A stretch of DNA of 64,000 nt from Chloroflexota bacterium. GTDB taxonomy: Bacteria > Chloroflexota > Anaerolineae > Anaerolineales > E44-bin32. Shown piece by piece: positions 1-64,000 of this stretch. The stretch's first letter is position 1; each line of letters opens with the position of its first letter. The position numbers were made by a program, and so were the translations under genes. The stretch is taken from assembly GCA_022561215.1 (NCBI GenBank), contig JADFRQ010000009.1, positions 1 to 64,000 on the forward strand, given 5' to 3'. Under the pieces are notes generated by a model that was not told the DNA's origin, did no database searches, and saw only the letters and a program-made list of their open reading frames with translations.

Positions 1-1128
1 GCGGCCGGGGAAACGCATAATGCTATCGGGACATCAGCGGTTGGGTTCAGTCCCAATATCAAAATCATGCCTCTGCGGGTGTGTGACCAGAATGGCTGCC
101 CGACGAGCGCGATCGTGAGCGCCATTTATCACGCCGCTGACAACGGAGCGCACGTCATCAATTTAAGCCTTGGTGGACGCTTTGGATCGAGTTCTGAAGA
201 GCAGGCGATCAATTATGCATGGACTCAAGGTTTGGTAGTCGTTGCTTCCTCCGGAAACGACAGCAGCGGAAGGGTGTCGTATCCTGCAGCATTCGCCAAC
301 GTGATTGCCGTCGGGAGCACAAACTGGAAAGATCAGCTAGCAGGTTATTCCAACAAAGGCAGCGCGCTGGATGTTGTTGCCCCCGGCGGCGATATGAGCC
401 GTTACCATGATCCAGGCGGCATCTTCAGCACCATGCCAACCTACGCGGTTTATCTAACAACGTTCTTCGCTTATTCAGAGGACTACGATCAGCTGCAAGG
501 CACCTCGATGGCAGCGCCGCAGGTCTCTGGCCTGGCCGCGCTTTTGTTTGCCATCGGCGGCAACACGAACGTGGAAATCCGGGCCATAATCGAAAACACG
601 GCGGATGATCTGGGGAAGGCTGGTTGGGACCGGTCCTTTGGCAACGGCAGGATAAATGCTTTTCAAGCTGTCCTTGCTGCGAGCGGGGGTACACCAACGC
701 CCACACCCACCCCTACCGAGACCGCAACAGAAGATCCGTCACCTACACCCACGCCGACCGAAACCTCCACACCAAGTCCCGGAGGAGGCGAAATGCATGC
801 TGGGGATTTGGATGGTAGCACGGTCGCCGTCAATCGAGGACGGTGGAATGCAACCGTGACGATAACGGTATACGATGATCTGGAAGCCCCACTTGCCGAT
901 GCAACCGTAACCGGGTCCTGGAGTTCGGGAGCCAAAGGTTCAGCGTCCTGCACGACGAATAGTTCCGGCCAATGCAGCGTGACAAAAAACAATGTCAAGC
1001 AGAACGCTGCCAGCGTAACCTTTACCTTGACTGATATTACTCACGCGGAAAACACGTACAATGCATCGCTCAATCACGATCCCGAGCTTGACAGCGACGG
1101 AACCACGATAGTCGTTTTGCAACCGTAG
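1..1128 (+). CDS. S8 family serine peptidase (subtilase), 5' truncated
   Basis: This is the C-terminal part of a secreted subtilisin-like protease; the reading frame is already open at base 1, so the Asp motif and signal peptide lie outside the window. The catalytic His is probably residue 6 (ETHNAIGTSA), the oxyanion Asn sits in VVVASSGND, and the catalytic Ser is in GTSMAAPQVSG near base 505. After the catalytic domain comes a Pro/Thr-rich linker (about bases 690-790) and a small Ig-like beta domain with a Cys pair. Linker and domain suggest a surface or extracellular enzyme. The start is missing; the stop is TAG, followed by a strong terminator. Confidence 0.93.
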   Translation, partial: AAGETHNAIGTSAVGFSPNIKIMPLRVCDQNGCPTSAIVSAIYHAADNGAHVINLSLGGRFGSSSEEQAINYAWTQGLVVVASSGNDSSGRVSYPAAFANVIAVGSTNWKDQLAGYSNKGSALDVVAPGGDMSRYHDPGGIFSTMPTYAVYLTTFFAYSEDYDQLQGTSMAAPQVSGLAALLFAIGGNTNVEIRAIIENTADDLGKAGWDRSFGNGRINAFQAVLAASGGTPTPTPTPTETATEDPSPTPTPTETSTPSPGGGEMHAGDLDGSTVAVNRGRWNATVTITVYDDLEAPLADATVTGSWSSGAKGSASCTTNSSGQCSVTKNNVKQNAASVTFTLTDITHAENTYNASLNHDPELDSDGTTIVVLQP

Positions 1129-1169
1129 TGAAATCGTAGATCCCCGTTTTCGGAGTAAGAAGTAGCTTG

Positions 1170-1203
1170 GGGCTGGAGGAAGTTTTTCCTCCGGCCCTTT
1201 TTT
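1170..1203 (+). terminator. Rho-independent terminator after the subtilase
   Basis: A 12-bp stem (1170-1181 with 1186-1197, one G-T wobble) encloses the 4-base loop GTTT and is followed by six T. It lies 41 bases after the subtilase stop codon. No gene is seen in the rest of the spacer up to 1420. Confidence 0.9.
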
Positions 1204-1432
1204 AATTTCCCGACAAGGAAAGAAACAACTGCGCATAGCCACAATGTCAAGTTGCCGCTCCGCGGGCCCGCATCTTGACAGTTTCTGCCACTACTTTGCA
1301 CGGAATTGATAGCAATGGATAGGCTATATTAATTCGCGTTCAATCCACTTCTTCACGAGTGCGCTTCATCTCAACCCATGTTCTTCGGCATCGATCAGTC
1401 TAAGAAAGAATCGGCAACCCAAGGAGGTTGAA

Positions 1433-3124
1433 ATGACAACGCATGCTGAAATAAGCCCCACAAGAGAAGGGGAGGCGTTGAATCGTTCGCCGCGCTTTGC
1501 GCTGCGGCTGGTGCTGATTGCATTAATGCATGGCCTGGGATTCGAAATCCTATTTTTTGGGCATCGCATCGGGATCTCGATATTTTTACTGACCGTATTG
1601 CTCAGCGGTGGCTTCTTGGCATTGGCTGCCCTCAGAGGGAAAAAGCCCGCGCGAGAGAGTCTAATGCTTTTGTTCGTGATCAACTTCTTCGCATGGATGA
1701 CGATGTTGCGCCTGGAGCCGATGACAATTTTCGCTAATCTCTTGATCATCCTGGGATTTTTCGCGCTATTGGTACGCACTTATTACAACGGACGAATTTT
1801 TCGTTTTGGCTGGTTGGATTTTTCCTGGACCATTATTGGCGTGCCGGTTGAAGTATGGTTGCGGCCCTGGAGGGTACTTGCCAATGCCCAAAAATCGCTA
1901 TTTAAGCCGGGCGGAGGCCGCAATAGCACCCTGGCATTCATGCGAGGTCTGATTCTTGCTTTGCCGATCATCATTATTTTGCTTGGATTGTTGACCTCCG
2001 CGGATTTAATCTTCGCCGAGCGGGTCGCGACAGCCTTGGATTGGCTTAATCTGCAACGGCTTACGGAATATGCAGGCCGAGCTCTCATGGTGGTCACCAG
2101 CACGGTCTTTTTTCTGGGCGGCCTGGTAATTGCTTTGCGGAGTGAAAGTGAGCGTGCATCTGCGAAGCTGGGTGGCATAAAACCTTTTCTTGGACCTATC
2201 GAGGCGTTTGTGGTACTGGGGGCTGTGGATTTACTCTTCACAAGTTTTGTCATATTCCAATTTGTCTACCTTTTTGGTGGGTCAGCAAATATTTCCGATA
2301 CGGGTTATACACTTGCCGAATATGCGCGCCGAGGCTTTTTTGAGCTGGTGGCTGTGGGTGTTCTTTCGATTGCACTCATTCTACTGTTGGCAATATGGAC
2401 ACGCAGGGGCGAAAAAATTGTACGGAATTGGTTCTTAGCCCTAAGCGGAATACTCGTGGTGGAGGTGGGTGTCATTCTCATTTCTGCGCTCACGCGCCTG
2501 CTGCTCTATGAGAATGCATTCGGATTCACGAGATTACGGACTTACGCGCATGTTCTTATCCCATGGATAGGAATCCTGCTTGCCGCCTTTCTCATTTTAT
2601 TAGTAAGGGATTATTTACGTTATTTGCCGCAGATGGTGATCACTTGTGGCATCGGGCTTGTCGTTACCCTTAATCTACTTAATGTGGATCGTTTCATTGT
2701 TCGTCAAAATATTGCGCGGTATGAAGCGAGCGCCCGCATTGATCTCGACTACCTCTTCAGCCTTTCGGAGGATGCCGTGCCCGATCTTATTGCCTTTGCC
2801 GCGGGAGCGCCTGAAGATATTCGAGTTCGGATTTTAGGGGAAATGGGATGTTGGCAGCTACAAATCGCCGAATTTGTGGAAACTCATTCCTGGCCTTCCG
2901 GCCATCGATCGCGCAATATTGCCTACGGATTAATGAAAGGCCTCGAAGAAGATTTAGAAAAATACGAGATCACACAAGAGGAATGGGGCTATTGGCATTA
3001 CGAATATCATGGGGATAACACGGGTTGCGCCCACCAGGCGTGGATTCGTGAAAATTGGGGACGGGAGGTTAACTTTCGTAATTGCGTGGGGCGTAGTTTG
3101 CCACGCTGTTACGCATTGCTCTAG
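1433..3124 (+). CDS. DUF4173 polytopic membrane protein
   Basis: A 563-residue integral membrane protein. About eleven hydrophobic segments fill residues 20-430. The loop NVDRFIVRQNIARYEA followed by LDYLFSLSEDAVPDLIAF (about 420-455) is the hallmark of the DUF4173 family. The C-terminal 110 residues are soluble and contain several Trp and Cys. The start is set by a very good ribosome binding site, AAGGAGG, 5 bases before ATG. The biochemical function of the family is unknown. It appears monocistronic, and the stop is TAG. Confidence 0.85.
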   Translation: MTTHAEISPTREGEALNRSPRFALRLVLIALMHGLGFEILFFGHRIGISIFLLTVLLSGGFLALAALRGKKPARESLMLLFVINFFAWMTMLRLEPMTIFANLLIILGFFALLVRTYYNGRIFRFGWLDFSWTIIGVPVEVWLRPWRVLANAQKSLFKPGGGRNSTLAFMRGLILALPIIIILLGLLTSADLIFAERVATALDWLNLQRLTEYAGRALMVVTSTVFFLGGLVIALRSESERASAKLGGIKPFLGPIEAFVVLGAVDLLFTSFVIFQFVYLFGGSANISDTGYTLAEYARRGFFELVAVGVLSIALILLLAIWTRRGEKIVRNWFLALSGILVVEVGVILISALTRLLLYENAFGFTRLRTYAHVLIPWIGILLAAFLILLVRDYLRYLPQMVITCGIGLVVTLNLLNVDRFIVRQNIARYEASARIDLDYLFSLSEDAVPDLIAFAAGAPEDIRVRILGEMGCWQLQIAEFVETHSWPSGHRSRNIAYGLMKGLEEDLEKYEITQEEWGYWHYEYHGDNTGCAHQAWIRENWGREVNFRNCVGRSLPRCYALL

Positions 3125-3352
3125 CATTTGGGCAATGCGCAAGAAGAACGTTATGTCGTCCTGTTTAGTACCAATGGTGCATAGCTTTCATGTGTAATTT
3201 TTCCGTACTATAGAAGCCTATCCAATAATTATTCTGGCCCGGAGAATGATGATCGGGCCCATTGTTATTCGTGCTGAATCATTTCTTTTGATCAAAATTG
3301 TTGGGCAATTGGAGCCTGTGGCTCCCAGTAGACTTTGGACAAAGAGAACTCG

Positions 3353-4630
3353 ATGAAGCACAAAAAAGTAAGGTTTGACAAAAGTATTCTTTCGGCGACC
3401 CCGCGAAATCATCAACCACCCCCGGATGAAAAATCACTGGAACAGCTGCGTGACATCATGCAGTGGTTCCTGTTTTTCCCTGCTGTGATTGTGCTCATCT
3501 TTGCCTGTGCTCAGCTGGCGATTCTTACAATTCCCAGAGTGGTCTATGCCGATAAAGGCTCAAACCTGCAGGCCGAATATGCTCCCTGGTCCTATCTTCC
3601 CATAGCGGCGATTCGTGAGGATATTCTCGAGGCGATTCGACTTGATCAGGATCTTAGTTCGACGTTGGCAATGCTCTTTGAGCGCCCTGAGTCAATCGTT
3701 GCAAGATGGGTCGAAGATAATGACCCTGCAAGAATTGCAGCCGCGCCAACACAAGAATCATCCGCTTTCACCGCAACTCTTGATAGCACGGCAGCTCCGC
3801 TGCCGACGAATACTGCGACACCAACACCTCAGAGCAGCACTCCATTGGCTCCTACCGCGACAGTGACCTTGCTACCGACCAGCACATCTTCGCCGGTGCT
3901 ACCGAACACCGCCGTACCCACAACTTTAATTCCATCGAACACGCCAGCACCATCCTCAGATTATGTTCAAGTGGAGACCAATAGCGTCAATTCTTCCCAG
4001 GGCATACTGCCAGTTAGCCAGGGAAGCATCCTGATCTGGCTGCAATTTTTGGAAGGGGTCGATCGTGCCGATCACATGATCCTGCACAGCGAAGACAGCC
4101 GCCTGGTCCTTTATGTCGATACATTTTTTTCCAGCGCTTTAGACCGAAAGATCCTTTCGATAGGGGCGCGCGCTGGTGGAAACAAGATTGCCGTCTACAC
4201 GGATGGCGACCATCAAGGTTATCCCGAGGCACGCCTGCTCATCGACAACGACGGGTTTCTGCAGGATATGGATTATGCAGCAGGGCTGCCTTGGATTGGG
4301 CTTCGACAATTTCCCGAAGGCGAGTGGCACCACCTGGCAATGACATGGAGTGGCTACCCAAACGGCAATGTTCGACTGTATCTCGATGGCATTTTTGTGT
4401 CACAGATGGAATACGATCCAAGGTTCGATGATGGCCGTGCTCTCTATCAAATGTTCTCCTTCGGCTTCAAACCATATACTTGGCCAACCTTGGATCAACT
4501 TCCGACGGGTAACTTGGCAGGAAGCGGCTCGCTCGACCATGGTGGGATTTTGACAAACGGTCTGAGGATTTATCCAACCACTTTATCCGTTGATAAAATC
4601 CGAAGCATCGTTTCTCTGGGAGTGGAATGA
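3353..4630 (+). CDS. Membrane-anchored LamG/concanavalin-like domain protein
   Basis: A 425-residue protein with a cytoplasmic N-terminus of about 35 residues and one membrane segment (WFLFFPAVIVLIFACAQLAIL). An extracytoplasmic part rich in Ser/Thr/Pro follows (about 140-215). A C-terminal LamG/laminin-G-like jelly roll (about 225-390) carries the typical EWHHLAMTW and VRLYLDG strands. LamG domains bind glycans or proteins, so a surface-binding role is likely. ATG 3353 is preferred over the in-frame TTG 3335, because AAAGAGA precedes it at normal spacing. No enzyme motif is visible. Confidence 0.75.
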   Translation: MKHKKVRFDKSILSATPRNHQPPPDEKSLEQLRDIMQWFLFFPAVIVLIFACAQLAILTIPRVVYADKGSNLQAEYAPWSYLPIAAIREDILEAIRLDQDLSSTLAMLFERPESIVARWVEDNDPARIAAAPTQESSAFTATLDSTAAPLPTNTATPTPQSSTPLAPTATVTLLPTSTSSPVLPNTAVPTTLIPSNTPAPSSDYVQVETNSVNSSQGILPVSQGSILIWLQFLEGVDRADHMILHSEDSRLVLYVDTFFSSALDRKILSIGARAGGNKIAVYTDGDHQGYPEARLLIDNDGFLQDMDYAAGLPWIGLRQFPEGEWHHLAMTWSGYPNGNVRLYLDGIFVSQMEYDPRFDDGRALYQMFSFGFKPYTWPTLDQLPTGNLAGSGSLDHGGILTNGLRIYPTTLSVDKIRSIVSLGVE

Positions 4631-5136
4631 CCGCAGTGGTGAATGCTATACGCTGCAATGAGAGGTGACGGTAATATAAGCCTGAAAAAACATTTACAGT
4701 AGCAATTAGCGGAATCTTCGCCTACACAAGGGAAGAGCACAAAGTATCGCCTAAATCGCAACATGGACTAATCTCCCATTGTGTAACCTGCTACCTTTGA
4801 TTTATCCTTTTGGTAACTAGGTCAGGTTCGGATAATCTCCGCACTTGAACTAAGGAAGGGAGAACGATCAACTTAATCATCGTTGGCAAGCAAATAATAA
4901 ATGTAGGAATGGTTCGCCGATCTTGCGAAATTCCTTTGGGCAAATCAGTAAATCTTCTTCGCCGCAAACGCCCAAAACGAAGAACAACCCGTACAACATC
5001 CTCACCGCCTGAGGGACTCCAAGATCACCTCGAACTCTGAATAGCCGCAACTGCTAATCAGTGTCCAAAGAAGCAGCTTGCCACTCCCTTTCCTCACAAA
5101 ACAGCACGGCGAACCATTTCCTACAAACTTCAACAG
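4631..5136. other. Gene-free spacer
   Basis: No ORF with codon-like structure, family motif or RNA signature was found between the LamG protein and the terminator at 5137. A GTCAGGTTCGGA string near 4822 only loosely recalls SRP RNA and lacks the rest of that motif. Confidence 0.5.
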
Positions 5137-5177
5137 AAAAAAAACGAGCCCGATCAAGATCTTGATCGGGCTCGTTT
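5137..5177 (-). terminator. Rho-independent terminator of the pilin-like gene
   Basis: A perfect inverted repeat of 36 bases is centred between 5159 and 5160. Reading the minus strand it ends in eight T (the A run at 5137-5144). It lies 38 bases after the stop codon of the pilin-like gene. On the plus strand only three T follow, so termination is mainly for the minus-strand transcript. Confidence 0.88.
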
Positions 5178-5214
5178 GCTCTGTATGTAGAATAAATTGT
5201 CGTGAGAAATCAAT

Positions 5215-5655
5215 CTAGGATAGGCTCACGGTTGTCCAGCCGCAGATGGCCGAGCCAACGGTTACTTCGTCAGGTATATTCCCTTGAATGGTTAAACTTT
5301 GTAAACTGCTTCCTCCATGTTGGTCCATTGTCCCATAGCCGACTACTTCTAGAGAGCCTGTACATCCTTCCAACACTTTTGCCGTGATGGTGAAGCCACC
5401 ATTAAAGGAATTAAACTTGGGCTTAAACACAACAAGTGCAATGCCTTCTTGCGAAATGACTTCGTAACACTCTTCATTGGGCGCATCCGACATAGCTTCG
5501 GTTACGGTGCAGTAGGTGCTGGAAACAGCGTCACCCATCAGGGCGAGGGAAGCGATTGTGACCACCGCGACGAGTACGATTCCAAGCGCGAATTCAACCA
5601 ACCCCTGGCCTGAATCAGAACGATCGTTCTTGCGCCCTTCATAATAGTCATTCAT
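5215..5655 (-). CDS. Flp/type IVb-like pilin or pseudopilin
   Basis: A 146-residue protein with a short basic/polar leader, then GQGLVEFAL and an unbroken hydrophobic stretch (GIVLVAVVTIASLALMG). The Gly, the Glu five residues on, and the hydrophobic helix match prepilin substrates of TadV-type peptidases (Flp pilins, TadE-like pseudopilins). The C-terminal 100 residues are longer than in true Flp pilins (usually 50-70 residues) and hold four Cys, suggesting a disulfide-bonded globular head. No tad genes or prepilin peptidase lie in the window, so it is an orphan. The gene has its own terminator. Confidence 0.65.
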   Translation of the reverse strand: MNDYYEGRKNDRSDSGQGLVEFALGIVLVAVVTIASLALMGDAVSSTYCTVTEAMSDAPNEECYEVISQEGIALVVFKPKFNSFNGGFTITAKVLEGCTGSLEVVGYGTMDQHGGSSLQSLTIQGNIPDEVTVGSAICGWTTVSLS

Positions 5656-5815
5656 CTTGCCGTGCTTTCCTCGTTCTCAAACTACGAGGTTTGTCTAACG
5701 AATCGCGCTATCTATCCTAAATTCTCCTATTTATGTCCTAAATTTTAAACTTTCCATCATTGTACGGCTGATTATCTGGCGGGGGCGGATTTGTAAGTCT
5801 GGTGTAAGGCGCACT

Positions 5816-5841
5816 AAACGCCCTCTACATGAAGGGCGTTT
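5816..5841 (-). terminator. Hairpin downstream of the S41 protease
   Basis: A perfect 9-bp stem (5816-5824 with 5833-5841) with an 8-base loop lies 33 bases beyond the stop codon of the S41 gene. It lacks a run of T on the minus strand, so it is a weak terminator or an mRNA 3'-end stabiliser. Confidence 0.4.
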
Positions 5842-5873
5842 GCCGAAGATTGTGCTTTTATTTGTTTGGCGGA

Positions 5874-7898
5874 TTAGCCGCCGAGCTGCGAAAGCAATGC
5901 GTCAATTGCTGCCTGGAGAACGGTATCGCTCAGCCCTAGTGCGCTTTCCAGAGTTACTGGAACGGTAATATCGGGCACGATGCCGATGCCCTCGATAAGC
6001 AGTTTTCCATCCAGTGTCTCGGGACGTCCTGTCGGAAATTGCAGCGAGATACCGCCCGGTAAATCATATTGGCCCCGACCAACTTCACCGTACATTCCCG
6101 CGCTGGGATAGTGCCCCACAACGATGGCACGCCCACCTTGAGAAATAGCATAGGCGAAACCTTCGCATGCACTCGCACAATCCGGACTGACCAAGAGCGC
6201 AATTACTCCGTCGTAATGCTCGGGGGCGGGTTCAATGCGCGCGGGATTGCCGCGAACTTCAAATTGCTCGGTGATATCGTTGAAATACAATCGCTGTGAT
6301 AAAAGGATCTCTTCTTCAAACACATAGCCGACAAAATCCAATGCCAATCCCCCGTTCCCGCCGCCATTGGTGCGCAGATCAATGATCAGGCCAGGGATTT
6401 CGTTATCGATCAAATTATTCACGTAGCGTTCCCATATGCGCGCCAGAAGATTGTAATCATCAGAAAACGTGGTGATGCGAATGTAACCCAATCCCACATC
6501 ATCCAAAACGTTTGCCTCGATCGGGAGCTCGAGCGAGTCGAAGTTGAAAGAAGGAATTGCAGCAAACAGCGAATCATATTCAACGACGGCTTCCAATACC
6601 TCTTCCTGCACCGACAGATCCCCAGGGTTGCGGTACACAATATTGACAATTTCGTTAGGGGGCATACGTGTAAGGAAATTAACCTGGTCGAGGCGGCGGT
6701 GATGATCGGTGGAGTAGGGTCCAAAATAGGGTTCCACAGCCTGAATTGCGGCCCCCATCGATACGCCGTTCCATGTAATTATTTCTGCGCCTTGTTCGAT
6801 GCCAGCATCGGCGGCCGGATAACCCGCCAATACTTGCGAGGCGATCACCTGCCCGTTTGAAAGCTCGGTCAACACGAGCCCCAACCCGCCCCCGCGCTCC
6901 TCAAAGAAAACATCGGCATTAAATGAAACGCCGATATGGCCATCGGGGATGGCGTACCCAAAATCGCGTATAGCGATATAAAAATCGTCGTCATTGCGCG
7001 CGTCGGCAACTTGCCTGGAAAATCGATCGTAGAGTGCTTCCCACTGAACGTTTTTATCATCCGTAAATGGGTACTCACGTGATACTTTTTGGAATAAGGC
7101 ATCGAAAGCCGCTTCATAATCCATGGAGGAGAAATCATTTACAGCAACTTCACCCTCAAGTAGTGTGATTACAGGCCGCGCTTCCTTATAAATGGCGAAA
7201 GGGGTTTGGTCGAGGTCGACGATGCTATACCCTGCGGGAACAGATACTACCGGATCGTCCTCTGTAAAAAGCAAATTGTCGCTGCCAAAACCCGAAGGGA
7301 AAAGTTGCTCACTATCTGGAGCCCAGATAATGAGCTTTCCACCATTAATTTCGTCTTCTCGATTTGGATCAGTGACTGCGGAGGTATAGGCATTCGACCA
7401 TCCTGTGCCGTCTCTTTTCTCCAAAAAAGGGTCGCCCCATGTGTTCGACCAATACGCCACGGCAAATATCATTACGCCCCGGTCTTCTTCGCCGTCCTGA
7501 TCAACATCCACAAAAGTCCCCGCAGGCACGGAGGGCAAGGGCAAGGTGTAGCTCAGGGTCGAATCGTCGACCCTCTCTACCGGCCCGATAACTTGACTGC
7601 TTAACGGGAATTCAAATTCGCGATCCCTGGCGACGAAACCGGCCTCATCTTCGAGCAGGACGAAGGGTTCGGCGATGCTGTTGATGAAAAATGGGGAAGT
7701 AAAAGGAATTTGCCCCGTAATGAGCACAGGTTCATCCGGGTTAGATTCCCCGGCTTGCACAGGGGATATGGGCAAGAGTGTGGCGGTTGGAGAGGCATCA
7801 GGTGAATCTGTTACAACTCCGGAGGTTAAAAAACTACATGCCAATGATGCCAGCAGCAAGACGAATAAACTCGATTTGAAAATGTGGTTTTGGGGCAT
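5874..7898 (-). CDS. S41 family (C-terminal processing type) lipoprotein peptidase
   Basis: A 674-residue lipoprotein: the signal peptide ends in the lipobox LASLAC-S. A PDZ-like segment (about 335-375, ending AEIITWNG) precedes a tail-specific protease core with GLIIDLRTNGGGNGG (about 510). The likely nucleophile is the Ser in SPDCASACEGF (about 570), followed by a YGEVGRGQYDLPGG strand. S41 enzymes cleave protein C-termini in the periplasm or at the cell surface. The start at 7898 is chosen because GGAG lies 6 bases upstream and the signal peptide begins there. An in-frame start at 8063 would add 55 non-signal residues. Confidence 0.88.
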   Translation of the reverse strand: MPQNHIFKSSLFVLLLASLACSFLTSGVVTDSPDASPTATLLPISPVQAGESNPDEPVLITGQIPFTSPFFINSIAEPFVLLEDEAGFVARDREFEFPLSSQVIGPVERVDDSTLSYTLPLPSVPAGTFVDVDQDGEEDRGVMIFAVAYWSNTWGDPFLEKRDGTGWSNAYTSAVTDPNREDEINGGKLIIWAPDSEQLFPSGFGSDNLLFTEDDPVVSVPAGYSIVDLDQTPFAIYKEARPVITLLEGEVAVNDFSSMDYEAAFDALFQKVSREYPFTDDKNVQWEALYDRFSRQVADARNDDDFYIAIRDFGYAIPDGHIGVSFNADVFFEERGGGLGLVLTELSNGQVIASQVLAGYPAADAGIEQGAEIITWNGVSMGAAIQAVEPYFGPYSTDHHRRLDQVNFLTRMPPNEIVNIVYRNPGDLSVQEEVLEAVVEYDSLFAAIPSFNFDSLELPIEANVLDDVGLGYIRITTFSDDYNLLARIWERYVNNLIDNEIPGLIIDLRTNGGGNGGLALDFVGYVFEEEILLSQRLYFNDITEQFEVRGNPARIEPAPEHYDGVIALLVSPDCASACEGFAYAISQGGRAIVVGHYPSAGMYGEVGRGQYDLPGGISLQFPTGRPETLDGKLLIEGIGIVPDITVPVTLESALGLSDTVLQAAIDALLSQLGG

Positions 7899-8148
7899 AC
7901 GATCTCCAGTGAGTAGTGTGTTTCCAGCAGGCAGACGAGGCTTTATTCCACAAGGCCAGCGTGATGAATTACACTCGAATAGACATGCATACCATTTTCC
8001 ATGCCTCAGTGCAAGTTGCAGGAAGTGAGGGCTGGCATTCATTTCTGAATGCACCATCAGCAAGGCATGTCACAATTTTACCTTCTCCAAGGACGCTTGA
8101 CTTATTGTGCTTAAGGGTGCATGCTTTTTCCATTCTGGAGAAGAATAT

Positions 8149-8823
8149 ATGCTTCACAAAGTAGCCCAATGGATTGGCTTCTGGCTCCTTTGGAGCTTGG
8201 TCTCATTTTCTGGATTATTCGTAGATAGAATCCTCTTCCGCGGAACATTGGTTGCCCCAAGTATTATCACCCTGATGGAAAATTGGATCGGCACCGAAGG
8301 TGTGCAATTAAGATTGTTCGAGGTGGTCACCTCGGGCCTGTTGGGTCTGATTGACGGTTTGCTTTTGGGCTTATTTCAATGGATCGCAATTAAACGTAAA
8401 CTTATCGCTGCCAGAATTTGGATCCTGGCAACATCGCTAGGGTTTGCGGTGGGATTGATCACGTTCTGGTCCCTTATCATTGTTTTTGTGCCTGATCGCA
8501 GTCTGCTCGGATCCGTAGATGAATGGGGATTTGGAATAGGATTGCTGGATAGCATTCTCACCGGCACAACGCTTGGATTTGCACAATGGCTTGTGCTGCG
8601 CAAGAAAGTCGCTAAAGCGGAATGGTGGGTTGCAGTGAGCATCGTTAGTATGGTCGCGGCCTGGCTGGTGCGCTGGTTCATAAGCCCACTTGCCTCCTTT
8701 ATCGTCCTGGGAGCGATCAGCGGTGTCGTATTGACCATTCTGCTCTTTCGAATAGAAAAGAGACCCGAACAAGTATTCACACCGACTGATTTTCCTCTGC
8801 CGCTGTCACGATTAGATCCTTAA
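8149..8823 (+). CDS. Polytopic membrane protein of unknown function
   Basis: A 224-residue protein with about six hydrophobic segments; no soluble domain larger than about 30 residues. Repeating motifs LGLFQWIAIKRK and LGFAQWLVLRKK occur in each half, suggesting an internal duplication of a three-helix unit. ATG 8149 has GGAG 8 bases upstream; an in-frame GTG at 8107 has none. It is divergent from the S41 lipoprotein. No family function is recognised. Confidence 0.75.
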   Translation: MLHKVAQWIGFWLLWSLVSFSGLFVDRILFRGTLVAPSIITLMENWIGTEGVQLRLFEVVTSGLLGLIDGLLLGLFQWIAIKRKLIAARIWILATSLGFAVGLITFWSLIIVFVPDRSLLGSVDEWGFGIGLLDSILTGTTLGFAQWLVLRKKVAKAEWWVAVSIVSMVAAWLVRWFISPLASFIVLGAISGVVLTILLFRIEKRPEQVFTPTDFPLPLSRLDP

Positions 8824-9395
8824 AAATGTACAAACTTTCCCCTCGATAGTTCAGCAATCAACCCGCGCCTGCGTGTATTGTCGGTGATAGGTACATCGCG
8901 GATTCATGTTTTGCCGGCAGGATCCTCAAGATCATTCCCCGCTACCCTGCACAATGTACATGTTGGCCTACTATGGGCATTGGGGCTTTCGCTAGAACTG
9001 CACTTTCTCCAATTTCTTTGATATTGGCGCACGCTCCGATCTATCAACATGCAATTCACAATGGTCGACGCGTGACAAAGCATCGCATCGTGCAGAATAA
9101 GTTCAGCATCGAATTGATTGGGATTGGGTATCAGAGCATAGAAAAAGGCCTATTAAGAGGGAAGGTCGATTGATCATGTCCGAGTGCCTTCAGCATTATG
9201 TCGCGTATTTTTGCAGGTTGCTTACCCGTATTAAGGATTGGTGGGTGGACTTAACCGGATTTCGTAGCCTATATTCACGGATGGTGACCCAAATTTTGTC
9301 ATCACCAAGTTAAGTTCAAAAGAACTATTAGGAACCAAATCATCTGAAAGCTGTGTTTGCCATTCACGGGCAGTTCCGCCGACCGCGGTATGCGG
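8824..9395. other. Gene-free spacer
   Basis: About 570 bases without a convincing gene. The short open frames here lack ribosome binding sites and protein-like composition. A 6-bp stem GACCGC/GCGGTC sits at 9381-9397 across the stop codon of the next gene, without a T tract. Confidence 0.5.
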
Positions 9396-9908
9396 TCAGC
9401 CGGGATCAAAGGCATCAGGACCTTCTTCCAAATTGCCGGTTTCACTAAAAAAGAAGACCTGGTCCCCTGAAGATAACGCAAGTCGCAAGCTATTATTGAA
9501 AACGCCCCCTGCAGGAACATTTGGCCGATCTTCGGCATCCGACCAATCGACGGTTGCGCACCCGGATAAGGGATGCTCCTGTGAGCATGTCTGAGCAGGC
9601 CGGTCCAGGTCAAAGAGCATAACAGAGAGCGTCCATCCTGATGTAGATCCGCCATCAAAATCGATAGGATCCACGATTTGAATCGTGGAATGAAATCCAG
9701 GATCGCCGAACGCGTTCGCGGCGGAGAGTCTAAATTCTCCTTGCGCGATCAGGATGCCGCGGAGCGCGGTTTGCGCTGCGGATGGGGGCACATCCAGGGA
9801 CTCTCTGCCCGGACTATTCTGCGAATCTGTTATGGATGGACCTGCGGAGCATGCTGCGAGGGCCAGAGAAGCAAACGCAAAAAGAAGTAACCACTGTGTT
9901 CTTCTCAA
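9396..9908 (-). CDS. Small lipoprotein of unknown function
   Basis: A 170-residue protein with a clear lipoprotein signal (RRTQWLLLFAFASLALAAC, Cys 20). The mature part is polar, with one Cys pair (about 117-126, CSQEHPLSGC) and no recognised domain. It begins at an ATG with a typical basic n-region. Its location suggests a stand-alone gene; nothing in the neighbourhood indicates its job. Confidence 0.65.
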   Translation of the reverse strand: MRRTQWLLLFAFASLALAACSAGPSITDSQNSPGRESLDVPPSAAQTALRGILIAQGEFRLSAANAFGDPGFHSTIQIVDPIDFDGGSTSGWTLSVMLFDLDRPAQTCSQEHPLSGCATVDWSDAEDRPNVPAGGVFNNSLRLALSSGDQVFFFSETGNLEEGPDAFDPG

Positions 9909-10021
9909 GATGTAAAAGTATAATGCTGAAATCGGGGATTTAGGAAGCGAAAATGGGGTTGAGGTAGGCGGCAGATGCTGAATATACCATGTGATATTTT
10001 AACGCATGCCCAAAGATCTGA

Positions 10022-10094
10022 TGCGCCGTTAGGGACTCGAACCCTAAACCTTGGGCTTAAAAGGCCCCTGCTCTGCCAATTGAGCTAACGGCGC
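10022..10094 (-). tRNA. tRNA-Lys (TTT)
   Basis: A full cloverleaf can be drawn: 7-bp acceptor stem GCGCCGT/ACGGCGC, D-stem GCTC/GAGC, anticodon loop CTTTTAA, and T-arm with GTTCGAGTC, discriminator A. The anticodon TTT reads Lys AAA/AAG. The anticodon stem GGGGC/GCCCA has a G27-A43 mismatch at its outer end. CCA is not encoded. It lies 350 bases from greA and about 1.1 kb from lysS, the gene for its own synthetase. Confidence 0.95.
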
Positions 10095-10316
10095 GTAGCC
10101 CGCATTGTAACATCGGCGTTTTTGGCGCGTCAACCAAATGGGAAGGACTTCCCGGTATTCGCGAAATCGAGCCGCTGGCCGTAAATTGCATGAATGACAA
10201 TTTGAAATTGAAAACCGAATGAGTTTACATATTTGACGGGATTTGTGGCCTAAAAATGGTGACATTTGTCCGAAAATGATCTTCAAAATGTCGCTTTCTG
10301 TTCTACAGAGTAGCGC

Positions 10317-10345
10317 TGGACATCAAATCCAAGATATGCTATGAT
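10317..10345 (+). promoter_or_regulatory. Sigma-70-type promoter of greA
   Basis: TGGACA (10317-10322) and TATGAT (10340-10345) are separated by exactly 17 bases, a near-consensus housekeeping promoter. Transcription should start around 10352, giving a leader of about 93 bases before the greA ATG. Confidence 0.75.
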
Positions 10346-10371
10346 GCGCTCGGAATATCTTCCAATCTGGG

Positions 10372-10397
10372 CTGAGAGCGATCTCTCAGTTCTTTTT
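10372..10397 (+). promoter_or_regulatory. Terminator-like hairpin in the greA leader (possible attenuator)
   Basis: A 7-bp stem CTGAGAG/CTCTCAG with loop CGAT is followed by TTCTTTTT, all between the greA promoter and the greA ribosome binding site. This is the shape of an intrinsic terminator and would yield a short leader RNA of about 45 bases. In E. coli the greA leader is also known to be prematurely terminated (GraL RNAs); here the similarity is one of arrangement only. Confidence 0.5.
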
Positions 10398-10444
10398 AAT
10401 CTCTTTTACAGGTGTCCGATATCGAACGTATCATTGAGGTTGCT

Positions 10445-10915
10445 ATGGCACAAAATGCAATATATGTTACAAAAAAAGGGCTGAAGAAACTTGAAGAAGA
10501 ACTGAACCATTTGCAAACGACAAAACGTCAGGAAGTTGCCAGTCGCTTGCGCGAGGCGATGGAAGACGGTGAGCTAATCGAGAACGCGGAATACGAAGCT
10601 GCTAAAAATGAACAGGCGTTCGTCGAAGGCCGCATTCTCGAGCTTGAGCACATGGTTTCGCAAGCGCAGTTGATTCAAAAAAGCAATTCTAAAGATTTCG
10701 TCAGCATTGGCAGCACAGTGGAGGTAAGAGAAAAGGGCGAACGAAAGAGTGAATCCTACAAGATTGTAGGTGCTGCGGAAGCGGATCCCAAAGCGGGCCT
10801 TATCTCGAATGAGTCGCCATTGGCCGTGGCACTCCTTGCGCACAAAATCGGCGATGTTGTCGAGGTACAAGCGCCATCAGGCGCAATTAACTTTCGAATC
10901 ATTAAGATCAAGTGA
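10445..10915 (+). CDS. greA: Transcription elongation factor GreA
   Basis: A 156-residue GreA, close to the usual length of 158. The N-terminal coiled coil (residues 10-75) carries the acidic tip EDGELIENAEYEAAKNEQA, which reaches into the secondary channel of RNA polymerase to trigger transcript cleavage in backtracked complexes. The C-terminal FKBP-like domain (about 80-156) binds polymerase and includes ISNESPLAVALLAHKIGD. ATG 10445 is preferred to the GTG at 10412, because GAGG precedes it and the conserved sequence begins there. It has its own promoter and leader hairpin; lysS follows 259 bases later. Confidence 0.97.
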   Translation: MAQNAIYVTKKGLKKLEEELNHLQTTKRQEVASRLREAMEDGELIENAEYEAAKNEQAFVEGRILELEHMVSQAQLIQKSNSKDFVSIGSTVEVREKGERKSESYKIVGAAEADPKAGLISNESPLAVALLAHKIGDVVEVQAPSGAINFRIIKIK

Positions 10916-10918
10916 CGA

Positions 10919-11065
10919 AACCCGCATTATGCTGCGGGGAATCACCATTAGTTGGGTAGCATCTGCGGAAAAGCCAATAGGAGCGGCCGCTCCCAAAACC
11001 CTCTCTAGCCATTTCTATCCATTGCAAGCTACGGACTGCTCTGGCTTTTTGCCATAACTAGGTGG
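10919..11065 (+). repeat. Dispersed conserved element, copy A (candidate structured RNA)
   Basis: The stretch directly after the greA stop matches the stretch directly after the thioredoxin-lipoprotein stop at 33984-34115. Shared parts, in order, are ATGCTGCGGG, TCACC, a GCGGAAAAGCCAATA block followed by GGAG, GCCATT, and a GCTAC near the end. Similarity is spread over about 130 bases with short gaps, as expected for a folded RNA or an old mobile repeat rather than a coding sequence. The function is unknown. Confidence 0.45.
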
Positions 11066-11174
11066 AAGCTGAATCCACCCGCCGCAAGCAGCCCCGGGAT
11101 TTCGCCAGGCGTTATCCCCTTTTCGTGAACTCCAAGAAAGCGCGGCTCATCGGCTGCTTGAAGGGCGGATTGGC

Positions 11175-12698
11175 ATGACGGTTGAATTCTCAGAACTTGA
11201 AAAAGCGCGCTACAAGAAGCTCCTCTTTCTAAAAGACCAGGGGATGGAGCTCTACCCCAGGAAAACAAAACGCACGCATTTAAGCAGCCAGGCCATTTCT
11301 GAATTTGAGCAATCTGAAGAAGATGGCGATGTGCATGTAGAAGTCGCGGGCCGGCTGCAATCCATCCGCAGCATGGGAAAAATTGTATTTGCTCATATTG
11401 AAGACGAAAGGGGGAAATTGCAGCTCTTTCTGCGGCGCGATGAATTGGGAGATGAAGTATTCGGCCTTTTTATAAATGGATTTGATCTGGGTGATTTTAT
11501 CCAGGCCAGTGGAGTCATGTTTCGAACTCGCGCGGGCGAAATCAGCTTGCGGGTAGAACAGTTTACAATCCTCGCCAAATCCATCACACCTCTTCCTGCT
11601 GGAAAGGAAGAGATCATTGACGGTGAGCGCATAGTCCACTCCGCTTTCACAAATCCGGAAGCACGCTACAGACAACGCTACGCAGATTTAGCGGTAAACC
11701 ACGATATTCGAGAAATATTTTGGACCAGGTCTCGCATCATGCGCGCCCTGCGGGAGTTTCTCGATGAGCATGGTTTTATTGAAGTTGAAACGCCAATTTT
11801 GCAACCGCTCTATGGAGGTGCAGCCGCAAAACCCTTTACGACCCACCATCAGCAACTGCGTCAAGATCTTTACCTGCGCATATCCTTTGAGCTTTATTTG
11901 AAGCGTTTGATTGTCGGTGGATTTGAACGCGTGTACGAAATTGGCAGGGATTTTCGAAATGAGGGTGTTTCCTTCAAACACAACCCCGAGTTTACGCAGC
12001 TCGAGTTTTATATTGCCTACGCAGATTATGAAGAGGTGATGATGTTAACCGAGCAGATGGTGGCATTTGCAGCGGCGAAGGCATTAGGTTCGACACAACT
12101 TCAGTATCAGGGCGAAAGTATTGATCTAACGCCGCCTTGGCGACGTCTCGATTTGCGCGCGGCGCTTCAGAAATATGCCAAAATTGATATTGCGGATTTT
12201 CCAACGTATGCCTCATTAGAGGAAATCATCAGGGATCAGGGCGACACGCTCGCACCTGAATCAACACGTGGAAAATTAATCGAGGCTCTGCTTTCGAAAT
12301 ATGTGGAGCCGGCCTGCATTCAACCGACGATAATTTATGATTATCCCCGGGATATTTCTCCCCTGGCAAAAAGCAAAGTGGATGATCCTGAGACCGTGGA
12401 GCGATTTGAAGTGTTTGTGGGGGGGATGGAGTTGTGCAACGCTTTTACTGAGTTGAATGACCCCGTAGATCAAGAGCAGCGCTTTCAAGAGATGCGCAAG
12501 GACTATGACGCCGATGACAAAGAGCGCCATCCCATGGATGAAGATTACTTGCGCGCGATGCGCTACGGAATGCCGCCTAATGGCGGATTTGGCATGGGGA
12601 TTGATCGCCTGACAATGTTGTTTACCGATCAATCGACGATTCGCGAGGTGATCCTCTTTCCGCATCTACGCAGCAAGGGCGGTGGGGAAGATAAATAA
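11175..12698 (+). CDS. lysS: Lysine--tRNA ligase, class II
   Basis: A 507-residue class II lysyl-tRNA synthetase, the usual length. The OB-fold anticodon-binding domain covers about residues 50-150 (VEVAGRLQSIRSMGKIVFAHI). Motif 2 is FRNEGVSFKHNPEFTQLEFY (about 260) and motif 3 is GGFGMGIDRLTML (about 470). The enzyme charges tRNA-Lys with ATP in the cytoplasm. The ATG has a modest AGGGCGG upstream. It lies downstream of greA in the same direction, but the 259-base gap holds repeat copy A, so co-transcription is uncertain. Confidence 0.97.
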   Translation: MTVEFSELEKARYKKLLFLKDQGMELYPRKTKRTHLSSQAISEFEQSEEDGDVHVEVAGRLQSIRSMGKIVFAHIEDERGKLQLFLRRDELGDEVFGLFINGFDLGDFIQASGVMFRTRAGEISLRVEQFTILAKSITPLPAGKEEIIDGERIVHSAFTNPEARYRQRYADLAVNHDIREIFWTRSRIMRALREFLDEHGFIEVETPILQPLYGGAAAKPFTTHHQQLRQDLYLRISFELYLKRLIVGGFERVYEIGRDFRNEGVSFKHNPEFTQLEFYIAYADYEEVMMLTEQMVAFAAAKALGSTQLQYQGESIDLTPPWRRLDLRAALQKYAKIDIADFPTYASLEEIIRDQGDTLAPESTRGKLIEALLSKYVEPACIQPTIIYDYPRDISPLAKSKVDDPETVERFEVFVGGMELCNAFTELNDPVDQEQRFQEMRKDYDADDKERHPMDEDYLRAMRYGMPPNGGFGMGIDRLTMLFTDQSTIREVILFPHLRSKGGGEDK

Positions 12699-12910
12699 CG
12701 ACTTTGGGTTTCGGGATGTCTAGTGCCCATTAGGGGACAATTGAATTGGAAATCGGCCCGGTGTGTGAACTGCGTTTACCTTGATTCCTGGCCTACATTT
12801 CGTTCACTATTTTTGGAGGTCGGGTTTCCATATCCGCCTGATGAATAGAAAATGGGCATGGTGGGTGAACGCCGTTCGCTTAGGGGCTTTGGCCATGTTT
12901 TGGGCGCTAC

Positions 12911-13579
12911 TCACAATGGAGGTTTCCAGCCAAGTTTTTTTCGAAGGGTCGCGTAGCCTGAAATGATGTGAACCAATGCAGAAGATCGGTGACGCCTGAT
13001 TTTTGACTGTCGTAACGAAATCCGAAACTCGTCAGGGCCATTAAAGGGTGCCAGTTCTAGGTACGTTCGGCCGACTTCCATGTAGCCATGTGCATCCGAT
13101 CCCGCGGTTTGAAGAAGTTGGTGTTCCTCCGCTAGCGATGCTGCGCTGCGGTTCGCTGATTGCGACCAGGAGCGTCCATTAAATACTTCAATTGCATCAA
13201 CATGCCCGAGAATCGCCGCCAGGTGATTTATTTTCCATGCTCCGGAACGGCGCACATCAAATGGATGGGCAATGCTGATGACGGCGCCTTGTTCTCGAAG
13301 CTGGGCAATAGCTTCCATGGGTGGTAGGCCGGGAGGAACGTGCTGCTTAACATAATAAGCAAGCAGCTCACCTTGTGTGGTCATGATCTCTTCACTGATG
13401 ATGACGCGCCGGGGATCGATTTCTGCGGCCAATAGTGCACCATCAATTGCATTGTGATCGGTGATCGCAATGCGATCGATGCCGCGTGTGCGGCAGAGAA
13501 CCAGGAGCGCCTCTGGATCAATGAGACTATCTTTCGAAAAGTACGTGTGACAGTGCAGTTCTACGCGGATCGTCGTCAT
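12911..13579 (-). CDS. PHP-domain phosphoesterase
   Basis: A 222-residue PHP (polymerase and histidinol phosphatase) protein. The metal-binding motifs are visible in order: HCHTYFSKDS near the N-terminus, AITDHNAIDG, ISEEI, SIAHPFD and SDAHG. The metals support hydrolysis of phosphate esters; the substrate is unknown. ATG 13579 is chosen over a TTG at 13591, which directly follows the preceding stop. It is the last gene of a minus-strand operon with the flippase-like protein and the DUF362 protein, which hints at phospholipid or nucleotide metabolites. Confidence 0.85.
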   Translation of the reverse strand: MTTIRVELHCHTYFSKDSLIDPEALLVLCRTRGIDRIAITDHNAIDGALLAAEIDPRRVIISEEIMTTQGELLAYYVKQHVPPGLPPMEAIAQLREQGAVISIAHPFDVRRSGAWKINHLAAILGHVDAIEVFNGRSWSQSANRSAASLAEEHQLLQTAGSDAHGYMEVGRTYLELAPFNGPDEFRISLRQSKIRRHRSSALVHIISGYATLRKKLGWKPPL

Positions 13580-13591
13580 CTCGACATCCAA

Positions 13592-14635
13592 CTAGGATAA
13601 AGAGTTTCCAGCTTCATGTGGAAAATGATCCTCGTCTCGGATGAGATCTGCTGGAGTGTCTCCTGATATTCTGCCCGCGGGGACTTCTCGGACCAACAAG
13701 AAATCCCTTGAAAAGATCCAACTGATAAGTCCCAGGCCAACTCCGAACCAAAGCGTTGCAAAACGGATGATCATAGTTGCTGCCGCTGCCGTATCCGCGG
13801 CGAGTCCGAGGAGCAGCACCAGCATCCCGGCAATGCTTATCTCTGCCGCACCAATCCCTCCAGGCAAGGCCGATACAGCACCAATAACGGTTGAGAAGGA
13901 TAGGATAAATACGGCCAATGCAAATGTTTCTGCCCCGGGATCCACACCAAACCCCAGCAGGACGAGATACATGGCGATCCCCTCACCTAGCCAGGCGAAA
14001 ATTCCCAGGGATACTGCCGTCACAGTCGCCGCGGGTCGAAAGAGCAGGTTTGTGCCTTCGTAGAAAGACTGGAGTTGTGCGGAAGCACCTCGAAACCAGG
14101 GCAATCTACCCAGTTGCTTCATAATGCTCATCGCCAGTGATTGAAATTGTGTAAGAAGAATAAAAATAACGAGACTTGCGAGAACGATCGCGAACGCCGG
14201 CCAATACTGTGGGTAGGCAATCACACCCAGAGTAGATAAGGCTAGAACGGCAAGGCCATCACTGATGCGCTCCGCGAGCACGACGCTCATGCCATGCGCA
14301 GTTGCTACTCCGCTGACTTGGTTGAGCCATACGCCCTTCAGGGCCTCCCCAATTTTCCCCGGGGTCACGGCCAATGGAAATCCAGCCACAAAAATGCGCG
14401 CGCTCATGCGCTTATCGATGTTGCTGATGCCGATAAGGCCCAAATAATAATGCCATTTTATGAAGCGCAGGAGGTAGTTAAATAGGGTGCCAGCCAGAAT
14501 GAGAGGGATCAATTTCCAGTTGAAAGTTTTCAACTGTGAACCAACTTGTTGTGCATCGCCAATTAACAGTAGTGCGAGATAAACGACAAAACCAAAGAGG
14601 AAACCGAGCAGCATCCGTTGGAAGGTTTTGCTCAT
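13592..14635 (-). CDS. Lysylphosphatidylglycerol synthase TM-type (flippase-like) membrane protein
   Basis: A 347-residue protein with about eight membrane helices of the LPG_synthase_TM/UPF0104 family. Family features include YLLRFIKWHYYL, GKIGEALKGVWL and the late SALPGGIGAAEISIAG. The domain is the flippase half of MprF, here without a C-terminal aminoacyl-transferase domain, so it probably moves a lipid or isoprenoid-linked substrate. The start ATG overlaps the DUF362 stop codon (ATGA), which indicates translational coupling. An upstream in-frame start would lie wholly inside the DUF362 gene. The stop is TAG. Confidence 0.85.
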   Translation of the reverse strand: MSKTFQRMLLGFLFGFVVYLALLLIGDAQQVGSQLKTFNWKLIPLILAGTLFNYLLRFIKWHYYLGLIGISNIDKRMSARIFVAGFPLAVTPGKIGEALKGVWLNQVSGVATAHGMSVVLAERISDGLAVLALSTLGVIAYPQYWPAFAIVLASLVIFILLTQFQSLAMSIMKQLGRLPWFRGASAQLQSFYEGTNLLFRPAATVTAVSLGIFAWLGEGIAMYLVLLGFGVDPGAETFALAVFILSFSTVIGAVSALPGGIGAAEISIAGMLVLLLGLAADTAAAATMIIRFATLWFGVGLGLISWIFSRDFLLVREVPAGRISGDTPADLIRDEDHFPHEAGNSLS

Positions 14636-15834
14636 ACTAGCAGCACGAACCCCACAATCACAAGGATTGCAAGCGCAATTAGGCCCGCAATCCCCTGGAG
14701 GACAGTTTTTGGTTCCACTCCAGGCATGACAACGCCGCCATCTCCATACGCGGCGAATAACTCTCCCCAAGGTGTTTTAAGCGCCGATTCAACTCTCTTA
14801 CGACCCACAAAGGGGTACCAATAAACATTGTGATAAAAATTGCTCGCGAAATACGCCCAAGGGACGAGGGGTGATTGCAGCAATACTTTTTCCAAAGGTT
14901 TAAGCGGCCCGTGATAAATCATTCGCTGTCCTCGGCTGGCAAACGTCTCTTCTTGCTTAAAACCCCAAGCCGGTTCATTGGAAATGTCATAACCTATGAT
15001 CTCGATATCGTTTGGATTGCCAATGCCAAGATCGAGCTCATGCGCTCGGCGAATAAAACGGATGGCCATGGGATCAAATCCTTGCAAGACTGCCGAGACG
15101 GCATCGATCGCCACTTGATCTGCAGACGCCAACAGAATATCTTTCTCGTGCCATCTCATGGCTCTCGGCCCCGGACCATCACCGGCGAAAGTGCCATCCA
15201 TCAGCGCAAATATCCCGGGATGGATTTCCTGTTGAATCATCAATAGATCGACCAAAGTATCGTGGATCACGCTGTGCGTCCAGTGTCTATCGCGGTGCAA
15301 GAGCCCGCCAAAAGCATTTTTCATTGCGCCTGTAATGGTCGTAAAGACATGAGTTTTCACCGTTGGCAATTGGATGATGTTCATCCCCACCAAAGCGCGC
15401 GGGATGAAAACTCCATCGCGATAAACTTTGTCGAGTACCAGCAAAGGTTTCTTGGGCTTGTATTCAAACCACTCAAAATCTTGCTCATAAAGATAAAGAC
15501 ACGGGATTTCAAATTTATCCGTGACGAAGCGATGTTTGTTGTTTGCCTCCCCCTCGGAGGTGTCCACCACGACCGTGTCGTTGTGAACGCCCACAAGATC
15601 GGCATAACCAGCCGTCTGCAACGCTTGAATCGCTCCCTCCAGCTGCCAGGGACTCGTTGAACATGCCGGGTACCAGGTCTGCCAGGATATGTTGATCTTT
15701 AGGCCGGTGGTTATACCTTTGGGTAGCGCCGATTCCATCCCGCCTAGATGCATAACTTCCTCTATATCGTCAAGCACCGAATCGGGTTTTGTTTTGAGAA
15801 CTGCGACCTGGCCCTTCCCTGCGAAATTGGTCAT
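14632..15834 (-). CDS. DUF362 domain-containing membrane-anchored protein
   Basis: A 400-residue protein of the DUF362 family, with VGVHNDTVVVDT, IIQLPTVKTHVFTTITGAMKN (family core), MDGTFAGDGPGPR and ASADQVAIDAVSAVLQGFDP. The C-terminus is one hydrophobic anchor (LIALAILVIVGFVLLV). No ferredoxin-type Cys cluster is present, unlike some family members. The family is uncharacterised; a redox or lipid-related role has been guessed. The start at 15834 has an excellent GGGGAGG. It heads an operon with the flippase-like gene and the PHP gene. Confidence 0.85.
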   Translation of the reverse strand: MTNFAGKGQVAVLKTKPDSVLDDIEEVMHLGGMESALPKGITTGLKINISWQTWYPACSTSPWQLEGAIQALQTAGYADLVGVHNDTVVVDTSEGEANNKHRFVTDKFEIPCLYLYEQDFEWFEYKPKKPLLVLDKVYRDGVFIPRALVGMNIIQLPTVKTHVFTTITGAMKNAFGGLLHRDRHWTHSVIHDTLVDLLMIQQEIHPGIFALMDGTFAGDGPGPRAMRWHEKDILLASADQVAIDAVSAVLQGFDPMAIRFIRRAHELDLGIGNPNDIEIIGYDISNEPAWGFKQEETFASRGQRMIYHGPLKPLEKVLLQSPLVPWAYFASNFYHNVYWYPFVGRKRVESALKTPWGELFAAYGDGGVVMPGVEPKTVLQGIAGLIALAILVIVGFVLLV

Positions 15835-15930
15835 GCAACACCTCCCCGGGATCGGAATTGTATCGCACACATTGCTGGCAGGATAGAAGATTTTCTGAGG
15901 GCGGTCATGTGATGCTACAATACGCAAATC

Positions 15931-16365
15931 ATGACGCGTCCCCTGGAAGAACCAGAGCGCAGCCTCACCAAGAAGTTTCGCCGCCAGGTCTGGCTGCAAA
16001 TTTTTTTTCCTATTGCCTCGGGTATTTTTATCCTCGGACTCCTCGTTGGTAGCCTATCGCTCAATCAAATTGGGAGCGCGAGTGGTTGGGCCGATGCATC
16101 GCTGACTATGATGATTATCCCGCTGCTTGGCCTGGGTTTGATCTTGCTCGTGGTATTAATTGCATTAAGCTACATCGTGGCCCGATTGGTTGGATATCTG
16201 CCGACGCCGATGAGCAGAATTCATGGCCGCATTAAAATGATCGATCATTCAACTCGGCGTCTCGCCCACGTAATTTCGAGGCCATTTATGTACGCCAGCG
16301 CTGCAAAGGCGGCGATAGCGGCTGTATTTCGCGGAGTGGCATCGATATTCGAACGACGGTACTAA
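15931..16365 (+). CDS. Small membrane protein, two predicted helices
   Basis: A 144-residue protein: a basic, charged N-terminus (about 20 residues), two hydrophobic segments (about 24-45 and 58-85) and a basic C-terminal half. No family is recognised. An extended -10 box (TGCTACAAT, 15913-15921) ends 9 bases before the ATG and no ribosome binding site is seen, so translation may be nearly leaderless. It is divergent from the DUF362 operon. Confidence 0.7.
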   Translation: MTRPLEEPERSLTKKFRRQVWLQIFFPIASGIFILGLLVGSLSLNQIGSASGWADASLTMMIIPLLGLGLILLVVLIALSYIVARLVGYLPTPMSRIHGRIKMIDHSTRRLAHVISRPFMYASAAKAAIAAVFRGVASIFERRY

Positions 16366-16424
16366 GGTCCAGCAGCATTCGCGTGGATTCATAATTCAGA
16401 CAATGTATTGAAGGGGCAGGCAAA

Positions 16425-16637
16425 ATGGAAGAACAATCACAGGGGAGAGTACGAATCATGGTCATAGGGGCTGTGGTGGGGGCATTGGTTGGATTAGGCG
16501 CCGCCTACTTGCTCGCTCAACGTGCGAATAAAGACGGCAAGGAGCTGAGGTTGAGCACCGGCGAAGGCATGCGTTTGGGAATGTTGATATTGGGAATGCT
16601 GCGGCAAGTAAGCCGTTTAGGTGACGGGAAAGATTAA
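16425..16637 (+). CDS. Small glycine-zipper membrane protein
   Basis: A 70-residue protein with one membrane helix containing a glycine-zipper pattern (VIGAVVGALVGLGAAYLL), followed by a charged segment and a second, amphipathic helix. YtxH-like proteins have a similar shape, but no firm match is claimed. A GGGGCAGG lies upstream of the ATG. It follows the two-helix protein by 59 bases and may be co-transcribed. Confidence 0.65.
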   Translation: MEEQSQGRVRIMVIGAVVGALVGLGAAYLLAQRANKDGKELRLSTGEGMRLGMLILGMLRQVSRLGDGKD

Positions 16638-17122
16638 TTATCCTCATCAAAAGGAAAACGTCTGAGGAGGCCGTAGCTCGCCATAGGTGCGGTTTGCAGG
16701 CGGGGCTGATTGGCAAGCGACTCAAATGGCGGTGGCTGCTCCATGGGGTCCTTTTCCTTGGAGGATTGGGGCTGTCCCAAAGGGGCGTATACTATTCACC
16801 AATGTTGACTTCCTTAAGATGATCGGCAATTATCCCAAGAGTACAGGCAACCGGCCGGTTGCCCATACAACTGGATTATGGATGAAGCGAGAAGTACTTA
16901 ATTGCTCATTAGACAGCCCCATTGATTAATTGCGCCCGGGAGAAATCATGAAATGGTTCTTTAGGGCGTTTTTAATTTCCTGCAGCGAACGCCCCGCTTT
17001 TGTCTGCGGGCCCATTCAGTAACGATGTACCTACGGAACTCAATAGTGATCAAGAATTACCCGCGCCCGTACTGCCAACACTCATTCCCATGGATATATT
17101 GCCAGCTTTATCCAAGGTTGGC
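16638..17122. other. Gene-free spacer
   Basis: No convincing gene or RNA was seen. An open frame reaching back to 17000 is in frame with the CapA-like gene, but its first residues look neither like a signal peptide nor like a domain. Confidence 0.45.
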
Positions 17123-18814
17123 ATGCCTTCTACCATGATGAATTTGTCACAGATAATCCAATCCCGCCATCAATCCAAGCGGCTTATTTTGCTTTTCTGC
17201 ACGTTTATGCTGCTGGGTTGCACGCCTGACCAAGAAGCGCGGCCCACTCAAGAGCGCGCCGTTGTTTCAGTTGAAGTTGAACCCACGATCACCCCATTTC
17301 AACCGCGGCAGCCGACGGAGACTCCCGGGGTGCTGCAGATCGGCGTTTCAAACGCTATCCCGCGACCATTGATGCGTTTAATTCAAGACACCCCGGCGAT
17401 ATTGGGGCGATCGATTGTCTTTCAAAGCGATGCAGAAAAAGCGGATCTAAGGATTGGAATCGAGGGAGAATTCGTGCTTACACGTTATGTGTATGCACTT
17501 GTGGCTCCCTTTCCTACATTGGATGACTCGATAAGCTTTCAGGATTTGGAGCAGATTTGGCGCGGAAACTCTTCGAGTGAACTGAAAATTTTAATCGCCT
17601 CGAAAGATGTAAATTCTTTGGAACAGCTTTTGGGACCGCGATCGAACACGCATGTATCCATCCTCCAAGATTCAGACTTAGTCGATGCCGCGTGGGGCAT
17701 TCGCCCTGCAATGGTGATTGTCCCCTTCGAAGGTCTCGAGCCGCGATGGAAAGTGATTGACATTAACGGGCTCTCTCCCATCGATAAACCGTTTGCAATC
17801 GAGGATTATGAGCTCACGTTACGCATTGCTCTCAGCGGCGATCCGCGATTAGCGCAGGCATTAATTGCCTCGCTTTCCCTTCCCGAATCGAACAGAGATT
17901 CTTCAAAATTTACCGATCTTATTATGACGGGGGTGACGGCTCTTACGCGCGCTACGGCCTGGAGGATGGAACAATACGGGAGTAACTATCCGGCGGAGAA
18001 GATTGGCGAACTGCTGAAGTCAGCTGATTTGACACATGTGAGCAATGAAGTGTCATTCCTGCAGTCGTGCCCGCCTCCCAGCCCCATCCGTGAAGGGCTT
18101 ATTTTTTGCAGTAATCCAAAATATGCTGAGTTGCTGGAAACAATCGGCGTCGATCTAGTTGAGATGACCGGTAACCACCTTGGGGATTATGGAGAAGAGG
18201 CCATTTACGAAACCCTGCAAATTTATCGCGATAGGGGTTGGCAATACTTCGGAGGCGGAGAAAATCTTGAGGATGCATTTTCTCCGGCTTTGATCGAACA
18301 TAATGGCAATAAGCTCGCATTTCTGGGTTGCAACTTCCCCGGTCCGCCAAGTGTATGGGCTAAGGAATCCAGCCCGGGAGCGACACCGTGTGATTATGAA
18401 TTGTTGTTTCAGAAGGTGAGTGATTTACGGTCCAATGGCTACCTGCCGATCTTTACTTTCCAATGGAGTGAACACTACCAGACCAAGCCCAGTTTAGAGC
18501 AGGTCAAGAATTTTCGTGCAGCCATTGACGCAGGCGCGGTAATTGTCAGCGGGAGTCAGGCCCATCAACCGCAGGCACTCGAGTTTTATGGAGGAGGGCT
18601 GATTCATTATGGCGTCGGAAATTTATTTTTCGACCAAATGTGGGCGCTTGCCGTACGAGAAGAATTTATTGACCGTCACATATTTTATGATGGACGGCAT
18701 ATTTCTACAGAATTGTTAACGACCATTCTTGAGGATTATTCCCAGCCCCGGCCAATGACATCCGAGGAAAGAGAAAGATTTCTTGAAAAAATATTTGCGG
18801 CGAGTGGTTGGTAA
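17123..18814 (+). CDS. CapA-type metallophosphatase lipoprotein with substrate-binding-like N-half
   Basis: A lipoprotein of about 563 residues (lipobox FMLLGC, Cys about 33). Residues 75-290 resemble a PstS/PBP-like periplasmic binding fold (YALVAPFPTLDD, LEQIWRG). Residues 300-563 form a CapA/PGA_cap calcineurin-like domain with SNEVSFL, MTGNHLGDYG and GSQAHQPQ as metal ligand motifs. CapA proteins act in surface polymer (poly-gamma-glutamate-like) handling. The start is uncertain: ATG 17123 has AAGG upstream and gives a sensible signal peptide; TTG 17000 and ATG 17090 are alternatives. It appears monocistronic. Confidence 0.75.
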   Translation: MPSTMMNLSQIIQSRHQSKRLILLFCTFMLLGCTPDQEARPTQERAVVSVEVEPTITPFQPRQPTETPGVLQIGVSNAIPRPLMRLIQDTPAILGRSIVFQSDAEKADLRIGIEGEFVLTRYVYALVAPFPTLDDSISFQDLEQIWRGNSSSELKILIASKDVNSLEQLLGPRSNTHVSILQDSDLVDAAWGIRPAMVIVPFEGLEPRWKVIDINGLSPIDKPFAIEDYELTLRIALSGDPRLAQALIASLSLPESNRDSSKFTDLIMTGVTALTRATAWRMEQYGSNYPAEKIGELLKSADLTHVSNEVSFLQSCPPPSPIREGLIFCSNPKYAELLETIGVDLVEMTGNHLGDYGEEAIYETLQIYRDRGWQYFGGGENLEDAFSPALIEHNGNKLAFLGCNFPGPPSVWAKESSPGATPCDYELLFQKVSDLRSNGYLPIFTFQWSEHYQTKPSLEQVKNFRAAIDAGAVIVSGSQAHQPQALEFYGGGLIHYGVGNLFFDQMWALAVREEFIDRHIFYDGRHISTELLTTILEDYSQPRPMTSEERERFLEKIFAASGW

Positions 18815-19288
18815 ATTGGGAAAAAATCAGGACTCTGTCTACAGTGATGGATATCTGGTGGAGTTTGGCCGTGGCTGCTGCTGAATTGACTTTATGCCTA
18901 GATTATTGAACAGTCCATAATGCACTAAAACGAATTCTGCTTTGTCCATGCTGTGAGTAACGTGCTCTAAAGCTTATTGCCATTCGTTCCTTTAACGCGG
19001 GCAATACATTTGGAGTGCAATAGCTCTTCTATTGCATCCCGTGCGGAGCACAGTCAGGGGCAAAGAGAGCGAAAGCCCAATGCCAGTCGCCCCTACGAGA
19101 TCAGTTGATCGTGAGAAGCTAACTTTGGTGGATACGAGCGAAATATTATTGCGCAAAAGCAAGCGCTTCGCAAAAGAATCCAAATTTTGAAAGCATTTCC
19201 AGGCGTCCAGCAAGGTCTTTTGCACCGGGCGAAAACGCAACTTGAGCCAAAATTTCGTTGCCCTCCACCTGGCATGTGGGGCGATGTA
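18815..19288. other. Gene-free spacer
   Basis: No supported gene. Near 19125-19310 the plus strand has two short open stretches in different frames with protein-like composition (for example LLRKSKRFAKES). This could be a decayed gene but matches nothing recognised. Confidence 0.4.
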
Positions 19289-20827
19289 TTAGACCCCCGC
19301 CGTAATATGGCCACGCTCTGACAAAGTACTTTTCAATTCCTGCTCAATTCGACTGATCTCGGTCTGCATTTGATCAATTTCGTCCCTCCAGCCATTTGTT
19401 TTTTCGTTGGCTTTGAGTGACCGGAGGTTGATACGCACATTCAGCAAAGCCGAACGCGCCGCCGACCCCGCGATCAGGCCGGCCGATGCGGCATCCGTGA
19501 TGGCATTCACATTGCCCATGTGTGCCGTCTCCGCTGCTAACGCAAGCACACGTGTGGCAGCTCGGGCAATTTGCATGGGAATTTCGGTTGCGATAACGGT
19601 TGCCGCTTCAATTGTTGTAAGGCGCACATCCTTCTGCGCGTCGTTTTCTTGAGGAAGACGATACTCCTTCATCACTGCCTCAAATGCACGAGCATCCTCT
19701 ACCACGGCCAATTCCAGTTGCGAACGCAAGGAAACGGACTCCTCGAGGATAGCGCGCATTCTCTGTTTGACCGATGCATATTTTTTCTTACCAATCGTCA
19801 ACCGCGTCACCATGGAAACCAGGCTGGCCCCCATCGCGCCAGCAAATGCGGCAGCCGAGCCGCCTCCTGGGGTGGCCTTGCCGGTGGATAATTGATCCAG
19901 GAGAGCAGATGAGCGGTCTCCTTTTTCAAACTGGGCAGCAAAGAGCCGATTCTCCAAAACCTGGTCATTGTTAAATCCCTCCAATTGCAGATAGGATGCA
20001 GCTGTGGCAAACAAGGCCTCTTGAGGGATTAAGCCGACCACTTCCGAATGATGGACCACAGTATCAAGCTCGGCTGCTTCTTCGTGGATGCGTTCAAGCA
20101 CCTGTAAGATGGGTGTCTCTCTAAAATGGGTGAGATTCATCGAGACTTGTGCACGCCCTTCGACGAGCAACCCCAGGGCTTTAACATGGGGCAAACCACC
20201 GGACGAAAATCGCACCTTGCGTGCAATTTGCTTCGCAGTCTCGACTTTATCTGTATCAAGGTAGACGTTAAAAGCGATCAGCGCCTGGCGGGCTCCGATG
20301 ACCGTCGCGCCCGCTTGCCCCAATTTACGGGGTCCGAAGTCGGGCTCTCGCTCTGGATCAGAGGCGATGGTTTCTTTGAGCGCCTCAAACTCTCCGCGGC
20401 GGATGTTTGCTAAATTTTCTCGCTCCGGCTTCGTGGCAGCCTTTTCATAGAGATATACAGGAATATTAAGTTCCTCTCCAACGCGCTGCCCAAGTTCAAC
20501 CGCGAGCGCAACGCATTCTTCCATCGATATTCCAAAGAGAGGCACAAATGGAATTACATCCGTTGCGCCGAGGCGTGGGTGTTCTCCTTCGTGTTGATTC
20601 ATATTGATCAATTGCGATGCCTTGGCGACTGCTGAGAATGCGGCATCTACAACGGCTCGAGGAGGACCTGCGAAGGTTATCACTGTGCGGTTGTGATCAG
20701 GATCTGTATGTTGATCAAGAAGATGTATGTCATTAACCCCACTGATGCTTTCAGCGATCGCAGCGATAACTTCCGGCCGGCGGCCCTCGGAGAAGTTAGC
20801 GACACATTCCACAAGCTTTTGTGACAT
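19289..20827 (-). CDS. ftcD: Glutamate formimidoyltransferase / formimidoyl-THF cyclodeaminase
   Basis: A 512-residue bifunctional enzyme of histidine degradation. Residues 1-300 are the formiminotransferase (VECVANFSEGRRPEVI, NRTVITFAGPP, HPRLGATDVIPFVPL), which moves the formimino group from formiminoglutamate to tetrahydrofolate. Residues 315-500 are the cyclodeaminase (STGKATPGGGSAAAFAGAMGASLVSMV), which releases ammonia to give methenyl-THF. Many bacteria carry the two parts as separate genes; here they are fused as in animals. ATG 20827 has GAGG upstream. No other hut gene lies nearby, so it probably supplies one-carbon units. Confidence 0.95.
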   Translation of the reverse strand: MSQKLVECVANFSEGRRPEVIAAIAESISGVNDIHLLDQHTDPDHNRTVITFAGPPRAVVDAAFSAVAKASQLINMNQHEGEHPRLGATDVIPFVPLFGISMEECVALAVELGQRVGEELNIPVYLYEKAATKPERENLANIRRGEFEALKETIASDPEREPDFGPRKLGQAGATVIGARQALIAFNVYLDTDKVETAKQIARKVRFSSGGLPHVKALGLLVEGRAQVSMNLTHFRETPILQVLERIHEEAAELDTVVHHSEVVGLIPQEALFATAASYLQLEGFNNDQVLENRLFAAQFEKGDRSSALLDQLSTGKATPGGGSAAAFAGAMGASLVSMVTRLTIGKKKYASVKQRMRAILEESVSLRSQLELAVVEDARAFEAVMKEYRLPQENDAQKDVRLTTIEAATVIATEIPMQIARAATRVLALAAETAHMGNVNAITDAASAGLIAGSAARSALLNVRINLRSLKANEKTNGWRDEIDQMQTEISRIEQELKSTLSERGHITAGV

Positions 20828-20896
20828 CGTCACCTCACAGATCTATGGAAAAAAGCCAGAGTACGCCGCGGCTTGCAGTGGGCATCTTCATGCTCA

Positions 20897-21331
20897 TCAC
20901 TCCCAGTTTTCTAAAATTCCAGGGAATCCGCCAATCCGTGCGCGCAATACCTCCACGCCCTGCTGATTGGTACAATGGCAGCCGAGCAAGATCCACGCCT
21001 TTTCCTGATCCATTTCAATAATCTCGGCATGGGCAGTGATCGTATCACCGATAAAAACGGGTGCGACAAACTCGAGCTCCATTTCTTTTGCAACAAAGGC
21101 CCATAACCCACCAATGTGCGTGAGCATGCTTGCCGTAAGCAATCCGGGGAGGATGCGTTGCTTGAACGGCGTTGCGCTTACATATTCATCATCGGTGTGC
21201 AATGGGTTAATATCCCAATTAACCCCTATGAAAAGGGCAACATCAGCCTCCGTGAATGTTCGTGAATAGGCAGCTTTTGTACCGACCTCAAGATTGTCAG
21301 GTATACGATTGGGCAATCTTGGTTTATGCAT
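20897..21331 (-). CDS. MaoC-like (R)-specific enoyl-CoA hydratase
   Basis: A 144-residue single hot-dog domain with the hydratase 2 motif: FTEADVALFIGVNWDINPLHTD, with Asp and His as the catalytic pair, followed by LPGLLTASMLTHIGG. Such enzymes hydrate trans-2-enoyl-CoA to (R)-3-hydroxyacyl-CoA and link beta-oxidation to polyester or fatty-acid synthesis. The length is typical. It lies 69 bases downstream of the ftcD start codon, on the same strand upstream of ftcD, so the two may share a transcript. Confidence 0.85.
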   Translation of the reverse strand: MHKPRLPNRIPDNLEVGTKAAYSRTFTEADVALFIGVNWDINPLHTDDEYVSATPFKQRILPGLLTASMLTHIGGLWAFVAKEMELEFVAPVFIGDTITAHAEIIEMDQEKAWILLGCHCTNQQGVEVLRARIGGFPGILENWE

Positions 21332-21577
21332 GCTATTCCTGCAGTGGACTACGAGATTTGAGTCTCGAACTCATATGATATGGGTAAGGGGTTATTTTCT
21401 CAACAAAGATTAGCAATCTGATTGCGTAACGGAGTTATTCTGTCGCAAGAAAACTCGACCATTTCGGTTATTCCAATTGACGAAGGAGGCAATATCCATG
21501 GACGAAATTTCGAGGGACCAGCCGAAGAGATATCTGTAAGGGTAATTTATGAATTGCCCACTCAGATGCATTTGCCG

Positions 21578-21623
21578 ATTGTCCTCTCGATCCCACGCGG
21601 GAGCGTGGGATCGAGAGGACAAT
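21578..21623. repeat. Perfect palindromic REP-like element, copy 1
   Basis: Two 21-base arms (21578-21598 and 21603-21623) are perfect reverse complements around the loop GGGA. The 26-base core 21592-21617 is repeated exactly at 21742-21767, and a variant lies at 44140-44172. Short dispersed palindromes of this type are common intergenic REP sequences, often spread by RAYT transposases; none is in the window. Confidence 0.85.
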
Positions 21624-21740
21624 CCAATTAAGCGCGGATTGGTGGACGAGCCGGTTCAATGGGTAAATTCCAGTGCTGCTGATGTTGAGGGAATCCCTGG
21701 ATTGCTGGATGCGGAGCAAAATTGGTAATGTCTTTGACGT

Positions 21741-21767
21741 GCCCACGCGGGAGCGTGGGATCGAGAG
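21741..21767. repeat. REP-like element, copy 2
   Basis: CCCACGC-GGGA-GCGTGGG with the same TCGAGAG tail as copy 1; 26 bases are identical. The outer arms of copy 1 are not conserved on the left side. Confidence 0.8.
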
Positions 21768-22002
21768 ATCTCGGTCTCAGGCCTAGGACATCGATCATCG
21801 ACAGGAGCGTAATACCCCTTGACCGATCCAAAAGCATTTATGCAGCGCTTAAGAGACGATTTGGTGCGCATGAAGCCTTATGCCTCCAAAGGTGATGAGA
21901 GCCCTCACCGTCATGTCCGAGTAGCGAACCGGCATGGCTTGGCGAACTGGCCAGCGAACCCCACTTTCGAAGGGGATTGGCGGAATCCACTATAGGCGGC
22001 GA

Positions 22003-22061
22003 TTCGAAGGAAAGATTTTTCTCAGGGATTCCTCTGTCGGCCAGGAAAATCCTCCTTCGAA
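22003..22061. repeat. Imperfect inverted repeat downstream of the aquaporin
   Basis: TTCGAAGGA at 22003 and its complement at 22053-22061 extend inward as nearly matching GATTTTC arms, about 16 bp in all. It lies 20 bases beyond the aquaporin stop. It may be a terminator or the remnant of a small MITE-like repeat similar to that at 44213. Confidence 0.45.
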
Positions 22062-22080
22062 ATGACGGAGGAAAAACCTA

Positions 22081-22722
22081 CTATTCTTCCTTTAGCAGGC
22101 TTGTGTAAAGGAATGCAGCAAGAATTGCTCCAAGGGGCGTTGCGATAAGGTATACCCAAATATTTTCATATTGGCCGCTAGCGATCGCAGGACCAAGTGT
22201 ACGTGCGGGGTTTAGCGAAGCCCCGGTGAGCGGGCTGCCCATTAGAATTCCAAACGTCAGTGTCATCCCGATTGCCAAAGGGGCGTAGGTGCCAACTTTT
22301 CCGCTTACCACCGTGTTGAAAATTGTTGTTGCCAGGAAGAATGTCAATATTAATTCGAGCACGAAACCTTCCAAAGGTTCAACACCGGTGGCAAGGGTGG
22401 TGGCGCCCAGGCCGCTATCGGTGCCGCCGAGAACGAGGCTGAGCACGTATGCACCGGCGACCCCTCCGATTAATTGTGCGCCAATGTAAGCAAGGGCCGT
22501 GGTATTCTCGATTTGTTTTCCAACCCACATTGCAATGGTTATGGCGGGGTTGATGTGAGCGCCTGAAATCGGACCGAAGGAGAATGCGACCACCATCAGG
22601 ACGAGACCATGTGCGAAAGCCACCCCCACTAACCCTCCTTCACCAATAGCGACAGATCCTGCACCGATGAAGATCAAAGCAAAAGTCCCGATGAATTCTG
22701 CGACTAAGGCACGCGTATTCAT
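22081..22722 (-). CDS. MIP family channel (aquaporin)
   Basis: A 213-residue, six-helix channel of the major intrinsic protein family with both pore motifs: ISGAHINPAIT (about 55-65) and GASLNPARTLGPA (about 170-182). The short length and the sequence around the second NPA resemble water-selective AqpZ-like channels more than glycerol facilitators (around 250 residues or more, NPARD), but selectivity cannot be fixed by eye. The start has GGGAGG at good spacing. It appears monocistronic. Confidence 0.9.
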   Translation of the reverse strand: MNTRALVAEFIGTFALIFIGAGSVAIGEGGLVGVAFAHGLVLMVVAFSFGPISGAHINPAITIAMWVGKQIENTTALAYIGAQLIGGVAGAYVLSLVLGGTDSGLGATTLATGVEPLEGFVLELILTFFLATTIFNTVVSGKVGTYAPLAIGMTLTFGILMGSPLTGASLNPARTLGPAIASGQYENIWVYLIATPLGAILAAFLYTSLLKEE

Positions 22723-22877
22723 TGTTTATTCCTCCCTTCAAATTGATTACATGGATGGCAAAGCGGTGTTAAGTAGGGCCGTAAGATTAATCAAAATACC
22801 GCACACCTATCTTGAACAAAACAGCCAGCAATCCATCAAGCTTAACCCCAAAAGATGCGATTGGGTCCTCTCGTCTT

Positions 22878-23760
22878 TCAGGTCAGCAGTTCTTCAAGAA
22901 TCGCACCAATATGGTTGATGTACGTCGAATAATGACCTTCGCTAGGCAGATAGTGAGCCGTCGAATTGGGAAGGGCAGCGGATTGTTCCCGAGTTGTCGA
23001 GACGAAAATAGTTGCATCGGCTTCACCGTGCCAAAGGTGAACCGGCACTTTGATGTTGCGCCGCTGAAATCCCCAGGATCGAGAAAATATTCTCAGCTCC
23101 CACGCATGTTCCTTAACACCGCGTCGAAAAGAATCCTTGCTGGCATCGATCGCAAATTGACTAACACCAGCGAGGGCCACTTGATCAGCCTCGGGCAGCG
23201 TATCCAGTAGTTCTCTAAAGGAGTGTTGGGAATTGATAGCGCGCTTTTGCATCCTTTTGCCTAGAAGGAAAGGTGAGGCTCCATGGTGCTAACCTTGCGA
23301 GAAGAAATAACGTCCGATTTTCGCGGCTAATTCTCTTCGCCGCCGTGCGGAAACCGCTCGGGCCAAGACTATTGATAATTCCTATCGATGATAGTCGTTC
23401 GGGAAATTGATGGGCACAAGCCAGGGCATAGGGTGCTCCCCCTGAAAGCCCAATCAGCCCAATTTTATCCAACCCTAAGATGTCGGCGATTCCCAAAACG
23501 TCTCTCGGCCAATCAAGGAGGGTTCTATTGCGCTGAAAATCGGAGAGGCCAAAACCAGGCCTATCCAGCGCGATAAATCGGATGCCCAATTTCAGGGCCT
23601 GATCTTCGGCCATTTTCCCCTGCAGTCTGGCGCCTGGCCAGCCATGAAAGAAGAAAATCGGTTCCCCGTTAATGTCTCCGTATTCCGCAATTCCAAAATC
23701 CCTGTTATCAAAGCGAATTACACGCCCATCGCTAGCAGGTTGATTTTGAAGAACTGTCAT
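22878..23760 (-). pseudogene. Alpha/beta hydrolase broken by a frameshift
   Basis: The 5' part (to 23215) encodes an alpha/beta hydrolase: FFFHGWPGARLQGK (oxyanion loop), DRPGFGLSD, and the nucleophile elbow GLSGGAPYAL. The 3' part (22878 to about 23252, another frame) continues with the lid and the Asp/His part, HLWHGEADATIF and LPSEGHYSTYI. The frames meet around 23266, where one extra base in TTTCCTTC (minus strand) would explain the shift: removing one C restores a continuous protein reading ...SLTFLLGKRMQKRAIN... The result would be about 290 residues. It is either a genuine mutation or a sequencing error. Confidence 0.85.
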
Positions 23761-23981
23761 TTTGTATCCTACTCAGGGAATGGATTGGCCGAGAGCCTAT
23801 GCCCCGGAGGACCATTATTATTAATGTGTATCGAATATGCCGTTATTGGGAAAAAGGCAGTATACCATGGCGCTTGCTGCAGGGATCAGTGGCAACGGGG
23901 GAGTTGGGGGAGGACGCCAAGATATCGGATTCTTCGCTCAACACCGTGAGATGACTCCCTATCCATTGGAAATCGATCTTG

Positions 23982-25598
23982 CTAGTTGACGGCGGAGATC
24001 AGTGCCTCTTCTGGAACCCATCCAATAATGCCTCCGATAGAGACTTTCCACCAGAAAGAGCCCTTTGCCAGGACACCGTTGAGGTGGTTGAAATGTTCAA
24101 GGATTACGCCTTGCGATCCCTGCGCGGCAGTCGCCAGTATGCCATAATTTGTTCCCGGACCAAGCCGGATTGCGGTCGCTTCGGATAATTTCACGGCGTT
24201 ATCTGGAATATAAGTAAAGGACCGCTGCATTGGCTCCACGACGACCATAAGCATTCCATTGGCGACCGCGCGCTGCAGTCCGAAGTCCTGCTGGGGGATC
24301 GGCCCAAGACTGGCGTTGGTCCTGGGAATAATCGAATTGCTCGAGGATGAACCCCCGGGAAAAATCATCGGCAGATAGATTTTGTTGGTTAAAAGCTCGG
24401 CGTTGGGAATATTGACCACTTTTCCATTAATGACCATCGTAGATGATCCGCCACCATCCTGGGCGATTCCCCATGCGGCCCCGAGGGTGTCTTTGACGAA
24501 AACCGCCAATTCATGAATGGTCATTCCGATACTCACATTAGGAAATCGACCATCTACAACGATGAAGTAAATGTAGCTATCGTTGTAGGCGATCGCAGTG
24601 CGAGGATGGCGTTCAAGGGCTCCAATATCCGAAGAATCGACGATAGCATTGTCCTGTAGAAAGCGAAAGCTGCCTCCAATACTGGCATAGGTCTTCGTCC
24701 AATCAATCCAGGTAGGCGGGTCGCAGCCAAACTGAAAATCCGTTATTTCCTGAGAAACACCTACTTCATCCCCCAGCTCGAAAATTGAGAGGTCCGCAAT
24801 TGCCGATCCCGATGCCGAGAGCACGATGTGATCAAAGGGGATGCTTGTTGAACCTGTGCCGTTTTTGATTTCGCGCACATATCCCCTGGCATAACTGGGT
24901 GTGGGTAAAATCAGTGTTGGCCGGGTCATTTCGATGAGGATTTCCAGACCAGAGTCATTCGTTCTTGTGTTGCTATCATACTGTGGGGTGAAGAGAATAA
25001 GTTCATCCCCCTCGCGAGACTCATTAATGCCGCTAAATTCGATCGTTTCCTGCGTAGAAATCTTCTGAATAAGCTGTTTTAAATGTGGATGGGTGACACA
25101 GCGGCCGATAAAGGGCGTGCGATTCAATGTCCAGGCAAAACCGCTCCCACCCCCGAGATCGTCAAAGCGCTTTGCATACCAACCGGAATGAATTTGCCCG
25201 CCCTGGGGGATTCCTGTTTTCGTGTCATAAAAATTCCCATTTATCGCCACGACAACTTTGTTTCTCGATCCCCACGATTGTTCCCAGTAGTTAATCGCCT
25301 GATCGTAACGATCAGCCATCCCAGTAACGGTTTCAAATCCACCGGATAATCGCCCCCGAGCGATGCTGCTTTCGATTATTGCGCTGAGGTTGCTGCGATC
25401 CATGCGCGCCACATGCACATTGTTCGGATCAGGAAGGCGAAACATTCGATATTCAATTCCAGTGCCAACAGTCTCCCATCCGTTGGAAAGTCCCTCAGCA
25501 GGAGGGACAGCGAGCAGAAGCAGGATGATAGAGGCCAGGAGCCACAAAAATCCGGCGGTTGCGATACGCTTGAGTGAGTTTCTTTCTCTATAATCCAT
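23982..25598 (-). CDS. Phosphodiester glycosidase (NAGPA/DUF2233) protein with C-terminal SH3 domain
   Basis: A 538-residue secreted protein: a basic n-region and signal helix (about 14-32, cleavage near AEG). A NAGPA fold follows, with VVVAINGNFYD, ERHPRTAIAY (about 335) and the conserved QDGGGSSTMVING (about 385). A bacterial SH3-like domain sits at the end (IRLGPGTNYGILATA ... GWVPEEALI, about 475-535). NAGPA enzymes cleave phosphodiester-linked sugars; the SH3 domain suggests wall attachment. ATG 25598 is preferred over TTG 25619; neither has a strong ribosome binding site. Confidence 0.85.
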   Translation of the reverse strand: MDYRERNSLKRIATAGFLWLLASIILLLLAVPPAEGLSNGWETVGTGIEYRMFRLPDPNNVHVARMDRSNLSAIIESSIARGRLSGGFETVTGMADRYDQAINYWEQSWGSRNKVVVAINGNFYDTKTGIPQGGQIHSGWYAKRFDDLGGGSGFAWTLNRTPFIGRCVTHPHLKQLIQKISTQETIEFSGINESREGDELILFTPQYDSNTRTNDSGLEILIEMTRPTLILPTPSYARGYVREIKNGTGSTSIPFDHIVLSASGSAIADLSIFELGDEVGVSQEITDFQFGCDPPTWIDWTKTYASIGGSFRFLQDNAIVDSSDIGALERHPRTAIAYNDSYIYFIVVDGRFPNVSIGMTIHELAVFVKDTLGAAWGIAQDGGGSSTMVINGKVVNIPNAELLTNKIYLPMIFPGGSSSSNSIIPRTNASLGPIPQQDFGLQRAVANGMLMVVVEPMQRSFTYIPDNAVKLSEATAIRLGPGTNYGILATAAQGSQGVILEHFNHLNGVLAKGSFWWKVSIGGIIGWVPEEALISAVN

Positions 25599-25798
25599 GT
25601 ACAGCGAATGTTGCAACAACTGTACCGTTGTGGTATTCGCACGATGTAGGTTGAATAAGTGTCTTCGTGTTCTGGATCGAGCATAGGGGGTAAACCAGGC
25701 TGAATGAGCCCTTTTATGGATATGCCAAAGGATTCGCCGTCGGCGAGCAGATTATTGGAAGAGCTCAGCTTAGCGTTTTCATTGCATTGGAGAAAGCG

Positions 25799-26515
25799 TC
25801 AAACAGAATAAGTGATTGCATTACCTTGGCGACCAACCGCCTGAATGGCCCCCATCTCCCTTAAGCAGAAGGCCATTCTTTGTGCGAGCCGGCGAGGTTT
25901 GGACAACGCTTTTGCAAGGGTAAGCGTCGTGAAAGGATCAGGCAAATCCTTTGGTAGCAGTCGCGCAAAATCTTCCGGGGTTTGGAAATGTTGAGAATCG
26001 ATCACCTTCAGCAGGCGGCGCTCCACTGTTTTCCAGCCTCGCCGACGCCAGCTCCCGTTGGTTACTTTTTGACGGAGTTCTTCCTCATGGATGAGGAGCA
26101 CATGCAGTGTGAAATTTGGATTGCGAATCAGGTTTGGGAAGCTGACCAATTCGTGAAAAATGTCGAAATAAGTCCCTTGCTTAGGGGATTTCCGTCTTCC
26201 TAAAGTACTCTCCCCATTTTCCCCGAGCTTGATGATCCATTTTGAATGCGCAATAGGGTGTACCAATCGAAGGGGGTGTCGCGAAGATAAATCGCTAACT
26301 TTGCGTTTGATCTGAGAAAAATTTTTCGTTTGTAGTTCAATAAGCGTGTCGCCGCGCTGGATATCGATAATATAGTTATCAACCTCGACCTCTACTCGAT
26401 CTTCAGGTTCGCAATACCAATCCTTCAAGGCTGCATGAAGCGGCTTTTCGTTCAACAATCCAATTTTGGTCAAGTGCGTTTTTCCAAGGAGCGCCTTATG
26501 TGTAATTCTAAGCAT
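25799..26515 (-). CDS. Conserved protein: nuclease-like N-domain plus winged helix
   Basis: A 238-residue soluble protein of a family I recall from Chloroflexota and actinobacteria but cannot name. Residues 25-90 contain EVEVDNYIIDIQRGDTLIELQTKNFSQIKRK, whose acidic D-(x)-E-x-Q pattern with a following Lys is like a restriction-endonuclease-type core. Residues 170-238 look like a winged helix (LTLAKALSKPRRLAQRMAFCLREMGAI). It could be a DNA-processing or regulatory protein. ATG 26515 with AAGGCGGG is chosen over GTG 26590. It lies directly downstream of the broken transporter. Confidence 0.65.
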   Translation of the reverse strand: MLRITHKALLGKTHLTKIGLLNEKPLHAALKDWYCEPEDRVEVEVDNYIIDIQRGDTLIELQTKNFSQIKRKVSDLSSRHPLRLVHPIAHSKWIIKLGENGESTLGRRKSPKQGTYFDIFHELVSFPNLIRNPNFTLHVLLIHEEELRQKVTNGSWRRRGWKTVERRLLKVIDSQHFQTPEDFARLLPKDLPDPFTTLTLAKALSKPRRLAQRMAFCLREMGAIQAVGRQGNAITYSV

Positions 26516-26593
26516 TCCCGCCTTAATAGCCAGACGGTATCCTAATTGGCAAGGATTTCGGGGAAGGTGGAGAATGGTTTGGACCTGCACGAC

Positions 26594-27880
26594 TTATCGC
26601 CCAAGGAATGGGAAGGCAAGGACAAATATGATGCTGCCCGCAATGGTCGTTGCAATCGCGATCGGGAGGCCCTTTCTCGACCAGATTGCCGGTGTGATGG
26701 GAGAGTTTGTCCGTTGGGAAAGCGAGACAATCACAATGTTGGCTCTGGAACCGATGCTCGTGGCATTACCGCCAAATCCAGCCCCAAGCACCACTGCCCA
26801 CCAGAGCGCGCTCACATCGACACCGGTTACGCGTAACCCTTCGATCACTGAAATCATTGCAATCGTAACCGGAACGTTATCCACCAGGGCAGAAAGCGAA
26901 TCAACTACCCAAATGATCACAACGCCTAGAAGCACAGGATTTTCATGTCCTAATCCCGCAAGAGATTTTGCGATTGGTTCAAACACTCCGGCGGCTTCAA
27001 GTCCCCCGACCAGCATAAATAGGCCAACGAAAAAGAGCAGCACCGCAAAATCGATCCTCTGGATAACTTCATGAATATCGGGCCTCACCCACACAAGCGC
27101 TAAAGCAGCTCCAGCGAGCGCGATAAACCCTGGGCTAAGTTCAATCTCACGTTGAAAAACGAATAAAGTTATAGTCACCAGGAGTACAATCAATACTTTG
27201 CGTAGTGTCCGGTTATTTTTCAGCGCGCTGTTGGCATCGAGATTTAGGATGGCCTCCGGGTTCTCCGGACGCATGGCCAATTCCTTTGAAAAGAGAAACC
27301 GCAGCATTACAAGTGTGATCACGGCGGCAACCAGAACTATAGGCATGGAATGAGTCAAGAAATCAGTGAAACTATAGCCAGATGCTGTTGCTATGAGCAC
27401 ACTGGCTGGATCACCAACTGAAGTGCCCACATCCGCAGTATCGGAAAGCAGCGCTTGCGCCATGAGGAATGGTGTTGCCGGTAGGCCCAGTAGTTCAGTG
27501 ATAAGGATGGTTATCGGGCCGACGAGAACGACCGTTGTTATGTTATTGAAAAACAGAGACACACTAGCAGTTCCAATACTCAGCAACAACATCAACCGCC
27601 AGGGATTACCTTTCGAGAGCTACCCTGCCTTGATGGCCATGTACTGGAAAAACCCAGTTGGTTCTAAAATGGATACAAGGATCATCATCCCTAAGAGCAG
27701 TGCCAAGGCGTCGAACTCAATCGCCTCGAGCGCCTGGCCCTCGTTGTAGAAGCCGAGTTTAATTCCTACGCCGAGCATAAGAATTCCGCCAGCTAAGCCT
27801 GCAATCATGTGATCCAGCTTTCCAGATAAAAGCAAAGCTAGTGTAACTGCGGCAATAACCAATGCGATGCCGATAGACAT
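26594..27880 (-). pseudogene. SLC13/ArsB-type anion transporter with one in-frame TAG
   Basis: A single frame encodes a 12-helix transporter of the ion transporter superfamily (ArsB/NhaD/SLC13-like): GLAGGILMLGVGIKLGFYNEGQ, LALLLGMMILVSILEPTGFFQY, then FFNNITTVVLVGPITI and DTADVGTSVGDPASVLIATASG. A TAG at 27620-27622 interrupts it after AIKAG; the frame resumes at once with LSKGNPWRLMLLLSIGTA, well conserved in the family. The stop probably replaces a CAG codon. Both halves remain well preserved, so the mutation is recent, or the base is an error. The ATG overlaps the CBS stop (TAATG), indicating coupling. Confidence 0.85.
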
Positions 27881-28386
27881 TAACTAAGCCCCTTATTTTC
27901 AGTCTCAGAAATCTTCCATTCCTGGAGAAATGCGCGTACGATGTCTACGTGCGAGGCAATGCCGATTAGTTTCCGATCATCCACTACGGGCAGATCCCAT
28001 AACCCTTTTTTATCCAGGATCGCCAGACCTTGAATGAGCGAGCTGTTGTCTTCAACCGCAACCGGTTCCTCCATGATGTCGGACATCGAGAGACCGCCGA
28101 CTTTATCCAGACTCTCGGGAGAAGGAGATTCCAATACCCCGAAATCTTTTATGAAATCGATGTTTTCGAGAAGGGAAACAAAATCGGGCAGGAAGTAATG
28201 CATGATATCTCTGATCGTCATAACGCCGACCAAATTTCCCTCATCATCCAACACGGGCAACGTTCCGACTCTTTTCCTGACCACCAATCCGGCAGCCTCA
28301 CCAATGGATGTATCCGTGTGAACCGAAAACACCTTGCGTTTCATACAATCTCGAATCTTAGGATGCTGATCCAATGTATCCTCCAT
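27880..28386 (-). CDS. Two-CBS-domain protein
   Basis: A 168-residue protein with two CBS domains: residues 12-70 (FSVHTDTSIGEAAGLVVRKRVGTLPVLDDEGNLVGVMTIRDI) and 100-160 (VEDNSSLIQGLAILDKKGLWDLPVVDDRKLIGIASHVDIV). CBS pairs bind adenine nucleotides and regulate partner proteins. It is the first gene of a coupled unit (TAATG) with the anion transporter, so it probably senses energy state and controls that transporter. The Usp pseudogene upstream points the same way. Confidence 0.88.
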   Translation of the reverse strand: MEDTLDQHPKIRDCMKRKVFSVHTDTSIGEAAGLVVRKRVGTLPVLDDEGNLVGVMTIRDIMHYFLPDFVSLLENIDFIKDFGVLESPSPESLDKVGGLSMSDIMEEPVAVEDNSSLIQGLAILDKKGLWDLPVVDDRKLIGIASHVDIVRAFLQEWKISETENKGLS

Positions 28387-28642
28387 TCCAAAGCTCTATC
28401 GTTGATTACGCGGTCTTTGATTAATCACCGCCACTTAATAGAGTAACCGTTCGTTCCAATCGACCGCAATCCGATAGACGAAGACGCTCTTTTCCAGCAA
28501 GGCAATGCAAATAAACATTAACTCCGACAAAGGTTCTTAAGGATTAACGAGGTGTCCACCCATTTTCTTAAGCCGACTTAAAAAAAATTCCACAGGAGCA
28601 CCGGATTTATCCTATTGGGAACTTCAAGCACACCAAAACTTT
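28387..28642. other. Spacer upstream of the CBS gene
   Basis: No gene is seen. A short inverted repeat TTAAG/CTTAA next to an A/T run near 28573-28590 could end the Usp transcript. Confidence 0.35.
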
Positions 28643-29155
28643 TTATCCCGGCGCAGTCCCCGCATCGGCCATTGCGAGCACAATCTCGCCCTGACATTCT
28701 TTCCGGAGCCTCTGCGTGAATTCTTCAAATTGTTCTACCGTAAATCCTTTTTCATCTTGTGGTCCGGTAGGCTGGCCAAGAATAATGTAATCTGCGTTCT
28801 TCTCTTTAAACAGGTTAATGATTTCATTGCTTATTGGTCCTTGACGAACCACTCCCTCAACCTTAATCTCATACCCTTCGGCTTTGGACTATGCGCCAAG
28901 AAGGATGAACTCACCCAAGTGTTGCAGTTCGGTTTCAACTGCGTGTACACGAGCGAGTGTTGTGTGGGTCATAAAATCCAAATTATCGACATAAAGGAAA
29001 TATTGGGGGAGCGAATTTTCTTGTAAAAGTGAAATTGCACGCGCGATGGTTGGCTCGCTTGCTGGTCCACCTCCAATTGCACAAACAACCCCTGCCACGA
29101 AATCGCCTCCATGGATGTAGATCGGAGTAGTTAAAATCCTCAAATCTTCAATCAA
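28643..29155 (-). pseudogene. Universal stress protein (UspA family) with one in-frame TAG
   Basis: One frame of about 170 codons reads as a Usp domain: VVCAIGGGPASEPTIARAISLLQE, FLYVDNLDF, then IKVEGVVRQGPISNEIINLFKEKNADYIILGQPTG, the typical nucleotide-loop region. A TAG at 28889-28891 splits it between FILLGA and SKAEGYEIKVEG, at a position where CAG would fit. The first available start is a TTG at 29155 with no clear ribosome binding site, so the 5' end may also be lost. It is the second gene within 1.3 kb to carry a single TAG. Confidence 0.7.
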
Positions 29156-29359
29156 TAAGAAATGTTCTCGACTGCACGTAGGAACGCTTGTAGATTCTAG
29201 CCGTTATTCGAGTTATTGTTGCGCGCTTCTTCCGTAGAGAGCCAGTATGCGTTGTAGCTAAAAGCAGGGTCCTTCACCCAATCCAGAGTTATGATCCGGT
29301 TCGCCAAATTTGCAACTATTGAGCAGAAAAATACAGAGTACGTGTTATGCAAAGGAATG

Positions 29360-29391
29360 AAAAAAACCGCCGCGACTAATCGGGGCGGCTT
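29360..29391 (-). terminator. Rho-independent terminator
   Basis: On the minus strand AAGCCGCC and GGCGGTTT pair (one wobble) around a 12-base loop and run into seven T. It lies 33 bases after the stop of the small secreted protein gene. Confidence 0.8.
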
Positions 29392-29424
29392 AATTTCCGG
29401 CCATTGCTTAAATTCTGGTGCAAC

Positions 29425-29760
29425 CTATTCTACGCGACAATTTTTACCATGGCTCCACACTAAGCCGGTTTGTGAGTTGATCTTGGCCTGTGTGACAGCA
29501 GAAATTTCCTCAACCATCGAGGCATTATCAAGCACGATTGCAGGTAAAACAATATCGAGCTCCGCGCCTTGACGCGCACTCATTGCTTCGTTCAAAATGC
29601 TCGAGTATCCTGAGCGTCCATCGTAGCTATTGGGGAGATGAACCATCTGAACCTGATTTTCTAGATGAATGGGAATTGATTGAGTTGCCAAACCGTAGGC
29701 CATGGTGCCGCTGGCAGTAATGATCACTATCGCGAGACCGCTGACGACCAGTCTATTCAT
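29425..29760 (-). CDS. Small secreted or membrane-anchored protein of unknown function
   Basis: A 111-residue protein with one N-terminal hydrophobic segment (LVVSGLAIVIITASGTMAYGL), either signal peptide or anchor, then a mostly polar domain with a single Cys near the C-terminus. No family is recognised. ATG 29760 has an excellent GGGAGGT; the GTG two codons earlier lies inside that site. It has its own terminator. Confidence 0.7.
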   Translation of the reverse strand: MNRLVVSGLAIVIITASGTMAYGLATQSIPIHLENQVQMVHLPNSYDGRSGYSSILNEAMSARQGAELDIVLPAIVLDNASMVEEISAVTQAKINSQTGLVWSHGKNCRVE

Positions 29761-29885
29761 ATCCACCTCCCTAGAAAGTTTACTCTTAGGACAAGATACA
29801 TCTGAATATTGATCATGTCAATAAATCGTCATTAACAATTCCAACATAGGAATGTTGATTGTGTCAACGCAAATCCGAGTAAGGG

Positions 29886-30851
29886 TTAGTTGTTGAATTC
29901 GCCATTTTTAATAACAGAGATTAACTTTTCGCCGGCGCCAGACGTTTCAATCAACCCACAAAGCTCGAGCCGTCCGATGAGATCGATCCAAAAAGTTTGT
30001 CTTTCAACGCCAATGGGCATCGATGCGAATATCTTCGCCGCCAGCTGTAATTCGTCCGTTTTATCGACAAGCGCAACGGCTTGCCAAAAGCCCATTTCCT
30101 CCAATTCAGGGGCCATCGTCCGCGCTTCTTCCCACTTCTGCATCGCGCTACGGATCTCGTTTTCTTCGAGGTCTTCATGACCTTCCATGTCTAGCAACTG
30201 CGCTCGTTGGAGACGCACGAGCCGAATCAATTCCTCCAAAGGGTCCACGTGTTCATCCACACGTAAGTCGTAAAGTGATCGCTGTTCAGCAGCGCTGTCT
30301 TCGCCTAATCTTGCTCCCGGTACAATCTTTATGGAGGCAGATTGCATTCCCCGAATATCGCCGCCCTCATTTTCTGCCGCCATCAGTGCATCCAACAATC
30401 GCTGGGCGAAATCTCCTTTTCCAGCCTCAAAGCTCGTTATCATAGCAGGGATAACCGTGGCATTGGTCATCATGTTCGCCTGCACGCTGTATCCATCCCC
30501 GTTGTGATGGTTGGCAACGGGAATACAATTTTCTCCGGTCCATGTGGCGACATTTCCCTCTCCATCAATGATGGCCACCTGTCGAAGATTGGCATCCTTG
30601 TCAGATTCGATGAGGACCCTAAGCACTTCGGGGGCAGGCATATTTTTCGACAGCAATGCCAAACCCCTTGGGCCAAAACTGATATTCGTCATTGCCTGGG
30701 TTGCCACCGCGCCAATCCCTGGTTCCAGCCAGGGAACCGCAGCACCTACAGACATTTGGTGAGTTTGAACGGCGACACCAAATTGCCCTGTCTCTGGATC
30801 GCGTGCAATGATGCTGTAGGTTGAGAAGTAGCCTTCTGGGATTATGGCCAT
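29886..30851 (-). CDS. DUF1028 family (Ntn-hydrolase-like) protein
   Basis: A 321-residue protein. Residues 5-220 are the DUF1028 domain: FSTYSIIARDPETGQFGVAVQ, AVPWLEPGIGAVATQA, NISFGPRGLALL, WTGENCIP and GYSVQANMM. The fold is related to N-terminal nucleophile hydrolases and is often described as a probable amidase, but no substrate is established. The C-terminal 100 residues are helical with a coiled-coil-like stretch (about 205-245). The ATG has AAAGGTCC upstream. It appears monocistronic. Confidence 0.85.
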   Translation of the reverse strand: MAIIPEGYFSTYSIIARDPETGQFGVAVQTHQMSVGAAVPWLEPGIGAVATQAMTNISFGPRGLALLSKNMPAPEVLRVLIESDKDANLRQVAIIDGEGNVATWTGENCIPVANHHNGDGYSVQANMMTNATVIPAMITSFEAGKGDFAQRLLDALMAAENEGGDIRGMQSASIKIVPGARLGEDSAAEQRSLYDLRVDEHVDPLEELIRLVRLQRAQLLDMEGHEDLEENEIRSAMQKWEEARTMAPELEEMGFWQAVALVDKTDELQLAAKIFASMPIGVERQTFWIDLIGRLELCGLIETSGAGEKLISVIKNGEFNN

Positions 30852-30973
30852 GTTGGACCTTTTTCTTTGAGTCGTCTCTTTTTCACCCCATGAGCGGAGA
30901 GACTAATTGTAGGAAAATGCCATAATGCGCGTTATCTCGCTCCGGAGAAGCTTGGTACGGAGTAATGGGACCT

Positions 30974-31777
30974 TCACCGAGGTAATACTCGGTTGAAAAA
31001 CGCGATGGTTAATTTCCTGGCTTCAGGACTCATTTCATGAGCGACATCTGGCAAAAGATGGAATTGAGATAAATAGCCGAGGTTTTTAAGATTGTCCGCA
31101 AATTGTCTTGCACCTTCAACCCTCGAATCGTTATCGATTTCCCCAACAATTACAAGAAACGGAATGGAGCTGGTGTTTGCAGGAGGAGAATAGAAATTTC
31201 CCGAGGAAAGGACGGAGACTCCGGAAACAAAACGAGAGTGGCTGAAAGCGAATCCTTGAACAAATTGAGCTCCAGCAGAAAATCCGACGAGAAACACTTG
31301 ATTGCGGACATTTGCTTCCCGGTACACACTGTTGATGATGTCGATCAATTTTTCTTCGCCATCTGCCTGCAGCCAACCGCCAGTTTCATCGGCCAGCGAC
31401 GGACAGATGAGGATAAAGCCGTAATCATCCGCAAATTCCTGCCAACTCGACCAACAATCACGGCCGGTTTCACCAACACCGTGAATCCCAATAAAGAGTG
31501 GCCATGCTCGTTTTTCAGTATATTTTTCAGGAAAATAGATGTAATACTCGCTAGGAGCCTCACGCAGGTAGGAGGAGGGGTTAATTGCTTTCGACCCGGC
31601 AATTCCGGAGCAAGCGGAGACAAAAAGTAGAGTGAAAATAAAATGTGCAGCGCTTCTTTTTCCAGGACGATAGGGAGCTGCCAAGCAACTCAACCATCGG
31701 AAAAGTTTATGCTGGGAAGTAAGTTCTTCCGTCAAGGGAAGGCTTGATTTTAGATCATTCACAATACGGTTTCTCAT
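30974..31777 (-). CDS. Secreted alpha/beta hydrolase (esterase/depolymerase-like), lipoprotein
   Basis: A 267-residue protein with a long N-terminal stretch ending in a lipobox-like LLFVSAC-S (Cys about 56). The catalytic triad is visible: nucleophile Ser in VGFSAGAQ (about 168), Asp in VGEIDNDSR (about 215) and His in DVAHEMS (about 247). The oxyanion side is IGIHGVGETGRD. The layout matches polyhydroxybutyrate-depolymerase/feruloyl-esterase-like enzymes (LpqC type). The n-region of about 40 residues is long for a lipoprotein, so the true start may be a later non-ATG codon. Confidence 0.8.
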   Translation of the reverse strand: MRNRIVNDLKSSLPLTEELTSQHKLFRWLSCLAAPYRPGKRSAAHFIFTLLFVSACSGIAGSKAINPSSYLREAPSEYYIYFPEKYTEKRAWPLFIGIHGVGETGRDCWSSWQEFADDYGFILICPSLADETGGWLQADGEEKLIDIINSVYREANVRNQVFLVGFSAGAQFVQGFAFSHSRFVSGVSVLSSGNFYSPPANTSSIPFLVIVGEIDNDSRVEGARQFADNLKNLGYLSQFHLLPDVAHEMSPEARKLTIAFFNRVLPR

Positions 31778-32229
31778 TGCTTGCCGATGATAAATGTCTT
31801 CACTTCAGCTGGTGCCCTGGAATATGGTTCGCAATAACCCGGAGACCGAATTCAGGATACCACCAAAGCGTGCGTTGTAGACCCTATCGATTGTCCTAGT
31901 ATAAAATAGAAAATTGCCACATCCTCCCGCGCAAGGAGAATTGTTCGGCAGGGTGATCGATCATCTCCGGACATCATTGTGTCCATCTCGATTTAAATTT
32001 CGTGAAAGAACCCCGCTGCTTGTCGTGGGGAATTTCACTCGTTCTTGAGAAAAAGGTATACGAGGCACGCACGCTGGAAAAATAGAAATCCGCGGATTAC
32101 CGGTTAACTTATCGAGCGAAAAAGGCCTTATCAATCGTGATATTGGCAGGCTTACTTCGAGGCTAGTGCATTGTCAAGAATTAGAATACCATTCATAAAC
32201 CAGGTTACTCCATCCTTGACAAAGCTTAA
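31778..32229. other. Gene-free spacer
   Basis: About 450 bases without a supported gene or recognised RNA. A small stem ACCCCGCTGCTTGTCGTGGGG lies near 32012, without a T tract. Confidence 0.4.
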
Positions 32230-32282
32230 AGCGTTCCGTCCTTTATCTATCCTGTCTAAAGAATCACGTTGGACGGAACGCT
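32230..32282. repeat. 12-bp inverted repeat at the 3' end of the Crp gene
   Basis: AGCGTTCCGTCC (32230-32241) and its exact complement (32271-32282) flank 29 bases; the right arm includes the stop codon of the regulator gene. Without a T run it may be an operator or an mRNA end structure rather than a standard terminator. Confidence 0.6.
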
Positions 32283-32958
32283 AGGAGAGCTCCGTTAATT
32301 GTTTCAGCGCCGGGCGATCCAGAATCTTAATTTTCTTGCGCTCGATATCGATCCATCCCTGATTCTTGAAATGATTTAATGTTTGCGTTGTCGTCTCGCG
32401 ATAGGTACCCACCATTTCAGCGAGATCCTGATGTGTGTACCCCTTCACGGCACTATTGTTCATGTTGTTCAATGAAAGTTTCAGCAGAAGGGAAGCCAGC
32501 CGTGCCGGGATGCTCTTAAATGCCAATTCCTCAAGTTTTATCTCTGCTTCCCTAAGTCGGCGGGCCATCGCTTGCAGGATGCGCACCCCGACTTGAGGTT
32601 TGCTTACAAGAAGTTGCTCGACATCCAACTGGCTCATTACACAGAGCGTGCAATCTTCGATGGCTTCGGCAAAGGTGTTTTGCATGCCCTGGCCAATAAT
32701 GCTCATTTCACCAAATATGGCTCCCTGCTCTAAAACAGCAACAACCAGCTTTTTGCCTTCAGGCGAAAGCCGGTAGAGTTGAACTTTTCCTTTTTTAAGT
32801 AAAAATAGAACTTCGCCGGTCTCATCCGGGCCGTAGAACACTCTTCCAGACTCGCAGGAGCTCATCGTAGTGGTGCGATCCATCTCTTCCATTTCCTGTC
32901 GGGTAAGGTCCTGGAAAATTTCTATTTCTGAAAGCGCTCTAATCTTTGTGATGTTCAT
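32281..32958 (-). CDS. Crp/Fnr family transcription regulator
   Basis: A 225-residue regulator. The cyclic-nucleotide-binding beta roll covers residues 12-120 ([40 protein letters not shown]). A long dimer helix follows, then a Crp-type HTH (about 170-200: [31 protein letters not shown]). The phosphate-binding Arg-Ser/Thr of cAMP-type proteins is not evident. No N-terminal FeS Cys set of Fnr is present, only scattered Cys, so the signal is unknown. It lies head-on upstream of two thioredoxin-fold genes; it probably regulates one of them. The stop is TAG. Confidence 0.88.
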
Positions 32959-32990
32959 TTCCCCAGCTCTTTCGACTCTGCAATAATTCG

Positions 32991-33239
32991 CTAAAGGCTG
33001 TTCTCAAGCTTTCTAAGCAGATCATCCGCATTGGGGTTGCCTAAGGATAACCGCTTGCCATTCAGCAAGTAAGTTGGCACAGCAAACACTGTTGAGGGCC
33101 TCTCTATGTTAGGACGCGCCAAATCGAAAATTCTTACCTCAATTTGTGGCAATTTATTTCTAACATAGTTTGCCAATTCCTGAGCCTGCATGCAACCCGG
33201 GCAATCTTGATCGATGTAAATATCTAATACTGATCCCAT
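32991..33239 (-). CDS. Small thioredoxin/glutaredoxin-like protein with CPGC
   Basis: An 82-residue protein with a thioredoxin-type fold: [21 protein letters not shown] (active-site CPGC at 14-17), a central strand IEVRIFDL, and the cis-Pro loop [12 protein letters not shown]. It is shorter than thioredoxin and like the mini-thioredoxins or glutaredoxin-like reductases that pass electrons to one partner. GGAG precedes the ATG. It ends 32 bases before the Crp-family gene, with which it is probably co-transcribed. Confidence 0.8.
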
Positions 33240-33422
33240 AAGGCATCTCCTACGGTGAAGACTATCATGCTGATGAGGGACAGGGGGTAGGGAAAGTTAC
33301 ACCCCAGCTGCAAGGCGCGCGTTAGCATGGAATCATGTTGCGCGCTTCATTAACTCTTTCTTAATCTTTTCAGTTTATGATCCTCTTTAGTTTGAGAATT
33401 GTAGGTTCAAGACAACGTTGAA

Positions 33423-33983
33423 ATGAACAGGGCGAGATTGAAAAATCGACATCATAGCTTGCTCATCCTAGTTGGATTCAGCATCCTCAGTGCATGTTCG
33501 AGCAAAAGTCCCCCTGAACAAGCACAACCATTGCCCTCGCCAGTCGTCCAAGAGGCGGTTGTTCCGACTGACCTTCCGCCGGCCACTTCAACAGCCATCC
33601 CAGCTTTTTTGCCTACAGAAGCCGAAATGGAGCAAATTGTTGAAAAACCAAGGGTAAAAACGAACATTCAAGCCAGCAATCCCAATGAAGTAAGCCTGGT
33701 CAACGGCCGGCCAACATTCGTTGAATTTTTCGCCTTTTGGTGCCCGATTTGCCAAGCATTGGCGCCCGTGGTTCATGAGCTCGAGGCCGAGTATTTTAAC
33801 AAGATTGATTTTATCTATTTGGATATTGATAATCGTCAAACAGATTCTTTCAAAAGAACGCTTGGTTATCGTTTTCAGCCCCACCTCTTCCTGCTTGATG
33901 GTCAGGGAAACATCACCCAGCAATGGGTTGGGTATGCTAGCCAAGAAGAACTGAAGATCGCGTTTGATCTAGCACTCGAGTGA
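33423..33983 (+). CDS. Thioredoxin-domain lipoprotein (WCPIC)
   Basis: A 186-residue lipoprotein: lipobox SILSAC-S (Cys about 25), a Pro/Thr-rich linker (about 30-75) and a thioredoxin domain. The active site is FFAFWCPICQALAPV (about 100-115), the cis-Pro loop is FQPHLFLL (His after Pro is unusual), and a late QQWVGYASQEEL follows. It probably reduces or oxidises disulfides outside the membrane. It is divergent from the cytoplasmic CPGC protein and the Crp-family regulator, forming a redox locus. Confidence 0.85.
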   Translation: MNRARLKNRHHSLLILVGFSILSACSSKSPPEQAQPLPSPVVQEAVVPTDLPPATSTAIPAFLPTEAEMEQIVEKPRVKTNIQASNPNEVSLVNGRPTFVEFFAFWCPICQALAPVVHELEAEYFNKIDFIYLDIDNRQTDSFKRTLGYRFQPHLFLLDGQGNITQQWVGYASQEELKIAFDLALE

Positions 33984-34115
33984 AGAAGCCCCTCAAAATG
34001 CTGCGGGCTTTTTCACCGGATGGGAACCATCCGCGGAAAAGCCAATATAGGAGGGCTAGGCCACAAATCCTCGTTTGCCATTCATACCCGAAGGGGGCTA
34101 CAGGCTTTTTTTAGC
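33984..34115 (+). repeat. Dispersed conserved element, copy B (candidate structured RNA)
   Basis: This matches copy A (10919-11065) in position, directly after a stop codon, and in a run of shared blocks: ATGCTGCGGG, TCACC, a GCGGAAAAGCCAATA block followed by GGAG, GCCATT and GGCTAC. Copy B ends in a GGCTTTTTTTA tract that could terminate transcription. No protein is encoded. Confidence 0.45.
33986..34013 (+). terminator. Terminator of the thioredoxin lipoprotein gene
   Basis: AAGCCC and GGGCTT pair around a 13-base loop and run into TTTTT, starting 3 bases after the stop codon. It forms the first part of repeat element copy B. Confidence 0.6.
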
Positions 34116-34230
34116 TCTCCCTCCCATAAATTCTAGGTAAATACCGTGTTTGCAGCTCAAATCACGGTTGCGGCGATTCTTTTTTCGGTCTACCATCCGC
34201 CTAGTTCAATCCGAAGAAGGAGGTCGTTCG

Positions 34231-34527
34231 ATGACAGAAGAGGGATCCAGAATGTCAGATATGGCACAGAAGCCGAAAATGCCAACCGTGCCAGTCTCGG
34301 CGGAAATGTCCGATGAAAGCTTTTCGCTGCTAGCCCTAATGCGTTTTTGGTTGTTTGGAACGTTTATAATCGTGTGGGCTGCGATGACCATCTTTATCGG
34401 TCTCTTTACGGATAGAGATTGGTGGTTGGCAATTCGCACCGGCTTCCCCATCTGGGGTATTGTCGGGGCGCTCTGTCTTATTTGGTACTTCGTCTATAAG
34501 TTTTATCTGGGACGAAAGTATGGATAA
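34231..34527 (+). CDS. Small two-helix membrane protein
   Basis: A 98-residue protein: a polar N-terminus of 38 residues, then two hydrophobic helices (FWLFGTFIIVWAAMTIFIGLF and FPIWGIVGALCLIWYFVYKF) joined by a short Asp/Arg/Trp-rich turn. No family is recognised. ATG 34231 has a near-perfect AAGGAGGT at 7 bases; an upstream in-frame ATG at 34150 has none. A strong terminator follows. Confidence 0.75.
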   Translation: MTEEGSRMSDMAQKPKMPTVPVSAEMSDESFSLLALMRFWLFGTFIIVWAAMTIFIGLFTDRDWWLAIRTGFPIWGIVGALCLIWYFVYKFYLGRKYG

Positions 34528-34650
34528 CAAGATTGACCTCTCGACGTATCGTTAGATAAGCAACGACCGAATTCCATGTGCGATTCTAGAAATGAGCACT
34601 TCTCTGCGGAGCGGAGCTAATTTTCAATACTGATGAGCGAAGACTATTGG

Positions 34651-34693
34651 AAATAAATGCGTCTACTTGAAAAAGTAGACGCATTTATTTTTT
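34651..34693 (+). terminator. Strong Rho-independent terminator
   Basis: A perfect 16-bp stem (34651-34666 with 34675-34690) has an 8-base loop and six T. It ends the small membrane protein transcript; it lies between convergent genes and may also act weakly on the minus-strand dehydrogenase transcript. Confidence 0.9.
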
Positions 34694-34748
34694 CATCAGA
34701 AAATTGAATGGCTTTCGAAACCCTGAAGAATTTAGCGAGGCGAAATTT

Positions 34749-35894
34749 TCAACCCAGGGCATGTTTGGAAATTACCATCCTTTGCACCTCGCTCGTCCCC
34801 TCGCCAATCGTCATCAATCTGGCGTCACGATAGAACCTTTCGACAGGATATTCCTGGCTGTAGCCGTAGCTTCCCAGGATTTGAATCGCATTACGACAAA
34901 CTTTTTCGGCCATTTCGGAAGCAAAAAGTTTTGCCATTGATGCTTCCTTCGTGAAACGTCCACCCTGATCCTTCTTCCACGCCGCATGGAAGATCAGCCA
35001 CCGCGCGGCTTCAATTTGAGTGACCCCATCCGCGATCATCCATTGGATGGCTTGATGCCCCGATAATTTCGCGTTAAATGCTTCTCTCTGTTTCGCATAA
35101 CGCATCGCTTCCTCGAGCGCGGCTCGAGCCAATCCGATCGCTAGCGCGCCAATGCTAATGCGCCCTCCATCGAGTGCTTCATACGTCTGGTATAAGCCCT
35201 GCCCAATTTCACCCAAGAGGTGTTTTGCAGGAACGCGCACATTCTCATAGCTCAGGGCGTGAGTCGGCGATGCTCTGACCCCCATCTTGCTTTCAGCAGG
35301 GTGAATGTGAAGGCCTTTGGTGTCTGTGGGAACGATAATCAGGCTGAAAGCTTTCGAGTCCTCCCGGGAATCGGTTCGACATAAAGTTACGACCAATGAA
35401 CCAACAGAAGGATTTGTAATCCAGGCCTTGCTGCCATTGATTACCCACTCATCACCATCCAACTCTGCATGTGTTTGCACGGCGCGGCTAAGATCGGAGC
35501 CTCCGGATGGCTCGGTAAGTGCTAGCGCGGCCAGGCCCGCCTCTCCGCTCGCAAGCGCAGGAAGCCAGTGTTTTTTCTGCTCTTCACTGCCAAAGAGGCT
35601 TATCGGCGCGCATCCCAGGCCATTATGAGCGGAAACAGAAAGTGCTGTTCCACCACATGACCAACCTAATTCTTCTATCGCTATGGCAGCACTGATCGAA
35701 TCAATTCCGGTACCGCCATATTCCTCGGCGATATTTAATCCCAAAAGCCCTAAAGGGCCCATCTTCTTCACCGCTTGGTGATTGAAGGAAGCATTCGCAT
35801 CCATTTCGGATGCCTTTGGCTGAACTTCTGCCGCGCAAAATTCATGCACTGCTTGCTTCCACATTTCTTGTTCATTCGTAAGCTTGAAATCCAT
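34749..35894 (-). CDS. Acyl-CoA dehydrogenase
   Basis: A 381-residue FAD-dependent acyl-CoA dehydrogenase of usual length. The N-terminal helical domain starts MDFKLTNEQEMW. The middle domain has the FAD-contact signature ALTEPSGGSDLS and WITNPSVG. The C-terminal domain holds ILGSYGYSQEYPVERFYRDA and the catalytic Glu in MTIGEGTSEVQ. It introduces the alpha-beta double bond in acyl-CoA. The start at 35894 has GAGGAG; an upstream extension of 58 residues is not homologous. It follows the acyl-CoA synthetase by 49 bases and is probably in its operon. Confidence 0.95.
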   Translation of the reverse strand: MDFKLTNEQEMWKQAVHEFCAAEVQPKASEMDANASFNHQAVKKMGPLGLLGLNIAEEYGGTGIDSISAAIAIEELGWSCGGTALSVSAHNGLGCAPISLFGSEEQKKHWLPALASGEAGLAALALTEPSGGSDLSRAVQTHAELDGDEWVINGSKAWITNPSVGSLVVTLCRTDSREDSKAFSLIIVPTDTKGLHIHPAESKMGVRASPTHALSYENVRVPAKHLLGEIGQGLYQTYEALDGGRISIGALAIGLARAALEEAMRYAKQREAFNAKLSGHQAIQWMIADGVTQIEAARWLIFHAAWKKDQGGRFTKEASMAKLFASEMAEKVCRNAIQILGSYGYSQEYPVERFYRDARLMTIGEGTSEVQRMVISKHALG

Positions 35895-35943
35895 GCAACT
35901 CCTCGGTGGTGATTTGATTGTGTGCACAGCTGTAGGCCATGGG

Positions 35944-37914
35944 TCAGGTTTCTGCGGATCGCATTTTCGAGATTGATTCCAGCGATTCAGGATTGACGAG
36001 AGAGCTGATATCACCTGGATCCTCGCCAAGAAACGCTGCTCGTAAAACCCTGCGCATAACCTTTGCATTGCGCGTTTTAGGAAAGTCGCGAACGAAATGG
36101 ATCAGCTTCGGCGCCAATGGCTTCCCGAGCTCAGAAGCCACCAGTGCTTTCAACTCATCCTCTAGGCCTGGCGGGACATTTTCCATCGAGATTGGCACAC
36201 AAAAGCAAACCAAATTGCTGCCCTTGATTGCATCGGGTATGCCGATCGCGGCCGCCTCTATGATGGACGAATGCTCAATCAGGATCGACTCCACCTCAGC
36301 TGGCCCGAGTCGCTTTCCCGCGATTTTAATGGTGTCGTCCGATCGGCCGTAGATGTACCATAAATTGTCATCGTCAACCGAGGCCCAATCTCCGTGAACC
36401 CATAGTTCAGGATATCGAGACCAATAGGTCTGCTCGTAACGTTCAGGATCTTTCCAGAAACCGCGCGTCATGCCAAGCCAGGGCGAGCGAATGGCGAGTT
36501 CGCCCACTTGATTACGGACGGGATGGCCATCTTCATTCAAGACGACGGCGTCAATTCCAGGACAGGGGCCAGAGAAGGCAGTCGCCTTCAATGCTGTTAT
36601 CGGATTGCCCATAAGGATCCCGCCTGCGATCTCCGTTCCTCCCGAATAATTTATGATCGGGAGCTTACCTCCGCCCACGTTGCTAAAAAGCCAATGCCAT
36701 GGTTTAGGATTCCAAGGTTCGCCAGTGGAGGCAAACAATCGCAGGGAAGAAAGATCATGAGCACGGATAGGCTCTTCACCGTGAGGAATTAGGCTGCGAA
36801 TAAATGTTGGCGATAAGCCAAATGCTGAAATTTTGTGCTGCGCGGTCATGGACCATACTCGATCGGGTCCTGGATAATCGGGTGCGCCGTCATAGATGAA
36901 CATTGTGGCACCCAGGATGAGTGATCCAAAAACAAGCCACGGCCCCATCATCCATCCCATATCGGTCATCCAATAGATTAAGTCACCAGGATGGACATCC
37001 GTTCCAAACGCCATATCCTGCGCCGCTTTTACCGGGAAACCACAATGCGTGTGTACAGTTCCCTTCGGTCGCCCAGATGTACCGGAGGTATAGAGGATCA
37101 TCAAAATATCTTCTGCAGCGGTATCCGCAATTGTCGATTCGTCCTCCTGAACAGGAACAAGCTCATGCCACCAATAATCTCGTCCCTCCTGCATGGCGAT
37201 TTCGAGGGCCAGATAACGCAGGACGATAATGTGCTCAAGCGTGGCTACTCTCGAAGCAGCCTCATCAGCAATTGGCTTAACAACGATATTTTTGCCGCGT
37301 CTCCTGAACCCGTCCACGGTGAAAAGTGCTTTTGCCCCCGCGTCAGTCAATCGCTGGGCGACTGCCCCTGATCCATAACCGGAAAACAGTGGCAGGATAA
37401 TGCCTCCGATGCGAGCAATGGCCAATAATGCAATAACAACCTGCGGCGTCATGGGCATGAACAATCCGATTGCGTCGCCTTTTCCCAGGCCCAGCGTGCG
37501 CAGCGCATTCGCAGTTCTGTTTACTTGTTCTAAGAGTTCGGCGTAGGTATAAGCACCGCTTTTCCCATCCTCGGCTTCCCAAATCAATGCCTTGGTAGAT
37601 TCTGTCGGCGTGCCGATATATTGATCCAAACATGTTTCCACGATATTGAGCTTTCCGTCGAGGCACCATTCTGGCCATGCCGATCCCCGGCTGAGATCAA
37701 CCACCTGTGAATAGGGTCGGCTGAAACGGATACCCAAATAAGCATAGACAGCATCCGAAAACCAGGCAATATCATCGGCTGCCCTTCGATGCAATTCTTC
37801 CAGTTTGGAGATTCCCAACTGCTTCATAAAGTGAGTAAGGTGGGCGCGCGCAACCACTGCCGAGGATGGCGTCCAGACGAAGGAACTCCCGGTGGTTGAT
37901 GTGGGGTTGGTCAT
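35944..37914 (-). CDS. Acyl-CoA synthetase (AMP-forming, acetyl-CoA synthetase-like)
   Basis: A 656-residue ANL-superfamily ligase of the Acs type. Visible motifs are ILYTSGTSGRPKGTVHTH (P-loop, about 265-285), YSGGTEIAGG (A5), WVHGDWASVDDDN (A7), YIYGRSDDTIKIAGKRLGPAEVE (A8 hinge) and the C-terminal catalytic Lys in PKTRNAKVMRR (A10, a known acetylation site in this family). It activates a short or medium carboxylic acid with ATP and CoA; the substrate cannot be read off. The next gene, an acyl-CoA dehydrogenase, would use its product. Confidence 0.92.
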   Translation of the reverse strand: MTNPTSTTGSSFVWTPSSAVVARAHLTHFMKQLGISKLEELHRRAADDIAWFSDAVYAYLGIRFSRPYSQVVDLSRGSAWPEWCLDGKLNIVETCLDQYIGTPTESTKALIWEAEDGKSGAYTYAELLEQVNRTANALRTLGLGKGDAIGLFMPMTPQVVIALLAIARIGGIILPLFSGYGSGAVAQRLTDAGAKALFTVDGFRRRGKNIVVKPIADEAASRVATLEHIIVLRYLALEIAMQEGRDYWWHELVPVQEDESTIADTAAEDILMILYTSGTSGRPKGTVHTHCGFPVKAAQDMAFGTDVHPGDLIYWMTDMGWMMGPWLVFGSLILGATMFIYDGAPDYPGPDRVWSMTAQHKISAFGLSPTFIRSLIPHGEEPIRAHDLSSLRLFASTGEPWNPKPWHWLFSNVGGGKLPIINYSGGTEIAGGILMGNPITALKATAFSGPCPGIDAVVLNEDGHPVRNQVGELAIRSPWLGMTRGFWKDPERYEQTYWSRYPELWVHGDWASVDDDNLWYIYGRSDDTIKIAGKRLGPAEVESILIEHSSIIEAAAIGIPDAIKGSNLVCFCVPISMENVPPGLEDELKALVASELGKPLAPKLIHFVRDFPKTRNAKVMRRVLRAAFLGEDPGDISSLVNPESLESISKMRSAET

Positions 37915-37962
37915 ATTTCTTTCCCTCGCCAGAACGGAGTGATCAATCGTGGAGCAGGTAGA

Positions 37963-40437
37963 TCAAGGTTGTTGGCTGATTTGAGCATACCAGAATTCAA
38001 GTATCCTGCTTCCGATTTTTCCATTGACCGATGCGGACTTATCTTGCAGCGCCACGATCGGGTTGTAGCGGCGCACAAAAAAACCCTGGATATCTGGATG
38101 GGCGTAGGCTTCGAATAGCAGCGCATAAATGGCCTCGGCCTGCTCCTGCATATCAATCGCCAGAAACGGATCGGGGTCGAACCCAAAATCGTAGATCTGG
38201 GCTTCATTGCAACCCGATGCGAGAGTCGAGGAACAACCCAGTGCGCCGCCATCGACAGAGGCATATTCAACACTGAGCGAGACGGATTTGCCGGCGAGGT
38301 CAGGCAAATTCAAGAATGCGTTCGTGATCTGGAATTGGGCCATTTCCTGAATCTCCGCGTAAAAAGACGTGGCGCTCGATGCCAGGGGAGCACGCCAGTA
38401 GATATGAATTTCGTCAAATAAGTCGATAAACTCGGGGGCCTCTTGGAGGGTGTAGGAAAATTCGAGCTCGAAGGCCAGGCGACCGCCGTAAATATTTCTT
38501 ACATCTGAAACCAAGCGACGCCAACGCGCGTTTGCTTCCAGCGGGCTCCCTGAAGGTGACCCATCAAAAAGCAATCCATCGGGAAGGGCAGGCGACAGTG
38601 AATTTTCACCGAGAACGATCTTGGTGACCCCAGTTTCCGCAGCAATTTGGGTGTAATAGAGGATGAATGATCGATAACCTTCATACCAAACATTCCACCA
38701 TGATTCATCCCGAACTGCACGCAGCCACCATGCTCCGGATTCCTCTGCCAAGTAAATCAGAGAGGGATGCAGGATTACTTCCAGGCCCAATGATTGAGCC
38801 TTGCGGATCGAAGTTAGGAGCGATTCTCGAAAGGGAGCATAGGCCGGATCAAATTTGATCACCGGAATTGGGTTCGATTGTTTGACCACCCAGGATGGGG
38901 TAAATATGATCGTGTTCGCCCCCATTGCGGCGATTTTGCGCAATCCGGAATCGAAATAAGTTTCCCATAGCGGTTCATAACGGGGAACAATTTCAACACC
39001 AACTTCGAAATTTTCTCGTGGAATAATTTGAGGTGGAAGCAAAGGCGTTGTTAGATCAGGCGCCTGCATCCAACTCCAAGCGGTGATTGAATCACGCGCA
39101 TCGTCTTGATCCGGGAATGTGCGGTACCTTGGATTTGGGCTCGAAGTTTGTGCGTCATCTGCTGCCCCGCACAATTGGTTTCGGCAGTAGCGGTATTGTA
39201 TGGATTGGAGCGGTCCCGGGCCGCTATGCAAAGCATAAAACCATTCATAATCGCCTATGCGCCACATCGGAATAGCTGTGGATCCCGCAGAAGGATCGAA
39301 TTGAATGCTGATGAGATCATCTTTGGGCGTTTCTTCGGGAACGGTTAGCCAGATGAGCTTGCTTTCTTGATCGCTTCCTTGCCATTGCACCACAGAATCG
39401 CGCAGGATGAGATCGTGATCGGGGATGATTATCTGTCGTGTTACCAAATTGCCATTAACATCCCTTTCCGCGTTCCAGACTCCGTCCCCCAACGTGTACT
39501 TATAACGGAGATCGGTACCCACGTACAATTCCAAAATCAAGATGTAATGCGTAGGATCAACCTCAATAATGGTTGGCATAAGTGCCAATGAATTTGCGTT
39601 TTGGTTGGGTAGTTCTGTAAAAATATGGCCCAATTGGAAGAGATTCCCCGAAAATCGAATCGGTGTGCCCTCAATAGTATCATTGGGAACCGTGACCTCA
39701 AATGTAACCTGTACGCGGTTTGCTTTGTGCAATTCCATCTGAGCCGGGGTAGTACTATCGGCATCCACAATAGCACCCTGCTGCGCCGGGCTATAGGCAC
39801 CATCCGGACTGAAGACGGTGATTGTATGCAGGCCGGGAAGCAGGCCATCCACACCAAACTCGCCTGAGGAATCAGAAAAGACCGTTTGCCCAGAAATTAC
39901 AGCGATCATTTCTTTCAGGGGTTGCCCAGATTCCGCGTCAACCAGCCGACCGGTGATTCGGCCAGTGGGACCCTGATAGGTTGTGTTGCCCCAGGCAGCA
40001 ATTAAATCTTCAAACGCAGAGTTTCCGCTGACGTAAAGTACGCGGGAAACGATGGGTGATCCATCCGTCCAAGCTTCGAACTGATCAATCACGGATTGAA
40101 GGACATATTTATAACGCAATAATGTCCCCGCCGGAGGTGTAAGCTTAATTGTCCACAGCCCATCCGGCGTTCTTTTCAGAGGCAGGCGAGTTCCGCTGAA
40201 CGCCCATCCCGTAACCTCATCCAGGAGAATGAGGGCAATATCTGCGTTTGTTGCCGTCCCAGCGGGGGGGCGGACAGTGATCGTCAATTCGGAAATTGGC
40301 AAGAGCGCCGGATTTCCCGTTGGAAAAGGAGCCGTCGGCCCTTCGGGCGTTGGGGCTTGCCCTGAAGGTGGGCCACATGCACTTAACCCGATGGCGAATG
40401 CAACGGGAAGAAATATCCAAGAAACAATATTTCTCAA
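37963..40437 (-). CDS. Large lipoprotein with starch-binding-like domains and a glycosidase-like TIM barrel
   Basis: About 824 residues. The lipobox AIGLSAC-G follows a short signal helix. Residues about 50-145 and 250-350 resemble CBM20/CBM48-like beta sandwiches (each with DLRYKYTLGDGVWNAE- or LRYKYVLQS-type strands). Residues 155-235 look like a carboxypeptidase-regulatory-like domain (ITGRLVDAESGQPL). Residues 470-820 form a barrel like GH113-type glycosidases (LRKIAAMGANTIIFTPSW, GVTKIVLGENS, FDEIHIYW). The substrate is unknown. The start is uncertain: TTG 40437 overlaps the previous stop (TTGA) and gives the best signal peptide; GTG 40473 is the alternative. Confidence 0.75.
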   Translation of the reverse strand: MRNIVSWIFLPVAFAIGLSACGPPSGQAPTPEGPTAPFPTGNPALLPISELTITVRPPAGTATNADIALILLDEVTGWAFSGTRLPLKRTPDGLWTIKLTPPAGTLLRYKYVLQSVIDQFEAWTDGSPIVSRVLYVSGNSAFEDLIAAWGNTTYQGPTGRITGRLVDAESGQPLKEMIAVISGQTVFSDSSGEFGVDGLLPGLHTITVFSPDGAYSPAQQGAIVDADSTTPAQMELHKANRVQVTFEVTVPNDTIEGTPIRFSGNLFQLGHIFTELPNQNANSLALMPTIIEVDPTHYILILELYVGTDLRYKYTLGDGVWNAERDVNGNLVTRQIIIPDHDLILRDSVVQWQGSDQESKLIWLTVPEETPKDDLISIQFDPSAGSTAIPMWRIGDYEWFYALHSGPGPLQSIQYRYCRNQLCGAADDAQTSSPNPRYRTFPDQDDARDSITAWSWMQAPDLTTPLLPPQIIPRENFEVGVEIVPRYEPLWETYFDSGLRKIAAMGANTIIFTPSWVVKQSNPIPVIKFDPAYAPFRESLLTSIRKAQSLGLEVILHPSLIYLAEESGAWWLRAVRDESWWNVWYEGYRSFILYYTQIAAETGVTKIVLGENSLSPALPDGLLFDGSPSGSPLEANARWRRLVSDVRNIYGGRLAFELEFSYTLQEAPEFIDLFDEIHIYWRAPLASSATSFYAEIQEMAQFQITNAFLNLPDLAGKSVSLSVEYASVDGGALGCSSTLASGCNEAQIYDFGFDPDPFLAIDMQEQAEAIYALLFEAYAHPDIQGFFVRRYNPIVALQDKSASVNGKIGSRILEFWYAQISQQP

Positions 40438-41210
40438 GGTTGTCGCGCCATTTGCCGGATTAGTTGAATACACAGATCGATATTTGGAATTTTATGAGCG
40501 GGAATGGAGAGATTGGGACCATCGATATTCTCGAAAGGTTTCAGTTGGAGTGCGCCCTCTTTTAGCTTAATTTTCCCCAAATCTTTCCAACGTAATGCTT
40601 TGCGCGAATTGAGAATGCCCTCGGCAGTAAGGATTAAGGGACCAAAGTTAAGCGGCTCTCCCCGGTTAAAAGATTCACGGTACTTATCAAAAAGAATAGG
40701 ATAAACATAACGTTTGGTCAGTTCGATCAAAGAGTCAATGGCTTCAATAGATTGGTCGAAGCGATAGCGTTGGCCGTCTTCTGTAAATATTTCCAGCTCC
40801 GTTTTCCTCCCCCACGACAGGCCAAAAAGGCCGTAACGGACGAGGGACGTTCTAATGCGACTTACATCGAGCCATTTTATCGCCTTTAACATATCGATCT
40901 TCTGGATAACCAAACCCCAAGGTGATATCTGAAGTTCAACACCTTGGAAGCGTCGCAGATTGAGAAACGCCACAATGGAAATAAACAAAAACAGAAAAAA
41001 AAACCAGAATACCGGGGATATCCAGTTTCTTATAGACGCAGGGCCGAAATTTTGCAGGGCAAATTGCCAGCGCCATATTCCGAACGCGAAAGTGATGAAA
41101 AGTCCGAGCACGGCAAAAATTAGGAAAACAATATTGCGCAAACGGATTCGAGGACGAATGTGATGAACTTGAAGATTGTAATCCGTTGCCGTGTTATCGT
41201 TGGTGACCAT
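40434..41210 (-). CDS. Membrane protein with cytosolic PH-like domain (DUF6585-like)
   Basis: A 258-residue protein: two membrane helices (about 28-48 and 65-85), then a soluble C-terminal half. That half includes IDSLIELTKRYVYPILFDKYRESFNRGEPLNFGPL and a strand-rich end (RWKDLGKIKLKEGALQLKPF) as in DUF6585-type or bacterial PH-like proteins. The function is unknown. It overlaps the large lipoprotein by 4 bases and follows another membrane protein by 12 bases, so the three form an operon. Confidence 0.7.
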   Translation of the reverse strand: MVTNDNTATDYNLQVHHIRPRIRLRNIVFLIFAVLGLFITFAFGIWRWQFALQNFGPASIRNWISPVFWFFFLFLFISIVAFLNLRRFQGVELQISPWGLVIQKIDMLKAIKWLDVSRIRTSLVRYGLFGLSWGRKTELEIFTEDGQRYRFDQSIEAIDSLIELTKRYVYPILFDKYRESFNRGEPLNFGPLILTAEGILNSRKALRWKDLGKIKLKEGALQLKPFENIDGPNLSIPAHKIPNIDLCIQLIRQMARQP

Positions 41211-41222
41211 CGGTTTCTCAAT

Positions 41223-41942
41223 TCAAAGGATCACGAACCTTGCCACAACCAGCATGGATAAAAAGGAAATGAAACCAAAACCGATTGCCGAAAGGGCATC
41301 TCTGCGGCGATTGGTGGGAGAGAAAACAGCCCCCAAACCAAGGCCAATTGAAAGTAGTACACAGATATATGCAAAGGCGATAAGGCGCAATGCCATTTCT
41401 TGTACCCCAATCAAACCGGCTCCCCACACCGCAAGGAGACTCACTACGCCTAACCAGAGAGCAATGCGTGCCAGAGAATCATTCCTGTTCCGAATGACTT
41501 CAGGAATAACGGGCGAGTCTTTCGGCAAACCACTGAAATACGATGTGCCATAGAGCATGCGGTAAAACATGAATTGGTTCCAGGCCATTAAGAGCAGCAA
41601 GATCCGAACCACAGCAAAAGCTATTTTCTCAATGGTGCTGACTTCAAACATTAAGGTTAGTGGATCTGGCCCGAAGAGGGCGGCCACGCCTGGCAGCAAG
41701 TGCAAGAGGGATGTACCCCAGAGCACGGTTACCAGGGCCATGCCAGATGGTTGCTGAATTGAGACAAGCAGCAAAGTGCAGATGAACCAAGGAACTGCGG
41801 CAAGGGGAAACGAGCCGCTAAGCATTCTCAGCGTGATCAACCCAACCAGTGCCGAAAGGCCGGCCCAGGCAAATGCAATTCGTCGAAAGCGATTTGCAGC
41901 AAGCAAAATGTTCGGATGATCAGACAATAACACTTCAGGCAT
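41223..41942 (-). CDS. Six-helix membrane protein of unknown function
   Basis: A 239-residue integral membrane protein with about six to seven hydrophobic segments and short loops. The longest loop (about 125-150, FYRMLYGTSYFSGLPKDSPVIPEVIRNRND) is charged. No family is recognised. It is the first gene of the unit leading to the DUF6585-like protein and the large lipoprotein. The start codon lacks a strong ribosome binding site. Confidence 0.7.
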   Translation of the reverse strand: MPEVLLSDHPNILLAANRFRRIAFAWAGLSALVGLITLRMLSGSFPLAAVPWFICTLLLVSIQQPSGMALVTVLWGTSLLHLLPGVAALFGPDPLTLMFEVSTIEKIAFAVVRILLLLMAWNQFMFYRMLYGTSYFSGLPKDSPVIPEVIRNRNDSLARIALWLGVVSLLAVWGAGLIGVQEMALRLIAFAYICVLLSIGLGLGAVFSPTNRRRDALSAIGFGFISFLSMLVVARFVIL

Positions 41943-41995
41943 GTTGGTTATGGATTTGAGTATGGGGTGGGGTGGAAAGCTGATATCGCATTCGG

Positions 41996-42544
41996 TTAGT
42001 TCTTGGGCAAGAAATATACGTCGGTCGGCTTTAACTTGCTATTGCGTAGAAAGCGCGGTTCGACTGCCATTCCTATCCAATCCAGGGATGCTCTATCGGG
42101 ATCGAGCCCCATTAGGCGCGTGAGAAAGAGGGTGTCGACATCTTCAAATTCAATCAACGCCAGAATATAGGGAGTCTCAGGTAAAAATTCTTCGGAACCA
42201 AAATAACATACCGTGAATGCGTGCACTTGCGCGTTGCGGTGAGTTATATCGATCCATTCCGTCTCTTCGCCAGAGTACATATCGTGACCGCGCGGAGTGG
42301 CGTACGTATAGCCGCTGTCTGGATCTCTCGAGGCGAGAAGTTTTTTGTTGGATGCAGCCGCAAACCACGGGCTGTCTTGTGCGTAGGAGTGAAGGTAGGT
42401 GACTTTGTATTCGTGTTCGATGAGTAACGGGCGCATACGCTTGAGAAAGGCTAAAGCGTCTGGATCAAGTTCAGCGGGGAATGGTATGCCGTGAACAATG
42501 TAGCCGCCAAGCGTTTCTGGGCGTTTTGATGAGAGCTTTGCCAT
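41996..42544 (-). CDS. DUF35-type OB-fold protein lacking the zinc-ribbon cysteines
   Basis: A 182-residue partner protein of thiolases. The C-terminal OB-fold (about 95-165: HRNAQVHAFTVCYFG ... PYILALIEFEDVDTLFLTRLMG) is intact. In the preceding rubredoxin-like ribbon the usual C-x2-C pairs are replaced: LLASRDPDSGYTYATPRGHD, just before GEETEWIDI, has no Cys. Family members bind and support the thiolase subunit, or act in acyl-CoA aldolase/hydratase complexes. It starts 2 bases after the thiolase-like stop, so the two are co-translated and probably form a complex. Confidence 0.8.
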   Translation of the reverse strand: MAKLSSKRPETLGGYIVHGIPFPAELDPDALAFLKRMRPLLIEHEYKVTYLHSYAQDSPWFAAASNKKLLASRDPDSGYTYATPRGHDMYSGEETEWIDITHRNAQVHAFTVCYFGSEEFLPETPYILALIEFEDVDTLFLTRLMGLDPDRASLDWIGMAVEPRFLRNSKLKPTDVYFLPKN

Positions 42545-42546
42545 AA

Positions 42547-43911
42547 TCAGTCCTCTGTTTCCAAGATGGTGACGGTTACATACGTTCCGGTACCGGCGTG
42601 TGAGTGAATGGCCCCTCGTTGAGCGTCTTTAACTTGTAAGGTGGGATCACCGAAATGCGATTCGATCGAACCCTGCAGCTGCCAAAGGGCAAATACGGCT
42701 TGCATTAGGCCGGTGGCTCCGACAGGATGTCCGCAAGCAATTAAGCCCCCCGAAGGATTAACTGCACATACCGGTTCATCTTTTAACGCAAGACCATAGT
42801 CAATTCCAGGCATAAAAGCCTTCCCCGATTCAGCGAAGGGCCCACCCTCGCCATATGTGCAGAGACCCAAATCTTCATAGGTTTGGATTTCGCTTGAGGT
42901 GTAAGCGTCGTGTAGTTCAATAAAATCAAGTTCATTTAAAGGATCATATATCCCGGCATGTCGATAAGCCATATTTCCGGCGGTACGGCCAGCGCGAAAG
43001 GAATGCACCCCAGGATAACGCGTACCCTTATCCCATAATTTCTTATAGGCGGCCTTGGTCGCTTCCGAATCTTTCTCTTGTTCGGTTGCATAATCTCTCA
43101 TGAAGGTATCGTAATCAACATGCGGGCGGTCTGCCATTCGCATGGCATCCGTGCCGCGCCCAATTCCCGTGATTTTCACCAGCGGCCGCTTAATGTGCGC
43201 CCCAGCATCCTCGAGTTTTTTGAGCCCTTCTTCCGAGACCAGAATGGCTGTGGCCGCACCATCGGACATGACACAAATATCCAGCCGAGTTAGAGGCCAA
43301 GCGACCATCGTCGATGATCGAATATCCTCAATCGTGTAGCGGTTGCGTTTTTGGGAGAAGGAATTGTAGTAGGCGTTAATATGATTTTTTACGGAAACAT
43401 GCGCCATTTGTTCAACAGTCGTGCCATATTCCTTCATGTGTCGCGTGACCATCATCGCGTAATACCCGGAATAAAAACCACCCACCGGATAATCCCATGA
43501 TACATCCGAGGCCAGGGCAATAAACTCATTCCCTTTCCAAGTCTCGACATGGCTCATCGTTTCGAACCCGTAGGCGACGCAAACATCCATGTGTCCAGAG
43601 GCAACAGATTTCCATGCCTCTTGAAAGCACAATCCTCCGGTGGCACCGCCACCTTCCACTCGATGACTCGGTTTCGGGCAAAGGCCGAGATAATCCTGGC
43701 CCATAATTCCTGCCATGAGTTGGCGGGTGAAATGGTCGGAGAAATAAGAAGCAACGGAGCCATCAACAATTGAGGTGAAGGTCTGGAAATCCAGGCCAAT
43801 GTCGTCGATGGCATCGCTGTAGGCCTCTTTTATTAATGCCTGGAAGGTCTTGTCGTTACGGGCTTTGGCGAACTTGGAAACGCCTCCCGTCACCGTGTAA
43901 ACTGGGCGCAT
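42547..43911 (-). CDS. Thiolase-superfamily protein (SCP2/Ltp type) without the usual nucleophile
   Basis: A 454-residue thiolase-fold protein. The late NPSGGLIACGHPVGATGLMQAVFAL and the end AGTGTYVTVTILE are the family's C-terminal motifs. At the nucleophile position, where thiolases read (V/I)E-x-x-C-A-S-G-G, this protein reads VEGGGATGG (85-93), giving Gly for Cys; the nearest Cys is 6 residues on. The second catalytic Cys of classical thiolases (CxG near the C-terminus) is also absent. This resembles lipid-transfer-type thiolase homologues, some of which work as aldolases with a DUF35 partner. ATG 43911 has GGAGG. Confidence 0.85.
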   Translation of the reverse strand: MRPVYTVTGGVSKFAKARNDKTFQALIKEAYSDAIDDIGLDFQTFTSIVDGSVASYFSDHFTRQLMAGIMGQDYLGLCPKPSHRVEGGGATGGLCFQEAWKSVASGHMDVCVAYGFETMSHVETWKGNEFIALASDVSWDYPVGGFYSGYYAMMVTRHMKEYGTTVEQMAHVSVKNHINAYYNSFSQKRNRYTIEDIRSSTMVAWPLTRLDICVMSDGAATAILVSEEGLKKLEDAGAHIKRPLVKITGIGRGTDAMRMADRPHVDYDTFMRDYATEQEKDSEATKAAYKKLWDKGTRYPGVHSFRAGRTAGNMAYRHAGIYDPLNELDFIELHDAYTSSEIQTYEDLGLCTYGEGGPFAESGKAFMPGIDYGLALKDEPVCAVNPSGGLIACGHPVGATGLMQAVFALWQLQGSIESHFGDPTLQVKDAQRGAIHSHAGTGTYVTVTILETED

Positions 43912-44088
43912 TGCTTGCCTCCGATGATTTTGGTTAATCAACTTCGATTGTACTCGCTCACTCAAGGATCAGTAAAGCGCTAAATACGAAGGGTGTTTGT
44001 AGGAGCAAGGTAATTTGGAAGTGCATTGCACTTAAGGAACTTATTCTCCGTTGGAAAAAATCACGCCTCTTGTACAACGAGATCTCTA

Positions 44089-44112
44089 GTGCCCACGCTC
44101 CTGCGTAGGCAC
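44089..44112. repeat. REP-like element, copy 3
   Basis: GTGCCCACGC and GCGTAGGCAC (one mismatch) flank the loop TCCT. It belongs to the same palindrome family as 21578-21623 and lies between the thiolase-like gene and tatC. Confidence 0.7.
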
Positions 44113-44139
44113 GCCAATGCCATCACCAATTTTTCCCGT

Positions 44140-44172
44140 GCTCCCACGCGGGAGCTTGGGAACAAGAGGATG
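44140..44172. repeat. REP-like element, copy 4
   Basis: GCTCCC-ACGC-GGGAGC, then TTGGGAACAAGAGG; it differs from the core of copy 1 by a few bases and keeps the AGAGG tail. It lies 28 bases from copy 3. Confidence 0.7.
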
Positions 44173-44212
44173 AGTAAGAAAGGCATGTGCGATGCCCCTT
44201 CAGATATTGGTT

Positions 44213-44316
44213 GTTATTCTGAGCAGTGCAGGTGTGAAGAATCTCGTTTTCCGAAGGATCGAACGCCCCATCGCGCAACGAAATCCTTCGGCCAGAGAAT
44301 GCCTCAGGATGACGTT
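44213..44316. mobile_element. MITE-like element of about 104 bases
   Basis: The two ends are imperfect inverted repeats over about 38 bases: the left begins GTTATTCTGAG and contains GAAGAATCTCGTT; the right, complemented, reads GTCATCCTGAGG with GAAGGATTTCGTT. Inside is a perfect 9-bp inverted repeat CCGAAGGAT/ATCCTTCGG (44251-44259 and 44283-44291). Such non-coding elements are frequent in related genomes. It ends 25 bases before the tatC stop and may form the 3' end of that transcript. Confidence 0.6.
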
Positions 44317-44340
44317 AAAAAGAACATCGCAGAACCGAAT

Positions 44341-45183
44341 TTAGCCCCGGCGTATGTGTGCGATGCCAGCAAGAACGATACTGACAAAGTATAAAACGAT
44401 CATTGGGAGCATGACGAGCGCCATATTCACAGGGTCAATGGTCGGCGTGATTACGGCCGCCATTACGGCGATTCCGACGATCGCGATTCGCCAGCCGCGC
44501 AACAAAGAACGTGCGTTAACTATTCCCAGGGAGGCGAGAATATAGATGACCAACGGAAATTGAAACGCCATTCCAATCCAGAACATAAGGTTCGTCACAA
44601 ATCGAATGTAATTCGAGGGGCGCGGGATGGTTTTTATCCCCATAAAATCAAGCAGGAACGGAAGGGCAGTGGGGAGCATTATGAAATAAGCGAAGGCGAA
44701 ACCTCCGAGGAATAAAATGGCTGCGAAGGGAATGGATACGAGCACAAATATTCGTTCACGACGCTTAAGGCCGGGGTTTATGAAAGTAAAAGTCTCGAAC
44801 AGGATGTAGGGGAACGCCAGCGCAATTCCACTCAGCAGTGAGACTCGCATGAAGGCGCCAATTGATTCGGTCACTTCAATCGCCTGAAGCGACTCGATGC
44901 CTCCAATCGGTAGGGCAAGGAAATTTAATATCTTACCAGCGAAGGTGAAGCTGATCCCTGTTGTAATGAATAATGCAATCAGCGCCCGAAACAAGTGCTT
45001 GCGCAGGGCAAAAATGTGCTCAAACAGGACTTTGGGATTTTCCATCGTCCGGGCAAAGAGCTCAGATGTGGGGGCCTCCTCCGGCTCAAAATTAATAAAG
45101 TCCCGAATTTTTCTAGAAGGCCAGAAAATTACGCGCAGAGGCGCCGTCAGGATTCGCCAAAGAAGGTTGAGTAATCTGCGCAT
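44341..45183 (-). CDS. tatC: Sec-independent protein translocase TatC
   Basis: A 280-residue TatC with six membrane helices. Conserved features are the N-terminal helix pair (LFEHIFALRKHLFRALIALF), TESIGAFMRVSLLSGIALAFPYILFETFTFINPGLKRRER, and AAVITPTIDPVNMALVMLPMIVLYFVSI. TatC recognises the twin-arginine signal of folded cargo. The N-terminus carries an extra segment of about 45 residues with a first amphipathic stretch, longer than in E. coli (258 residues in total). It starts 3 bases after the TatA/B stop. Confidence 0.95.
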   Translation of the reverse strand: MRRLLNLLWRILTAPLRVIFWPSRKIRDFINFEPEEAPTSELFARTMENPKVLFEHIFALRKHLFRALIALFITTGISFTFAGKILNFLALPIGGIESLQAIEVTESIGAFMRVSLLSGIALAFPYILFETFTFINPGLKRRERIFVLVSIPFAAILFLGGFAFAYFIMLPTALPFLLDFMGIKTIPRPSNYIRFVTNLMFWIGMAFQFPLVIYILASLGIVNARSLLRGWRIAIVGIAVMAAVITPTIDPVNMALVMLPMIVLYFVSIVLAGIAHIRRG

Positions 45184-45186
45184 GGA

Positions 45187-45612
45187 TTAGGGATTATCGG
45201 CCGGAGGCGCGGGCGGATCATCCCCAGATTCTTCTTTGGATGGGAGGGGCTTTTTCCAAGAATCCATTGCCTGTTTGCGCGCGCTTTTATCTTTCCCGTA
45301 GGATCGCAGCGCCGCATTTGAATCAGAAGCGATCTCCTTCCGAGCAGTTTGCAGTTCTCGCGCAGTATCTTTTAGCGAATTGCGAATGGAAGCAAGTTCT
45401 TCCAATTCTGCTTCGCGCGCCAGACGCTGGGGTAAGGTACGCAGCGCCCGTGAGGCTTTTGTTAGGTTCTGCCATTCTTCTGACTTGTAAAGTCGGTTGA
45501 GGAATTTGCCAACCGATCGCGCGGTTTTGCCAATATCTCGTGGCCCAACAACAAGAATCACAATAAGGATGATAAACATCAATTCAAGTGGGCCTATGCC
45601 TATTACGTCCAT
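45187..45612 (-). CDS. tatA: Twin-arginine translocase subunit TatA/TatB
   Basis: A 141-residue protein: N-terminal helix IGIGPLELMFIILIVILVVGP, then the amphipathic helix RDIGKTARSVGKFLNRLYK, a charged coil (about 50-110) and a Pro-rich tail. Glu in the first helix (GPLEL) and the length point to a TatB-like subunit; no separate TatA is in the window. The ATG overlaps the nusB stop (TAATG). It forms the pore or receptor together with TatC, encoded immediately downstream. Confidence 0.9.
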   Translation of the reverse strand: MDVIGIGPLELMFIILIVILVVGPRDIGKTARSVGKFLNRLYKSEEWQNLTKASRALRTLPQRLAREAELEELASIRNSLKDTARELQTARKEIASDSNAALRSYGKDKSARKQAMDSWKKPLPSKEESGDDPPAPPADNP

Positions 45613-46055
45613 TATTGCCCAGCTAAAGAAAGTTCGCGGCGGATCTCATCCTGAAAGCTGACGACTGCGCCCAATACGCCGTTCACGAAGCGCGGGGCGC
45701 TATCTGAGCCAAAACGTTTTGCCAGCTCAACTGCCTCATTAATCGCCACTTTAAGCGGCGTATTCGCCGATTCCGCTATTTCCCAAAGGGCAATCCGCAG
45801 AATGGTGCGATCGATAATGGCAAGCTCGTCGACGGGCCAATCTGGAGCGCAGCGGGCAATCAAACCATCCAGTATCGATTTTGATTTCAATGTATTGAGA
45901 ACGAGCGCGCGGAAAAACTCTCCTGTGTCCCCACGAAGCACTTCATGTTTGTCTAAGTAGCGAGACACAACTTCATCTGCAGGGTGGCCGACACTATCGA
46001 TTTCATAAAGTGCTTGCAGGACAAGCCCGCGTGCATGCCTTCTTTGGTGCTTCAT
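45612..46055 (-). CDS. nusB: Transcription antitermination factor NusB
   Basis: A 147-residue all-helical NusB. Features are ARGLVLQALYEIDSVGHP near the N-terminus, IIDRTILRIALWEI (the central helix) and PLKVAINEAVELAKRFGSDSAPRFVNGVLGAV at the C-terminus. With NusE it binds boxA RNA and promotes rRNA antitermination. It is translationally coupled to tatA/B, an unusual but plausible growth-linked pairing. The start has a moderate AGGACGG. Confidence 0.94.
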   Translation of the reverse strand: MKHQRRHARGLVLQALYEIDSVGHPADEVVSRYLDKHEVLRGDTGEFFRALVLNTLKSKSILDGLIARCAPDWPVDELAIIDRTILRIALWEIAESANTPLKVAINEAVELAKRFGSDSAPRFVNGVLGAVVSFQDEIRRELSLAGQ

Positions 46056-46528
46056 GCGTCCGTCCTATAGGTAAATCGGCGGGTTTTCACTTCACAGCTC
46101 GGCCAGCACAGCTGGAAAAATGTAAATTTGCTGCGCCTGGGCACGTCATGCGAAGGTTGATGTTTTATCAAAACCAAGTTCCTCACGGAGCACGTCATTG
46201 CCTTCGACGCGAATACTATCGTTGTTTTCCATCGCCCGCTCACCTTCGCTCCTGATTTTGCCACGCACGTTTACCATCTCTGTGCCGTGCCCAAGGATCC
46301 AACACAAATCAATGGCCACGGATCCTTTGTCGATTCCTGGATGCACACCCCTGCTCGAAGTCAGAGGAACAAGGCGATGGACCATGGAGTGAATTGGTGC
46401 CATTTTAAGTACGCGGGGACCTTCAGGCTTGTAAGACGCGCGCAGGCGATTAAGGCGCCAGGTGCGATGGTTTTCCACCCCGCGCCCAAGAAATAGTTTT
46501 CTTGTCTCTTTCCAGGGGCAGTTGCTCC
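46056..46528. other. Spacer between fabG and nusB
   Basis: About 470 bases in the middle of an otherwise tight minus-strand cluster. It contains one doubtful frame (46146-46478) and no recognised RNA or terminator; it may hold a nusB promoter. Confidence 0.4.
46146..46478 (-). CDS. Doubtful small ORF
   Basis: An open frame of up to 110 codons in the same direction as its neighbours. The later part (from the Met near 46403, ...VAIDLCWILGHGTEMVNVRGK...) has an acceptable composition, but there is no clear ribosome binding site or recognised family, and the opposite strand is open over part of it. It may be a decayed gene. Confidence 0.25.
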   Translation of the reverse strand: MENHRTWRLNRLRASYKPEGPRVLKMAPIHSMVHRLVPLTSSRGVHPGIDKGSVAIDLCWILGHGTEMVNVRGKIRSEGERAMENNDSIRVEGNDVLREELGFDKTSTFA

Positions 46529-47275
46529 TTACGCCATTGCAATCCCGCCATCAATCCCGAGGATATGGCCCGTGATATACGCGGCGTCATCTGAAGCCAG
46601 GTACAACACGGCTTTTGCAACCTCCTCCGTGGATCCAATTCGTCCCAACGGAATTAGCTCCAACATACCATCCCTGACGTTTTCAGGCAGAGCGCTGGTC
46701 AGGACGGTATCGATAAATCCGGGAGCGACAGCGTTGACGGTAACATTGCGTGATGCCACTTCACGCGCAAGCGCCTTGGTAAATCCAATTTGCCCCGCCT
46801 TTGAGGCAGAATAATTCGTCTGGCCAGGATTTCCCATCACCCCAGATACGGAAGTGATGTTGATGATCCTTCCATAACGTTTCCGAAACATATGCCGCAC
46901 TGCGGCCCGAGAACAATTAAACGTTGATTTAAGATTGGTGTTGATAACAAAATCCCAATCTTCTTCTTTCATCGTCATGATTAAGCCATCACGCGTCGTG
47001 CCGGCGTTGTTGACAAGCACATGCAAATCACCGAATTCTTGAATAGCCTTTTTGATTAATTTCTCGCCTTCGCTAAACAAGGAGACATCTGCCTGGAAAG
47101 AAACGGCACGCGAGCCGGCAGCGGTGATTGCACTGACCACTTCATTAGCCGCCTCTTCATTGGAACGATAATTGACTACAACGGATGCGCCTTGATTTCC
47201 AAAAGCCTTCGCGATCGCTCTTCCTATGCCGCGCGAGCCGCCAGTGACAACGACAACTTTGCCCTCAAATCGCAT
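46529..47275 (-). CDS. fabG: 3-oxoacyl-[acyl-carrier-protein] reductase
   Basis: A 248-residue classical short-chain dehydrogenase, the usual FabG length. NAD(P) binding is by VTGGSRGIGRAIAKAFG; the NNAG motif is VLVNNAGTTRDGLIM; the catalytic Ser is in ITSVSGVMGNPGQ; and the YxxxK motif is YSASKAG. The C-terminal SDDAAYITGHILGIDGGIAM is typical. It reduces 3-oxoacyl-ACP in fatty-acid synthesis. ATG 47275 is set by GGGAG and by homology; a longer frame starts at 47320. It follows panE by 22 bases. Confidence 0.93.
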   Translation of the reverse strand: MRFEGKVVVVTGGSRGIGRAIAKAFGNQGASVVVNYRSNEEAANEVVSAITAAGSRAVSFQADVSLFSEGEKLIKKAIQEFGDLHVLVNNAGTTRDGLIMTMKEEDWDFVINTNLKSTFNCSRAAVRHMFRKRYGRIINITSVSGVMGNPGQTNYSASKAGQIGFTKALAREVASRNVTVNAVAPGFIDTVLTSALPENVRDGMLELIPLGRIGSTEEVAKAVLYLASDDAAYITGHILGIDGGIAMA

Positions 47276-47297
47276 TGCTTCGTGCTCCCTGTCCAGA

Positions 47298-48365
47298 TTA
47301 TCCTTCCGCGCCGATGGCATTATACCCTTGAATACCCCTCACACCTGCGGCGGAAGCCAGCTTAAGCAGCTCGTCAGGTTGATTCAGGAAGCGTGAATGT
47401 TCTGAGGAGTCATTCACCAAACTATTCATAATTTGTGTCAGTACTTGATTAGCAGGAGTTGGAAAACCCGAAGTATGCCCTTCCCTAACAATGGCGCCAT
47501 TGAGCCAATCGATTTCGGAGCGGCCTTGTCCGATAGCGTAAAAAAGAGAAGGACGCTTCCTACCGCGGGCTCGAGCCACCACACGACCAAAGACCCGCGC
47601 AAAAAATTTTCCGCGCAGGGAGCTAACCATTGGAAGAAGTGAAACCGGAACCCCGGGCAGGTTTTCTACGCGCAGCCCTTTGTGCCGCATGGCTTGAATC
47701 GCTTCTGCCAGCGCCGAGAATTCGAGATGGAATAGGCCCGGGTGGTCAAAAATTTGGCCGGGAGCCCATCCAAGAATCGCACTGCTCGCATTGCTTATGA
47801 TGTTGATCAACAATTTAGACCATTTCATTCGCTCAGAATGTGTATACCTTCTCGTTTTGATTCCCGCATTTTTCAGCGTATTCAGTATTTGTGGTAGGGC
47901 ATGGTGATTCCCAGAAATACCCAGTCCCCTTTCACGCGCGACGTGAACGACGCCTCTGGGTCGCAGACGTACGGCGGTCGTCAGACTGGCGGCAATGACA
48001 TTCTTTCCGCCGATAATGCCCGCCAATGTTTTTTCGCTACCAACTCCGTTGCTTAGACAAACCACTGGAGTTGCGCGTGGCAGAAGAACGCGGATTGATT
48101 TTCCGGAGGCTTCAACATCGTATGCCTTTACGGTTAGCAGAACAACGTCGATAGCTGTGGAGCTTATTGCGTCTTCGGGCGTTGTATAGATCTTTGGATT
48201 CTCAAGCCGCCCGGGAGAACGAATACCCGTAAGGGTGATGCCATAGACATTGAATTCTTCGGCCTCGCGTGGCCGCGCGAGGAAGCTGACGTGTTCACCA
48301 TTTAAGGCGAGTTGAGTTCCCAGCATGGAGCCAACTGCACCCGCCCCATAAATCAGATAGTGCAT
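47298..48365 (-). CDS. panE: 2-dehydropantoate 2-reductase family protein
   Basis: A 355-residue ApbA/PanE-type reductase. The Rossmann motif YGAGAVGSMLGTQLA is at the N-terminus; LTVKAYDVE and LSNGVGSEKTL follow. The C-terminal helical domain carries MKWSKLLINIISNASSAILGW (catalytic Lys) and the late GRSEIDWLNGAIV (substrate Glu/Asn). It is about 50 residues longer than E. coli PanE, due to an insertion (about 235-275, RVFGRVVARARGRKR). It would make pantoate for CoA, fitting the next gene fabG. It starts 10 bases after parB. Confidence 0.85.
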   Translation of the reverse strand: MHYLIYGAGAVGSMLGTQLALNGEHVSFLARPREAEEFNVYGITLTGIRSPGRLENPKIYTTPEDAISSTAIDVVLLTVKAYDVEASGKSIRVLLPRATPVVCLSNGVGSEKTLAGIIGGKNVIAASLTTAVRLRPRGVVHVARERGLGISGNHHALPQILNTLKNAGIKTRRYTHSERMKWSKLLINIISNASSAILGWAPGQIFDHPGLFHLEFSALAEAIQAMRHKGLRVENLPGVPVSLLPMVSSLRGKFFARVFGRVVARARGRKRPSLFYAIGQGRSEIDWLNGAIVREGHTSGFPTPANQVLTQIMNSLVNDSSEHSRFLNQPDELLKLASAAGVRGIQGYNAIGAEG

Positions 48366-48375
48366 ATCAAGGTAA

Positions 48376-49236
48376 TTACGCGTCCTCTACCAAGCGACGG
48401 ACCAGGGCGTCAAGCTCTTCATCCGAATAAAAACGAATGAGGATACTGCCACCTCGCGACCCATGCTTAAGCGTGACGCGCGTTCCAAGCGATTGGCGCA
48501 GCTTTTCTTCAAGATCAATGAGCTCGGGGGATCGAGGAGAAGATGGGTCTCTTCTTTTGCTTTCTCCACCAAGACGTCGAACCAATTCCTCGGTTTGGCG
48601 AACATTTAGCTCGCCGCGCAGAATGGTCTGCAACGCTGCGGATTGAGCCTGTGCAGTGGAAAGAGCGAGAAGTGTGCGCGCATGCCCCTGACTAATCTTT
48701 TGCGCCGCCAGCGCTTTTCGAACGCTGGCAGAGAGTTTCAACAAGCGCATCGTGTTTGTTATTTCCGCTCTGCTTTTCCCAATTATCAAAGCGATGGCCT
48801 CATGCGAGAGTTGGAAATCTTCTGCCAATTGACGATATCCCTCTGCCGCTTCCAGCGGATTTAGATCGCTGCGCTGCATGTTTTCAACGAGGGCGAGGCT
48901 CAATTGATCGAGCCCATCCGCCTGGCGGACTATCACAGGGACCATCGCCAATCCGGCAAGTTTGGCTGCTTGCCAGCGTCGTTCCCCGGCAATTAATTGA
49001 TAACGCTCGCTTTTATCAACTTGAGCCACGATGAGGGGTTGCAAAATGCCGTGTTTCGTAATCGATTGGGTTAACCCTTTTAGTTGAGAGGAATCAATAT
49101 TTGTGCGCGGCTGGCGGGGGTTTGGGATAATATTATTCAGGCGAACCTGCAATACTCCAGCGAGGTTTAGCGAACGATCCTCGCTTCCAGGGATAAGTGC
49201 TTCCAATCCCTTTCCCAATCCTCTTTTCACACCCAT
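48376..49236 (-). CDS. parB: Chromosome partitioning protein ParB
   Basis: A 286-residue ParB/Spo0J. The N-terminal GLGKGLEALIPG box binds ParA. The CTPase/ParB fold has NPRQPRTNID and the arginine patch LIAGERRWQAAKLAG. A central HTH includes LSHEAIALIIGKSRAEITNTMRLLKL. A C-terminal dimer region carries the last 40 residues. It loads onto parS sites as a CTP-dependent clamp. No parS-like palindrome was seen in the window. GAGGAG precedes the ATG. It lies 53 bases after parA. Confidence 0.95.
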   Translation of the reverse strand: MGVKRGLGKGLEALIPGSEDRSLNLAGVLQVRLNNIIPNPRQPRTNIDSSQLKGLTQSITKHGILQPLIVAQVDKSERYQLIAGERRWQAAKLAGLAMVPVIVRQADGLDQLSLALVENMQRSDLNPLEAAEGYRQLAEDFQLSHEAIALIIGKSRAEITNTMRLLKLSASVRKALAAQKISQGHARTLLALSTAQAQSAALQTILRGELNVRQTEELVRRLGGESKRRDPSSPRSPELIDLEEKLRQSLGTRVTLKHGSRGGSILIRFYSDEELDALVRRLVEDA

Positions 49237-49289
49237 GAATCTCCTCGAATCAACCGATCATTTAAATTTATTTTCTGGGCCATATCTTT

Positions 49290-50054
49290 TCAAACTTGAT
49301 CAGCATTTAGCAATTCGTTGGCTAATGCGCGATAGGCGATTCCGCCTGTGGACTGGGGGGCATATACTGAAATTGGCAAGCCATGCGAAGGGGCCTCGGC
49401 GAGTCTGACCGTGCGAGGGATAATACTCTTGAATACTTTGCCAGGGAAGTGAGTGCGCACCTCCTCGACGACATCGCGTGCCAGATTCGTTCGACTATCA
49501 TACATCGTCAAGACCAAACCACGGATAGTCATACCAGGATTTAGACGCGCTTTGGCATGGTCGAGCGTTGTCATCAATTGTGAAAGCCCTTCTAAAGCCA
49601 AATATTCGCACTGTACCGGAATAATAACCCCATCTTTTGCCGCGACAAGCCCATTAACCGTCAAAAGTCCCAGGGATGGCGGGCAGTCGATCAGGATGTA
49701 ATCATAACGGCCATTTATCGGTTCCAACGCTTTTTCCACCCTGTGTTCGCGAGCCTGCATTTCAATTAATTCAACCCTTGCTCCTGCCAGGGCCGGTGAA
49801 GAGGGGAGCAAGGAAATTCGCAAACGGGTGTTGCTCAAGATACATTCTGCCGCTGATGCGTTGCCAAGGATTACGTCGTAGGTTCCTTTGGAAAAACTTT
49901 CTACACCGAGGCAAGCCGTTGCATTTCCCTGCGGGTCAAGATCGATTAGGAGAACTTTCTTTCCCATTTCAGCCAGGTAGGCACCCAGGCTTACAACAGT
50001 GGTGGTTTTGCCAACGCCTCCTTTTTGGTTTACAAACGAGTAGGTTATTGTCAT
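49290..50054 (-). CDS. parA: Chromosome partitioning ATPase ParA (Soj)
   Basis: A 254-residue ParA/Soj ATPase. The deviant Walker A is NQKGGVGKTTTVVSLGAYLA; Walker A' is LLIDLDPQGNAT; Walker B is YILIDCPPSLGLLT; late motifs are VQCEYLALEGLSQL and NLARDVVEEVR. It moves ParB-parS complexes over the nucleoid. Its ATG overlaps the stop of the upstream sugar-kinase gene (ATGA). Confidence 0.95.
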   Translation of the reverse strand: MTITYSFVNQKGGVGKTTTVVSLGAYLAEMGKKVLLIDLDPQGNATACLGVESFSKGTYDVILGNASAAECILSNTRLRISLLPSSPALAGARVELIEMQAREHRVEKALEPINGRYDYILIDCPPSLGLLTVNGLVAAKDGVIIPVQCEYLALEGLSQLMTTLDHAKARLNPGMTIRGLVLTMYDSRTNLARDVVEEVRTHFPGKVFKSIIPRTVRLAEAPSHGLPISVYAPQSTGGIAYRALANELLNADQV

Positions 50055-50896
50055 CCTTTTCGATTGGCTCCCACAGCTAACACTTCAACCTGTGTCGGAA
50101 TACCTTGCAGACCTATCCTGGTAACCGAAGCTACTGGGATCTGGTTGGCGAATTGGCCGGCTTCCCGCGGAGTAGAGCCTGCTTGCAGGCGCTTGAAAAA
50201 TGCGGCGGAAAAGACATCGCCAGCCCCAGTTTCTTCAATCTCATGCACTGCTGGTGCTGGCAAATCATCCGCAACACCACGATAGAAAACCGTGACACCT
50301 TTGTATCCGCGTGTTACGGCTAAGATCGCACAATGTTTTGCCAGATCTCGTGCGGCATCATCATCTCCCTGGAGATCCTCAATACTGAGCACAACGGCGC
50401 TGACGGCGGGCAGCAATTCCTTTGTCGTTTTCCAGGAATTCAAATGCACGCGCCCTTCAACATCCCAACGACGCAGCCAACCCTGCAATGTTACGCCAAT
50501 AAACGAAGAATCGAATTGGTCGATAATTTTGGGGTCGATTTCGTCGGCTATCGGAGCGAGGTGAATGATTGATGCCTGACGCCATTGGAGAGGAACCGAT
50601 GCCAGGCCTAAGTTCAATGCGGTCGCGCGGATGGTCTGTGACCGTTTTCCTGCGAGGTAGATGTTATTGAACGTTGTTGATTTTTCGGAAAGTAATTTGA
50701 ATATTTGTATACCATCCAGGGGAGAGAGGTCGAGGTCTGAAGTGCAAGAAGTGACAATCCCAACGCTGCATCCAAGAGCCAGTGCCGTGCGCCCGGAATA
50801 GGCCACAGTGCCGCCTAACAATGGTCCTTGGGGCGTAATGTCGCGAGCGACGTGCCCGATAGCTAGATAATCTATCCTTGGATGATCCAATCTCAT
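50051..50896 (-). CDS. PfkB family carbohydrate/nucleoside kinase
   Basis: A 281-residue ribokinase-type kinase. The first PfkB motif is GGTVAYSGRTALALGCSVGIVT. The C-terminal catalytic motif is ETGAGDVFSAAFFKRLQAGSTPREAGQFAN, with the base Asp in GAGD. The substrate is unknown; the sequence lacks features that single out ribose or adenosine. It is translationally coupled to parA, which is unusual and may be only an operon convenience. Confidence 0.88.
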   Translation of the reverse strand: MRLDHPRIDYLAIGHVARDITPQGPLLGGTVAYSGRTALALGCSVGIVTSCTSDLDLSPLDGIQIFKLLSEKSTTFNNIYLAGKRSQTIRATALNLGLASVPLQWRQASIIHLAPIADEIDPKIIDQFDSSFIGVTLQGWLRRWDVEGRVHLNSWKTTKELLPAVSAVVLSIEDLQGDDDAARDLAKHCAILAVTRGYKGVTVFYRGVADDLPAPAVHEIEETGAGDVFSAAFFKRLQAGSTPREAGQFANQIPVASVTRIGLQGIPTQVEVLAVGANRKG

Positions 50897-50994
50897 GGAT
50901 TGACCTTAGCAGGAAAAAGCATCGGACCTAGTCATGAACGATAAAAGGGGTATTGACCAAGAGCACGTGCATCCACACTAAACTACAGGCTAGT

Positions 50995-51711
50995 TCAGGA
51001 TCGTACAATAATCGTCAGTTTGCGGCGATCGCCTTCGCCAACGCTTTCAGTGTAAACCTGTGCATGATCCCGCAATTCGATATGAATGATACGCCGCTCA
51101 TTTGGGGGCATTGGTTCGAGCGTCATTGTTTTCCCGCGCTCAACAGCTTGTGAAGCCATCCTGCGCGCAAGTTGGCGCAATTGTTGTTCCCGCCGCCCGC
51201 GATAACCTTCCACATCAACAACCACACCGACAGGGCGTTGGAGTTCTTTGCCAACGATCAACCTGGTAATGTACTGTAAAGCGCTAAGCGTCTCGCCACG
51301 CCTTCCAATCAATATACTCAAATCCGAACCGTGAATATCCACATGCAGCGGGACAAGGCGGCTGTTTTCGTCTTTTTCACCCCAATAAGCGGATAATTCA
51401 GCCTCAACACCCATGCGTTGGAGAAGCTCGCCGACAGTTTCCCGAGTCACGACCAATACCTCGTCTTCCTCACCTTCGGGCTGCACCGCGCCGGAACGGT
51501 CCGCAGGTATTGGTTGCCCTTCAAAATCATCGCGTATTGTCATCCGCACTCGCGCTTGACGGTTTCCGAGACCGAGAAAACCCTTCTTGCCCTCGTCCAG
51601 AACTTCGACTTCAACCGCATCTTCAGGCACGCCAAGTTCAGCCGCTCCTCTAGAAACAGCTTCCTCAATACTCGGTGAAATAATCTCAATACTTGTTTTT
51701 GGATCCGCCAT
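50995..51711 (-). CDS. khpB: RNA-binding protein KhpB (Jag)
   Basis: A 238-residue KhpB/Jag/EloR protein with all three parts. The Jag_N domain covers residues 5-55 (EEAVSRGAAELGVPEDAVEVEVLDEGKKGFLGLGNRQARV). A KH domain has a GRRG loop (GSDLSILIGRRGETLSALQYITRLIV). A C-terminal R3H domain reads ARRMASQAVERGKTMTLEPMPPNERRIIHIELRD. It binds RNA and influences cell elongation in firmicutes. As usual it lies directly after yidC (17 bases). Confidence 0.94.
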   Translation of the reverse strand: MADPKTSIEIISPSIEEAVSRGAAELGVPEDAVEVEVLDEGKKGFLGLGNRQARVRMTIRDDFEGQPIPADRSGAVQPEGEEDEVLVVTRETVGELLQRMGVEAELSAYWGEKDENSRLVPLHVDIHGSDLSILIGRRGETLSALQYITRLIVGKELQRPVGVVVDVEGYRGRREQQLRQLARRMASQAVERGKTMTLEPMPPNERRIIHIELRDHAQVYTESVGEGDRRKLTIIVRS

Positions 51712-51728
51712 GCTACGTCCTTACATGA

Positions 51729-52502
51729 TTATGATTTCGATTTAGCTTTGCTGCGCGAAGGGAGTAGCTCGTCTAATTTTGGCTTGCGCATCAACACATT
51801 TTGCAGGACAGCAAGAAAATTGGAAGCAACAAAATATACAGCCAGGCCGGCATTATAGGTATAGGCGAGATAGCCCATAAGCAGGGGCATGTAGACGCCC
51901 ATCATTTTTGTCATTTGACTACCCGAACTATCCGGGGAAACGGGCGTGGCGATCTTTGTCGAAAAGTATGACGTAATCACCACTAATATGGTCAGAACCG
52001 GAATTCCGATGTTGGGCAGAAAAGGTAAAAAGAGCCTTTCTGGCTGTCCCAAATCCATCCAGAGAAAATTGCTGTTTATCGGAATTAGTGAGCTGGGGAC
52101 AAAGTCGTAAATGTGGTCGGAAAGCTCGAGCAATGAAATCGGAGAAGAGGCCATGACGCGGATAATCGCTTGGTAGAGCCCGATGATAACCGGGAATTGA
52201 ATAAGCGTTGGCAGGCATCCGCCTAGGGGATTAAAACCGATCTCTTTGTAGAGTTTCATCTGCTCTTCTTGCAGCTTTTGCTTGTTATCTTTGTACTTTT
52301 TCTGAATAGCCTTCCATTTCTTGGTATTTTGCATCTCCTGCATTTTCTGCGTGCTGCGCATGGATTTTGCAGTGAGTGGCAAGGTGATCAACCGAATGAG
52401 CCCCGTAAAAACGATGATTGCGACCCCAAAATTATTGCCAAGAAAATCGTAAACCATCAGCAATACATTGATCATTGGGTTGATGATGAGTGAGTCCCAC
52501 AT
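51729..52502 (-). CDS. yidC: Membrane protein insertase YidC (Oxa1 type)
   Basis: A 257-residue Oxa1-type insertase with no large periplasmic domain, as in monoderm bacteria. The first helix MINVLLMVYDFLGNNFGVAIIVFTGLIRLITLPL precedes the helical hairpin (SMRSTQKMQEMQNTKKWKAIQKKYKDNKQKL). FNPLGGCLPTLIQFPVIIGLYQAI marks the groove helix, and later helices include YMPLLMGYLAYTYNAGLAVYF. A Lys/Arg-rich tail ends it. The upstream gene is a propeller lipoprotein 56 bases away; khpB follows. Confidence 0.95.
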   Translation of the reverse strand: MWDSLIINPMINVLLMVYDFLGNNFGVAIIVFTGLIRLITLPLTAKSMRSTQKMQEMQNTKKWKAIQKKYKDNKQKLQEEQMKLYKEIGFNPLGGCLPTLIQFPVIIGLYQAIIRVMASSPISLLELSDHIYDFVPSSLIPINSNFLWMDLGQPERLFLPFLPNIGIPVLTILVVITSYFSTKIATPVSPDSSGSQMTKMMGVYMPLLMGYLAYTYNAGLAVYFVASNFLAVLQNVLMRKPKLDELLPSRSKAKSKS

Positions 52503-52558
52503 AAAGATTTTCCTCTCCTACTGACGTATCCTGCTGGACACAGCCAGCTGCACGTATC

Positions 52559-53650
52559 CTACTGACGCGGGGTGAACGACCAGATGCGATTCCCCGTCTC
52601 TGCTTGCAATTTTACCAACAAGAGATTTTCAGGGTGGTCGGTAACTCCTACAAAAAGGGAATTACCTTGCACTATGGGTGTTGAATAAAGCGCCCCGCCA
52701 AGCGGGACTTGCCATTCTGGTGAATTGTTGGAAGCTTTTTTCGCATAAATCGTTCCGCTTTCGGTTAGAAAATAAGCCCACCCGCCATTAAGCAACGGCG
52801 AAGCTGTGATCGTGCCGTCCAATTGGTCGATTTTTTGCCCTCTCCCTCGATCCAAGCTGGCGGAATATAAATTTCCAGCAATATCGCCGAAGAAGACAGA
52901 ACCGTCCCTGACTGAGGGAGTGCCCCATACCCAATTCTCCGTATCAAATGACCAGCGCTCTGCGCCGCCACGTACGTTTAAAGCCAGTACCTGATTGCCA
53001 AAGGTTCCTACCAGCAACGTATCATCTTGAAGAAATGGGGTATCGACAATCGCCTCACCTAGATCTTTCTCCCAGAGGAGCTTGCCGTTGGCGGGGTTGA
53101 TAGCGTAGATGTAGTGGTCCATCGAGCTGAGGAATATGACATCCTCTGTTACGAGTGGAGAAGACCACAACGCCTCTCTAGCCTCAAATTGCCATACGAG
53201 TTTTCTGGTGGCGGTCTCAAAGGCGTATAACATCCCATTAGCGGAGGGCACCAGCACAAGCTCATCGGAAATTACAGGCGCACCCACGATGATATCCCCA
53301 CCCACCTCAAATCTCCATCGCTCGGCGCCGGTTTCGATATCGAGACCATAGACGACACCGTCGTAACCGCCGACGATTAGGAGGCCATCTTCCGTTGGGA
53401 GAGGGGGCGCGAAAAAGGTTACGCCTCGCTCGGGTTCTAGTGGAAATCTCCAGCGCTCGGTTCCCGAAGTAGTATCAATCGAGTAGACAAATTGGTTAAA
53501 CGCGAGGTAGATGTTGTCTTCATTGGCAGATATTCCCGGCCAACTAGAGTCACCGAAGAGACTGCCCGAACAGCCCGCCAGAAAGATTGCTGAAAAAGCC
53601 AGAAGAGCAATAAGAGATTTTCGATAACGAAAATTCGAAGGTTTATTCAT
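52559..53650 (-). CDS. PQQ-type beta-propeller lipoprotein (BamB-like fold)
   Basis: A 363-residue lipoprotein (lipobox IFLAGC-S, Cys about 27). It then carries repeated propeller blades such as DTTSGTERWRFPL, DIETGAERWRFEVGGDI, ETATRKLVWQFEAREALWSSPLV, NPANGKLLWEKDLGEAIVDTPFL and GNRIWSFTPRQ. The Trp-docking repeats are those of quinoprotein-like and BamB propellers; here the fold probably serves protein binding. It sits between yidD and yidC, 8 bases after yidD, so it may assist membrane insertion at the outer face. ATG 53650 has AAGGAG. Confidence 0.88.
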   Translation of the reverse strand: MNKPSNFRYRKSLIALLAFSAIFLAGCSGSLFGDSSWPGISANEDNIYLAFNQFVYSIDTTSGTERWRFPLEPERGVTFFAPPLPTEDGLLIVGGYDGVVYGLDIETGAERWRFEVGGDIIVGAPVISDELVLVPSANGMLYAFETATRKLVWQFEAREALWSSPLVTEDVIFLSSMDHYIYAINPANGKLLWEKDLGEAIVDTPFLQDDTLLVGTFGNQVLALNVRGGAERWSFDTENWVWGTPSVRDGSVFFGDIAGNLYSASLDRGRGQKIDQLDGTITASPLLNGGWAYFLTESGTIYAKKASNNSPEWQVPLGGALYSTPIVQGNSLFVGVTDHPENLLLVKLQAETGNRIWSFTPRQ

Positions 53651-53658
53651 CGAACTCC

Positions 53659-53949
53659 TTAGGGTACCGGATCGTAGCCGCCAGGATGAAAAGGCTGGCA
53701 GCGCAGTATCCGTTTGAAAGCCATCCATCCTCCCCGAAAAATGCCGTATTTGTAGATTGCTTCATATCCATAATGCGAACAGGTAGGATAGAAGCGACAT
53801 GTATTCGCAGGTAACATCCGCGAAAAGGTGCGTTGGTAGAGGCGAATAATTCCTAATCCAATAATTCGCGGGATGTTGGCCCAGGTGTTGGGGACATCTC
53901 GCAAAGACAGTGCATGTTCATGGGGCTGATGTTCAGATTGCATTGCCAT
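53659..53949 (-). CDS. yidD: Membrane protein insertion efficiency factor YidD
   Basis: A 96-residue YidD with the family core [36 protein letters not shown], followed by [25 protein letters not shown], including three conserved Cys. An extra N-terminal segment of about 25 residues is polar. It is a small peripheral protein that aids YidC-dependent insertion. The start overlaps the rnpA 3' end by 17 bases and has GGTGAG upstream. It is the usual neighbour of rnpA. Confidence 0.94.
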
Positions 53950-54289
53950 CGTTTCTCACCATAAGTTTTGCTCGCCTAAGCAGGAGAACAAGGGAATCAC
54001 AAACCTTGGACCACTCTGCATGTGCAAGCGAAGGTCGAGCAATCAGGATTATGTCCCATCCGGGCAAGATATGAGGAATGTATCTGTCCAGGCCCGCACG
54101 GATGAGACGTTTCGCTTTGTTTCGAGTGACGGCATTGCCAACCGAGCGGCTTGCCTTAACACCGAATCTTGAGTTTGTCATTCCATTGGGAGACGCAATA
54201 AGAATGGCGAGCGGGTGGGCATATGACTTTCCCGTACGCCGCACCCGCTTGAAATCAGTCGAGCTAGTGAGCCGGTTTCTTCGATTCAT
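53933..54289 (-). CDS. rnpA: Ribonuclease P protein component
   Basis: A 118-residue RnpA. The N-terminal [26 protein letters not shown] and the RNR-type motif [18 protein letters not shown] are clear; [11 protein letters not shown] precedes it. It assists the catalytic RNA in cleaving the 5' leader of tRNA precursors. The GGGGAG lies very close to the ATG. It follows rpmH by 81 bases, the classic arrangement. Confidence 0.95.
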
Positions 54290-54370
54290 CTCCCCGAATT
54301 TGGTTACGTCTCAAACTCAAATACACACTGGAAAATGTCAACCAGTGGTGCCTCGAGCCTTGAGCGTACC

Positions 54371-54550
54371 TCACTTGACCTTCCAGTTTATCTTTTTCAC
54401 ATGGTTATTCATGCGAACTGCCAAGCGATGGCGTCCCTTTCGACGCCGGCTCTTAATCACCGCTCTGCCGCCACGAGTTTTCATTCGGGCACGGAACCCA
54501 TGCACACGCAGACGGCGGCGAATTTTCGGTTGGTAAGTCCTTTTAGGCAT
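54371..54550 (-). CDS. rpmH: 50S ribosomal protein L34, with C-terminal extension
   Basis: A 59-residue L34 read directly from the minus strand. It begins [19 protein letters not shown] and continues [25 protein letters not shown], the full L34 consensus ending at residue 45. A further 14 residues ([14 protein letters not shown]) extend beyond the normal end, whereas L34 usually has 44-47. The extension is basic and could still contact rRNA. A consensus promoter lies upstream. It is the first gene of the rnpA-yidD-yidC cluster. Confidence 0.95.
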
Positions 54551-54591
54551 ACAAATATCTCAAAAGTTCGAATTGGCCGAATTGCCGAAGG

Positions 54592-54620
54592 ATTATACCG
54601 TACCGATTGTACTCGGTCAA
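54592..54620 (-). promoter_or_regulatory. Sigma-70-type promoter of rpmH
   Basis: On the minus strand TTGACC (54620-54615), 17 bases, then a perfect TATAAT (54597-54592). Transcription should begin near 54585, giving a leader of about 35 bases for rpmH. It is the strongest promoter seen in the window. Confidence 0.85.
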
Positions 54621-54671
54621 TTGGAAGTGCGATTCACAGGGATGAGCGTAATTTTTGGTTTATTGTTAAGA

Positions 54672-54700
54672 TTGTCCCATATTTCGGCGTGGGCTATACT
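54672..54700 (+). promoter_or_regulatory. Promoter of the second parA, placed for leaderless translation
   Basis: TTGTCC (54672-54677), 17 bases, TATACT (54695-54700). The expected transcription start, 7 bases on, is 54707, which is the G of the GTG start codon. No ribosome binding site precedes that codon. Confidence 0.6.
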
Positions 54701-54706
54701 GCGGTT

Positions 54707-55474
54707 GTGGGAAGGGTAATTGCAGTTGCAAATCAAAAAGGGGGAGTCGGAAAAACGACGACAGTGATCAATTTGGGAGCTGCGTTGGCCGAGCGCGGCT
54801 ACCAGGTATTAATAATCGACTTTGATCCCCAGGCTGCGCTGACAGCTGGATCGGGTCTCGACCCCTATCATCTCAGCCCCACAACGTATTCCCTCCTATT
54901 AAAAGACGATATCCAACTGCAACAAATTATTCGAAAACTTGGCGATCATCTCTGGCTTGCTCCCGCGGCAGTGGATTTGGCGGCCATTGAATACACGCTT
55001 CCAAAGGAACAAGATCGCAACTTCCGTTTGCAGAAAAAATTGGTTGAAGCAAGGGAGCAGATGGATTACATTTTGATCGATACGCCCCCGAACTTGGGCT
55101 TAATTACGACCAATGCCTTGGTTGCCTCCGATGAGCTTTTGATACCCGTCCAGTGCCAGTATTTGGCAATGCGCGGAGTTCGTGCGCTTCTCGAAACCGT
55201 ATGGCTGGTGCATGATCGTTTCCATCCCGACCTCGACCTTCTTGGGCTCTTACCCACGCTCTACAAGCCCAATTCGAAGCATTCCGAAGATGTCGTTCGC
55301 GAGCTGCGCGCGGTATTCTCAAATCGCGTCTTTGAAACGATAATTGAGCAAGATGAGGCATTGGCCGTCGCGCCAGCGGCGAGAAAAAATGTGCTCGAGT
55401 TTCGATCAGAAAGCCGCGCGGCTGAAAATTATCGACGGCTTGCGGAGGAGGTCGCCAATGGAAGATCGAAATGA
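54707..55474 (+). CDS. Second ParA-family ATPase (orphan)
   Basis: A 255-residue ParA/MinD-superfamily ATPase, only moderately like the main ParA at 49290. It has the deviant Walker A VANQKGGVGKTTTVINLGAAL, LIIDFDPQAALTAGSG (Walker A'), YILIDTPPNLGLIT (Walker B) and VQCQYLAMRGVRALLETV. The GTG start at 54707 gives a normal N-terminus; an upstream frame to 54335 overlaps rpmH on the other strand and is not credible. There is no parB partner. Its end overlaps a membrane protein gene by 17 bases, suggesting that protein as partner. Confidence 0.9.
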   Translation: MGRVIAVANQKGGVGKTTTVINLGAALAERGYQVLIIDFDPQAALTAGSGLDPYHLSPTTYSLLLKDDIQLQQIIRKLGDHLWLAPAAVDLAAIEYTLPKEQDRNFRLQKKLVEAREQMDYILIDTPPNLGLITTNALVASDELLIPVQCQYLAMRGVRALLETVWLVHDRFHPDLDLLGLLPTLYKPNSKHSEDVVRELRAVFSNRVFETIIEQDEALAVAPAARKNVLEFRSESRAAENYRRLAEEVANGRSK

Positions 55475-56597
55475 AGAATCGCTGGATGGCGATGAAGAAC
55501 TCCTGCCACGACGCGGCAACCCTTTTTCGGCAAAGGATGGTTCCCCGGAATCAAGTGCCGTGGATGAGTTTGGCGATATCATCCCTGCAGGAGATGAGCG
55601 CTCGATTGCAGAGAATAACTATTCAAATAATCCATTCACGGAAGAGGAGGACGCCATCCTTCCCCGACCTCGAGAGGATGGAAGCCCTGGCGCAGTCGGA
55701 CCGTTGTTGCCCGAGGATATTGCAGCAGTGCCGATGCCCTCCCCGATTGTTGAACCTGAACTTCCCAGTTCAAATCCTGACCCCACCTTCTCGACCTTAG
55801 ACAGGGCTCAGGAAAAACCGCAAGATAGTCTGCCTCCCTTTCTTCGATCTACGAATTCGCAGCGGCCACCGAGCCAACGTAATTTATTGGTTTCAGATAT
55901 TCGAGTGAATTGGCTATTTGAAAAAGCGCATCAGTTGGAAGACCGAATTAATAGAGAAATTGAAAATCCACACTTAAGCAAGTTGTTGTTCGAACAAATC
56001 GGGATTGTGCGCAATCAATCCATTGACACGCGCGATCAGTTTGAAGAGGCAGAGCGCGTGCTCAATGAAGTTGAAAATCGAATTAATTTAGCGGAGCAGG
56101 TCAAGGCATGGTCCGCCTCCATTCGAACTCGCCTAATGCTGTATGAAGCCGTCTTCCTCGTCGCTTTGGGAGCGGGGCTCGCCTTGCTCCCCACATGGAT
56201 AGACACTTTGGCTGGCCGTTTGCTGGATGGGCGCGATCCGGCCATTATTAAGAGCTTTGAAGTGATCGCCAGAAGCATGTTCTACGGTGGCCTGGGGGGG
56301 TTGCTTAGCGCGCTAATCGGCCTGCGAACGCATGGCAGACTTGATGAAGATGTGGATCGTTCCTGGGCAATTTGGTATGTCGCGACGCCCTTTATGGGGT
56401 TGGTATTGGGGGCGCTGCTCTTCCTGGCGACGAGAGCCGGATTGCTGCTTTTTATCCCCACCTCAAGCGGTCAAATTGCTGCCGCCTGGATCTTGTACCT
56501 GGTCAGCTTCCTGCTCGGGTTCCAGCAAAACATCGCCTACGATGTGATTGAACGCCTATTAAGCCCGTTTAATTTTGACCATCGACGTTTGTCATAA
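55458..56597 (+). CDS. Membrane protein with long acidic disordered N-terminus, partner of orphan ParA
   Basis: A 379-residue protein. Residues 1-150 are Glu/Asp/Pro/Ser-rich and probably disordered. Residues 160-225 are a coiled coil (WLFEKAHQLEDRINREIENPHLSKLL ... ERVLNEVENRINLAEQVKAW). Residues 230-370 carry about four to five membrane helices (LYEAVFLVALGAGLALLPTWI, FYGGLGGLLSALIGL, TPFMGLVLGALLFLATRAGLLL, AAWILYLVSFLLGF). No family is recognised. The ATG with GGAGGAGG lies inside the end of the ParA gene, so the two are coupled and perhaps act as a membrane-anchored positioning pair. Confidence 0.75.
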   Translation: MEDRNEESLDGDEELLPRRGNPFSAKDGSPESSAVDEFGDIIPAGDERSIAENNYSNNPFTEEEDAILPRPREDGSPGAVGPLLPEDIAAVPMPSPIVEPELPSSNPDPTFSTLDRAQEKPQDSLPPFLRSTNSQRPPSQRNLLVSDIRVNWLFEKAHQLEDRINREIENPHLSKLLFEQIGIVRNQSIDTRDQFEEAERVLNEVENRINLAEQVKAWSASIRTRLMLYEAVFLVALGAGLALLPTWIDTLAGRLLDGRDPAIIKSFEVIARSMFYGGLGGLLSALIGLRTHGRLDEDVDRSWAIWYVATPFMGLVLGALLFLATRAGLLLFIPTSSGQIAAAWILYLVSFLLGFQQNIAYDVIERLLSPFNFDHRRLS

Positions 56598-56599
56598 AA

Positions 56600-57886
56600 T
56601 TAATCTTCGAGACGCTTGATGACCGCGCCCAGCTTGCTAAGTTTCTCATCAATTCTTTCGTAGCCTCGGTCGATTTGACCAATATTCGATATTTGGGACG
56701 TTCCTTCCGCGCTCAATGCGGCCAGAAGGAGCGCCATTCCTGCGCGGATATCTGGGCTGTCCAGGTACTCACCAATCAATCGATTAGGGCCGGAGACAAT
56801 GCAGCGGTGAGGATCACAGAGCGTTATGCGCGCGCCCATGGAGAGCAATTTGTCGGTGAAGAACATTCTGCTGGGGTACATCCAATCATGGAAAAGCACG
56901 GTGCCCTTGCATTGAGTCGCCAAAACGATGGCGATACTCATCAGATCGGTAGGGAATGCCGGCCACGGCATAACGCTAATTTGGGGGATGGCGCCTCCAA
57001 GATCCGGTACGATTTCCAACAATTGACCCTGGGGCACAGTAATATCGCCATTGTTTACTTCCCAGGTCACTCCTAGGCGGCCAAATACCATTTTGACCAT
57101 ATCGAGGTGCTCAGGCGCCGCGTTCCGAATCGTGATGCTGCCACCGGTTACTGCAGCCGCCCCGATAAAGCTGGCAACTTCCAAATAGTCGGGCCCTATC
57201 GTAAACTCGCCGCCCCCCAAACGCTCGACACCATCAATGTGCAACGTGTTGGACCCGATATTTTCGATTTTTGCCCCCAGATGATTAAGGAAGTGGCAAA
57301 GTTCCTGAACATGTGGTTCCGAGGCAGCATTGCGAATGGTTGAATGGCCTTTAGCCGTAACAGCGGTCGCGATGGTGTTTTCGGTTGCAGTCACGCTCGC
57401 TTCATCTAACAGGATATTCGCGCCGTGCAGCCCGTCCGGCGCCGAAAGTTTGAACACCCGCCCGCTGTAGGTAACTTCAACGCCGAAATCCTTAAGCGCG
57501 AGAAAGTGAGTATCGACTCGGCGACGGCCGATCACGTCTCCTCCGGGTGGAGGAAGTTGAATTTCGCCCATCCTCCCGAGCATGGGGCCAGCGAGAAGAA
57601 TGGAGGCCCGAATGTTGCGGCACAAATCGGGGTCGAGAACGGCATTCGACAATTGACGTGCTCGCAAACGCCAACTATGTGGGCCAAGGATTTCGATATC
57701 CACTCCTAAGCTGGAGAGCAAATCATGCATTGTCTTAACATCGCCGATAGCAGGTATGTTATGCAGTGTAATTTCCTCCTCGGAAAGAATACATGCACAG
57801 AGCATCGGCAGCGCTGCATTTTTATTTCCTGAGGGCGTAACCTCGCCCTGCAGACGGTGACCACCTTCGATAATTAATGTACCCAT
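56600..57886 (-). CDS. murA: UDP-N-acetylglucosamine 1-carboxyvinyltransferase with Asp at the catalytic Cys position
   Basis: A 428-residue MurA that adds enolpyruvate to UDP-GlcNAc, the first committed step of peptidoglycan. The catalytic Lys is in PSGNKNAALP (Lys 22), and the active-site loop is LPPPGGDVIGRRRVDTH. The residue matching Cys 115 of E. coli is Asp 117 here. Enzymes with Asp at this position are known to work but resist fosfomycin, which alkylates the Cys. The gene has its own upstream promoter and ends 2 bases from the convergent membrane protein gene. Confidence 0.96.
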   Translation of the reverse strand: MGTLIIEGGHRLQGEVTPSGNKNAALPMLCACILSEEEITLHNIPAIGDVKTMHDLLSSLGVDIEILGPHSWRLRARQLSNAVLDPDLCRNIRASILLAGPMLGRMGEIQLPPPGGDVIGRRRVDTHFLALKDFGVEVTYSGRVFKLSAPDGLHGANILLDEASVTATENTIATAVTAKGHSTIRNAASEPHVQELCHFLNHLGAKIENIGSNTLHIDGVERLGGGEFTIGPDYLEVASFIGAAAVTGGSITIRNAAPEHLDMVKMVFGRLGVTWEVNNGDITVPQGQLLEIVPDLGGAIPQISVMPWPAFPTDLMSIAIVLATQCKGTVLFHDWMYPSRMFFTDKLLSMGARITLCDPHRCIVSGPNRLIGEYLDSPDIRAGMALLLAALSAEGTSQISNIGQIDRGYERIDEKLSKLGAVIKRLED

Positions 57887-58048
57887 AAGAATCTACTTAA
57901 TCTTCCACCTGAAAACTCACGCATACGTGAAGCCTCGCTTTCGGATCGATTGTGGCTTGATTTTCGCAATAGCGGTACTAAGAGAAACGGGTTCTCAATT
58001 CCCATGGGCCAGAGCATCGCATCCACCTCGCATCTTCCCATGGGGCCA

Positions 58049-58077
58049 ATTCTAACGAAGCCTCGTGCGAGGGTCAA
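58049..58077 (-). promoter_or_regulatory. Sigma-70-type promoter of murA
   Basis: On the minus strand TTGACC (58077-58072), 17 bases, TAGAAT (58054-58049). The start point would be near 58042, leaving an unusually long leader to the ATG at 57886. Confidence 0.65.
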
Positions 58078-58242
58078 ATTAGTCGCTGAATAGCGTCGTG
58101 GAAGGAGGGTCACCTTCGAAATCGAAAGATGACATTGCAATGGCCATTTGGGGCATTCAAAAATGAGCGTCCAGGGAGTGCCTGATCGCACGCCATTTGT
58201 CGAATTGCAAGGCATTTCCCTTCTGTGGCGCAGGGTGGTCTA

Positions 58243-58251
58243 TGGTAAAAT
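58243..58251 (+). promoter_or_regulatory. Extended -10 promoter next to a GTG start
   Basis: TGGTAAAAT is an extended -10 element (TG-N-TAAAAT). Transcription would begin about 58257-58259, directly before the GTG at 58260. Confidence 0.5.
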
Positions 58252-58259
58252 AGGTCTTC

Positions 58260-61240
<2,981 letters not shown>

Positions 61241-61417
61241 CTTGATTAAGCAGCAAGCCGGCACAGCAGCCTTTCCATGGGAGAGCGCCTCTCGCTGATT
61301 AAAGGAAGCGGGCTACCCACTCGAATGCCTAAAACACTCAAGATGACCTCATCATCATTATGATGCTGTGCACGGAGGCATGGGAAAAAGACGGCTTCAC
61401 CGGGAGATAGTCTGCTC

Positions 61418-61894
61418 TTGATCGAACAAGAAAAACGACCGCTTCGTATCCTGGTGTTGTGTGTAGGTAATTCCTGCCGATCGCAGATGGCCGAGGCTTG
61501 GTTCCGCAGTTTGTCTGCGGCGATGATCCACGTTCGCAGCGCGGGCATTGAACCTTCGGGGTATATCCATCCAATGGCCGAAGAAGTGATGCTGGAGCGT
61601 GGCGTTTCATTGGGCAATCAATCTTCGAAATCGGTCGATCGATTTGTAAATCAGCGTTTCGATTATGTCATAACCGTTTGCGCAGAAGCTGAAGACGCAT
61701 GCCCTGTTTTTCCTGGCGCCGCCGAGAAAATTCATTGGGATTTTAAGGATCCCGCCAGATCGAAGGGTTCCGAATCGGAAAGGTTAGAAAAATTTCGCCA
61801 GGTGCGTGATGAGCTGCAAAATAAAATCGCCGAATTTCTACAGCAACTCAATCCGGATACGCATCCTGATCCGCAATCTTCACTGACGCTTTAG
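61418..61894 (+). CDS. Thioredoxin-coupled arsenate reductase / low-molecular-weight phosphatase family
   Basis: A 158-residue protein of the LMW-PTP fold. The P-loop is VLCVGNSCRSQMAEAWF (Cys-x5-Arg). ITVCAEAEDACPVFPGAAEKIHWDFKDPA carries the two extra Cys of arsenate reductases of the S. aureus ArsC type, which relay the disulfide to thioredoxin. It would reduce arsenate to arsenite. The start is a TTG with GGGAG about 11 bases upstream; no ATG is available. No arsR or pump gene is adjacent, although a broken ArsB-like transporter lies at 26594. Confidence 0.88.
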   Translation: MIEQEKRPLRILVLCVGNSCRSQMAEAWFRSLSAAMIHVRSAGIEPSGYIHPMAEEVMLERGVSLGNQSSKSVDRFVNQRFDYVITVCAEAEDACPVFPGAAEKIHWDFKDPARSKGSESERLEKFRQVRDELQNKIAEFLQQLNPDTHPDPQSSLTL

Positions 61895-62033
61895 CAGTTC
61901 TTCTCCATCACAATTCTCCTTTGGCGATTTAATTCGTGTTGGCTCTCTTTTCTTCACAGGCAACTACCCGGCCAATCAAATGGGTGTGCGAATTTGATTG
62001 CCGCCGCGACGCGGATCTGAAATTCCCACGAGC

Positions 62034-63050
62034 CTAAGGAACCCAGTGCAGAAATACCTCTAAAATTCGCAAATTTTGTTCGAAATCAGTCGTCCCGTGT
62101 GTGGACAGTTCGATTTCTACTGTGGGAATCCCCGCATTTGCAGCCCAATCGGCCATGGTGCCGGTGTAGTGACAGTTGCCCAAAATCGGCGGGTATGGAT
62201 AGGTGCTGACGGAAGCGACGGCTTGCGCTAATCCCACGGAAATTTTATTTTCCGGAAATCCACCAGCAAAGATCCCTAACCCAGCCGAGTGATAACTTAT
62301 GAGCGCGGCGATATCCTCCTGGATGATGAAAGTTCGTAGCGCCTTGGTCTCTGGTTCAGATCCCGGAAATCGACCGCCAGTTAGCTGGACCAAATTCCAA
62401 CACCCACCTTTGGGTAATTCCGATTGCCAATCTCTATTCCAATTCCTATTTAAATCCACAGCATTGGCGTTTCCACGGCCCAATGGACCTCTTTCCAAAG
62501 CTGCGCCATCTGGATTAAGCGCGCGTAATATGTTGAGGCTGATTTTCTCAGGTATCGCGTCTGGATTTCGACTCAAATGTGCGATCAACTCTTCCGCCAG
62601 GGCAATTGTGTTCCATTCATAACCTCCGTGAATGCCAGCAACAATCATCAGATTGCGAGATCCATTTCCAAATTGATAAATTTCGAGCGGACGTCCTTCA
62701 ATCGACTTTCCAATGATCAGAGGCTCATTTGCTGCCAATTCCGTTGCATCGGACGATGTGAGCGCACTGGGATTGGAGAGCTCTTCTCCTGCGCTAAACC
62801 TAAATTGCGGAGTTGCAGTCCATTCAGAAGGAAGTGATTGAGCAGGCGGGGGAGGAGTATTAACGCGTGGTCCCTCAGGGTCATTGACAACATTCTTACT
62901 TACGATGCATCCTACTAGCAGAGGGATCGAAAGCAAGTGAAAAAGCCAGGACCATATTTGGGGGAATCGGCTTTTTTTGCGTCTTCCCCCAGGAACTCGT
63001 AAATTAATTTTTGATCTCGCTCCGGAAAGTGTGTTGAGCTGTTTAAGCAT
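62034..63050 (-). CDS. M14-type zinc carboxypeptidase, lipoprotein
   Basis: A 338-residue protein with a long basic n-region and a lipobox-like LLSIPLLVGC-I (Cys about 48). The M14 zinc site is HGGYEWNT (His and Glu). Substrate binding is by LRALNPDGAALERGPLG and VDLNRNWNRD, the third zinc ligand is in SYHSAG, and the catalytic Glu is in IPTVEIELSTHG. It resembles murein-peptide amidase (MpaA)-like or gamma-D-Glu carboxypeptidases that trim peptidoglycan peptides. It is divergent from the kinase gene; the stop is TAG. Confidence 0.85.
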   Translation of the reverse strand: MLKQLNTLSGARSKINLRVPGGRRKKSRFPQIWSWLFHLLSIPLLVGCIVSKNVVNDPEGPRVNTPPPPAQSLPSEWTATPQFRFSAGEELSNPSALTSSDATELAANEPLIIGKSIEGRPLEIYQFGNGSRNLMIVAGIHGGYEWNTIALAEELIAHLSRNPDAIPEKISLNILRALNPDGAALERGPLGRGNANAVDLNRNWNRDWQSELPKGGCWNLVQLTGGRFPGSEPETKALRTFIIQEDIAALISYHSAGLGIFAGGFPENKISVGLAQAVASVSTYPYPPILGNCHYTGTMADWAANAGIPTVEIELSTHGTTDFEQNLRILEVFLHWVP

Positions 63051-63248
63051 ACCTCAAGTATTTTACTCAAATAGGGTTTTTGAACCACAGAGGATTGACG
63101 GATGGTGAGTATTCGCAAAAACGGAGATCACGCCAACGATAAAAATCCAACACCTGGGCCGATTACCAGACTACGGTGGTCAAAGCAAACGGGCTTTGCT
63201 ACAATTGAGACTACCCAACGATCAGCATTTTATTCGGTCAAACAATAC

Positions 63249-64000
63249 ATGCCTCTTCAGCCAAGCGATGTATTAAAGGACCGTTATCGCATTGAGGATA
63301 TCCTGGGTCAGGGCGGCATGGGGGCAGTTTATCGTGCTCAGGATATGAATCTCGGTGTGGACGTAGCGGTCAAAGAGAACCTCTTCATAACCGACGAGTA
63401 TGCTCGTCAATTTCGGCGTGAGGCAAATATTCTCGCTAGCCTTCGGCATCCGCATCTTCCCCGAGTGACGGACCATTTTGTAATCGAAGATGAAGGTCAG
63501 TACCTTGTCATGGATTATGTCAAGGGGGAGGATTTACGCGATCTACTTGAGAAAAGCGATGTAATTGCCGAAGAGCAAGCACTGCCCTGGTTCTTGGAGA
63601 TCTGTGATGCTTTGGCCTATTTGCATACACGGACGCCTCCCATTCTGCATCGAGACATCAAGCCAGGGAATATTAAAATTACGCCGGATGGCCACGCAAT
63701 ACTTGTGGACTTCGGCTTGGCGAAAATTGTCGAGGGAGGATCAAAAACAACCACGGGGGCAAAGGCGATGACGCCCGGATTTTCTCCTCCAGAGCAGTAT
63801 GGAACAGGCTCCACAGATGCGCGCACAGATGTTTATTCACTTGCGGCAACTCTCTACGCTACGTTATGTGGTGCAATTCCGGAAGATGCCCTCGAGCGGG
63901 CGATGGGCAGAGAGATTCTGACCCCGCCGCGCAAGTGGAATCCAAAAATCAGTTCGGGTGTCGCCCGCGCGATTGAGAAAGCGCTTTCCATTCCGCCAAG
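63249..64000 (+). CDS. Serine/threonine protein kinase, 3' truncated
   Basis: The N-terminal 250 residues of a Hanks-type kinase running off the window. The Gly-rich loop is ILGQGGMGAVYRAQD; the ATP Lys is in VAVKENLF; the catalytic loop is ILHRDIKPGNIKI; DFGLAK is the metal-binding motif; and TPGFSPPEQYG is the activation segment end. Later domains (often PASTA, TPR or a sensor) are not visible. ATG 63249 gives the usual short N-terminus. An in-frame ATG at 63102 with AGAGG would add 49 residues that do not look conserved. An extended -10 box TGCTACAAT (63197-63205) favours the later start. Confidence 0.92.
   Translation, partial: MPLQPSDVLKDRYRIEDILGQGGMGAVYRAQDMNLGVDVAVKENLFITDEYARQFRREANILASLRHPHLPRVTDHFVIEDEGQYLVMDYVKGEDLRDLLEKSDVIAEEQALPWFLEICDALAYLHTRTPPILHRDIKPGNIKITPDGHAILVDFGLAKIVEGGSKTTTGAKAMTPGFSPPEQYGTGSTDARTDVYSLAATLYATLCGAIPEDALERAMGREILTPPRKWNPKISSGVARAIEKALSIPP

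Follow-up and report, generated by a model that had tools for sequence, protein, structure and literature searches.

The window analysed here, a 64,000-nucleotide stretch of DNA from a Chloroflexota bacterium (contig JADFRQ010000009.1), contains two adjoining genes that raise one question: what does a thiolase-fold protein do once the cysteines of its active site are gone, and the DUF35 protein encoded beside it has no zinc site? The first-pass annotation, made from the sequence alone, had noted both losses and suggested a further aldolase of the Ltp2 type or a new acyl-CoA-handling complex.

Active site of the thiolase-fold protein

The two genes (Table 1) are separated by 2 bp, and both are on the minus strand. 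Pfam models Thiolase_N, Thiolase_C, and Thiolase_C_1 matched the larger protein, and OB_ChsH2_C (PF01796; 34 bits compared to a cut-off of 27.1) was the only match in its partner. The top family match of the thiolase-fold protein was PRK06365 (NF004982), at 585 bits, which is below the curated cut-off of 695. A relative at locus L194 exceeded this cut-off (744 bits) and carries the residue set GGGATGG/HDAY/CGHP/HSHAG, which implies that PRK06365, a named but uncharacterised family, includes members that lack the cysteine. No mention of PRK06365 was found in the literature searched.

Table 1. Features of the window discussed in the text
Feature	Position	Strand	Remarks
Thiolase-fold protein without catalytic cysteines, PRK06365-like	42547..43911	minus	454 aa; Pfam, profile, and model evidence
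DUF35/OB_ChsH2_C partner without zinc-ribbon ligands	41996..42544	minus	182 aa
Acyl-CoA synthetase, acetate/acetoacetate-CoA ligase-like	35944..37914	minus, strand of the pair	homologue recurs beside the pair elsewhere
Acyl-CoA dehydrogenase (ACAD)	34749..35894	minus, strand of the pair	homologue recurs beside the pair in other genomes
Gly89 codon, where thiolases have the nucleophile Cys; motif V85-E-G-G-G-A-T-G92	43645..43647	minus	alignments
Asp59-His60, SDHF motif	43732..43737	minus	kept in every GGATG-clade branch examined
His334 of HDAY, position of thiolase Asn316 and of SCP2 HDCF; Tyr in Ltp2 and Sal aldolases	42910..42912	minus	
His395 of GHPVGATG, position of thiolase His348	42727..42729	minus	
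Cys393, directly ahead of GHP	42733..42735	minus	invariant in window branch and zinc-type sister; elsewhere Thr/Arg
His438, where thiolases have the CxG cysteine (Cys378)	42598..42600	minus	alignments
Region of the lost zinc ribbon in the DUF35 protein, with D74, S77, D88, S91 in place of the Cys ligands	42272..42325	minus	

In profile alignments with 6ESQ, 7YVY, 7PXP, and zebrafish SCP2-thiolase, the nucleophile Cys aligned with Gly89, and this placement was ungapped in all five profile alignments shown. The motif VEGGGATGG thus stands where the nucleophile was expected, as the annotation had read it. The second catalytic cysteine is likewise gone: the Cys of the SCP2-type HDCF motif aligned with Ala336 (HDAY here), and comparison with a canonical thiolase of the same genome placed His334 at the Asn of NEAF, His395 at the His of GHP, and His438 at the Cys of CxG. 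By contrast, GHPVGATG is retained, and His395 is invariant in 123/123 sequences. Cys95, which the annotation had named as the residue that might prove to occupy the nucleophile position, was rejected as a shifted nucleophile, because Gly89 aligns there and Cys95 lies six residues beyond with no gap and is Cys in only 116 of the 123 homologues. Judged by these residues, the protein is not a thiolase, since it keeps the GHP histidine but neither cysteine, and without the nucleophile it cannot make the thiolase acyl-enzyme. The database name of this Cys-less family is nevertheless thiolase, and pathway predictions that count the family as a beta-oxidation thiolase are consequently wrong.

The residues D59, H60, G88, G89, H334, D335, C393, H395, H436, and H438 were invariant in all 123 fetched homologues, which come mainly from Anaerolineae, extend down to about 54% identity, and include some loci fetched twice. 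Of 298 genomes surveyed at class level, 46 contain a close homologue, scoring about 550 bits or more against PRK06365. Scanning of GTDB genome contigs yielded 499 loci, and almost all of the best 80 carry the label Anaerolineales or Chloroflexota. At every locus where the contig continues, a DUF35 gene lies next to the thiolase-like gene on the same strand. The recurrence of one active-site set in all 123 sequences, together with the adjoining DUF35 gene, implies that the arrangement did not arise by accident in a single gene, and the pattern of replacement in the aligned sequences is far beyond chance. Moreover, because both catalytic cysteines gave way to invariant residues and the other active-site histidines are invariant, the family shows what would be expected of an enzyme rather than of a decaying copy.

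Cysteine-less relatives and the zinc-less partner

The window branch grouped with a branch at 54-57% identity and with a sister clade at about 40% in a tree of 37 proteins, forming a single strongly supported clade (100/100) whose members all have GGGATG. The sister clade (L121:4105-5319, L122:641-1840, L123:4695-5969, L124:4405-5631, L128:3873-5090, and L129:4471-5730) has YDSY for HDAY, GAP for GHP, and Arg at the position of Cys393, and its motifs make it the better fit to the Tyr signature of aldolases. Most of its members adjoin a DUF35 gene that retains the zinc cysteines. Some of its loci lie amid genes for dihydroxyacetone kinase (DhaK), DeoC/LacD aldolase, and aldehyde dehydrogenase-like, nucleoside phosphorylase-like, and hydrolase-like proteins, and a role of this clade in sugar breakdown is possible. 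Homologues from other classes of the phylum (L197 and L198; 37-41% identity) have TGGATGG, HDAF, and SHAG.

Nucleophile loss appears to be frequent, by motif, among the SCP2-type thiolases of this class. The genome of the window encodes two further thiolase-type proteins without the nucleophile: one with VRAATASG adjoining a CoA-transferase family III-like gene (G000 contig C89, L136:7453-8595), and one with IEAAGASGG, GDTGG in place of GHP, and an adjoining zinc-type DUF35 gene (G000 contig C44, L137:8841-10025). Another Cys-less group (L125:3018-4205, L126:4365-5555, and L127:4058-5245) has VENGPASG at the nucleophile position and keeps HDAF and GHP. A haloarchaeal thiolase-family protein with NVENGGATGA at the nucleophile position is encoded on a plasmid of Halococcus dombrowskii (L185:3001-4170), with a DUF35 gene and genes for enoyl-CoA hydratases as neighbours.

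The claim that the DUF35 partner keeps its OB-fold and has lost all four zinc-ribbon cysteines was borne out: PF01796 matched, the zinc ribbon PF12172 (zf-ChsH2) gave no match in the 182-aa protein at E 0.1, and the ligand columns read D/S/D/S. In related zinc-type sequences these columns are Cys in 15/15, 15/15, 15/15, and 14/15, the sole exception being an Asp at the fourth ligand in L121. None of the 109 window-type (clade A) DUF35 sequences has the Cys4 set; their columns hold D/E (103), S/T (101), D (94), and S/T/D (107). Relatives of the thiolase-fold protein at 37-63% identity lack the nucleophile, yet their partners keep the zinc site. Among them, the L194 protein is about 63-69% identical and its partner retains the zinc cysteines; PF12172 matched the DUF35 partners of both L194 and L195. 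These Cys-less relatives with zinc-type partners show, on present alignments, that zinc loss came after nucleophile loss, the nucleophile having disappeared at the base of the clade and the zinc site later, in the window branch. All DUF35 proteins characterised by 2019 bind zinc in equivalent positions (PMC6996347), and the zinc-less partner therefore does make the pair more unusual, as had been suggested.

Gene neighbourhoods and the proposed reaction

In the window, the acyl-CoA ligase and ACAD genes lie 4-7 kb from the pair on the same strand. Elsewhere the thiolase-like gene (THIO) and DUF35 recur in the orders THIO-DUF35-MaoC-ACAD (L195, L196), THIO-DUF35-CoA-transferase A/B-ACAD (L157, L200), CoA-transferase A/B-THIO-DUF35-ACAD (L198), THIO-DUF35-ligase-ACAD (L197), THIO-DUF35-ACAD (L139, L140, L150, L174), and ligase-ACAD-THIO-DUF35 (L066). 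Outside the window branch, 7 of 10 loci have an ACAD gene within 3 kb of the pair, for which a rough estimate from ACAD counts gives a random-placement probability of about 2e-8 or less. No 3-hydroxyacyl-CoA dehydrogenase was seen in these pair/ACAD clusters. MaoC adjoins the pair in L195, L196, and the MCC-CitE clusters described below, but not in the window, and an adjoining hydratase occurs in a minority of loci only. A MaoC-like hydratase-type protein is encoded at 20897-21331 of the window, on the same strand and about 21 kb away, and is a candidate for a hydration step. The region 2500-19500 of L198 encodes three thiolase-like proteins, of which two likewise have no obvious nucleophile Cys, along with two DUF35 proteins, a CoA-transferase pair, MaoC, and several ACADs. 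The CoA-transferase of the clusters is GctAB-like; an IpdAB-like ring hydrolase was rejected, because the protein matches glutaconate CoA-transferase best and retains the catalytic Glu.

A second context, MccB-BC-BCCP-MaoC-CitE, resembles the leucine/itaconate module of M. tuberculosis in its gene order. In that module the CitE-like Rv2498c cleaves (R)-HMG-CoA (PMC6689899). This context is confined to some Anaerolineales, and MCC was present in 7/46 pair-bearing genomes compared to 75/252 others, so that an obligate link of the pair to leucine catabolism is not supported and leucine degradation was rejected as its core function. Neither MCC nor CitE was found in the genome of the window at the thresholds used. 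Replacement of HMG-CoA lyase by the pair was also rejected, since the difference in HMGCL occurrence (1/46 compared to 29/252; p = 0.06) is too weak and is confounded by ancestry.

We favour, with a probability of about 0.42, the interpretation that the pair acts as a heteromeric C-C lyase on acyl-CoA and would split a beta-hydroxyacyl-CoA by retro-aldol cleavage without an acyl-enzyme. The two proteins would form one complex, with the thiolase-fold protein as catalytic subunit and DUF35 as scaffold. A carboxylic acid would be activated by the GctAB-type CoA-transferase or an AMP-ligase, dehydrogenated by the ACAD, and hydrated by MaoC or another hydratase; cleavage would then yield an aldehyde or ketone and acetyl-CoA (or a homologue). 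The oxyanion hole may be formed by His334 and His395, which occupy the enolate-stabilising positions of thiolases, and His438, in place of the former acid/base Cys, may serve as base and acid in the space left by Gly89, possibly together with Asp59-His60. The occurrence of activation, ACAD, and hydratase genes without a visible 3-hydroxyacyl-CoA dehydrogenase points to a beta-hydroxyacyl-CoA substrate and thus to a retro-aldol reaction like that of Ltp2 and Sal. This interpretation is further supported by the replacement of the catalytic cysteines by invariant residues beside invariant active-site histidines, by the constant DUF35 neighbour, by the aldolase-type Tyr (YDSY) of the GGGATG sister clade, and by CtSal, whose nucleophile position is likewise Gly (PMC12329534). 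Against it, where Ltp2 and Sal have their Tyr base this protein has His334, the residue found in thiolases (HDxF), the GHP of thiolases is retained, and few loci have an adjoining hydratase. In addition, fold and sequence are nearest to acetoacetyl-CoA thiolase (TMq 0.82, compared to 0.72 for Ltp2), and a thiolysis-like or hydrolytic cleavage of a beta-ketoacyl-CoA fits most of the same data.

Such a retro-Claisen reaction without an acyl-enzyme, in which CoA or water would directly attack a beta-ketoacyl-CoA (or the reverse reaction would form it), is in our view unlikely. His438 would activate the thiol or water, and His334 and His395 would hold the enolate. The scheme agrees with the retained His pair (HDxF, GHP), which stabilises the acetyl-CoA enolate in thiolases, with acetoacetyl-CoA thiolases as nearest relatives, and with acetoacetate/acetate-CoA ligase or CoA-transferase neighbours that would supply the beta-ketoacyl-CoA. 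However, no thiolase known to us is active once its nucleophile Cys is gone, the same genome has three canonical thiolases above the family cut-off for ordinary thiolysis, and the clusters show no 3-hydroxyacyl-CoA dehydrogenase.

It is improbable that the pair is a pseudo-thiolase, a non-catalytic complex for acyl-CoA binding or regulation. The loss of both cysteines would suit such a role, and PhlA of PhlABC is a precedent of an inactive thiolase-superfamily subunit beside a DUF35 protein (PMC2954200), but the invariance of D59, H60, H334, D335, H395, H436, and H438 in the 123 sequences is hard to explain without catalysis, and the operon contains no active thiolase partner. Decarboxylation of malonyl-CoA-type or beta-keto-acid thioesters, similar to that by Cys-to-Gln ketosynthases and to the weak activity of the Trypanosoma brucei SCP2-thiolase-like protein (TbSLP), is quite improbable. 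Loss of the Cys with an intact enolate-stabilising His pair, as found here, is the pattern of decarboxylating thiolase-fold enzymes, and biotin carboxylase/MCC genes adjoin the pair in some Anaerolineales. TbSLP slowly decarboxylates malonyl-CoA, but CtSal does not (PMC12329534), and MCC genes show no genome-wide co-occurrence with the pair (7/46). Finally, a thiolase with its nucleophile relocated to Cys393 by the GHP loop is highly improbable: this residue is invariant in the 123 window-type and sister zinc-type sequences and non-Cys in the aligned thiolases, but it is Thr in L197 and L198 despite their TGGATGG, HDAF, and SHAG motifs, and Arg in the YDSY sister clade, and so does not belong to the common active site.

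We conclude that the pair most likely breaks C-C bonds of beta-hydroxy- or beta-ketoacyl-CoA in a manner similar to Ltp2 and Sal, and that this cutting of carbon chains probably follows an as yet unmeasured chemistry. If the retro-aldol lyase interpretation is true, the pair adds one more active-site solution to the few known reuses of the thiolase fold. The roles of the DUF35 zinc and of each replaced residue can be tested directly, given the activation and dehydrogenase genes nearby and a natural series that includes both zinc-type and zinc-less partners.

Comparison with known thiolase-fold systems

An AlphaFold model of the 454-aa protein built from 65 sequences (pLDDT 91.8, pTM 0.93) has the thiolase fold; one built earlier from 11 close sequences was of poor quality, with a pLDDT of 57, and was set aside. 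The nearest solved folds are 6ET9 and 6ESQ (TMq 0.81-0.82), followed by 7YVY and SCP2-type thiolases, with Ltp2 (6OK1) at 0.72. By sequence, the best match among solved structures is 6ESQ (2.8e-44), which is far ahead of 6OK1 and 9MYR by this measure, and of 6OK1 by fold as well. 6ESQ and 6ET9 are structures of the archaeal acetoacetyl-CoA thiolase from the Methanothermococcus thiolase/HMG-CoA synthase/DUF35 complex, which shares the DUF35 partner and the GHP-type loop. The pair differs from it by the change of Cys to Gly89 and of the HDCF Cys to Ala336, by the absence of an adjoining HMG-CoA synthase, and by the zinc-less partner. The benzoylsuccinyl-CoA thiolase BbsAB is likewise a thiolase/DUF35 pair in an acyl-CoA degradation cluster, and the Ala of its HDAF recurs in HDAY, but BbsB retains the nucleophile Cys. 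TbSLP has the thiolase fold and does not share the SCP2-thiolase cysteines (PMC12329534); it differs in its YDCF motif and in having no DUF35 partner, and is more distant (TMq 0.75, 19% identity).

The steroid side-chain aldolases Ltp2-ChsH2(DUF35) and Sal-Shy(DUF35) resemble the pair in their thiolase fold, DUF35 partner, lack of a nucleophile, and gene sets with ACAD and MaoC hydratase. The motif comparison with Ltp2 and Sal rests on PMC12329534, the 37-protein tree being built without their sequences. In both aldolases the catalytic Tyr of the YD[HC][FY] motif is essential (PMC12329534). By contrast, the motif here is HDAY rather than YDHF or YDCY, so that the Tyr is absent and its position is His334 in 123/123 sequences. 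Moreover, GHP is kept, the DUF35 protein is separate, zinc-less, and without a fused MaoC domain, and the window protein is nearer to archaeal thiolases by sequence and fold. No other steroid genes were noticed near the pair. Of the two suggestions in the first-pass annotation, the Ltp2-type aldolase therefore stands as an analogy, in Cys-less thiolase/DUF35 architecture and gene neighbourhood, and not as membership, whereas the sequence evidence, as far as it can go, supports the new acyl-CoA-handling complex well. Lacking the Tyr, the zinc, and the kinship, the pair is, on aligned residues, not a member of the Ltp2/Sal family. Because the modelled fold is nearest to 6ET9 and 6ESQ, with Ltp2 lower, the nucleophile was probably lost independently of the loss in Ltp2 and Sal. 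More tentatively, the pair may belong to a phylum-wide group of Cys-free thiolase-fold C-C lyases in which Cys-Asn-His-Cys became Gly-His-His-His (plus Asp-His) and zinc was later dispensed with; serving an acid catabolism pathway of its own, this group would represent a third independent route beside those of Ltp2 and Sal.
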